Assembly: GCA_002868865.1 (NCBI GenBank)
Contig: PKUC01000109.1
Location: forward strand, 1-35,723
DNA length: 35,723 nt
Direction: 5' to 3'
Source of the DNA: Desulfuromonas sp.
GTDB taxonomy: Bacteria; Desulfobacterota; Desulfuromonadia; Desulfuromonadales; Geopsychrobacteraceae
In this document: piece by piece, positions 1-35,723 of the stretch
Layout of the letters: every line of letters begins with the position of its first letter
Numbering within the stretch: position 1 is the first letter of the stretch
Translations under genes and position numbers: made by a program
Notes under the pieces: model-generated
Database searches by the model: none
What the model saw: only the letters and a program-made list of their open reading frames with translations
Told to the model about the DNA's origin: nothing

Positions 1-1
1 C

Positions 2-469
2 AAGACCATCTTCGAAGAGGTCTGTAACGGACAGGACCAGATCACCATGGGGGGACAGTCGGTCAACGGTCGCGCCTACGTGGCCCGCTTCAACTTTTCA
101 GGATCAGACCAGCAGAAAAAAGTCGGGGTGCTGTCGGGGGGAGAGCGCAACCGGGTCCATCTGGCCAAAATGTTACGCGAAGAAGCCAACGTGCTGCTGC
201 TCGATGAGCCGACCAACGATCTCGATGTCAACACCCTGCGCGCCCTGGAAGAGGGCCTGGAAAACTTCGGCGGCTGCGCGGTAGTCATCAGTCACGATCG
301 CTGGTTTTTAGATCGCATCGCCACCCATATCCTCGCCTTTGAGGGCGACTCGCAGGCGGTCTGGTTTGAAGGCAACTATTCAGAATATGAAGAAGACCGC
401 AAGAAACGACTCGGTCGCGACGCCGACCAGCCCCACCGGATCCGTTACCGCGATCTGACCCGCCAGTAA
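2..469 (+). CDS. ettA: Energy-dependent translational throttle protein EttA, C-terminal part
   Basis: This is the 3' end of an ABC-F ATPase gene; the frame is already open at base 2, so the true start lies outside the window. About 155 residues of the second ABC domain are visible. They include the signature [13 protein letters not shown], the Walker B stretch [12 protein letters not shown] and the switch histidine in SHDRW, followed by the short C-terminal tail typical of EttA. EttA is a soluble ribosome-associated ATPase that binds the E site and gates the first elongation step according to ATP/ADP ratio. There are no membrane segments, so it is not a transporter. A perfect 12-bp stem terminator follows the stop codon. 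The family call is secure because the tail matches EttA closely; only the N-terminal half is unseen. Confidence 0.93.
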
Positions 470-501
470 CTGCGGTTATCGGCACATCCTGCCGCGCCCA
501 C

Positions 502-546
502 ACAAAAGCCCCGTCCGGCCTTCTGCCGAGCGGGGCTTTTGTCTTT
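502..546. terminator. Bidirectional intrinsic terminator between ettA and the PilZ gene
   Basis: A perfect 12-bp inverted repeat (arms 502-513 and 531-542) carries A-rich and T-rich flanks within its arms, giving a terminator-like hairpin on both strands. It sits between the converging ends of ettA (+) and the PilZ-domain gene (-), so it probably serves both. Confidence 0.85.
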
Positions 547-562
547 CTGACCATCGCACATC

Positions 563-2602
563 TCACGTCTTGGGAAAGACCCGCTCGCAGAACTCGAAAT
601 AGGGGTCGGTCTCCTGACAGTTGAGGACCCATAATCGGTACTGTTTCTCCACCGGAAATCCGTTCTGTTCGGCGTAGGCGGCGGGATACATCAACACGGC
701 CGGATCGTTCAGGCCGAAACGCACCGACAGCAGCGATAGCATCAGGTTGAGGGTTTCCCGTGTCGTGCCCTGCTGATCGACGACTATAACATTGAGGCTG
801 TTGGTCAACTCAGAAAAGCTCAGGCCGGCATCGGCCAGATTCACCAGAATAACCGCTTTGAGAACGTTCTCTTTTTTCAACGAATACACGTGGCGTTCAC
901 GCCTGAGACCACACCGTTTAAAGGCCTCCTGAATCGTGACACTGTCGAGAAACTCGCCATCCAGATCGAGGGCCTTCAACATCAATCCACCGGATGTGCG
1001 CTGATAAAATTCCTCCAGCTCGTCGAGATCTGCGGGTTCGGTCCGTGCCAACGTCCAGGGTTCATCGAGATCCCAGGGACGATTATAGTTCTGACGAAAC
1101 TGGAAACCGGCCAGGATATCCTGCGAGCACCCTTGCGGATTTTTGTAGTAACGCGCCACGCCGCCGAACACCCGCTCCGAAAAACGGTTCTCCGCATCAA
1201 AATAGCTGAAGACATAGTTCATATGCGCCGAGCTGAGGCTGTAGGATTCGTTGATCGAACGGCCGATCTGACGCAGAACCATGATCGCCGCGCTCTTGAT
1301 CTCATGTTTGATGGCGGCGTGATGTTGGATCATCCACGAATTCTCATACAGGCGAAGCATGGCCATATGGCCGAGAATCTGCCCTTCCGAGCGGTAGATA
1401 AAATGGCGGGCGATCTCGGGGTTATCGCTGTAGAGCTTCTGGTAGTTCTGCCGATACGCGTCCTTCTGCTGCTGAATCAGCAGATATTTTTCCGGGGTGA
1501 TAAATCCGCTGTCAAAAAAGAACTGCCAGAGCGCATCGGGATCGACGGCGCTGCATAGGTACGCATTTTCATCCCATGCCTGCTGCAGCACCCCCATCAG
1601 CCGCACATGATTGGCTTGCGACATATCGAGAAACGTCAGTCCGGCCAGGGTTAAATCTTCGCGCCGGGATCCCAGCACCCGTTGATAAACGACCTGAGCC
1701 TGACAGGACATCCGCAGACCGTTGCCCAGCACCAGTTCGGCATCGGGCAACACCAGCCCGGTCATCAGCAGGCCGTGCTCTTTCTTTTCCAGCACGGAGA
1801 ACCCCGACCCGGACAGGTCTTTGATCTTCAGTTCGACGTCTTGATCGGTAAGGGGATGGCGAAAACAAAGCTGAGGGGCTGGATGGAGCACCTGGCGCTC
1901 GCTACGGTAATGCTTGGGGCGGAAGCGTTGAATCCGGTTGAGAAGGGGAGCCAGCAGAACCGTACAGGTGCGTTGTCCCGTCGACTTCTTGACAAAACGG
2001 CAGGGGCCGGAATAAAGAGTCTGCTCCCCCTTCAGAAAGACGACAACACCCGAAGTATCGGGATTGATCCAGCGGAAACTACCTGGCGACTCAACACTCA
2101 GCTCAACCTGAAAAAAAGAGGGGGTAAAGGTCAGCAAACGACCGTGAAACGCCATCCCGTCCTGCAGGAGCTGGACTCTGACTTGACTGCAGACATAGCG
2201 CTTGCTGCTGCGAGTGCGAATTTCACGGGCCATCTCCGGCAAGCGCAGCACCAGACCGTGGTTGTCGATACTGACCAGCTGCGGAATCCAGCGCAACAGG
2301 CTGAGGTCATCGGCGATCAAGACATCCTGCAGCCGATACCTGGTGAGATTCTCCGGAACACCCTCTGCAGAACGCCAGGTGCACACAAGCTGTCCATCCT
2401 TAAACGGCCCCGGATGCGCGGCCAGCGTCACGACATGATCGCTGCCGGCAGGCTTCAGATTGACGAGAATCTCTCCCGCACTAAAGTTCAGGTAGTTAAG
2501 ACGATTGGTCAGCGAGCGTAAACCCACGGGTCGCCCGAGATCCTCTGCAGGATCGGTGCAACCTGAATAATGTGGACCGCTCATGTCACCGTCTTGATAC
2601 AT
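563..2602 (-). CDS. Large PilZ-domain protein with an uncharacterised C-terminal half
   Basis: A 679-residue soluble protein with no signal peptide or membrane helix. Around residues 225-330 lies a PilZ-like domain: arginines R233 and R236 precede a clear DxSxxG motif at D262-S264-G267. The arginine spacing is not the clean RxxxR of canonical PilZ. An upstream block (about 125-175) contains R131-R135 in RxxxR spacing and looks like a degenerate PilZ/YcgR-type domain. PilZ domains bind c-di-GMP and pass the signal to a partner. Residues 350-679 have no family I can name; a stretch near 400-440 vaguely resembles a GNAT acyltransferase core, which is only a guess. The start at 2602 has GAGG seven bases upstream; an alternative ATG is at 2584. 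It is the last gene of the minus-strand group with the HIT hydrolase and rlmKL. Confidence 0.75.
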   Translation of the reverse strand: MYQDGDMSGPHYSGCTDPAEDLGRPVGLRSLTNRLNYLNFSAGEILVNLKPAGSDHVVTLAAHPGPFKDGQLVCTWRSAEGVPENLTRYRLQDVLIADDLSLLRWIPQLVSIDNHGLVLRLPEMAREIRTRSSKRYVCSQVRVQLLQDGMAFHGRLLTFTPSFFQVELSVESPGSFRWINPDTSGVVVFLKGEQTLYSGPCRFVKKSTGQRTCTVLLAPLLNRIQRFRPKHYRSERQVLHPAPQLCFRHPLTDQDVELKIKDLSGSGFSVLEKKEHGLLMTGLVLPDAELVLGNGLRMSCQAQVVYQRVLGSRREDLTLAGLTFLDMSQANHVRLMGVLQQAWDENAYLCSAVDPDALWQFFFDSGFITPEKYLLIQQQKDAYRQNYQKLYSDNPEIARHFIYRSEGQILGHMAMLRLYENSWMIQHHAAIKHEIKSAAIMVLRQIGRSINESYSLSSAHMNYVFSYFDAENRFSERVFGGVARYYKNPQGCSQDILAGFQFRQNYNRPWDLDEPWTLARTEPADLDELEEFYQRTSGGLMLKALDLDGEFLDSVTIQEAFKRCGLRRERHVYSLKKENVLKAVILVNLADAGLSFSELTNSLNVIVVDQQGTTRETLNLMLSLLSVRFGLNDPAVLMYPAAYAEQNGFPVEKQYRLWVLNCQETDPYFEFCERVFPKT

Positions 2603-2672
2603 ACAACCGCCTCAAACCCGTATCTGTCGACCTGCTGGCAGTGAAAAATACTGACTGTTTCTTTTTAACCTA

Positions 2673-3104
2673 TCACAGATCGACGCAGGCAGAAGTGTCG
2701 AGATCCGGAAAAGCCGCGGACAGGCGATGACGCAGGGCGCTGATCTCAGCTTCACTGTAGGGTTCCGGGACACCGATTCCCCAGATCGGTTTTGGCCAGG
2801 CCGGATCGGTGCGATAGCGCGCAATATGATGGACATGCAGTTGCCCGACAACATTACCGAGTGCCGCGATATTGAGTTTATCGGCCGCGTAGACCTGCTG
2901 CAACCAGACCGAGAGCCGCTCCGATTCCTGCCAGAGTCGGGTGCGGTCCTCCCCCGTCAACTGATGCAGTTCACATAACCCCTCGCGCTGCGGAACCAAA
3001 ATAAACCAGGGATACGCCTTGTTGTCAGTCAACAGCAGCCGGCACAGCCCCAAACTGCCCATATCGTGACAATCGTTTCGCAACACGGGATCAATTTTAA
3101 ACAT
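2673..3104 (-). CDS. HIT-family nucleotide hydrolase
   Basis: A 143-residue histidine-triad protein, the usual length for the family. The nucleotide-binding loop is QLHVHHIAR with H90, H92 and H93. The preceding stretch ALGNVV and the following RYRTDPAWP are characteristic of bacterial HIT proteins. HIT enzymes hydrolyse or transfer nucleotides from phosphoanhydride or phosphoramidate substrates such as dinucleoside polyphosphates; the actual substrate cannot be read from sequence. The ATG at 3104 overlaps the last 8 bases of rlmKL, and GGAGG sits just upstream inside the rlmKL 3' end, so the two are translationally coupled. About 70 bases separate it from the downstream PilZ gene. Confidence 0.88.
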   Translation of the reverse strand: MFKIDPVLRNDCHDMGSLGLCRLLLTDNKAYPWFILVPQREGLCELHQLTGEDRTRLWQESERLSVWLQQVYAADKLNIAALGNVVGQLHVHHIARYRTDPAWPKPIWGIGVPEPYSEAEISALRHRLSAAFPDLDTSACVDL

Positions 3105-5265
3105 CGTCGCACCTCCGGACTATCTTCCAGCAGTTGTGAATTTTAGGGTTTCGTTCAAAATCGACCGGAAGGGTCTGCTTGGTGATCTCTGCCAATTCAA
3201 GTTCAGACAACGCCTCGTGGTCCATCTTGAAGGTACGCGCGTTGTTGGAAAAGATCAGCACTCCGCCGGGGCTCAGCAATCTGACTGTCGCCCTGATCAA
3301 TGCGACGTGGTCACGCTGGACATCGAAGGTTCCGGTCATCCCTTTGGAATTCGAAAAGGTCGGCGGATCGAGAAAAATAAGATTGTAGTTCGGGCTGGCA
3401 GACTCAATCCAATCCAGACAATCGGCCTGTACCATATGGTGCTCCGAGCCGTCAAAACCGTTCAGTGCAAGGTTTTTACCCGCCCGATCGAGGTATGTTC
3501 GCGACATATCGACAGTGGTGGTTTCACGAGCGCCACCCAACGCCGCGTGAACTGTCGCCGCACCGGTATAACCGAACAGGTTCAGAAAGCGTACTCCACC
3601 GGCCATCTCCTGCAACAGGCGACGCGTAGAGCGGTGATCGAGAAACAGCCCGGTATCGAGGTAATCGCTGAGATTAACCAGAAAACGCGCATTGCCCTCG
3701 CAAACCTCGATCAACTCACCGCTGCGCCCGAGCTGTTCATACTGACTGGTGCCTTTCTGACGGCGACGTACCTTGACATGGATCTTATCCTCATCAACCT
3801 CCAGCACCTGTTGCAGCGCAGCAACCGCTTCGCGCAGACGGGCCTCTGCTTTTGCCGGTGGAATCTCCTTGGGCGGCTGGTATTCCTGCAGGTGAATGTG
3901 GTCAGCGTAAAGATCGACCGCCACGGCATATTCGGGCAGGTCAGAATCGTAGAGCCGATAGCAGTCCACATTTTCCCGCGTTGCCCATTTTTTGAGTTTT
4001 TTCAAATTCTTACGGATTCGATTGGCGAACATTTCCGCTGCCGGAGACAGCTGCCTGACCGCAGACTTCCGTCCAGCACCTTCAGCCAGAGATTGCCAGC
4101 GGTTTTCATCGTTCAGGTCAAACTGCAGCAGCTGACACTTGAGCGCACCGTTGTACAGGGTATTGATCTTTTCAGCCCGCAATCCGATAGAGCGCGCCAG
4201 CTTGTTGTTTGAGGTGATGATCGCAGCATGCCAGCCGTTAAATGCCTGAGCCATCCGCTCACCGAGTCGATTATAGGTGGTCCGTAGCTCTTCGACATCC
4301 CCCAGCCGCTCACCGTAGGGCGGGTTGGCGACGAGCAGACCATCCGTGCTGCCCGGTGGTGGCACCATGGCACCGAGGGCGCGTTTTTCGAAATGGATCT
4401 TTTTCTCCAATCCGGCCTGACGGGCATGTTGCCATGCGGTACGGATCGCCCGGGAGTCGGTATCGTAACCCGCGATCGACGGCACCTTGCGCTGCAGCCC
4501 TTCGGCCTGACGCTGGACCGCTTCGTCCTTAAGAGCTGTCCACTGCTGCTCGTCAAACTGACGCCAGCCCTGAAAACCGAAATAGTCCCGGAGCAACCCC
4601 GGCGCGCTGTCGGTGGCCATCAGTGCCGCCTCCACCGGCAGAGTGCCCGAACCGCACATCGGATCGATCAAGGCTCCGCCAGCAGCGACGATCTGTGGCC
4701 AGCCGCTCCGGATCAGAATCGCCGCCGCCAGGTTTTGCTTGAGCGGCGCATGGATCCCGTCGAGCCGATAGCCGCGCCGGTGCAGGCTGCTGCCGGAAAG
4801 ATCAAGAGACAGAGTCGCCCGATCACGATGCAGATAGAGGTTCAGTCGAATGTCCGGGCGCTCCAGTTCGATAGACGGCCGCTGACCGGACCGCTCGCGA
4901 AACTGGTCAACAATGGCATCCTTGACCCTGAGGGCGACGAAATGGGAGTGGGTCATCTGCGAATGGCTGACACTGCAATCCACCGCAAAACAGCCCTCAA
5001 CCGCGAGATGGGTCGTCCAATCCAGAGAACGGACCCCGGCATAGAGCTGCTCCGGTGTCTCCGCATCAAAGCTATGAAGCGGGAGCAGCACCCTGCTGGC
5101 CAAACGGGACCAGAGGCACGTCCGGTAAGCCTGTTGCAACGTGCCGACAAAACTGACACCGGCACGAGTCTCACGCACCTGTGCCCCACCGAGGGAGAGA
5201 AGTTCATCGACAAGCAGCGGTTCGAGGCCGCGAGCGGCCGTAGCAAAAAATGACATCTGGGTCAT
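3097..5265 (-). CDS. rlmL: Bifunctional 23S rRNA methyltransferase RlmKL
   Basis: A 722-residue fusion that methylates 23S rRNA at G2445 (N2, RlmL half) and G2069 (N7, RlmK half), E. coli numbering. Order of parts: an N-terminal THUMP-type RNA-binding region (about 45-160); the first Rossmann methyltransferase with the SAM motif DPMCGSGT at 201-208 and catalytic NPPYGERLG at 314-322; then a second methyltransferase in the last 200 residues with NLFGYTGA and LDPPTFSNSK. Full length for the family. The start at 5265 has only a weak ribosome binding site; a second ATG three codons in (5256) is an alternative. It lies 43 bases downstream of the M16C peptidase gene and overlaps the HIT gene by 8 bases, suggesting one transcript. 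Confidence 0.93.
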   Translation of the reverse strand: MTQMSFFATAARGLEPLLVDELLSLGGAQVRETRAGVSFVGTLQQAYRTCLWSRLASRVLLPLHSFDAETPEQLYAGVRSLDWTTHLAVEGCFAVDCSVSHSQMTHSHFVALRVKDAIVDQFRERSGQRPSIELERPDIRLNLYLHRDRATLSLDLSGSSLHRRGYRLDGIHAPLKQNLAAAILIRSGWPQIVAAGGALIDPMCGSGTLPVEAALMATDSAPGLLRDYFGFQGWRQFDEQQWTALKDEAVQRQAEGLQRKVPSIAGYDTDSRAIRTAWQHARQAGLEKKIHFEKRALGAMVPPPGSTDGLLVANPPYGERLGDVEELRTTYNRLGERMAQAFNGWHAAIITSNNKLARSIGLRAEKINTLYNGALKCQLLQFDLNDENRWQSLAEGAGRKSAVRQLSPAAEMFANRIRKNLKKLKKWATRENVDCYRLYDSDLPEYAVAVDLYADHIHLQEYQPPKEIPPAKAEARLREAVAALQQVLEVDEDKIHVKVRRRQKGTSQYEQLGRSGELIEVCEGNARFLVNLSDYLDTGLFLDHRSTRRLLQEMAGGVRFLNLFGYTGAATVHAALGGARETTTVDMSRTYLDRAGKNLALNGFDGSEHHMVQADCLDWIESASPNYNLIFLDPPTFSNSKGMTGTFDVQRDHVALIRATVRLLSPGGVLIFSNNARTFKMDHEALSELELAEITKQTLPVDFERNPKIHNCWKIVRRCDDV

Positions 5266-5308
5266 GATTCTCTATCCAAATCCGTGTAGACGGTGGCTGG
5301 TCACTTGA

Positions 5309-8266
5309 TCAGATCCGGCGGACATCGAGTTCACCGCTGTTCAGTTCGTCGTTCGCATTCTGCAGAGCCTGTTCACCAGCGAGAACCGAAACCGCGCTAT
5401 CCGCTGTGTCGGCACCGAGATAACGGGTTGCAACCTCGATCAACGCCTGGCGATCGACCGCGAGGATCTCTCCGCGCAGCTGATTGCGCATGGTGAGCGT
5501 CAACCCCTGACGGAGACAGGCAAACTCATGGGACGCCTGTCCCGATGGAGACAACGGCCGGTCAAGGTCGCTGAACACACCCAGGATCGCCTCTTTGATC
5601 GACTCCTCGCTGAATCCACCGACTACCACCCAGTCAACCGCGGCGTCATACACCTGCAAGGTCTGGGTGATCTGCGGGTCGCGGTAGGAGAGCATCGAAA
5701 ACAGGCCGGACTCGGCACTGTAGCTGGCCAACCCACCGTAGGCACCTCCCTTTTCACGGATCTCGCGATGCAGATATTCAGCACGCATCAATTTGGCCAG
5801 AACCAGCAGAGCTGCAGCGTGAGGGTGCCGATACGGCACAGTACGGAAGACCTTGGTGACAAAAGAGACCGGCACAGACCAGACCCACCCCTGCTGTCGG
5901 CCTTGAGCGACAGGCACCTGCGGCAGAATCTTTTCGTCATCGGCACCCTTCGGGAGAGTGGCTATAAACGCAGCCAGCGGAGATCGTACTGCCGCGGCAT
6001 TATCCCCTTCGATCGCGACAGCCGCCTGGGCACTGTCGCGACGGAACAGCGCAGCAGCAATCGCCTGCAGACGCTGTGACAGCGCCCGCAATTCCTCGTC
6101 CGAAAGATCCGCCAGTTGCGACACCCGCGAAACCTGCTCCAATCCAGACCAGTGCTCCCGCAAGCGCGCGGCCGGGCTGAGACTGGCCGCAGCGGCCCGG
6201 GCCGCATAGGTGTGTCCGGATGATGGGACAGAGTTTTCCAGCGAGACCTTCAGCTGCCCCAATACGGTGCGCAAGCGTTGCAGGTCACCGAAATCGGGAG
6301 CACCACAGATCTCCTTCAGCAGCGCAAACATCTGTGGGATATTGCGCACCAGCGCCTTCGCCTTGATCTGCACCGACGCCTGAAAACGATCCAGTTCAGC
6401 CGGTGTCTCCAACAGCGAAGTCCGGGCCAGAACACCTCCGGTCACCGCTTCGAGCCGTTCGGCCATCTCCAGATAGTCCATCTTCCCGGCACCCACCTGA
6501 GTCAACAGGCTACAGAAGGTCGGCAGATCGGCAATCTGATCAATAGAAAGACCGTCGACCGGAAAGTTCAAGGTCACAAAGCCGATGCCGTTTGTCGGGC
6601 GATCAAACCAGTGCACCTCGACCCCCTCTATGGAATCGGACTCGACACTTCCCTCCGGCTCGCGGGGATCGATATCCGACAGCTCAAGGGTCGGCAGACA
6701 GGAAAGGTCTTCCTCCGCATCCTGGGCCTGCTGCAAGGCGGCCGAACGACGGAGAATGTCCGCCGACTCGGTATCTGAGAGATTTTTTTGAATGGCGTCG
6801 AGCTGCGCGCGGGTCTGACGATCCTGTTCGGCACCCAACGTGTGATCGGGCTGCAGCAGTAACGCCACGCGATGCGGATTATCAATCAATGTACGACGGA
6901 GCAGCTTTTCAAAGAAGGGGCCGCGATCCAGTTCCTGCCGTAAGCGTTCAACATGATCGGAAAACTGCAACGCAGAGAGGGGGTCACCGTCATGTATCCA
7001 GGCGCCAATCACCCGCATCAGCAGAATCAAGGCATAGGGATAGCTGTCACCGGTCACTTCACGGTTGGCAATCTCCATGCGGTGCAGGACACCTTCGATC
7101 CGCGCACGGGAAAAACCCTCATCGGCGATCCGCTCGAGAGTCCCTAAAATCAGGGTTTCGACGGCATCGAGATGTTCGGGGTCCGTGCCCTGCAGGCCTG
7201 CGGCGAAATAAGTGGTACGGTTGTCATCGTGGTAGCCGGTGCCAGGGGCGAGGTTGTCTCCCAGCCCGGAATCGAGAAGCGCCTTGTAGAGCGGCGCCGC
7301 CGGGTTACCGAGCAACAGGGAAGAGAGCACCGTCAGAGCCAGCCGCTCAAAGCTGTCTTCGATCTCACAGGTCAACCACGCCACCTGAACCAATGATTTT
7401 TTTTGCAGCGGCTCGCTCTCATCGAGCGGATAGCGCTCCCTCTCTTGCCGGGGAGCGGTCAGTCTCACTTCGGAAGGAACGGCACTGTCCGGTTCTATCC
7501 GGGTAAAGTGCTGTAAAACACGATCTTCAATCAGGCCAATGTGAGTCTCAAGATCGAGGTCGCCATAGCTAAAGAACCAGGCGTTACTGGGATGGTAGTA
7601 GCGGGCATGGAAATCCCGCAGCTGCTGCCAGGTGAGATTCGGGATCTCTTCCGGTTCGCCACCGGAGTTATGGTGGTAAGTCGTGGTCGGGTAGAGCGCC
7701 CGTCCCAATCGTCGGGACAGCAGAGAAGAGGTGTCAGACATGGCACCTTTCATCTCGTTGTAGACCACGCCCTTGTATGTCAGTGGCGAGGAGGAATCAT
7801 CCGGTGTTTCAAATTCGAGTCGATGCCCTTCCTGGCTAAAATCCTGCTCACTTAGGGTCGGGAAAAACGCCGCGTCCAGATAGATATCGAGCAGATTGTG
7901 GAAATCTTTTTCGTTCTGACTGGAAAACGGGTAAATGGTCCAATCGCTGGCGGTCATCGCGTTCATAAAGGTGTTGAGGCTGCGCTTGAGCATCGAGAAA
8001 AAAGGATCCCGCACCGGAAAGCGCTTGGAACCACAGAGAACAGTATGTTCGAGGATATGAGCGACGCCGGTTGAATCTTCCGGCGGAGTGCGGAACCCGA
8101 CCGAAAACAGGTGGTTGTTGTCCTCACGATCCAAATGCATAAAGCGGGCACCGGTCGGTTCGTGACGCAGACGAATCATTGTCGCATTGATGTCCGGAAG
8201 CTGATCGACCTGCTCAACAAGACAGTTGCAGAGGGTCTGCCCCGCAGAAAATGAACGATTGTGCAT
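5309..8266 (-). CDS. M16C insulinase-family metallopeptidase (presequence protease-like)
   Basis: About 985 residues, the full length of the PreP/falcilysin branch of M16 peptidases, which degrade unfolded peptides inside a closing two-halved chamber. The inverted zinc motif HxxEH is H70-I-L-E73-H74 in [11 protein letters not shown], and the distal glutamate ligand is in VYNEMKGAM (E171). There is no signal peptide, so a cytoplasmic location is inferred. I chose the ATG at 8266 because AAGGA lies seven bases upstream; an in-frame GTG at 8299 has no ribosome binding site. It heads the minus-strand group ending with rlmKL, HIT and PilZ. No function links these genes clearly; the grouping may simply be a shared promoter. 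Confidence 0.92.
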
Positions 8267-8328
8267 TGGATAATCCTTGCCAAATAAAAGAAGGCGCACC
8301 GAGCGCCCTACAGGTTAAAAAATAGTCG

Positions 8329-8358
8329 TTGCTCTTTCCCCAAGAGCGTGCTAGATAT
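8329..8358 (+). promoter_or_regulatory. Possible promoter of the tRNA-Pro gene
   Basis: TTGCTC at 8329-8334 and TAGATA at 8352-8357 are 17 bases apart, ending about 10 bases before the tRNA. Each hexamer matches only half of the sigma-70 consensus, so this rests on spacing and position. Confidence 0.4.
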
Positions 8359-8367
8359 GTCGTCCTT

Positions 8368-8444
8368 CGGAGCGTAGCGCAGCCTGGTAGCGCGCTTGGT
8401 TTGGGACCAAGATGTCGGAGGTTCGAATCCTCTCGCTCCGACCA
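8368..8444 (+). tRNA. tRNA-Pro (anticodon UGG)
   Basis: A complete cloverleaf of 77 bases including the encoded CCA end. The acceptor arms are cggagcg (8368-8374) and cgctccg (8434-8440). The anticodon stem is cttgg/ccaag around loop tttggga, giving anticodon TGG at 8402-8404. The T arm contains GGTTCGAATCC. It is a single tRNA, transcribed opposite to both flanking gene groups, with its own terminator. No direct repeat of its 3' end was seen that would mark an integrated element. Confidence 0.96.
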
Positions 8445-8450
8445 AATTTC

Positions 8451-8486
8451 AAGGGGTTAGCCATTTATGTGCTAACCCCTTTTTTG
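8451..8486 (+). terminator. Intrinsic terminator of tRNA-Pro
   Basis: An 11-bp stem (8451-8461 with 8471-8481) is followed by a run of T. On the minus strand the same hairpin has only a broken T tract, so it would be a weaker terminator for the mla operon ending at 8514. Confidence 0.88.
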
Positions 8487-8513
8487 TGTCGATCCCTTCT
8501 TGACGTGGTGTCA

Positions 8514-8981
8514 TTAAAAGACCGAAGCCAACCTCTCGAACGACTTGCGCAGACGATTGGACAGCGCGAGAAACATGCCCTGTAAAAGCTTGACCGCAAG
8601 ATCAGGATGTTCATCAGCAAGTTGCTCAAACCTCTGTCGCGACAGCATCAGCAGCGACGTATCAATCAGAGCCGTCGCCGTCACCGCACGCGTTTCACCG
8701 CTTAAAAGACACAGCTCCCCGACAATCGACCCCTGTCCGTAGATCCCGACAATGACATGCTTCCCGGCGAACTCGGTCTGCTTTTTGATTTCGACCCGGC
8801 CATCGACGACAAACGCCGCCATGCCGCTGGGATCACCCTCATTCCAAAGAACCTCACCGGCACCGGCAAAACCACACTGCAGATACTCGGTCACCACCGC
8901 GGTTTCTTCACGATCAAGGTACTGAAAAAAACGGTAGCTCTCTTTCAGTTGTGCACACTGATCAGAGGCAACAACACTCAC
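8514..8981 (-). CDS. Stand-alone cyclic-nucleotide-binding-domain protein
   Basis: A 155-residue protein made almost entirely of one cNMP-binding beta-barrel (about residues 15-135). Its phosphate-binding-cassette region reads GSIVGELCLLSGETRAVTAT, close to the consensus GE(x)nRxAxxxA. There is no helix-turn-helix, kinase or channel domain, so it cannot act alone as a Crp-type regulator; a partner-binding sensor role is inferred. It starts with GTG at 8981, overlapping the mlaC stop codon by 4 bases (GTGA), which makes translational coupling to mlaC very likely. It is the last gene of the mla operon. Whether it binds cAMP, cGMP or another nucleotide is unknown. Confidence 0.85.
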   Translation of the reverse strand: MSVVASDQCAQLKESYRFFQYLDREETAVVTEYLQCGFAGAGEVLWNEGDPSGMAAFVVDGRVEIKKQTEFAGKHVIVGIYGQGSIVGELCLLSGETRAVTATALIDTSLLMLSRQRFEQLADEHPDLAVKLLQGMFLALSNRLRKSFERLASVF

Positions 8982-9574
8982 TGTACCGCTCCGGAAAGTT
9001 TCTGCTCGGCCAGCTTGTTTTCCATCTTGGCAAACAGCCCGTCAAATCCCTCTTTGCGCACAATATCCCCATAACTGGAGCGATAATTCCGCACCAGACT
9101 GACATTTTCTATAACAACATCGTAGATCTGCCACCCGCGATCACCATGCAGCATTTTATACTGTACGGGAATCTGCAGTTTATCCGAAACGAACTGGGTG
9201 TCGACAATCGCCTTGTCATTTTTAACACGCTCTTGCAGATAATCGACCTTGCCACCTGAATAGTCTTCGATCCGGTTGAGATATGTCATCTCGAGCACCT
9301 GGACAAAAAGCCCAGAAAAAATTTTACGCTGCTGCTCTGTCGCTGATCTCCAGTGAATTCCGAGGGTCCTCTGCGACATCGAGTCGATATCGATCTGACA
9401 CTGCACCATCCCGCTGACCTGCTGACGCTTGGTCGCATAATCGATGTCCGTCCGGTTCAGAACATCAAGGACTGAGTCGACAACCTGTTGGATTTTTTCA
9501 GTCGGAGTGGTCGCTGCGAACAGCGGCAGGGGCAAAACAACACAGAACAGGATCAGTAGAAAAAGACGCTTCAT
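8978..9574 (-). CDS. mlaC: MlaC family periplasmic phospholipid-binding protein
   Basis: A 198-residue protein of the Ttg2D/MlaC family. A signal peptide covers about residues 1-21 (MKRLFLLILFCVVLPLPLFA). The mature protein keeps family features such as the stretch around QRTLGIHWRSATEQQ and the C-terminal VSLVRNYRS region. MlaC shuttles phospholipids across the periplasm between the MlaA complex in the outer membrane and MlaFEDB in the inner membrane. The open frame extends upstream to 9799, but the ATG at 9574 is chosen because it opens directly onto the signal peptide and has GGAGAG upstream. A 70-base gap separates it from mlaA. Confidence 0.92.
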   Translation of the reverse strand: MKRLFLLILFCVVLPLPLFAATTPTEKIQQVVDSVLDVLNRTDIDYATKRQQVSGMVQCQIDIDSMSQRTLGIHWRSATEQQRKIFSGLFVQVLEMTYLNRIEDYSGGKVDYLQERVKNDKAIVDTQFVSDKLQIPVQYKMLHGDRGWQIYDVVIENVSLVRNYRSSYGDIVRKEGFDGLFAKMENKLAEQKLSGAVQ

Positions 9575-9644
9575 CAAGGACGTTCTCTCCAAAATCAATA
9601 AACCAGAACAGATAGCTACGAATGGATATCCGCTGATTATAGCC

Positions 9645-10418
9645 CTATTTGGAGACGCTTGCCAAGCGATGTTGCGCATAGGCGGCGCGAATAAAGAGGT
9701 AGGGATCAAGAGCATCCCGCTTGATTCCCTCATAGCTGTCAGGATCAAGAGACAGGCGGTTGATGATTTTAAGACCCGCCGCCGCGGTCTTTTGCGCATC
9801 GGTCAGGTTTGTATAGAGGAGCGGATCGAGAAGCTGGTCACCCAAAATACCGACTCCGTCGCGCACACTGGACGGTCCCAGTACAGGCAGCACCAGATAC
9901 CAGCCGCTTCTCAGACCATAAACGCCGAGAGTCTGGCCGAAATCTTCATTCGTTTTTTGCCATCCGAGCGCATCACCGGCGGGATCGAGCAACCCGCCCC
10001 AACCGATGGTGCTGTTCACCAGCAGTCGACCGAGCTCGGTACCAGTCGCCTTGACCTTGAACTGCAGCAGAGCATTGACCGCCCGGACCGGTGTCGTCAA
10101 ATTGGAGAAAAAGTTCCCTACTGAACGACGCAGCGGCCGAGGGACAACCCGGTATCCACGGGCAACTGGCTTGAGAAGATAGACATAGAGCTTATCGTTA
10201 CACCAGAACACTCCACGATTCAATCCTTCGAGAGGGTCTGAGATCAGCGGAAGTTGTTCATCTGAAAAGTCATCATCAAAGTCATCAAAATCCGCATCGA
10301 AAGCATCCGGAGCCGTGATCGACGGGCGAACCTTAGCCGTCACATCCTGTGACCACACGGTTCCAACAGCTCCAAAGAGGACAATGACAATAAGAACAAA
10401 CAGACGAACCGGAGACAT
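9645..10418 (-). CDS. mlaA: MlaA/VacJ family outer-membrane lipid-asymmetry protein
   Basis: A 257-residue MlaA homologue, with the family core around PLEGLNRGVFWCND, SVGNFFSNLTTPVRAVNALL and the GWGGLLDPAGD and DFGQTLGVYG segments. MlaA forms a ring-like channel in the outer membrane that removes misplaced phospholipids from the outer leaflet. The ATG at 10418 is preferred because AAGGA lies eight bases upstream; a TTG at 10436 inside mlaD is the other possibility. Odd point: the N-terminus is a signal sequence ending near VGTVWSQ with no lipobox cysteine, unlike the E. coli lipoprotein. An acidic stretch rich in Asp and Phe (about residues 38-55) follows the signal peptide. Confidence 0.9.
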   Translation of the reverse strand: MSPVRLFVLIVIVLFGAVGTVWSQDVTAKVRPSITAPDAFDADFDDFDDDFSDEQLPLISDPLEGLNRGVFWCNDKLYVYLLKPVARGYRVVPRPLRRSVGNFFSNLTTPVRAVNALLQFKVKATGTELGRLLVNSTIGWGGLLDPAGDALGWQKTNEDFGQTLGVYGLRSGWYLVLPVLGPSSVRDGVGILGDQLLDPLLYTNLTDAQKTAAAGLKIINRLSLDPDSYEGIKRDALDPYLFIRAAYAQHRLASVSK

Positions 10419-10422
10419 GCAG

Positions 10423-10869
10423 CTAGTCCTTCTCAAAGATGTACTTACTGACCAACTCCTCTAAGCTGATCGCCGACTCGGTCTCTTCAATCTCTCCGCC
10501 GTCCTTTATCAATTCCTCCATCCCCCCCGGGGATATCTTGATAAATTTGTCCCCGATAATTCCGGCGGTCCGGATCGATGCGATGCTGTCTTCCTGCAAG
10601 GCAACCCCCTCTTCTATCGCCATACCCACCACCGCCTGATAGAGATCCTGATCCAGCCGGATCGATTCGACCTTGCCGACGGTCACACCGGAAATTTCGA
10701 CAACAGCACCAACCTTTAATCCGGAAATCGAATTAAACCGGGCGCTCACCGCGTAGGTGTCCCTTTCAAACAGGTGGACGTCCCCCAACTGGACAGACAG
10801 CCAGGCGAAGCAGCTAAAACCGATCACCATAAAGAGGCCTACGGCCAGTTCGACATTGAAACGCTTCAT
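10423..10869 (-). CDS. mlaD: MlaD family MCE-domain substrate-binding protein
   Basis: A 148-residue protein with one N-terminal membrane helix (about 8-28) followed by a single MCE domain (about 37-117) with the typical ISGLKVGAVVEISGVTVGKV segment. MlaD forms a hexameric ring anchored in the inner membrane that receives or hands over lipid at the MlaFE transporter. The length fits the family. Its start overlaps the mlaF stop by 4 bases (ATGA), and mlaA begins 4 bases after its stop codon, so the operon is translationally coupled. Confidence 0.94.
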   Translation of the reverse strand: MKRFNVELAVGLFMVIGFSCFAWLSVQLGDVHLFERDTYAVSARFNSISGLKVGAVVEISGVTVGKVESIRLDQDLYQAVVGMAIEEGVALQEDSIASIRTAGIIGDKFIKISPGGMEELIKDGGEIEETESAISLEELVSKYIFEKD

Positions 10870-11684
10870 AACGGAGCGGGTTCCTCCTTTTCACCCGAAT
10901 AGATCGGGCCCATGGTGGTTTCGACAAAATAGCGGATCAACGGGTTCTCGGAGCGCTGGAACTCTTCGGGCGAGATCGAACTCTGGATCACACCTTCAGC
11001 CAGCAGAGCGACCCTGTCCGACAGTTTGAAAATTTTCGGAACATCGTGGCTGACGATTACCGCCGTATACCCGAGCGCGGCCTGGGTATCGTGAAACAGG
11101 CGATAGATTTCGTTGCTCTTCAGCACGTCAAGCCCGGTCGTCGGCTCATCAAAAAAAACGATCTTGGGATCGAGAACCAGTGCCCGCGCCAAGCCGACAC
11201 GCTTCTGCATCCCTCCTGAGAGCTGCGCCGGATATTTATCGTTGACACCACGAAGATCCATCATCGCCAGCTTTGCCTCAACATTGGCGCGGACCTCAGC
11301 TTCGCTGGCATCGGTCCGTTCCCGCAGCGGCAGGGCGACATTGTCGTAGATGGTCATCGAATCGAACAGCGCGACATTCTGAAACAGCACGCCAAAATCT
11401 TTACGGATCGACTTCAACTGCCGAGCCTTCGCTGTCGCGATGTCATCTCCCAGCACCCGAACCTGACCCGAATCCGGCTTCAGCAGGCCGAGCATATGCT
11501 TAAGGACGACGCTCTTGCCTTGGCCACTGGCGCCAACGATGACCGTGGTCGTTCCCTCCTCAACTTGCAGGTTGACCCCGTTAAGAACCTTCTGCCCACC
11601 GAACGACTTGTGTACATCGATCAGTTCAATCGCCACCCGCGCGGGGGCAAAACGTGTCGTTGTCTGCTCCGGCACGCCAGTCAC
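10866..11684 (-). CDS. mlaF: MlaF family ABC transporter ATPase
   Basis: A 272-residue ATPase with Walker A GASGQGKS at 51-58, signature LSGGMQKR at 155-162, Walker B IVFFDEP at 175-181 and a switch histidine in IVSHD. This pattern, including the SGQGKS loop and the GLDV sequence after Walker B, is typical of the MlaF/Ttg2A branch that energises phospholipid transport with MlaE. The annotated GTG start (11684) lies 1 base after the mlaE stop; a second in-frame GTG at 11675 has a better-placed GAGGTG and may be the true start. Confidence 0.94.
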   Translation of the reverse strand: MTGVPEQTTTRFAPARVAIELIDVHKSFGGQKVLNGVNLQVEEGTTTVIVGASGQGKSVVLKHMLGLLKPDSGQVRVLGDDIATAKARQLKSIRKDFGVLFQNVALFDSMTIYDNVALPLRERTDASEAEVRANVEAKLAMMDLRGVNDKYPAQLSGGMQKRVGLARALVLDPKIVFFDEPTTGLDVLKSNEIYRLFHDTQAALGYTAVIVSHDVPKIFKLSDRVALLAEGVIQSSISPEEFQRSENPLIRYFVETTMGPIYSGEKEEPAPL

Positions 11685-11685
11685 C

Positions 11686-12486
11686 TCACAGCATCAGCGC
11701 GCTGATCAGGTAATCCCAGACCAGCACGGTCACAGAAGCCAGAACCACGGCGCTGGTCGTCGTGCGACTGACCCCTTCGGCACCAAACCCGCCGGACCGC
11801 TCCCAATGGAGAAAGTACCCTTTGGCGGTGGCAATCCAGACCAGCAGCAGGCCAAACACCAGCGATTTCACCAGCCCCATTTCGATATCGTTCCAGACGA
11901 CGCTGCTGTACATGCCCTGAAAATAAGTTCCGCCGTTCACGCCCAGCATGGTCACACCGACCAGGTATCCCCCTAAAATTCCGACCATATCGAAGATCAT
12001 GGTCAACAGCGGCAGAGAAACGATACCGGCAATAAACTTGGGAACCATCAGATAGCGGCAGGGGTCGATCGCCATGCACTCGAGGGCATCGATCTGTTCA
12101 GAGTTGCGCATAATGCCGATTTCTGCGGTCATCGCCGACCCGGCCCGGCCGATCACCATCAGCGCCGCCAGCACCGGTCCGAGTTCACGGATCAAGCTCA
12201 GGGCCACCGCCGACCCCAGCAATCCCTCCGAACCGAACTTGCGCAGAGTGTAGTAGCCTTGCAGCGCCAGGACCATCCCGGTAAATCCGCCGGTAAAAAA
12301 AATGACAAAAAAGGAACGGGCACCGATAAACTGAATCTGCCGCAACGCAGGGAAGAGCTGATAGGGTGGCGTCACCATGCGCCACAGGCACGCGACCAGA
12401 AACAAGCCGATACGGCCCGCCTGTTCCAGATAGTACAGGGTGTAATCACCGAGTTTTTCCAGCAGATTAATCATCGAATACCACAT
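11686..12486 (-). CDS. mlaE: MlaE family ABC transporter permease
   Basis: A 266-residue integral membrane protein with five or six hydrophobic segments. It has the conserved central region RELGPVLAALMVIGRAGSAM and the ALECMAIDP motif of the MlaE/TrgB permease family. MlaE forms the inner-membrane core of the MlaFEDB lipid transporter. The ATG at 12486 directly abuts the mnmM stop codon (TAGATG); a second ATG four codons in is possible, and neither has a strong ribosome binding site, consistent with coupling to mnmM. Confidence 0.93.
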   Translation of the reverse strand: MWYSMINLLEKLGDYTLYYLEQAGRIGLFLVACLWRMVTPPYQLFPALRQIQFIGARSFFVIFFTGGFTGMVLALQGYYTLRKFGSEGLLGSAVALSLIRELGPVLAALMVIGRAGSAMTAEIGIMRNSEQIDALECMAIDPCRYLMVPKFIAGIVSLPLLTMIFDMVGILGGYLVGVTMLGVNGGTYFQGMYSSVVWNDIEMGLVKSLVFGLLLVWIATAKGYFLHWERSGGFGAEGVSRTTTSAVVLASVTVLVWDYLISALML

Positions 12487-13116
12487 CTAGAATTTCATCC
12501 GGGAAGGCTTTCCGCGGCGTCTTTCCGCCACATGGAGATAGGGGGCCCCGGAGCGATTGGTGACTCTCAGACAGAGGGTTTCAAAGCTATCTTCAGCCAA
12601 ACCGGCAAAAAAATCATCGACCCGTTCCGCTTCCTGCTGGCCACCCGAATGGCCAGGGTAGACCACCACCGCCAGGCGCCCGCCCGGGGCCAGACAGTTG
12701 CACACGCCATGCAATGCAGTGCAGGTCGTTTCTGGCCGGGTTATCACCGCAGGGTCGCCGCCCGGCAGATACCCGAGGTTTGCGATTACTCCCGCAGGTG
12801 CGGTCTGCACAATCCCGTCAACGGCAGCGTGACTGCCATGAACCAAAAAAACACCGGTCGCCGTCACCGGCCCGCCATCGACAGCGATCCGGACAGGGCT
12901 CAGCCCTTCTGCCGTAAGCCGATCGGCCGTTGACCAAAGCGCCGCCTCCTGGATATCAAACGCGACCACACAGCCATCGGCGCCAACCAGCCGGGCCAGA
13001 ACAAGGGTATCGTGACCATTTCCCGCGGTGAGATCGATCACCGTATCACCCTGGGCCACAACCTCGGACAGGAGCTCGTGGGCCCAAGAAATCACCCGGG
13101 TCAGAGCGGGCTTCAA
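12487..13116 (-). CDS. mnmM: Class I methyltransferase of the MnmM (YtqB) family
   Basis: A 209-residue SAM-dependent methyltransferase. The SAM-binding motif is DLTAGNGHDT (about 28-37), with NLGYLPGGD in the middle and YPGHSGG near residue 160. These three are shared with MnmM/YtqB proteins, which methylate the wobble uridine side chain of certain tRNAs (nm5s2U to mnm5s2U). The start appears to be TTG at 13116, overlapping the stop of the terB-like gene by 4 bases (TTGA), with GGGGAG upstream. Family membership is fairly sure; the tRNA substrate in this organism is inferred. Confidence 0.75.
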   Translation of the reverse strand: MKPALTRVISWAHELLSEVVAQGDTVIDLTAGNGHDTLVLARLVGADGCVVAFDIQEAALWSTADRLTAEGLSPVRIAVDGGPVTATGVFLVHGSHAAVDGIVQTAPAGVIANLGYLPGGDPAVITRPETTCTALHGVCNCLAPGGRLAVVVYPGHSGGQQEAERVDDFFAGLAEDSFETLCLRVTNRSGAPYLHVAERRRGKPSRMKF

Positions 13117-13577
13117 CAGGGAGTGCTCCCCGCATCACCGTTGCAAACCGCCAGCTTGGCCTCAATCATCTGACGATGGGACAGACCGATCAAGGTGCTC
13201 AATTGACGCAGCAGCGCTTCCTCAAAGTGGTCGAGGTGCCCGTCCGCGTAGACCAGCTGCCACAACGACTCCATGATCCGTTCTTTGTCGGCCTGATCAA
13301 AATGGCTGTTGATTTCACGGGTAAACTGATGAAGATCGTGACTTTCGGTACGCGACTGGTGGGCCAATTCCATCAGTTCGGCCACCAGCTCAGTATCGAG
13401 TTCAAAGTGGTCCTGAATCAGCTGACGGATCAGACGATCTTCGTTTTCATGGTACTCGCCATCGGCATGTGCGATCTCAAGCAGCAGCACGCAGGCAGCC
13501 AGATGGATGCGCTGTTCCCCTTGCTGCGGTGCGGTCTCGGCGGTAGTCGTCAACATGTTCAGAATACGTTTTAACAT
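13113..13577 (-). CDS. TerB-family protein
   Basis: A 154-residue all-helical protein resembling the TerB/DjlA N-terminal domain. The clearest marks are two acidic repeats, HADGEYHENE (about 37-46) and YADGHLDHFEE (about 110-120), which line a putative metal-binding site in TerB structures. Despite the family name, such solitary proteins usually have no proven role in tellurite resistance; function here is unknown. It is the first gene of the mnmM-mla group and is coupled to mnmM by a 4-base overlap. A 122-base gap separates it from fluC upstream. Confidence 0.8.
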   Translation of the reverse strand: MLKRILNMLTTTAETAPQQGEQRIHLAACVLLLEIAHADGEYHENEDRLIRQLIQDHFELDTELVAELMELAHQSRTESHDLHQFTREINSHFDQADKERIMESLWQLVYADGHLDHFEEALLRQLSTLIGLSHRQMIEAKLAVCNGDAGSTPC

Positions 13578-13699
13578 TTTTTACTACAGACCTTCCTGAC
13601 ACGGAATCCGGACTACGCAGGGCAACCAGGTGCCATCTGGCAGTCTCCAATCGACCACCAGCGGGACAACGATTCAGATGTTCAAGCATTTCGATCTAT

Positions 13700-14071
13700 C
13701 TAAAACTGGCGGGCGAGCTGCATCCCCAAAAACGCGAACAGCAGACATACGGTAAGATTCAGAACAACGTTCGTTCCCGCCTGCCACAGGCTCCCATCTT
13801 CCAGCAACCTAAGGGTTTCATAAGAGAAGGTGGAAAAGGTGGTGAACCCTCCCATAAAACCGACCGTCAGTCCAATCCGCACATCCGCGGGCAGCAGCGC
13901 ACTGCGCAGCCCGATAACCATCAACAGCCCAAGTAGAAACGAGCCGAGGGCATTCACACTCAGCGTCCCGTAGGGGAGACCGCGACCGACCAGCGCATGC
14001 GTCCAGCCCGACACCAGAAAGCGGGAGACACAACCCAGACCACCAAACAGTCCAATATAGATCAGCTGCAT
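13700..14071 (-). CDS. fluC: Fluoride channel FluC/CrcB
   Basis: A 123-residue protein with four membrane segments, the full size of a Fluc subunit. Recognisable motifs are GGLGCVSRF in the first helix, VNALGSFLLG in the second, and the fluoride-path segment GFMGGFTTFSTFSYET with its conserved phenylalanines. Fluc proteins work as antiparallel homodimers that let fluoride leak out of the cell. I chose ATG 14071 because it gives the usual short N-terminus; a TTG at 14080 sits closer to AGAGGA and is possible. No fluoride riboswitch is visible upstream. Confidence 0.92.
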   Translation of the reverse strand: MQLIYIGLFGGLGCVSRFLVSGWTHALVGRGLPYGTLSVNALGSFLLGLLMVIGLRSALLPADVRIGLTVGFMGGFTTFSTFSYETLRLLEDGSLWQAGTNVVLNLTVCLLFAFLGMQLARQF

Positions 14072-14176
14072 ATCAGCCAAAATCCTCTTTACTCTGTTCT
14101 TCTGATCTCATTACAGACAGCCTGCATTATCGACCCGCCCGCCCCTTCTGTCAATGCGCAACATGCGCGACAGGCA

Positions 14177-14205
14177 TTGACAAAGAGGGAGAGATTCCGT
14201 AGTTT
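14177..14205 (+). promoter_or_regulatory. Putative sigma-70 promoter of bamD
   Basis: A perfect -35 hexamer TTGACA at 14177-14182 is followed 17 bases later by TAGTTT at 14200-14205, about 45 bases before the bamD start. The -10 hexamer is weak. Confidence 0.5.
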
Positions 14206-14247
14206 CGTGCCATTCAAATTTTCACATCACAGGAGCGCAACGCCCTC

Positions 14248-14979
14248 ATGAAATCTATCATCGCCTCGTTTTTTATCGCCCTGCTGCTGACCGCCTGCAA
14301 CGGCGGACAGCCCGAAGAGCTCAAATCCCCCGAATTTTACTTTCAGGAGGGTGAAAGTTACCTCGAAAGAGGGCTCTACGACAACGCAATCGAGTCCTGG
14401 GAAAAAGTCAGAGACAGCTTCTACTCACCGGAGCTGACAATGAAAACAGAGCTGAAAATGGCCGAGACCTATTACCTTGCCGAGCGCTACCCGGAAGCCG
14501 CCAGCGCCTACCGTGATTTCATTCAGCAATACCCAGGCGACAACCGCAACGGATCGGCGACCTACTGGCTGGCGATGTCCTATTACCAGCAGATACTCAC
14601 CAAAGACCGTGACCAGACCAGTACCCGCAACGCTCTGAATGTTTTTCGACGGTTACTCGCCGAATATCCCGGCGAACGGGACATTGCGGAGATAAATGAA
14701 TTGATGGCCTATTGCCGCAACCGGCTCGCCGCCCACGAGGTCTATATCGGTACCTTCTACCTGAGAACCAAGCACTATCAACCGGCCGTCGACAGACTCG
14801 AAGCGGCATTGGCACAATACCCAGACTACCCACGACACGACCGTACCTACGAAGCCCTGGTCTCTGCGTACCTGAATCTGAATCGTCGCGAGCAGGCAGA
14901 GGACGCCTTTGCACGACTGACGAACGCCTATCCGGACAGCGATGCCCTGAAAAAAGCCTCCAGAAAACTGGCCAAATAA
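14248..14979 (+). CDS. bamD: Outer-membrane assembly lipoprotein BamD
   Basis: A 243-residue lipoprotein: signal sequence with lipobox LTAC, the lipidated cysteine being C17. The mature part consists of TPR-type helical repeats starting with SPEFYFQEGESYLERGLYDNAI and going through the GSATYWLAMSYY segment typical of BamD/ComL. BamD is an essential part of the BAM complex that folds beta-barrel proteins into the outer membrane, contacting BamA from the periplasm. AGGAG (14231-14235) is 12 bases before the ATG, rather far. Transcribed alone, divergent from fluC. Confidence 0.92.
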   Translation: MKSIIASFFIALLLTACNGGQPEELKSPEFYFQEGESYLERGLYDNAIESWEKVRDSFYSPELTMKTELKMAETYYLAERYPEAASAYRDFIQQYPGDNRNGSATYWLAMSYYQQILTKDRDQTSTRNALNVFRRLLAEYPGERDIAEINELMAYCRNRLAAHEVYIGTFYLRTKHYQPAVDRLEAALAQYPDYPRHDRTYEALVSAYLNLNRREQAEDAFARLTNAYPDSDALKKASRKLAK

Positions 14980-15297
14980 AACACCCTTTAACACGACCGA
15001 AATCGCAGCAGAACGGAGTATAACAAGACCCTTACAAGCGCGACAAGACGTGCCTTCAGCACCAGATGAACACCGGTCAGATTTCGTCTTTTCCCTTGAC
15101 TTGGTCCATACGCCATTATATAAAAAGCGCGATTATTCATATAACGTTATTTTATGGACACCAACGCCACCATCTGACCACCGGCGCAGTGCCCGCCTGC
15201 AAGTCTGCATTTATTCAATCAAATAAAGTTTTTTTCCAAACCTTAGACCGGGCGCGGATGCGCGCCTTAGATCCATTCAACAAGGAGGAGAGAGAAC
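14980..15297 (+). promoter_or_regulatory. Gene-free stretch with the CoA-transferase promoter and leader
   Basis: No gene is supported here. A good sigma-70-type promoter is present: TTGACT at 15096-15101, 17 bases, TATAAA at 15119-15124, predicting a transcript start near 15131 and a leader of about 165 bases. Shortly before the coding region a small GC hairpin occurs (arms 15251-15256 and 15261-15266), and the ribosome binding site AAGGAGG follows. The first 100 bases, after bamD, show no clear terminator. Confidence 0.6.
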
Positions 15298-16887
15298 ATG
15301 TCCGAGTACGGAACACTTCAAGATCGCGTACGCTGTACGGAACTGATGAGCAAAGTCATGGAACCCGCTCAAACCATTCAGTTCTTCAAGCCCGGAATGA
15401 ACCTCGGCTGGTCCGGTTTCACCCCGGCTGGCTACCCCAAGGTCGTCCCGATCGCCCTCGCTGACCACGTCGAGCAGAACAATCTTCAGGGTCAGATGAA
15501 ATTCAACCTCTTCATCGGTGCCTCCGTTGGCGCTGAGACCGAAGACCGCTGGGCAACCCTCGACATGATCGATCGTCGCTGGCCCTATCAGACCGGCAAG
15601 AACATCGCCAAAGGGATCAACGAAGGTCGCATCCGCATGGGTGACAAGCACCTGTCGTTGTTCGCTCAGGATCTCGGCTACGGCTTCTACACCGAAAACG
15701 GCCGTATCGATATCGCCATCATCGAGGTTTCAGGCGTTACCGAAAATGGTGAGCTGATCCCGACCTCCTCTTGCGGCGTTATCCCCGAGCTGCTCCAAGT
15801 AGCCGACAAGATCATCCTCGAGGTCAACACCGGACAGCCTTCCTTTGAAGGCATGCATGACCTGGTAACCTGCCTCAATCCGCCGAACCGTCAGGTTCTG
15901 CCGATCACCACCGCTGGTGAGCGTATCGGCAGCACCTCGATCCCTTGCGATATGAGCCGCGTCATCGCTGTTTGCGAATCGAAACTGCGCGACAAGGGCC
16001 GTGCCTTCACCGACATGGATGCCACATCCGAAGCGATCGCCGGCCACATCATGGACTTCTTCGCCAACGAAGTGAAGCAAGGTCGTCTGCCTGAAAACCT
16101 GCTGCCACTGCAGTCGGGCGTCGGTTCCATTGCCAACGCTGTCGTCGGTGGTCTGGCCAAAGGCCCCTTCAAGAACCTGACCGTTTACACCGAGGTTCTG
16201 CAGGACACCATGCTCGACCTGTTCGATTCCGGCAAGCTCGATGCCGCGTCTTCCTGCTCCCTGTCCCTCTCTGAGACTCCGGGCTTCCCCCGCTTCTTCG
16301 AGAACTGGGACAAGTACGCAGACAAGATCACCCTCCGCCCTCTGGCGATCTCCAACGCTCCCGAGCCGATCCGTCGTCTGGGTTGTATCGCCATGAACAC
16401 CCCGGTCGAGTTCGACATGTATGCACATGCCAACTCCACCCTGGTCGGCGGTACCCGCATGATCAACGGCCTTGGCGGTTCCGGCGACTTCCTGCGTAAC
16501 GGCTTCCTGAAGATCATGCACAGCCCGTCGGCACGTCCGACCAAGACCGATCCGACCGGTATCACCTGCGTGGTTCCGAAGGCGCCGCATATCGACCACA
16601 CCGAGCACGACCTCGACGTCCTGGTCACCGAGCAGGGTCTGGCCGACCTGCGCGGTCTGGCACCAAAAGATCGGGCCCAGCTGATCATCGATAAGTGCGC
16701 GCATCCCGAGTACAAGCCGATCCTGCAGGACTACTTCGACATGGCCAAAGCCCAGTGCCTGGCCAAAGGCGTCGGTCATGAGCCTCAGCTGTTCGACCGT
16801 TGCTTCAAGATGCAGCAGAACCTGGCCCAGAACGGCACCATGAAGATCAAGAACTGGGACATCAAGGTTGATCTTTGCGAAGACTAG
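15298..16887 (+). CDS. Succinyl-CoA:acetate CoA-transferase (acetyl-CoA hydrolase/transferase family)
   Basis: A 529-residue cytoplasmic enzyme of the class I CoA-transferase group. It moves CoA from succinyl-CoA to acetate, so acetate enters the TCA cycle as acetyl-CoA while succinate is made; this is how Geobacter and Desulfuromonas relatives activate acetate. The glycine-rich segment GVGSIANAVVGGL precedes the presumed catalytic glutamate E299 in YTEVLQD, which forms the glutamyl-CoA intermediate. Further family motifs are NGLGGSGDF and VTEQGLADLRGL. The codon choice is strongly biased to a small set of codons, unlike the flanking genes, and the ribosome binding site is near perfect, both signs of high expression. 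It is a single-gene unit between its own promoter and terminator. The related acetyl-CoA hydrolase activity cannot be fully excluded. Confidence 0.88.
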   Translation: MSEYGTLQDRVRCTELMSKVMEPAQTIQFFKPGMNLGWSGFTPAGYPKVVPIALADHVEQNNLQGQMKFNLFIGASVGAETEDRWATLDMIDRRWPYQTGKNIAKGINEGRIRMGDKHLSLFAQDLGYGFYTENGRIDIAIIEVSGVTENGELIPTSSCGVIPELLQVADKIILEVNTGQPSFEGMHDLVTCLNPPNRQVLPITTAGERIGSTSIPCDMSRVIAVCESKLRDKGRAFTDMDATSEAIAGHIMDFFANEVKQGRLPENLLPLQSGVGSIANAVVGGLAKGPFKNLTVYTEVLQDTMLDLFDSGKLDAASSCSLSLSETPGFPRFFENWDKYADKITLRPLAISNAPEPIRRLGCIAMNTPVEFDMYAHANSTLVGGTRMINGLGGSGDFLRNGFLKIMHSPSARPTKTDPTGITCVVPKAPHIDHTEHDLDVLVTEQGLADLRGLAPKDRAQLIIDKCAHPEYKPILQDYFDMAKAQCLAKGVGHEPQLFDRCFKMQQNLAQNGTMKIKNWDIKVDLCED

Positions 16888-16912
16888 CCTTAAGTACAAG
16901 TTGAAACAAAAC

Positions 16913-16946
16913 AGCCCCTGCGGATTTCCGCAGGGGCTTTCTTTTT
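16913..16946 (+). terminator. Intrinsic terminator of the CoA-transferase gene
   Basis: A perfect 11-bp GC-rich stem (16913-16923 with 16928-16938, loop ATTT) is followed by a T-rich tail, 26 bases after the stop codon. Confidence 0.93.
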
Positions 16947-17074
16947 CTCGCAAGGCCGCAAATCGTAACGCAGCGCAAAAAAGTTCTCTTTAACAAAGGT
17001 TTCTGCTATCGTAAGAAGATACCAATAAATAAACCTTTAACACCGTTTCATTCTCAAAGGTCGCAGGAAAACCA

Positions 17075-20014
17075 ATGAAGCGTCCACACCGACAGCATAC
17101 CTTCTGCCTTCTCTTCAGTCTCATTCTGTGGCTGCTGAGCGCGACACCCCTGTATGCGACCTGCTCCCCCTACGTCGGTTTTGCGACCATCAATGAGATC
17201 AATGTGCACAACCAGAGTGCGCAATCGTCAAAAGACAGCTACATCGAAATCAAGGCCCTCTCCCCCGACATCATCCTTTCGGATATATGGGAAAGCTGGA
17301 CTATCGACGTCTGCTCGGCCATCGGTGCCGCTGCAGGATCTGGCTGCCGAACAGACATCTCCGTCGAAGACTATTATTTTGATGAAAATGGCGACATGAT
17401 TCCCAACGATCCCGGCAACAACGGCTGGTTGGTCACACCGGAATCAACCTTCAACTGGCCCTATATCGACTTAAACGCCAGTAAAAACAACGACCCCCGC
17501 GGGATGACCGTCACCCTTTATGATGAGAATGGTCTGATCATTGATGTCCTCGATGTTGATGGCTACGCCAGTTCACCCCCCCCATGCAGTTTTCCTTACG
17601 ACATCGATTTTCCCGGAAGCAACGATTTTAACATCCAGCGCCAGCCGGACGGCAATGGAGACTGGGTCGGCAGCGGGGGCGGAAACTCTGGCGACCAGAC
17701 CGTCAACGACACCAACGATCCGACCCTGAGCGACGCCCCCCGCGTCGTTATCGGTGACACAACAACCACTGCCGGCAACGATATGGTCTTCACCATCAGC
17801 CTGCTCGACCCACTGACCAGCGCACCGATTGTCGCAGGTCGAAACGTCGACATCCTCTATGAAACGATCGACGGTACCGCTCTCATAGGGACGGATTACG
17901 TCGACACAGGCGGCACCGTCACGATCCCCTCCGGAGCCTCATCAGTTACCCTGCCGATCCCAACACTCGCTACGGCGACCAACGACCGCTGGTTCTACCT
18001 GCACCTCATCGAAGTCACCACCAAGGATAATGATCTCAAAGTCGCGGTGATCGGCTTCAACATGGCCAAAGGGACCATCAGCGCCCCGAGCGTCGATCAC
18101 TATGAGATCCACCACGACGGCAGCGCACTGACCTGCGAACCGGAAGCGATCACGATCAAGGCCTGCACCGACACCGCAACACCCTGCGCACTGGCGACTG
18201 ATCCCAGCGATGTGACCCTCGCCACCAGCGCCGGTTCGTGGCTGGAAACCAGCCCGATCACTTTTACCGGTTCAACCACGGTCAACCTGAAAAATACCGA
18301 CAGCACCCTCACACCGGTCATCAGTTTGTCGACCACCACCCCCTCGGCAACGGTCCAGTGCTACGAAAACGGCACCCCCGATGCAGCCTGCGATCTTGCC
18401 TTTTACGACAGCGGCTTTCTGTTTGATGTGCTCGACGCCGCCTCAGGGAGCACCCAGACCGTCACCATGCAGGCAGTCCGACTTGATGACACCACCCAGA
18501 CCTGCACACCGACTTTCACCGACCAGACAAAAGCTATCGACTTCAGTTTCATCTACGCCGATCCACTTACAAATCCGCACGGCTCACAGGCCCAGATCGG
18601 CTCAATCGATTTTGTCGGCAACGCCTTGAACCACAACCTCTATTTTGACCCGTCCGGGACCACCAGCTTTATCTTGAGCTACCCAGATGCCGGCAGTTTG
18701 ACCTTTACCGCCAGCTACGACGACGGTAGCGCCGTCGCAACCGGTAACGACACGGCAATCTTCTATCCGGACAGTTTCCGCATCACCGCCCCGGTACAGA
18801 CCTGGACCGCCACCGACGGCAGCAGTACAGTTTTGGCCAAAGCAGGCGAAACCTTCTCGCTGACCATCGAAGCCCTCAACACCGCTGGCGTGGCAACCCC
18901 TAACTATACCGGAACCGTAACCCTCAGCGCAGACAATGTTTCTCCTGCGACCGGCGTCACCGGAGCGATCAGCACCACAACGGCCAATCTCACCGACGGT
19001 ACCGCGACTCTCAATCAGACCTATTCTGAAGTCGGAATCATGACAATTACAGCCGATGATCTTGACTACCTTGGCCATAGCATCACCGGGACCAGCGAAA
19101 ATATCGGCCGCTTTATTCCTGATCAGTTTCGTATAATCTCCGGTTTGACTGTCGACGGCATTCTCAATCATGCTGATACACTGTTCAGTTATTATGGACA
19201 CGAAATCAACGGTTACAGCACCGCACCATCGATAATCATCGAGGCACTGGCAGTCGACGGCAGCCGGACTCAAAACTATCAGGGCGACTATTTCAAAATG
19301 ACAGCGGCGGATATCGCTATCTCTAACCCGACGGCCGACAAGGTCGAAACCACTCAACCGATCAGTATCATTCGCACGGGCGAATCGCTGTTGAGCAATG
19401 GCGACGGCACGATGACCTACCTGTTCGGAACGGACGGAATCACCTACACCAAGCAATCCACCGCCACCCCGCCGCTCAGCACCCCGCAATTCGATTTCGA
19501 AGTCACGTCTCTGACGGACAGTGATCCACCGACGGCAACGGCCGTCAGTGAGATGGTTCCCGTCAGCGGCGGTACCGAATTCCGCTACGGCCGTCTCAAC
19601 GCCGAACATACTTACGGCCCGGAAACCGAACCACTCGATATCATTGCCACTGCAGAGTACTGGGATGGTAGCCAGTGGCAGCCGAACCCGCTCGACAATG
19701 TCAGCACGTTTCAGTACATCAAAACAGAAACCGACATCACCACCGTCGAAGACGAAAATGGCGTGCTGGTCGCACCCGCAAGCACTGATCTAACCATCAC
19801 ATCAGGGCTGGGAACTCTCACCCTGACTCCGAATGTCGATGCCGGCGACCCCGGTGGCTCTGTTGATGTCACCCTACTCCCGCAAGGCTGGCTGAACTTC
19901 GATTGGGACAACGATGTCTCTACCGTCGATAGCGGTCCAACGGTCACCGTAACCTTTGGTATCTATCGTGGGCGCGACAGGATTATCAGCTGGGAAGAGA
20001 TTCCGGTGCACTGA
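17075..20014 (+). CDS. mshQ: MshQ-like MSHA pilus-associated protein (DUF6701 type)
   Basis: A 979-residue secreted protein. Signal peptide 1-28 ends at LYA. Residues 30-190 resemble a lamin-tail-like domain (INEINVHNQS and YIEIKAL); 224-335 look like a Calx-beta domain with DAPRVVIGDTT and the GTALIGTDYVDTGGTVTIP pattern; from about 340 to the end is the MshQ/DUF6701 region, with HYEIHHDGSALTCEPE at its start, FRYGRLNAEHTYGPE near 850 and the C-terminal GIYRGRDRIISWEE typical of the family. MshQ is thought to be displayed with the pilus, possibly as a large tip subunit. The ATG at 17075 has AGGA upstream. It leads the plus-strand arm and overlaps mshC by one base (TGATG). Most cysteines lie in the N-terminal half. 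Confidence 0.85.
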   Translation: MKRPHRQHTFCLLFSLILWLLSATPLYATCSPYVGFATINEINVHNQSAQSSKDSYIEIKALSPDIILSDIWESWTIDVCSAIGAAAGSGCRTDISVEDYYFDENGDMIPNDPGNNGWLVTPESTFNWPYIDLNASKNNDPRGMTVTLYDENGLIIDVLDVDGYASSPPPCSFPYDIDFPGSNDFNIQRQPDGNGDWVGSGGGNSGDQTVNDTNDPTLSDAPRVVIGDTTTTAGNDMVFTISLLDPLTSAPIVAGRNVDILYETIDGTALIGTDYVDTGGTVTIPSGASSVTLPIPTLATATNDRWFYLHLIEVTTKDNDLKVAVIGFNMAKGTISAPSVDHYEIHHDGSALTCEPEAITIKACTDTATPCALATDPSDVTLATSAGSWLETSPITFTGSTTVNLKNTDSTLTPVISLSTTTPSATVQCYENGTPDAACDLAFYDSGFLFDVLDAASGSTQTVTMQAVRLDDTTQTCTPTFTDQTKAIDFSFIYADPLTNPHGSQAQIGSIDFVGNALNHNLYFDPSGTTSFILSYPDAGSLTFTASYDDGSAVATGNDTAIFYPDSFRITAPVQTWTATDGSSTVLAKAGETFSLTIEALNTAGVATPNYTGTVTLSADNVSPATGVTGAISTTTANLTDGTATLNQTYSEVGIMTITADDLDYLGHSITGTSENIGRFIPDQFRIISGLTVDGILNHADTLFSYYGHEINGYSTAPSIIIEALAVDGSRTQNYQGDYFKMTAADIAISNPTADKVETTQPISIIRTGESLLSNGDGTMTYLFGTDGITYTKQSTATPPLSTPQFDFEVTSLTDSDPPTATAVSEMVPVSGGTEFRYGRLNAEHTYGPETEPLDIIATAEYWDGSQWQPNPLDNVSTFQYIKTETDITTVEDENGVLVAPASTDLTITSGLGTLTLTPNVDAGDPGGSVDVTLLPQGWLNFDWDNDVSTVDSGPTVTVTFGIYRGRDRIISWEEIPVH

Positions 20015-20463
20015 TGACGATGAATTCACCACACAGTTCCGGGTTCACCCTGCTCGAATTGATTCTGATCATCACCCTGATCGGAATTCTCGCTGCGGTT
20101 GCCCTCCCTAAAATAGACCTCGCCACCTACCGGGATGATACAGAAGCCAACCTGCTGTTGTCACACCTGCGCTACGCCCAGCACCGCTCGATGGTCACCG
20201 GTGGCGGCTGGAACATCACCTTCGGGACCGACAGTTACAGCCTCGCCGACGAAAACGATACAGCACAGGACTTCCCCGGACTGGGGAGCACCGTCGAGGT
20301 GACCGCTATCACTTCCAGCCGCGCTGTGCTCTATTTCGACAGCCTCGGCACCCCCGATGACGACGCTTTCAGCAACAACACCAACAACGTCACCACACTG
20401 ACAACCATCACCATCGGCGGACAAACCTTCACAGTTGAGCCTTACAGTGGAGGAATCCTGTGA
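20014..20463 (+). CDS. mshC: MshC-like minor prepilin
   Basis: A 149-residue type IV prepilin-like protein. The leader ends at G10, followed by F11 and the hydrophobic helix TLLELILIITLIGIL with the essential glutamate at mature position 5 (E15). Prepilin peptidase would cut between G10 and F11. The length, the short variable C-terminal part and its position between mshQ and mshD support MshC, a minor pilin thought to be part of the tip or initiation complex. Overlaps mshQ by one base and mshD by four. Confidence 0.78.
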   Translation: MTMNSPHSSGFTLLELILIITLIGILAAVALPKIDLATYRDDTEANLLLSHLRYAQHRSMVTGGGWNITFGTDSYSLADENDTAQDFPGLGSTVEVTAITSSRAVLYFDSLGTPDDDAFSNNTNNVTTLTTITIGGQTFTVEPYSGGIL

Positions 20464-20969
20464 ATAGCCGCGGATTTTCCCTTGTTGAACTTGTGATCTA
20501 CATTGTGGTTTTTGCCATCGGGGTTGCCGGTGTCATGACCGTGACCTCACAGAGCCTGTCCCGTGGTTCGGACTCGACCCTGCGCCTGCGAGGCACCCAG
20601 GTCGCCCAGGCCGCCATGGAAGAGATTCTGGCCAAGAAATGGGACGACACCTCACCAAACGGAGGCGGTGTGACCGCAACCCCGACCGCTGTTGCACTGT
20701 TCGGCCCAGACGGCGGAGAGGGGACGATGGACAGATATGATGATGTCGATGACTATCATGGCATTGCCGGGCTCGCCAGTTCTTCTGCGGCAGCCTTTAA
20801 CCTGACAGCGGGATTCACAATCGATGTGACGGTCAGTTACGTCAGCCTGTCAGGAGGGACCTTTATCGCCAGCGGTATCCCCAGCGATTACAAACAGATC
20901 GATCTCACAGTCGATTGTACTGAGCTGAACGAGAGCTATCGGATTGTAGCGGTCAAAGGAAATTTTTGA
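20460..20969 (+). CDS. mshD: MshD-like minor prepilin
   Basis: A 169-residue prepilin with a very short leader: G5 then FSLVELVIYIVVFAIGV, glutamate at mature position 5 (E10). The helix continues into the region AQAAMEEILAKKWDD, which is highly characteristic of MshD/PilV-like minor pilins. It starts with GTG at 20460, overlapping the mshC stop by 4 bases, with GGAGGA upstream. It is one of the minor pilins that prime assembly in the MSHA system. Confidence 0.82.
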   Translation: MNSRGFSLVELVIYIVVFAIGVAGVMTVTSQSLSRGSDSTLRLRGTQVAQAAMEEILAKKWDDTSPNGGGVTATPTAVALFGPDGGEGTMDRYDDVDDYHGIAGLASSSAAAFNLTAGFTIDVTVSYVSLSGGTFIASGIPSDYKQIDLTVDCTELNESYRIVAVKGNF

Positions 20970-21712
20970 TGCGAGAGGCCAGAAACGCTGGATTTACACT
21001 GGTTGAAATGGTTGTCGTCATCGTGCTGCTCGGCATCGTTGGAGCGATGACCTCTCAGCTGATCCTCCCTCTGCTGACCAGTTACACCGAATCCCGTGTT
21101 GTCGATCGGCTTTACGGTGACGCTAAGTTCGCCGTCGAACGGATCGACCGGGAAATCCGCATGTCGATTCCCAATTCCCTGCGGACTGTCGCTAGCGATA
21201 CCGGCATCCAGTTCGGTCGACTCAAAGACGCGGCCTACTACAGTGACAGACCGGCAAACAACAAACACATCGAGTTGGACGCAACCACATATCCCACCAT
21301 GGCAGTCGGCGACCAACTGTCGATCTACAACACAAACCCCAACCAGTTTTATAACGGGAACAGAAACTATCAAATTGATACGCTACTCGCAGGCAACGTT
21401 GTAGAGCTGGACCGAAAACCGGCCCCCCAATCCCCTCTGCGCCGTTTTTACTGTTTCGATCTAGCGCAATCTCCGGTCACTTTTTACCACAGTGGAACGC
21501 AGCTGATACGCAGCTTCGGCTACGGGCTAGGTGGTGCGATCGACGGAACCGCGGGAGGCAATGTTGTCGCAACAAATGTTCAAAGCGCAGCCTTCAGCTA
21601 CGATCCGGGGAATATGACCCGCAATGCCACACTCAAAATTGACCTGACCATGGCTGCAAACGGAATCAGCTTGAATTACTCGCACAAAATCCACATCAGG
21701 AACATGCCATGA
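20969..21712 (+). CDS. mshO: MshO-like minor prepilin
   Basis: A 247-residue prepilin: leader to G8, then FTLVEMVVVIVLLGIVG with E13 at mature position 5. Following family features are LPLLTSYTESR and AKFAVERIDREIRMSIPNSL, as in MshO/PilW-like minor pilins. The ATG at 20969 (TGATG overlap with mshD) is preferred over the TTG one codon earlier because AAGGA is nine bases upstream. It has a single cysteine in the body (FYCFDL). Overlaps mshP by up to 4 bases. Confidence 0.82.
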   Translation: MREARNAGFTLVEMVVVIVLLGIVGAMTSQLILPLLTSYTESRVVDRLYGDAKFAVERIDREIRMSIPNSLRTVASDTGIQFGRLKDAAYYSDRPANNKHIELDATTYPTMAVGDQLSIYNTNPNQFYNGNRNYQIDTLLAGNVVELDRKPAPQSPLRRFYCFDLAQSPVTFYHSGTQLIRSFGYGLGGAIDGTAGGNVVATNVQSAAFSYDPGNMTRNATLKIDLTMAANGISLNYSHKIHIRNMP

Positions 21713-22059
21713 TGCGCCTCAATCAAAAAGGAATGTCGGTGATTCTTGCTGTCGCCACCATGCTGATCCTCGGATTTATCGCAGCCGCAGCCGTCGGCCT
21801 GCTGCAGAATAGAGAAATCAGTTCAGGGGAGGAGCTTCTCTCGACACAGGCGCTTTTTCTGGCTGAAACCGGCGTAGAGATCGCCATCAACGAAGGATTG
21901 CTGCCGGGACCGTCCACCACCTATAATTACGGTGACGGCAATATCGACGTACGAATAACCAGCCTCGGCGTACTTGATGGACAAACCATCCTGCAGGTCG
22001 ACTCTACCGGAACCATCGGATCCATCAACAGACAAGTCCGCGTTAAATATCGGCCATAA
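21709..22059 (+). CDS. mshP: MshP-like minor pilin (PilX-type)
   Basis: A 116-residue protein with a prepilin-like start: QKG at 6-8, then MSVILAVATMLILGFIAAAA. As in MshP and PilX proteins the residue after the cleavage glycine is Met and the glutamate at mature position 5 is absent (here Leu), so its membrane extraction differs from that of the major pilin. The segment ALFLAETGVEIAI after the helix is typical of the family. Two consecutive ATG codons (21709 and 21712) could start it. Last gene of the plus-strand MSHA arm. Confidence 0.8.
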   Translation: MMRLNQKGMSVILAVATMLILGFIAAAAVGLLQNREISSGEELLSTQALFLAETGVEIAINEGLLPGPSTTYNYGDGNIDVRITSLGVLDGQTILQVDSTGTIGSINRQVRVKYRP

Positions 22060-22093
22060 AAAAAAGCGGAGCCCGTTTGGGCTCCGCTTTTTT
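22060..22093. terminator. Bidirectional terminator at the meeting point of the two MSHA arms
   Basis: A perfect 15-bp inverted repeat (22060-22074 with 22079-22093, loop GTTT) has A runs on one side and T runs on the other, so it works on both strands. It separates the converging mshP (+) and mshA (-) ends. Confidence 0.94.
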
Positions 22094-22113
22094 GAACATC
22101 AATTTTTCCGAGA

Positions 22114-22530
22114 CTACCAGCTTTTAGTCAGTTTAGCCTTTGTTGTAGCCGTCTCATCCGTCACTACAGTAATCGTATAAACAACGGAATCAATTGTTGC
22201 TGTAATGGTAGCACCTGAAGCAGACCAATCACTCGGCAATTCATCCATCGCCGCCGCAAGACAGTTACCAGAATTGGCACCGTCTATCTGACCATCGGGG
22301 CAATCCGCCAAAACGTATCCAGGCATATCGGCAGCGGCCTTACCAACCAACTTGGCGGCATGATTGAGAGCTGTCGCCGCGTTCGCTGCACCATAAACGC
22401 CATCAGCTTGAGCCTCGGCCGCTTCGGTCTTCATGTCGACGAACTTGGGGACAGCGACTGCTGCCAAAATCCCCAGAATGACGATGACGACCACCAACTC
22501 GATCAGGGTGAAACCATTTTGATTTCTCAT
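22114..22530 (-). CDS. mshA: MshA-like major type IV pilin
   Basis: A 138-residue prepilin with a short leader cut after G6 and mature N-terminus FTLIELVVVIVILGIL, glutamate E11 at mature position 5. The stretch VAVPKFVDMKTEAAEAQADGV and the segment on alanine-rich helix and loop resemble MshA. Two cysteines, C77 and C90, would form the disulfide-bonded loop common in type IVa pilins, although here it is followed by a further 48 residues. The start at 22530 has GAGGAG upstream. It is the last gene of the minus arm, with a 60-base leader of its own and the shared terminator downstream, suiting a strongly expressed subunit. Confidence 0.87.
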   Translation of the reverse strand: MRNQNGFTLIELVVVIVILGILAAVAVPKFVDMKTEAAEAQADGVYGAANAATALNHAAKLVGKAAADMPGYVLADCPDGQIDGANSGNCLAAAMDELPSDWSASGATITATIDSVVYTITVVTDETATTKAKLTKSW

Positions 22531-22590
22531 ACTCTTTGCTCCTCTTCTTTCTGTATCGGCACATTCATGCGTGCCTTTGTGTGGGGGGTG

Positions 22591-23127
22591 CTAATCTATA
22601 GTTAACCAACGATATTCGTTGACCGGCTGTATCCGCAAACCGGCCAGATAACGACCACTCATGCGCTGTGTATAGAGTGGTTCTACTGTAAATGCGATGG
22701 AGCCGCTGTTTCTGCTTTTCGATTCAAGGTAAAGCTGATGCTGAACCTTATAGACCAATTGTCGTCCTGACGCATCAAAATACCAGCGGCCGGGTGCGAC
22801 AGTACGGGCAGTTAGAGAGCTGACTGAACCATCGTAGTTATGGGGCAGCTCAACCAGAAGATCCATCGGGTTACTGCCGATCAGTCGCTGAACTGCGGCC
22901 CGATCCCCCTCGACCAGAGACGCGGTCACTTCCATCGCCAGGGCACTTCGCATCACTCCAAGGTTGTGCTCCATGGCCGTTCTTTCAACTTCAACCAAGA
23001 GTCGGTAGTACCGATCGAGGGCAAAAAAAGCGAGAACGCTGACAACAGAGATGACGACAACCAGCTCAAAAAGAGTGAATCCTCTGCTGTTCGACCCTGT
23101 TGTCCTGGTGAAAAAATTAGCTCTCAC
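22591..23127 (-). CDS. MSHA minor pilin in the MshF/MshB position
   Basis: A 178-residue prepilin-like protein. A 16-residue leader ends at G16, then FTLFELVVVISVVSVLAFFAL with E21 at mature position 5. The middle (about 45-100) has a helix with RTAMEHNLGVMRSALAMEV and the phrase LIGSNPMDLL, followed by LPHNYDG. In the classical Vibrio order MshF and MshB lie between MshG and MshA; only this one gene occupies that slot here and it combines a pilin N-terminus with an MshF-like body. I therefore leave the symbol open. The start is probably GTG at 23127; the ribosome binding site is weak. Confidence 0.7.
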   Translation of the reverse strand: MRANFFTRTTGSNSRGFTLFELVVVISVVSVLAFFALDRYYRLLVEVERTAMEHNLGVMRSALAMEVTASLVEGDRAAVQRLIGSNPMDLLVELPHNYDGSVSSLTARTVAPGRWYFDASGRQLVYKVQHQLYLESKSRNSGSIAFTVEPLYTQRMSGRYLAGLRIQPVNEYRWLTID

Positions 23128-23173
23128 TCACCAATATCTCTCATCCAAAAGTTAAAATCAACCCATCTTTCTT

Positions 23174-24397
23174 TTAACGGGTAATATTCCCGAGGTTCCA
23201 CATCGGCAAAAAGACCCCGAGGGCCAGCACGAGAACCATCCCGCCGATGATGACGATCATAATCGGCTCGATAGAACTGGACAGGCTCTTCAGATCGTAG
23301 TCCACCTCACGTTCGTAAAACGCTGCCACATCTTCAAGCATTTTATCGACCGCGCCGGTCTCCTCACCGACCGCAAGCATCTGCAGCACCAGGGGAGTGA
23401 ACATTCCGGTCTGCGTGGCACTCCGGGTCAGGGTGTCTCCCCTTTCGACACCGTTACGGATCTCCTCAATCTTCTCACCGACAAAAGCATTGTCCACCGC
23501 CCGCGCGGTAAAACCGAGGGCCTGGGTCAATGGCACTCCGGCGCTGTACCCCATGATAAAACCGCGGGAGAATCGCACCAGCGTTGAACGCAGAACGATA
23601 TCGCCCACCAGAGGAATTTTGAGCTTATAGCGATCCCACAGATAACCGCCACGCTCCGTCTTAACAGCCTGCCGCAGCCCGAAAAACGAGGAGAGCAGAA
23701 CCCCAAACACCAACGGCCAATACGTCAACATAAAATTGGAGACCCCAAGAATCATGCGGGTCGCTATCGGCAGCTCTGCTCCAGCACTGGCAAACACCTT
23801 GGCAAACGCCGGGATAACAAAAAGGCTGATGAACAGGATCGCAAACAGGATTGCAATGATGACAAACGTCGGGTAACGCAGCGCGGATTTGACCCGATTG
23901 ATGGTTTCTTTTTCCCGTTCAAAATAGTTGGAAAGCTGCAGAAACACGTCGTCGAGCTTGCCCGTTCCCTCACCGACCTGCACCATCCGGCACAGCAGCG
24001 GCGGAAACACCTTGGGGTGCGCGGCAAAGGCCCCTGACAGTTCCATCCCCGCTTCAAGATCGTCGATCACCTTGGCCAACGCTGTGCCCAGCGATTCGTT
24101 ACGGGCGGTCTCAACCAGCCCCGACAGAGCGCGGACCATCGGCACTCCGGCTTTGGTCAGGGTGTACATCTGCCGGCAGAACAGAATCAAATCATCCAGT
24201 CCGACCTTTTGCCGTCGATTCAACCTGAATCTCTGGCTGAGGGGCAGAGCGCTCTTGCCGGCGATTTCAACGATACTCACCGGAACCATCTGACTGGCCT
24301 GCAACTGGCTGGCAAGCGCATCGGCAGACGAAGCCTCAAGCTGACCTTCGTTCAGCGACCCGGCCTGATCTCGAGCTTTGTAGCGATAGTAAGGCAT
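23174..24397 (-). CDS. mshG: MshG, type IV pilus inner-membrane platform protein (GspF/PilC family)
   Basis: About 407 residues with the duplicated GspF architecture: two cytoplasmic T2SSF domains (about 60-190 and 265-390), each followed by membrane helices, three in all. Diagnostic phrases are FCRQMYTLTKAGVPMVRAL, MVQVGEGTGKLD and its repeat MLAVGEETGAVDKML. The protein is the membrane rotor or platform that couples the ATPase MshE to pilin addition. I use ATG 24397, giving the conserved MPYYRYKARD start, four bases after the mshE stop; a TTG at 24412 is less likely. Confidence 0.93.
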   Translation of the reverse strand: MPYYRYKARDQAGSLNEGQLEASSADALASQLQASQMVPVSIVEIAGKSALPLSQRFRLNRRQKVGLDDLILFCRQMYTLTKAGVPMVRALSGLVETARNESLGTALAKVIDDLEAGMELSGAFAAHPKVFPPLLCRMVQVGEGTGKLDDVFLQLSNYFEREKETINRVKSALRYPTFVIIAILFAILFISLFVIPAFAKVFASAGAELPIATRMILGVSNFMLTYWPLVFGVLLSSFFGLRQAVKTERGGYLWDRYKLKIPLVGDIVLRSTLVRFSRGFIMGYSAGVPLTQALGFTARAVDNAFVGEKIEEIRNGVERGDTLTRSATQTGMFTPLVLQMLAVGEETGAVDKMLEDVAAFYEREVDYDLKSLSSSIEPIMIVIIGGMVLVLALGVFLPMWNLGNITR

Positions 24398-24401
24398 CTG
24401 C

Positions 24402-26192
24402 TTAACCCGCAATCTCGTCTGGAGTCTGACTGGTCAGACCCGGCGAGGTATGAGCCGCAATGGAGGTCTCGTCGATCTGACCAGATATCCGCATCACCTC
24501 TTCAATACTCGTCACCCCCGACTGTGCCAGCAGTAACGTCTCTTGCGCCAGGCTGCTGAACCCTTTCTGCTGCTGTGCCAGCTCGGCAAAGTCAGAGCTA
24601 TCGTTGCGACGCAGCGCATCAGCGAGCTCAAAGTTCATCTCGAGCAGCTCAAACACACCGATCCGCCCAGAGTAGCCCGTGTTATTGCAGGAGGGACAGC
24701 CAGTCCCCGCGGTGAATCCAGTGGGGTCAAAGGATCGTCCCATCTTCAACGAGAAAGTGTCCAAAAAACTGCGTGCAGCCGAATCAAGGGTATCGGGCTG
24801 CTGGCAACCAACACAGACCCGGCGCACCAGCCGTTGCGCAAGCACGGCACGTAACGAGCTGGCGACAACATAGCCTTCGGTTCCCATCTCGATCAGGCGC
24901 AGTGCCGTACTAATCGAATCGTTGGTATGCAGTGTCGAGAGAACCAGATGACCTGTCATCGCAGCCCGCAAAGCGATATCACTGGTCTCCTTGTCGCGCA
25001 TCTCACCAACCATGACAATATCCGGATCCTGCCGCAGTCCGGCCCTTAAAACCCGAGCGAAATCGAGGCCGATTTTCGAGTAGACCTGAACCTGATTGAC
25101 CCGCGGCAGCCGGTATTCCACCGGGTCTTCAACTGTGATAATTTTTTTCTCTTCGTGGTTGAGTTCGTTCAGTGCTCCATAGAGGGTCGTGGTCTTACCG
25201 CTTCCGGTCGGGCCGGTAACCAGAACCAATCCGTTGGGTCGCCGCAGTTGCTGACGAAACCGCTTCAGCAGATAAGGAGACATGCCGACATGGTCCAGGT
25301 TCAATAAACCGCCGGACTGGTCAAGAAGTCGCATAACCACCGACTCCCCATACTGCAACGGCATGGTCGACAGACGGATATCGATGCTTTTCCCTTTAAC
25401 TCGGATATTGAAACGACCGTCTTGAGGCAACCGGCGTTCCGAAATATCCAGTCCGCAGACAAGTTTCAGACGTGACACCATCGCAGGGGCAATCCGCTTC
25501 TCCTTCATGATCTGCTCATGGAGCACGCCGTCGATCCGCTGGCGGATCCGCAAAACCTTCTCATCCGGCTCGATATGGATATCCGACGCGCCGACCTGAA
25601 TAGCGTCCTCAAACAACGAGCGAAGCAGCCGGACAACAGGGGCATCTTCGACATCTGTCGTTGCCAGAAGCTGATTGAGATTACTGTCTCCCTGAGAAAG
25701 TTCCTCACCGAGTTCCTCGGCAATGGTCACAATCTCCTGGGTTCTCCGGTAGACGGTGTCGAGAGTTTTCAACAGTTCGGTCTCGTTGACCACGGCGATG
25801 CTGATCTGCCGCTTGAGAATCTTCGTCAGCTCGTCATAGGCGTGAATATCGGTCGGATCAGCCATCCCCACCAGCATCCGGCCCGCTTCGAGAGACAGGG
25901 CAATTGTTCGGAACCGGCGTGCAGCGGTTTCCGGCATCAGGCGCACAGTATCGGGGTTGTAATGATAATGTTTGAGGTCGATAAAGGGGAGATTCATCTG
26001 GTCAGCGAGAAACCTGTAAAACTCCTGAGAGGTCAGAAATCCGAGATCGATCAGCGTGGCACCGAGCTTAGCTCCCGTCTTTTTCTGCATCGCCAGGGCC
26101 TGCATCAACTGATCTTCAGTGATTGCACCGCCACTGACCATCAGGTCGCCTATACGGATTTTTTTTCGCGGGGGAGCCTGTTCAAACGCCAT
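24402..26192 (-). CDS. mshE: MshE, pilus extension ATPase with c-di-GMP-binding N-terminal domain
   Basis: A 596-residue GspE/PilB-type hexameric ATPase. The N-terminal MshEN domain (about 10-140) keeps the two-motif pattern that binds c-di-GMP in Vibrio MshE: RIGDLM at 13-18 and KLGATL at 42-47 with downstream glycine and leucine positions. The catalytic half has Walker A GPTGSGKT at 327-334, the Asp box near VEDPVEY, Walker B DIVMVGEMRD at 391-400 and a histidine box HLVLSTLHT. A zinc tetracysteine is present (C460, C463, C499, C502). It drives MSHA pilus polymerisation at the inner membrane, and the MshEN domain implies that c-di-GMP promotes extension. GAGGA lies upstream of the ATG. Confidence 0.95.
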   Translation of the reverse strand: MAFEQAPPRKKIRIGDLMVSGGAITEDQLMQALAMQKKTGAKLGATLIDLGFLTSQEFYRFLADQMNLPFIDLKHYHYNPDTVRLMPETAARRFRTIALSLEAGRMLVGMADPTDIHAYDELTKILKRQISIAVVNETELLKTLDTVYRRTQEIVTIAEELGEELSQGDSNLNQLLATTDVEDAPVVRLLRSLFEDAIQVGASDIHIEPDEKVLRIRQRIDGVLHEQIMKEKRIAPAMVSRLKLVCGLDISERRLPQDGRFNIRVKGKSIDIRLSTMPLQYGESVVMRLLDQSGGLLNLDHVGMSPYLLKRFRQQLRRPNGLVLVTGPTGSGKTTTLYGALNELNHEEKKIITVEDPVEYRLPRVNQVQVYSKIGLDFARVLRAGLRQDPDIVMVGEMRDKETSDIALRAAMTGHLVLSTLHTNDSISTALRLIEMGTEGYVVASSLRAVLAQRLVRRVCVGCQQPDTLDSAARSFLDTFSLKMGRSFDPTGFTAGTGCPSCNNTGYSGRIGVFELLEMNFELADALRRNDSSDFAELAQQQKGFSSLAQETLLLAQSGVTSIEEVMRISGQIDETSIAAHTSPGLTSQTPDEIAG

Positions 26193-26218
26193 ATCGCTTA
26201 AGTCCTCATTCCTTTAAA

Positions 26219-27586
26219 TTACAAAACCGACAATCTGCCGCGCAGATAGTCCCGCACGTCCGGCCTTAGTCCCTCAAAAACCAAGGCCTGTCGATAAGCC
26301 TGTTTCGCCTGAACGGAATCGCCGATCTGTTCCAGTGCAATCCCACGCCCCATCCACCACAAGGGCCGACGGTTATCGACCTGCAGCAACTCCGTATACA
26401 GCAAGGCAGCCTCTGCAAAACGTCCGTTCTCCTGCAGCAGTGCCGCTTTTAGAGCGTGAAAGTCTGTCGCATCCGCCAGGGCAGGCTGCGGAGGCATCTC
26501 CAGAACGAGTAATGCCCGCTCTGCATCCCCAGCTGCGAACAACCACTGAGCTGACCGCATCGTCAAGGCAGGATGGTGGAGGTGAAGAGTCAACCCGGCT
26601 TCGATCACTGCGGTCACAGCCGGATTGCCATCGTTCAACTGCAAATCGATCAGGGCCAAACGCGCTTCGAGCAGGTCAGGAGCCTCCAGCAGGGCCTGCT
26701 CAAACTGATCCTGCGCATCGACACGATCACCGGCCTGCAGCGCGGCTACTCCCCGCTGATAAGCGGTGCGAGCGAGTTGCTCTGCCGTCGGAGCTTGACG
26801 GACCTTGGTCATGCTCGGTGCCGGGATATTTTCGATTTTAGCGTTGTCTTGACTGTCACCCGGGGTGAGCGTTCCTACCGTCTCCGCCTGAATTTCAGTG
26901 GCAACCACTGGCGCGGTCACCTGAAGCTGCATCCGGGTCAACTCGACCAGCAAACGCTGCCCGTAAAAATTATCCGCCGGGAGCACCAGCGACTTGACCT
27001 GCACCGCTTGCCGCAGTGCGACGTCAAGAGTTAGGTTTCCCTCGCTGTGCCGCAGATCAACATTATCGATCATCGCTCCCTGCAAGGGGTTCATCACCGG
27101 CAACTGTGCGGACATCCCCTCGAGAGAGATCCTCAGCTGACCCGATTCTTGATTTTGCTTCAGAGCAAAGCGGGGCATGCGATCAAATTCAAGCATCAGA
27201 CGCGCAGAACTGTTCGACTCAAACAGATCAACATTGAGCAGCCGGGCTTGTCGCCCGACCACCGCAAGCTGGTCAGCGGGTGGTTGTTCTTCACCCCCTG
27301 ACACAATCGGATGAGGAGCCATTCCGGTCTCCGCAACCGATCCTGCAGGAGAAACTGGACCGGACAGGGATCCAATTGGAGCAGACGGATCTGTTGGTCG
27401 TATCAGCAGAAGCAGCCCACCGGCAAGAAAGACAGTCAGTATCGCGACCACAAACAGGGTCCGTCGAACGGGCCGCGGGGAGGCAGGATTCACCTCATGA
27501 CGGGTCTCAGTGATGTCTGTCGGCAGGTCCCTCTCGGCAGCGCGCCGTTTCTCCAGGTCCTTCAGCATCTGGATAATCAGACTCAT
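26219..27586 (-). CDS. mshN: MshN-like TPR protein with AMIN-type domain
   Basis: A 455-residue protein anchored by one membrane helix (about 43-62). Its cytoplasmic N-terminus begins MSLIIQMLKDLEKRRA, a signature of MshN and GspB-like proteins. The periplasmic part contains a beta-rich AMIN-like domain (about 110-220), which may contact peptidoglycan or the secretin, and C-terminal TPR repeats (about 285-450). The open frame extends to 27673, but ATG 27586 is chosen since it overlaps the mshM stop by 4 bases (ATGA) and gives the conserved start. MshN probably works with MshM and MshL in building the envelope-spanning complex. Confidence 0.88.
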   Translation of the reverse strand: MSLIIQMLKDLEKRRAAERDLPTDITETRHEVNPASPRPVRRTLFVVAILTVFLAGGLLLLIRPTDPSAPIGSLSGPVSPAGSVAETGMAPHPIVSGGEEQPPADQLAVVGRQARLLNVDLFESNSSARLMLEFDRMPRFALKQNQESGQLRISLEGMSAQLPVMNPLQGAMIDNVDLRHSEGNLTLDVALRQAVQVKSLVLPADNFYGQRLLVELTRMQLQVTAPVVATEIQAETVGTLTPGDSQDNAKIENIPAPSMTKVRQAPTAEQLARTAYQRGVAALQAGDRVDAQDQFEQALLEAPDLLEARLALIDLQLNDGNPAVTAVIEAGLTLHLHHPALTMRSAQWLFAAGDAERALLVLEMPPQPALADATDFHALKAALLQENGRFAEAALLYTELLQVDNRRPLWWMGRGIALEQIGDSVQAKQAYRQALVFEGLRPDVRDYLRGRLSVL

Positions 27587-28506
27587 CGATAACCCCGCAA
27601 CACCAAGACCGTCACCAGCGCAACCAGCAGAATCAGTCCGCACTCCAGAAACACCCTTTGCAGACTGGCCCATGGTGCAGACGTCGATCCGGATCTTGCG
27701 TCGCCAACGGTATCGGCGACGGCAGCTTCCATAAGGGAGGCATCAACATCGCTGCGCCCCTTGCCATAAGCGGCCAGTAGTGCCTTGTGAGCCAGCAGGT
27801 TGATAATCCTTGGAACCCCGGAACTGGCAGCGTAAAGCAGACGGGTCGCAGCATCCTGAAAAATAGCGGTGCCAACATATCCCGCTGTCTTGAGTCGGTG
27901 TTCGAGATAGCCCTGCACCTCGGCCTGGGTCATCGCCGACAACGCATACGAAAAGGTGATCCGCTGACGCAGTTGGCGAAGCTCATGCTTTTCGAGACGC
28001 TGTTCAAACTCGGGCTGAGCGAAAAAGAAAATATGCAGCAGCTTCTCCTTTTCCGTTTCGAGATTGCTGAGCAGGCGCAGAGCTTCCAGTGTCTTAAAAG
28101 GCATCGCCTGGGCTTCGTCGATCAGAATCACCAGCGGTCGGTTGCGGTCGCGTAAGCGAATCAGCTCCTGCAGAATATCCTGATTCAACTGCTGCACCGT
28201 CGCAGTATCGGACAGGGTCAATTTCAGTTCGCTGACAATCGCCTGATAGAGTTCTTTGGGGGTAAGGAGCGGATTGGGCAGATAGACGGTTTCACAATCG
28301 GCTTGCAGGACCTTGAGCATCTGCCGGCACAGCAGGGTTTTTCCGGTACCGACTTCACCGATAACCCGGACAAAACCTTCACCATTACGCAGCGCCACAC
28401 GCAGTACATCGACCGCTTCCTGATGCCCACTGTAGCGGTAGTAATATTCGGTGTCGGGGGTCAGAGAAAACGGTTTTTCCCTGAACCCAAAGAACTGTTC
28501 GTACAT
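27583..28506 (-). CDS. mshM: MshM, ExeA-like AAA+ ATPase
   Basis: A 307-residue AAA+ protein starting MYEQFFGFREKPFSLTPDT, the hallmark of ExeA/MshM proteins. Walker A GEVGTGKT is at 50-57 and Walker B LVILIDEAQ at 125-133. One C-terminal membrane helix (about 284-303) is followed by a short basic tail. Related ExeA works with ExeB to insert the secretin through peptidoglycan; MshM probably does the same for MshL. It lies 28 bases after mshL and overlaps mshN by 4. Confidence 0.93.
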   Translation of the reverse strand: MYEQFFGFREKPFSLTPDTEYYYRYSGHQEAVDVLRVALRNGEGFVRVIGEVGTGKTLLCRQMLKVLQADCETVYLPNPLLTPKELYQAIVSELKLTLSDTATVQQLNQDILQELIRLRDRNRPLVILIDEAQAMPFKTLEALRLLSNLETEKEKLLHIFFFAQPEFEQRLEKHELRQLRQRITFSYALSAMTQAEVQGYLEHRLKTAGYVGTAIFQDAATRLLYAASSGVPRIINLLAHKALLAAYGKGRSDVDASLMEAAVADTVGDARSGSTSAPWASLQRVFLECGLILLVALVTVLVLRGYR

Positions 28507-28534
28507 CGTTTCGATGTCCGTTCTAATCAGAAGG

Positions 28535-30271
28535 CTATTGCTCGCCCTTCAACCACGACCGCTGCATCTGTGGGGAAAGAGTTTTGATCCGCTGTTGAGT
28601 CGCCTGCAGACTGTCGGTCCAATCCCGGCTACTGCGGATCACCTGCGGGCGCAGCAGAATCACCAGTTCGCTCTTGCTCGAAACCGATTTGGTATGACGG
28701 AACAGCCCGCCGAGAATCGGGATCTTGCTCAACACCGGGACTCCGGCTTCCTGCTCATCGAGGGTGTCCTGCATCAGGCCACCAATAACAACCAACTGCC
28801 CACTCTCGGCGTGGACGACACTATCCGACTCGCGAACCGTGCTGTATGCCACAGGAATCGACTGATTGACGCCAAACACATTGATCTCTTTGGTCTGATC
28901 GATCACCTCGCTGACGGTGGGGTGAATGTGCAGAGTGATCCGGCTCGCTTCATCAATCTGCGGAGTGACATCAAGGGCAATCCCCGAAAAGAACGGAGTC
29001 AGGGTGACATCGGTTTTGTTTGTTACCGAGGTGCCGGTGGTTGTATCACTGGAGATATCGGTCACAAAATACTCGTCGGATCCAACCTTGATCACCGCTT
29101 TCTGGTTATTAACCGTCGAAATCCGTGGGCTGGACAGCACCTGCACGTCACCCTGATTCTCGAGCATCTCGATAAACGCCTGGAAATCGTCGGTATTCAA
29201 CGCTAGACTGAACATTCCACCGAACGCAAGGGCATCGAGACCATCCGGCAACAGCTGGCCCGGTGCCAGATTACCTCTGTTGCCTGCGGTCACTGCCGGT
29301 TCCTGGGTCAACAGCGATCCACCACCGGTCTGGCCGATCAGCGCATTGGTCGTCGAGCCGTTTCCGGCAAGGGCCGACCAGTTGATTCCGGTCTGAAAAC
29401 CATCCGACAGGCTCACCTCGATGACTTTGGCTTCGAGAATGACCTGACGCTGCAAATTGCCCTGAATGGTTTTTAGATAATTATCGACCAGAGACAGCTC
29501 GTCCGGCATGGCCACAACCACAACCACTCCCGCCTGGGGCTGGACGATGACCTTACGTCCCCCGTCGTTGCCGATCAGGCTCTCGACCGCGCTGCGCAGT
29601 TCGCTCCAGAAATCAGCCGTCGATTCCGTTTCGATCCGGCTCCCCGAAACGCTTTCCGTCCTCTGGGACGAATCGCCGCCATCACTATCATCTCCCGACC
29701 CCTGGGTTCCCACCTGAGTAATCTGCCCCGAACTGACCCGGGTATGGGATGTCCCTTTGCGCACCAGGTTGAGATAGTTGACCTGAAACGTTCGCGACTG
29801 CAGTCCGACCGGCATCACCTGGTAAATGCTGCCCGATTTAACGTAGGGGTATCCGTAAACGTTTTTCACGACCTCCAGTACTTCAGCGACAGTGGTACTT
29901 TTCAGATCAACGCTGATCTCACCTGCAACATCGGGATGTACGACCATGTTGTCGCGAGTCCCTTCCACCAGGCTCATAAAAAACTCCCGGGCAGGGACCT
30001 GGGTCGCAGCAATATCAAAACGGGGTCCTTCAGATTCAGGAGCAGGGACGTACAGAGATTGAGTGGCGGGAATCAACGCCGATCGGATCGATGCGGGCGG
30101 TAACGGCGGCGCGGAACCTGTCACAACAGACGCGGGCCCGGCATCGTCAAAGGTCTTCTGAATATCATCCATCGGTTCTCCCCCGCGCGGAGGAGGGGCG
30201 CACCCTGCAGAGACGATCAGAACCACCAGAATCAGAGCAGGCAAGCAGTATGTTCTCACCAGTGAATGCAT
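28535..30271 (-). CDS. mshL: MshL, outer-membrane secretin of the MSHA pilus
   Basis: A 578-residue lipoprotein secretin. The signal sequence ends in a lipobox-like VSAGC with C24 as the lipidated residue. N domains occupy about 85-265, with the STTVAEVLEVVKNVYGYPY segment of the N0/STN type and a serine, glycine and aspartate-rich linker around 190-215. The secretin barrel region starts near QVILEAKVIEVSL and ends with SKIPILGGLF. It forms the gated outer-membrane ring through which the pilus emerges. Its ATG overlaps the mshK stop by one base (TAATG). Confidence 0.95.
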   Translation of the reverse strand: MHSLVRTYCLPALILVVLIVSAGCAPPPRGGEPMDDIQKTFDDAGPASVVTGSAPPLPPASIRSALIPATQSLYVPAPESEGPRFDIAATQVPAREFFMSLVEGTRDNMVVHPDVAGEISVDLKSTTVAEVLEVVKNVYGYPYVKSGSIYQVMPVGLQSRTFQVNYLNLVRKGTSHTRVSSGQITQVGTQGSGDDSDGGDSSQRTESVSGSRIETESTADFWSELRSAVESLIGNDGGRKVIVQPQAGVVVVVAMPDELSLVDNYLKTIQGNLQRQVILEAKVIEVSLSDGFQTGINWSALAGNGSTTNALIGQTGGGSLLTQEPAVTAGNRGNLAPGQLLPDGLDALAFGGMFSLALNTDDFQAFIEMLENQGDVQVLSSPRISTVNNQKAVIKVGSDEYFVTDISSDTTTGTSVTNKTDVTLTPFFSGIALDVTPQIDEASRITLHIHPTVSEVIDQTKEINVFGVNQSIPVAYSTVRESDSVVHAESGQLVVIGGLMQDTLDEQEAGVPVLSKIPILGGLFRHTKSVSSKSELVILLRPQVIRSSRDWTDSLQATQQRIKTLSPQMQRSWLKGEQ

Positions 30272-30639
30272 TACAAATGACTCCCTTTCTCGGCACCGTA
30301 AGGCGCAGAGATCATTTTCAAACCGGTTCCGGGCCGGCGCAGAACAACAGTCTTCTTGTTACGAACCAGAACAACCCGGTCGGCATCGACCTGGATCAGT
30401 TTATAGCCATCGATCCGGTCCCCAAGGCTCATGGCACGGTCATTGATAACGGCGACCGACCGATCGGCAGACAGCAGCACGGCGCTTAACCGCCACTCGG
30501 AGGTCTTCTCGACCGCCTTTTTTTCAACGTTCGAAGGCACATGACTCGGCCGCATCGGATCCTGTAATCTGGAAGCGCCGCTCACAACCGGCAGCGTCAC
30601 CAGCAGAATGCCTGCGATGATTAAAATCCTGTTAGCCAC
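30271..30639 (-). CDS. mshK: MshK-like periplasmic protein
   Basis: A 122-residue protein with an N-terminal signal sequence or anchor (about 1-20) followed by DPMRP, as in MshK. A small beta-rich C-terminal part carries LSAVLLSADRSVAVIND and the segment RVVLVRNKKTVVLRRP, like PilP- and GspC-type proteins that link inner-membrane components to the secretin. It starts with GTG at 30639, inside the 3' end of mshJ, with AAGGGG upstream. Sequence conservation is low, so the call rests partly on position between mshJ and mshL. Confidence 0.8.
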   Translation of the reverse strand: MANRILIIAGILLVTLPVVSGASRLQDPMRPSHVPSNVEKKAVEKTSEWRLSAVLLSADRSVAVINDRAMSLGDRIDGYKLIQVDADRVVLVRNKKTVVLRRPGTGLKMISAPYGAEKGSHL

Positions 30640-31294
30640 CGATCCACCCCTTCTCCAAACTTAAGGTATGTATCGTCACGCGAACCGTCGCCTTGGGATA
30701 GGTCTGCGTCTCGATCTCCAGATCATCCCACACCAGCCGTCGGGGCAGATCGTCGAGCGACCTCAGGTAGGTCAGAGTCGCCAGATAATCGCCGGAAAAC
30801 TCCATCTGCATGGCATGGCGATAGAGCGCAAGAGTCTGCTGATCGGTCGCCTGTGGCGAAATCTGCAGCGGCTCGGGGGCGAAGTTTTCCAAACTGACCA
30901 GGGTCAACTTCTTCTGCTTGTTCAGCAGCGCCTTGAGCAACTCTGGCATCTCCCGCGGTGAAACCAGATCGGCCACGTTTTCAGCCAGCGACAGACGCAC
31001 TCGCTCGTTTTCAGCAGTCAACACCGCGAGACGGTCCCGGTTTTCACGATCCGGGTCGAATCCCTTGCGCGCTTCAAGGATCGTTTTTTGCGCCGTCAGA
31101 TCGGCGATATCTGTCTGGGCTTGCAACAACTCCTGCTGCCCCTGACGGGCTTTTGCCAGTAGGGGCGTCGCGATCAGCGCATCCCACAGCACATAAACCA
31201 CTGCCGCACAGCAAAGCACCAACAACAGACGTTCCCGCAGCTGGCGCTGGTCATACCAGTGAATCAGGTCTGCAACGTTGAACGATTTCGACAT
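30632..31294 (-). CDS. mshJ: MshJ, PilO/GspM-like inner-membrane protein
   Basis: A 220-residue bitopic membrane protein: short cytoplasmic N-terminus, helix at about 21-43, coiled coil (about 48-110) and a ferredoxin-like periplasmic domain. The segment SLENFAPEPL and the ending VTIHTLSLEKGWIGG match MshJ, whose family often ends in this way. With the PilN-like partner it forms the alignment complex between MshI in the cytoplasm and the secretin. Start overlaps the previous stop by one base (TGATG); 3' end overlaps mshK by 8 bases. Confidence 0.88.
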   Translation of the reverse strand: MSKSFNVADLIHWYDQRQLRERLLLVLCCAAVVYVLWDALIATPLLAKARQGQQELLQAQTDIADLTAQKTILEARKGFDPDRENRDRLAVLTAENERVRLSLAENVADLVSPREMPELLKALLNKQKKLTLVSLENFAPEPLQISPQATDQQTLALYRHAMQMEFSGDYLATLTYLRSLDDLPRRLVWDDLEIETQTYPKATVRVTIHTLSLEKGWIGG

Positions 31295-31896
31295 CAGTAC
31301 TCCCCCGAAACCGATTCGAGGCTAAAGGTCACCTGTCCCGGCCGTTCTGAAAGCCGGGCCAACTTCAACCGAGAAAAGACCTGACCATCCAACACATCTG
31401 CAGACGCAAGCGTCTGTAAATAGAGGGGGATATGCTCCGGAGTAAGAGCCGCTCCGGACAACAGAATATCGTTCCCTCCTGCGGCCAGATGGATCTTTTC
31501 CAGCCAAAGCCCTTCGAGACGATGCCTCGCCAGGCCGTCAAGGATATCGAGGATGCTGGCGTTGATCTGCTCATCCCGCGATGAAAAATATCCCAGCATC
31601 TGATTCTGTGCTGCCAGCTTCTGCTCAGCCGTGGCGATATCCGCTTCAAGTTGCGCATCTTTTTGTGGCGCTGGATATTGTTCACTGAGCTGCACAACTT
31701 CGGCAGAAAGAAGATCCCGCTGTGACTGGAGAGAGGTCAACTCCTCAAGGCTGGCATTCAGTGTCCAGAAATCATAAAGACTGATAACACTCAACAGCCC
31801 GCACAAGAGTACAAAGAGAAATCCGACCTGCTTCAGATTCAGTGGTTGCGGTCTGTCGATCAGGCTGTCCTGATAAAGATTGATCTGCTGTCTCAT
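31294..31896 (-). CDS. PilN-like MSHA biogenesis protein (second MshI-type gene)
   Basis: A 200-residue bitopic protein starting MRQQINLYQDSL, the short N-terminal motif by which PilN-type proteins dock to PilM-type ATPase-fold partners. One membrane helix (about 24-42) precedes a coiled coil (about 47-105) and a small periplasmic domain with LEGLWLEKIHLA. In MSHA loci this slot between MshI and MshJ is often called MshI2. The start codon overlaps the mshI stop by one base. Function as PilM-PilN-PilO-like alignment complex is inferred from family. Confidence 0.82.
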   Translation of the reverse strand: MRQQINLYQDSLIDRPQPLNLKQVGFLFVLLCGLLSVISLYDFWTLNASLEELTSLQSQRDLLSAEVVQLSEQYPAPQKDAQLEADIATAEQKLAAQNQMLGYFSSRDEQINASILDILDGLARHRLEGLWLEKIHLAAGGNDILLSGAALTPEHIPLYLQTLASADVLDGQVFSRLKLARLSERPGQVTFSLESVSGEY

Positions 31897-32810
31897 CAGT
31901 GATGCTCCCGTCGCAAAGCACCGCCGATCGCAATCAGGGATCGGCTCACCTCGATCGGTGCGATATCATCAGGGATCGCCATCACCTCACTCAGACGTAA
32001 CTCTTCAACATGGGTCGGCAGATCAGCAAGAGCGGACAATAATTCTGTGACACCCTGGGTGGTCTGAGCCACAAGCAGGCGAGACACCAGCGGTAACTGG
32101 AAACCGCTTTCGCAGTAATCGAAGGTCCGCTGAACCTCCAGAACGATCGCTTCGAGCTGTCGTTGAAGAAGCTCTGCATCCTCCCTGCCGGCGCGCAGGT
32201 CTTTCATGCCGACACCGAGATAACGGGTGACGTACTGAACCCCCTCTCTGACAATCGTCAGCATGCCCCCTTGCTCTTCGAGATAAAGGATCGCTGTACC
32301 ACGCTCATCGCCCTGAAACAGTTCAGCGATATTGCGCAGTGCGAACTCCGCAATATCGATCGCCACCGGAACCAGTTCGGCCTGCCCCGCCAGCTCGATG
32401 TAGTGCTTGAGCATGGATCGTTTGGCGGCGACGGCAAACTCTGTCGGCCGACGGTCGCCGCCGAACGGCGTGACCTGAAAAACATCAATAACGGCCTCTT
32501 CGACAGGAAATTCAAGCAGGTCACGAATCTGCCAGCGTGCCGCCTCACGTTTTTCATCTTGAGGGAGTTCCGCCAGATCGAGTTGGACAAGTTGATAATC
32601 TGAGGGCGAGAGGATCGAGACGACATCAAGTTTCTGGCACCCTTGGCGCTTGATAACATCGCTGGGCGATTCTTCATCTGTCGCCACAAACAGCAACGTC
32701 GGAGCCCCCTGTTTATCGTGCCGCACACAGGCGACATCGAACCCTTTTGCCCCGTAGCTCAGGCCAATAACCCTGCTATCTCCTCTGCTTTTCCGACTAA
32801 AAAGGCCCAG
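31896..32810 (-). CDS. mshI: MshI, PilM-like actin-fold protein, probable CTG start
   Basis: A 304-residue soluble protein with a PilM/actin-like fold, cytoplasmic partner of the PilN-like protein. Family phrases are PSDYQLVQLDLAELPQDEKREAARW, DLLEFPVEEAVIDVF and the glycine-rich YLGVGMKDL. The usual start-codon rule would put the start at GTG 32726, but reading upstream to the stop at 32868 gives in-frame LGLFSRKSRGDSRVIGLSYG, just the expected MshI N-terminus with its first beta strand. No ATG, GTG or TTG exists in that stretch; CTG at 32810 has GGAGG five bases before it and is my choice. It heads the minus arm of the MSHA locus. Confidence 0.75.
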   Translation of the reverse strand: MGLFSRKSRGDSRVIGLSYGAKGFDVACVRHDKQGAPTLLFVATDEESPSDVIKRQGCQKLDVVSILSPSDYQLVQLDLAELPQDEKREAARWQIRDLLEFPVEEAVIDVFQVTPFGGDRRPTEFAVAAKRSMLKHYIELAGQAELVPVAIDIAEFALRNIAELFQGDERGTAILYLEEQGGMLTIVREGVQYVTRYLGVGMKDLRAGREDAELLQRQLEAIVLEVQRTFDYCESGFQLPLVSRLLVAQTTQGVTELLSALADLPTHVEELRLSEVMAIPDDIAPIEVSRSLIAIGGALRREHH

Positions 32811-33090
32811 CTCCGCCTCCGTATAAAAATAGAAACATTTCCTGAATTTGCTAAAATTACACGAAATTTAACCTTATTATAGGTCAATAATCAACAGAAA
32901 AAGGACAGCAACCCAGCAAAGACCACTCCCACAGAGGCAGTGAAAACTGGATTACAGGCCCTGTGCTCCAACGCGACCTCACAGAAAGACCAATCAGAAC
33001 CTTTTTTGTCACTTTTTAGGGCCAAAGAGGATTTAAGTATTGATTTTTAAGCAACAAAACCTTAAGTTAAAAAACTCATATACTTATATA
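32811..33090. promoter_or_regulatory. AT-rich divergent promoter region between mshI and the adhesin gene
   Basis: No gene is supported here. On the minus strand TATAAT at 32881-32876 is a perfect -10 hexamer about 65 bases before the mshI start, but no good -35 lies 16-18 bases upstream, suggesting an activator or a non-classical promoter. On the plus strand TATACT (33079-33084) or TATATA (33085-33090) could serve as -10 for the adhesin leader, again with a poor -35. The stretch is clearly richer in A and T than the flanking genes. Confidence 0.5.
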
Positions 33091-33192
33091 CCTTCTCCGA
33101 CAAGAGCAAACGCGGGGCAACCCGCGGACGCAGAGTCACGGGACCGCTGCAGCGTATTAGCTGCAGCGGTCAGCCGAGCCGCCGAAGAGAAG
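33091..33192 (+). ncRNA. GEMM-I riboswitch aptamer, cGAMP-type (A20) signature
   Basis: The core matches the GEMM-I consensus. P1 pairs 33092-33097 with 33187-33192 (plus two pairs inside a 2-base bulge). P2 is a perfect 6-bp stem (33111-33116 with 33121-33126) capped by the GNRA tetraloop GCAA. The conserved strands are GAGCAAAC (33104-33111) before it and GGACGCAGAG (33126-33135) after it. P3 is a perfect 12-bp stem (33142-33153 with 33160-33171), followed by AGCCGAGCCGCC as in the 3' core. The base aligned to G20 of Vibrio Vc2, which contacts the ligand, is A at 33105; A here is the feature of GEMM-I members that prefer 3',3'-cGAMP. The base aligned to A47 is 33132. It lies directly upstream of a giant adhesin gene. 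Confidence 0.88.
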
Positions 33193-33270
33193 ACGCCAAC
33201 TTGCATCCACCCTACGGATACAACCCCCCTTTGGGCAACGGTCTATCTAGTTGCACCCCTTGGGAAATAG

Positions 33271-33314
33271 AGCGTCTGTCGCGGCTGAAATACACGTCAC
33301 AGGCGCTTTTTTTT
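33271..33314 (+). terminator. Riboswitch expression-platform terminator
   Basis: A 9-bp stem (33271-33279 with 33299-33307, one G-T pair) is followed by a run of eight T, about 44 bases before the adhesin ATG. Two rival pairings would break it: the 3' arm can instead form a hairpin with 33315-33319 (T run in the loop), and the 5' arm 33272-33277 is fully complementary to 33191-33196 at the aptamer P1 end. A further hairpin (33233-33239 with 33250-33257) lies between aptamer and terminator. Confidence 0.8.
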
Positions 33315-33357
33315 GCGCCAATCACGCAGGTAGGCCACGCGCCAAAGAGGAGCATCC

Positions 33358-35723
33358 ATGCCTCAAACAACATCGACCGTGACCGTCAGTGCTGTATTTG
33401 GAAAAGCATTTATCAAACAGCCCGACGGAACACTGACACCGCTTCAGGCCGGGGATATCCTACCCGCTGGAACCGATATCATCGCAACTCCCGGGGGGCG
33501 TGTCGAGCTCGACTTCGGCAACGGGACAGCAGCAACGGTCCACCCTCTGGAGATGGTCATGCCGACCACCGCCCAAGCCGACGAACTCGGCACAGGCAAC
33601 ACAACAGTCGATCGCGGCGACAATACCATTTTAAGCGAGGGGTTCAATTCCAGCTCCACAGGCAGAATCGCCAGTGTCAGTCGCGCAGGATCGGGCAAAG
33701 ATGACGGCAACAACTTTGTCCGCATCATGCGCATCACCGAAGAGACCGACATTGCAACCCTCGGCTTTGACCCTCTCATCCGTGTCACCGAAATTGTCGA
33801 CGACGAAGCGCTGCCCCCCCTCGCGACGGAACCATCCAGCAACGAAAATCCATCAGCAGAGAACACAATCACCATTGAACCCCCTGCTGATACCGCCAAC
33901 CCCATACCCGTCCTGACAATCGATGATAGCTCCGTCGAAGAGGGCTCCGGCGTCACCTTCACCGTCACACTGTCAGAGTCCAGCCAAGACTTCCGTGTTT
34001 TCTTCTCAACCACGGTAGCGGGTTCAGCAGAAGCAGAGGATATCTCGCCCCTGGTGGTTAAAGATAGTTCCGGCGTTGTCATCCCTGTCAATACCGATGG
34101 CAGCTACACCGTGCCGGCCGGAGAAACTGGCCTGACAGTCACCGTCCCAACGGTCGACGATAGCGCCTATGAAGGCACCGAGACCTTTGAACTCACCGGC
34201 AAAACCGAGTTCATGTCCGGCGCCACAACCGCTACGGGCACAATAATCGATGATGGTACCGGCATCGAGGGCGATGATCCCGGTGACGACAGCGACGACG
34301 ATTCTCCAACCCTGTCGATCGACGATGTCACCGTCGCAGAAGGTGGCGGAGCAGTTTTTAACGTAACTGTCTCCGAAGCCGAAGCCCCCTACAACGTCAC
34401 ATTCAACACATCGGTCACCGGCAGCGCCGAAACAGACGATATTTCGGCCCTGGTCGTCAAGGACAGCTCAGGCACAATCATTCCCCCCAACACCGACGGC
34501 AGCTACACCGTCCCCGCCGGAGAAACCGGCCTGACTGTCACCGTCCCGACCATTGATGACGAGACCCCTGAAGGTAATGAAACCTTTGAACTCACCGGCA
34601 AAACAGAGTTCATGGCAACTGAGGCCGGTGGAACGGGAACCATTATCGATTCAACCCCGTCAACCATCAGTGTCGACAAGGTGACCGTTGTTGAGAGTGC
34701 CGGTCTTTCGGCTCAAACCTTCATCATCAGTGCGCCGGGTGGACTGGTCTCATTGACCGTCGCAGGGACAGTCATTGCCGTCGAAAACCTAGTCAACAGC
34801 GGCACCACTCCGATTTCCATTGCCACCACCGAAGGTCAGATCACCATCAACGGCTACAACACCACAACTGGCGTTGTCAGTTACGATTATGGCCCGACAG
34901 GAGCCCGTAAGGATCACAGCGGCGGCGATACCTCCATTCTAGACAGCTTTACCCTCTCGGTCACAGATTCCGGTGGAGGAACCGTTACCGACAATCTCGA
35001 CATCATGATCACCGATACGGCTCCTGTCGCCAGTGCCGATATCGACAGCGTCACTGAAGATGCCGCCGATGAAGCCGATGACAGTGATGCCACCACCACC
35101 AATATTCTCGGTAATGTCATCACTGGGATCAGTGGAGGAACAGCCGATACTTTAGGGGCCGATTCGACCACCGTCACCGGTGTTGCGGCAGGAACTCCGG
35201 CCAGTGCCTCAGGCAGTGTCGCAAATAATGTTTCAGGGACCTACGGAACCCTCAACATCGCTGCCAACGGCGGCTACACCTACACCCTCGATAACACCAA
35301 TGCCACGGTCAACGCCCTCGATGCCGGAGACTCGTTGACCGATACCTTTACCTATACGGTCACGGACGCAGATGGCGACACCAGTAGCGCCACCGTCACC
35401 ATCACCGTCTCGGGAACCGAAGACGCACCGACCATCACAGGAACAAGTAGCGGGTCCGTCCAGGAGGACACCACCCTCTCCACCGGCGGCAGCTTGAGTA
35501 CCGCAGATGCCGACGGCGTCGATACGCCGACTTTCACGGCGCAGGCCGGAACGGCGGGGACCTACGGAACGTTCACCCTCGACGCGGCCGGAGCCTGGAC
35601 CTATACCCTTGATAACGCCGCGGCCCAGACCATCGCCGGGGGAGCGGCGGTCGATGAGACCTTCACCGCCACCGCAACGACGGCCGATGGAGAGTCCGTC
35701 TCTCAGACCGTCACCATCACCGT
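33358..35723 (+). CDS. Giant surface adhesin with LapA/BapA-type retention module, partial at 3' end
   Basis: The frame is open from ATG 33358 (GAGGAG five bases upstream) to the window edge, 788 codons without a stop. Residues 1-110 form a retention module as in LapA/BapA-type adhesins (SAVFGKAFIKQPDGTLTPLQ, then AGDILPAGTDIIATPGG), which keeps the N-terminus plugged in the outer-membrane exporter. Two Calx-beta-like repeats follow (about 182-300 and 319-430), split by an Asp-rich linker at 302-318 that could bind calcium. After a segment of unclear type (about 435-560) come VCBS-type repeats with SGTYGTLNIAANGGYTYTLD and AGTYGTFTLDAAGAWTYTLD. There is no N-terminal signal peptide, consistent with type I secretion by a C-terminal signal outside the window. 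Expression is probably controlled by the GEMM-I riboswitch upstream. Confidence 0.88.
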   Translation, partial: MPQTTSTVTVSAVFGKAFIKQPDGTLTPLQAGDILPAGTDIIATPGGRVELDFGNGTAATVHPLEMVMPTTAQADELGTGNTTVDRGDNTILSEGFNSSSTGRIASVSRAGSGKDDGNNFVRIMRITEETDIATLGFDPLIRVTEIVDDEALPPLATEPSSNENPSAENTITIEPPADTANPIPVLTIDDSSVEEGSGVTFTVTLSESSQDFRVFFSTTVAGSAEAEDISPLVVKDSSGVVIPVNTDGSYTVPAGETGLTVTVPTVDDSAYEGTETFELTGKTEFMSGATTATGTIIDDGTGIEGDDPGDDSDDDSPTLSIDDVTVAEGGGAVFNVTVSEAEAPYNVTFNTSVTGSAETDDISALVVKDSSGTIIPPNTDGSYTVPAGETGLTVTVPTIDDETPEGNETFELTGKTEFMATEAGGTGTIIDSTPSTISVDKVTVVESAGLSAQTFIISAPGGLVSLTVAGTVIAVENLVNSGTTPISIATTEGQITINGYNTTTGVVSYDYGPTGARKDHSGGDTSILDSFTLSVTDSGGGTVTDNLDIMITDTAPVASADIDSVTEDAADEADDSDATTTNILGNVITGISGGTADTLGADSTTVTGVAAGTPASASGSVANNVSGTYGTLNIAANGGYTYTLDNTNATVNALDAGDSLTDTFTYTVTDADGDTSSATVTITVSGTEDAPTITGTSSGSVQEDTTLSTGGSLSTADADGVDTPTFTAQAGTAGTYGTFTLDAAGAWTYTLDNAAAQTIAGGAAVDETFTATATTADGESVSQTVTIT
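34039..34614 (+). repeat. Pair of near-identical Calx-beta-like coding repeats
   Basis: Copies at 34039-34215 and 34438-34614 are spaced 399 bases apart (133 codons). The two 59-residue stretches are identical at 50 positions, including the phrase SYTVPAGETGLTVTVPT. They belong to the adhesin reading frame and probably arose by recent in-frame duplication. Confidence 0.9.

Follow-up and report, generated by a model that had tools for sequence, protein, structure and literature searches.

The window analyzed here is the whole of contig PKUC01000109.1 (35,723 nucleotides) from the Desulfuromonas sp. assembly GCA_002868865.1. Near its 3′ end, a riboswitch aptamer precedes the ATG (33358) of a putative adhesin gene that is cut by the contig end at 35723. 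Between the aptamer and the ATG sits an intrinsic terminator, which is absent from the initial annotation of this locus. The features are summarized in Table 1.

Table 1. Features of the riboswitch and adhesin locus, in window coordinates.
Feature	Positions	Strand	Basis or remark
GEMM-I (c-di-GMP-I) aptamer, RF01051	33095..33186	+	cmscan, own-genome search
P1 helix: CUUCUC 33092-33097 / GAGAAG 33187-33192	33092..33192	+	MFE fold, sequence check
A20 (Vc2 numbering); G in most GEMM-I	33105	+	CM alignment (model position 11), direct read
G21-C46 and C22-G45 pairs (GC 33106-33107, GC 33130-33131) and P2 with GCAA tetraloop 33117-33120	33106..33131	+	
G48, with partner C 33180 (model 81): G-C replaces A-U at the P3 base	33133	+	
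3′ core strand CCGAGCC-G-C, including the ligand-binding C (C92-equivalent) 33182	33174..33182	+	CM alignment
Predicted antiterminator, two nested 6-bp helices: AGCCGC 33177-33182 / GCGGCU 33281-33286; AGACGC 33191-33196 / GCGUCU 33272-33277	33177..33286	+	
Intrinsic terminator: AGAGCGUCUGU 33269-33279 / ACAGGCGCUUU 33299-33309; U8 tract 33307-33314; -19.1 kcal/mol	33269..33314	+	Folds
Start of putative large adhesin gene: LapA-like retention module, Calx-beta-like, cadherin-like and VCBS repeats	33358..35721	+	788 aa in window, runs off contig

When the window was scanned against Rfam 15 with cmscan, RF01051 (c-di-GMP-I/GEMM-I) was the sole riboswitch match. It is full-length (model positions 1-87) and scores 48.8 bits (E = 9.2e-7), above the gathering score of 35. 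The Rfam variants c-di-GMP-I-GGC and c-di-GMP-I-UAU (RF03167 and RF03168) were not reported as matches in the window. The P2 loop, GCAA, is of the GNRA type, and P3 is long. Thus, the earlier proposal of a GEMM-I aptamer with P1, a GNRA-capped P2 and a long P3 was borne out by the covariance-model search that had been suggested for it. The reading of an A at the position of Vc2 G20 was likewise correct, both in the CM alignment and in the sequence itself. Compared with other c-di-GMP-I/GEMM-I RNAs (RF01051; Vc2, Cd1), the window aptamer shares the full-length CM match, P1/P2/P3, the GNRA loop and the G21-C46 core, but differs in having A at position 20, G48-C81 for A48-U81, and A at model position 78. 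A promoter scan just upstream of the element gave nothing convincing; TATACT (33079-33084) could serve as a -10 element, but a clear -35 is lacking.

A search of the whole genome recovered the window aptamer again (E = 1.6e-8) as one of five GEMM-I aptamers. The others score higher (65-79 bits), and all four have a G at Vc2 position 20. One of them, L004 (contig C61:8578-8667, minus strand), combines G20 with the flipped C21-G46 pair that characterizes the cGAMP aptamers of Geobacter, which is the mirror combination of the A20 and G21-C46 in the window.

Is the A20 of the window a lone substitution? In the set of aptamers compared, G48 is paired with C81 in all 31 aptamers that have G48, and of 75 aptamers that have A48, all but one have U81 as its partner (44 of 45 with A20, 30 of 30 with G20), although these counts are partly biased, 21 loci having been retrieved by a G48-containing pattern. 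G48 is frequent alongside A20. The combination of G48 and G20 was found neither in this set nor among the well-formed G20 matches of 136 genomes, a list read by eye. With the G48-containing pattern, members of the subtype were retrieved from Desulfuromonas, from Acidobacteria and Gemmatimonadetes, and from a single gammaproteobacterial MAG, and G48, C81 and A78 recur together in unrelated genomes. The spread of the subtype over several families and phyla argues against a sporadic mutation, and the window A20 appears to belong to a coherent subtype. In the papers searched, no report of cGAMP binding by this A20/G48-C81 subtype was found.

Aptamers with A20 were seen across the order (e.g., L112, L119, L134 and L138; L188-L208), and the subtype that has A20 without the flip, together with G48-C81 and often A78, spans several phyla. 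In several Gemmatimonadetes loci of the A20 subtype, the terminator overlaps the 3′ strand of the aptamer in an ON-like manner, and the downstream genes include those of lipoprotein-like secreted proteins. Judging from translations only, A20 aptamers of relatives (L092, L106, L066, L067, L070, L108 and L109) lie upstream of genes resembling EAL/HDOD-type regulators and response regulators. Such targets would suit feedback within dinucleotide signaling.

The gene downstream of the switch resembles LapA/BapA-type adhesin genes in its N-terminal retention module (NF033682) and VCBS repeats, and the genome encodes a LssB/LapB-type T1SS ATPase. The match to the retention module is borderline against the cut-off of 50 bits: 42.1 bits by hmmscan, and 47.3 bits, or 52.1 with neighbours, by genome search. 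The ATPase (LssB family, 948 bits) is encoded on a different contig, C98. The same contig also has another VCBS-containing frame, of 1532 aa (C98:21515-23596 and C98:31486-31629 for the two features), which is possibly a second adhesin or the remainder of a secretion locus. The locus differs from LapA/BapA systems in that the C-terminus lies beyond the contig and no LapG-family protease was found. A search of the genome for the periplasmic protease LapG (PF06035) gave no match, while the control search was positive in Caulobacter; therefore, a LapA-type release is unsupported. The c-di-GMP receptor LapD (PF16448) also had no match in the genome, and the control genomes were likewise without one. 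The initial annotation spoke of a giant LapA/BapA-type adhesin. The LapA-like module and the repeats agree with the type, and a giant size is likely for a gene that runs past the contig end.

Orthologues of the switch together with the adhesin were sought, and only two distant N-terminal relatives were found in the family. No GEMM aptamer was found near the retention modules at 14 loci in 14 other genomes of the order, within about 1.5 kb on each side. The divergent operon adjoining the adhesin gene (23174-32726, minus strand) resembles an MSHA-type IV pilus cluster, with an MshL secretin, PilM/PilN-like proteins and a PilB/GspE-type ATPase that carries a c-di-GMP-binding MshEN domain. The MSHA-like pilus operon and the adhesin gene would together form an attachment island. 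Inside the pilus-like operon, at 27583-28506 (minus strand), is an ATPase resembling the XrtA/PEP-CTERM-associated family; its score of 218 bits does not reach the cut-off of 324.5.

The terminator begins its 5′ arm 76 nt past the P1 3′ strand, and aptamer and terminator coexist in the MFE structure. A series of transcript lengths was folded. In transcripts ending at 33286-33304, the antiterminator is favored over the P1-closed state, by about 4-5 kcal/mol and at a pair probability of about 0.95, while from 33308 on the aptamer plus terminator is lowest (-91.2 versus -87.7 kcal/mol). The antiterminator captures the C92-equivalent cytosine 33182, so that the binding pocket would be destroyed. 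As a control, 250 downstream sequences were randomized with the terminator hairpin kept; 56 of them showed an equal mid-length preference, and 5 the complete bistable pattern. Thus, the predicted antiterminator is modestly better than chance in these folding models. It comes without covariation support because there is no orthologous locus.

An ON-type terminator made from the P1 3′ strand (AAGACGCC with GGCGCUUU) was also drawn by hand. It has 8 positions with one mismatch and a loop of about 100 nt, and it was discarded because the MFE prefers the local hairpin. In addition, the 3′ arm of the terminator can re-pair with a downstream GCGCC (GGCGC-U8-GCGCC, 33302-33319) into a hairpin with a U8 loop at -9.1 kcal/mol.

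In which direction would such a switch work? Two wirings have been described (PMC9262584). In pilM of G. metallireducens, aptamer and terminator are mutually exclusive, and this makes the switch ON. Cd1 works as an OFF switch: its aptamer and terminator can coexist, and both compete against an antiterminator in which the binding-pocket C is paired. For comparison, 38 Geobacter cGAMP-type aptamers with their terminators were drawn from 277 genomes of the class. In 37 of the 38, the terminator incorporates the 3′ strand of the aptamer itself. By additive folding, separating aptamer and terminator costs 5-26 kcal/mol in 37 of the 38 and only 1.2 kcal/mol in the window; the terminator of the exception (L224), and probably also that of L219, was cut by the script at an early U run. 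Therefore, the window is not wired as the proven cGAMP ON switches are. Control probably runs in the opposite sense to that in Geobacter, as OFF, in so far as the folding models can be carried over to the cell. The predicted wiring resembles that of Cd1 in the coexisting aptamer and terminator and in the antiterminator that captures the C92-equivalent. In the absence of ligand, the antiterminator would form on the nascent RNA, the 3′ core strand of the aptamer including the C92-equivalent would be pulled apart, and the adhesin gene would be transcribed. With ligand, the aptamer would remain closed, leaving the terminator hairpin free to form, and transcription would stop.

The initial annotation took A20 as the mark of GEMM-I members that prefer cGAMP. 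A20 is indeed present, and Hypr-like genes exist in the genome, but the claim was overstated, as the proven Geobacter class also has the flipped C21-G46 pair. The comparators of the Geobacter type show A20 together with this flip (AATACTAAA...GGCGGAAAGCC), while a check of the window sequence found the ordinary G21-C46. These comparators were searched with a 4YAZ-like pattern, which I took to represent the Geobacter cGAMP-type aptamer; the pattern was compared with published contact residues afterwards. According to those residues, C15-G40 of 4YAZ corresponds to C21-G46 and A14 to A20 (PMC7288161, PMC6274999), and A42-U73 is the P3-closing pair in the cGAMP riboswitch structure (PMC6274999). 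Thus, the window shares A20 (A14 of 4YAZ) and the presence of Hypr-like GGDEF genes in the genome with the GEMM-Ib 3′,3′-cGAMP riboswitches of Geobacter (pilM, pgcA; PDB 4YAZ), but it lacks C21-G46/U22-G45 (C15-G40 of 4YAZ), its terminator leaves out the aptamer strand, and it is predicted to be OFF, not ON. The flip is treated here as a marker of GEMM-Ib and not as a requirement for cGAMP binding.

A G20A GEMM-I RNA binds cGAMP, as known from the structure 4YB1 (PMC6274999) and from a G20A biosensor (PMC11352751). The equivalent G-to-A mutation in Cd1 has no large effect on c-di-GMP binding, which further weakens A20 as a mark of cGAMP, and the position has been described as a selectivity factor and not a hard filter (PMC9262584). 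Thus, judged from the sequence, A20 is needed for a cGAMP reading yet insufficient as proof of it. The sequence is compatible with cGAMP, c-di-GMP or both as the ligand.

The genome encodes 24 GGDEF domains. Two of them are Hypr-like: they have the GGDEF motif, a Ser aligned with GacA Ser348, and His or Ser instead of Arg at the Tyr304 position; the residues at these two positions are given as marks of cGAMP synthesis (PMC6456294). The best PDB match of both proteins is GacA 6d9m, the Geobacter Hypr domain. The search for Hypr GGDEF genes elsewhere in the genome, suggested earlier as a check, thus yielded two candidates by residues and structural match, and they are a putative source of cGAMP. 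Contig C94 has tandem G20 GEMM-I aptamers (L001 and L002; 1015-1337, minus strand) at a distance of a few kb from a pair of neighbouring GAF-GGDEF genes (C94:5326-6893, minus strand), of which one has Ser (Hypr-like) and the other Asn at the base-recognition position.

I favor the reading that a GEMM-I riboswitch of the A20/G48-C81 subtype controls a T1SS-type adhesin gene by transcription termination, as an OFF switch of the Cd1 kind with 3′,3′-cGAMP and/or c-di-GMP as ligand, and give it a better than even chance. I put cGAMP slightly ahead of c-di-GMP because of A20 and the two Hypr-like cyclases, and cGAMP sensing is plausible but not established. The full cGAMP version, in which an ordinary GEMM-I core with A20 and G48-C81 senses cGAMP and represses the LapA-like adhesin, with cGAMP thus acting against lasting attachment, is tentative and on the unlikely side. 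Since the core lacks the Geobacter flip, c-di-GMP may be the true ligand. A switch that is turned OFF by c-di-GMP, or by both dinucleotides about equally, with A20 merely widening the pocket, comes close to an even chance without reaching it. The ordinary G21-C46 core, the small effect of the mutation in Cd1, the 24 GGDEF domains and the MshEN domain of the neighbouring pilus ATPase all speak for it, as does the ability of cGAMP riboswitches to bind c-di-GMP through a protonated adenine, in the work of Keller et al. as cited in PMC9262584. It must be set against the Hypr-like enzymes and against the distribution of the P3-base pair: A48-U81 is retained in every G20 aptamer seen, whereas A20 aptamers have a G48-C81 subtype of their own, which suggests a distinct selective regime.

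The initial annotation implied that cGAMP promotes the adhesin, which would need an ON switch. The A20-subtype members of Gemmatimonadetes whose terminators overlap the aptamer are a precedent for such wiring. In Geobacter, however, ON terminators are made of the aptamer's own 3′ strand, while the window terminator stands clear of it, and the MFE structure contains both terminator and aptamer. With no such overlap and with an OFF-like folding landscape, any link between cGAMP and attachment is more likely negative than positive, and I regard a cGAMP ON switch as improbable. Still less probable is a degraded, non-functional relic. Among the five aptamers of the genome, that of the window does score lowest against the CM, and Rfam scores two positions at the P3 base as non-standard pairs. 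However, these unusual residues (G48, C81 and A78) co-occur in unrelated genomes, the helices P1/P2/P3 are all intact, and the aptamer is followed by a strong terminator.

A surface-protein gene under a cyclic-dinucleotide riboswitch has a parallel in cbpA of B. thuringiensis (PMC7423583). That case is a c-di-GMP switch in a Gram-positive bacterium, while the window has the A20 subtype and a T1SS-type adhesin in a Gram-negative context. As a practical lesson, A20 by itself should not be taken to mean cGAMP and ON. The A20-only G48-C81 subtype offers a defined set of RNAs for asking whether A20 alone yields a cGAMP sensor in an ordinary core. The GEMM-Ib riboswitches of G. sulfurreducens are reported to be ON switches. 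If cGAMP (or c-di-GMP) switches the adhesin off in this Desulfuromonas species, a negative arm would be added to the signaling pathway. This would fit the contrast drawn between cGAMP in transient particle contact and c-di-GMP in permanent biofilm (PMC6456294).
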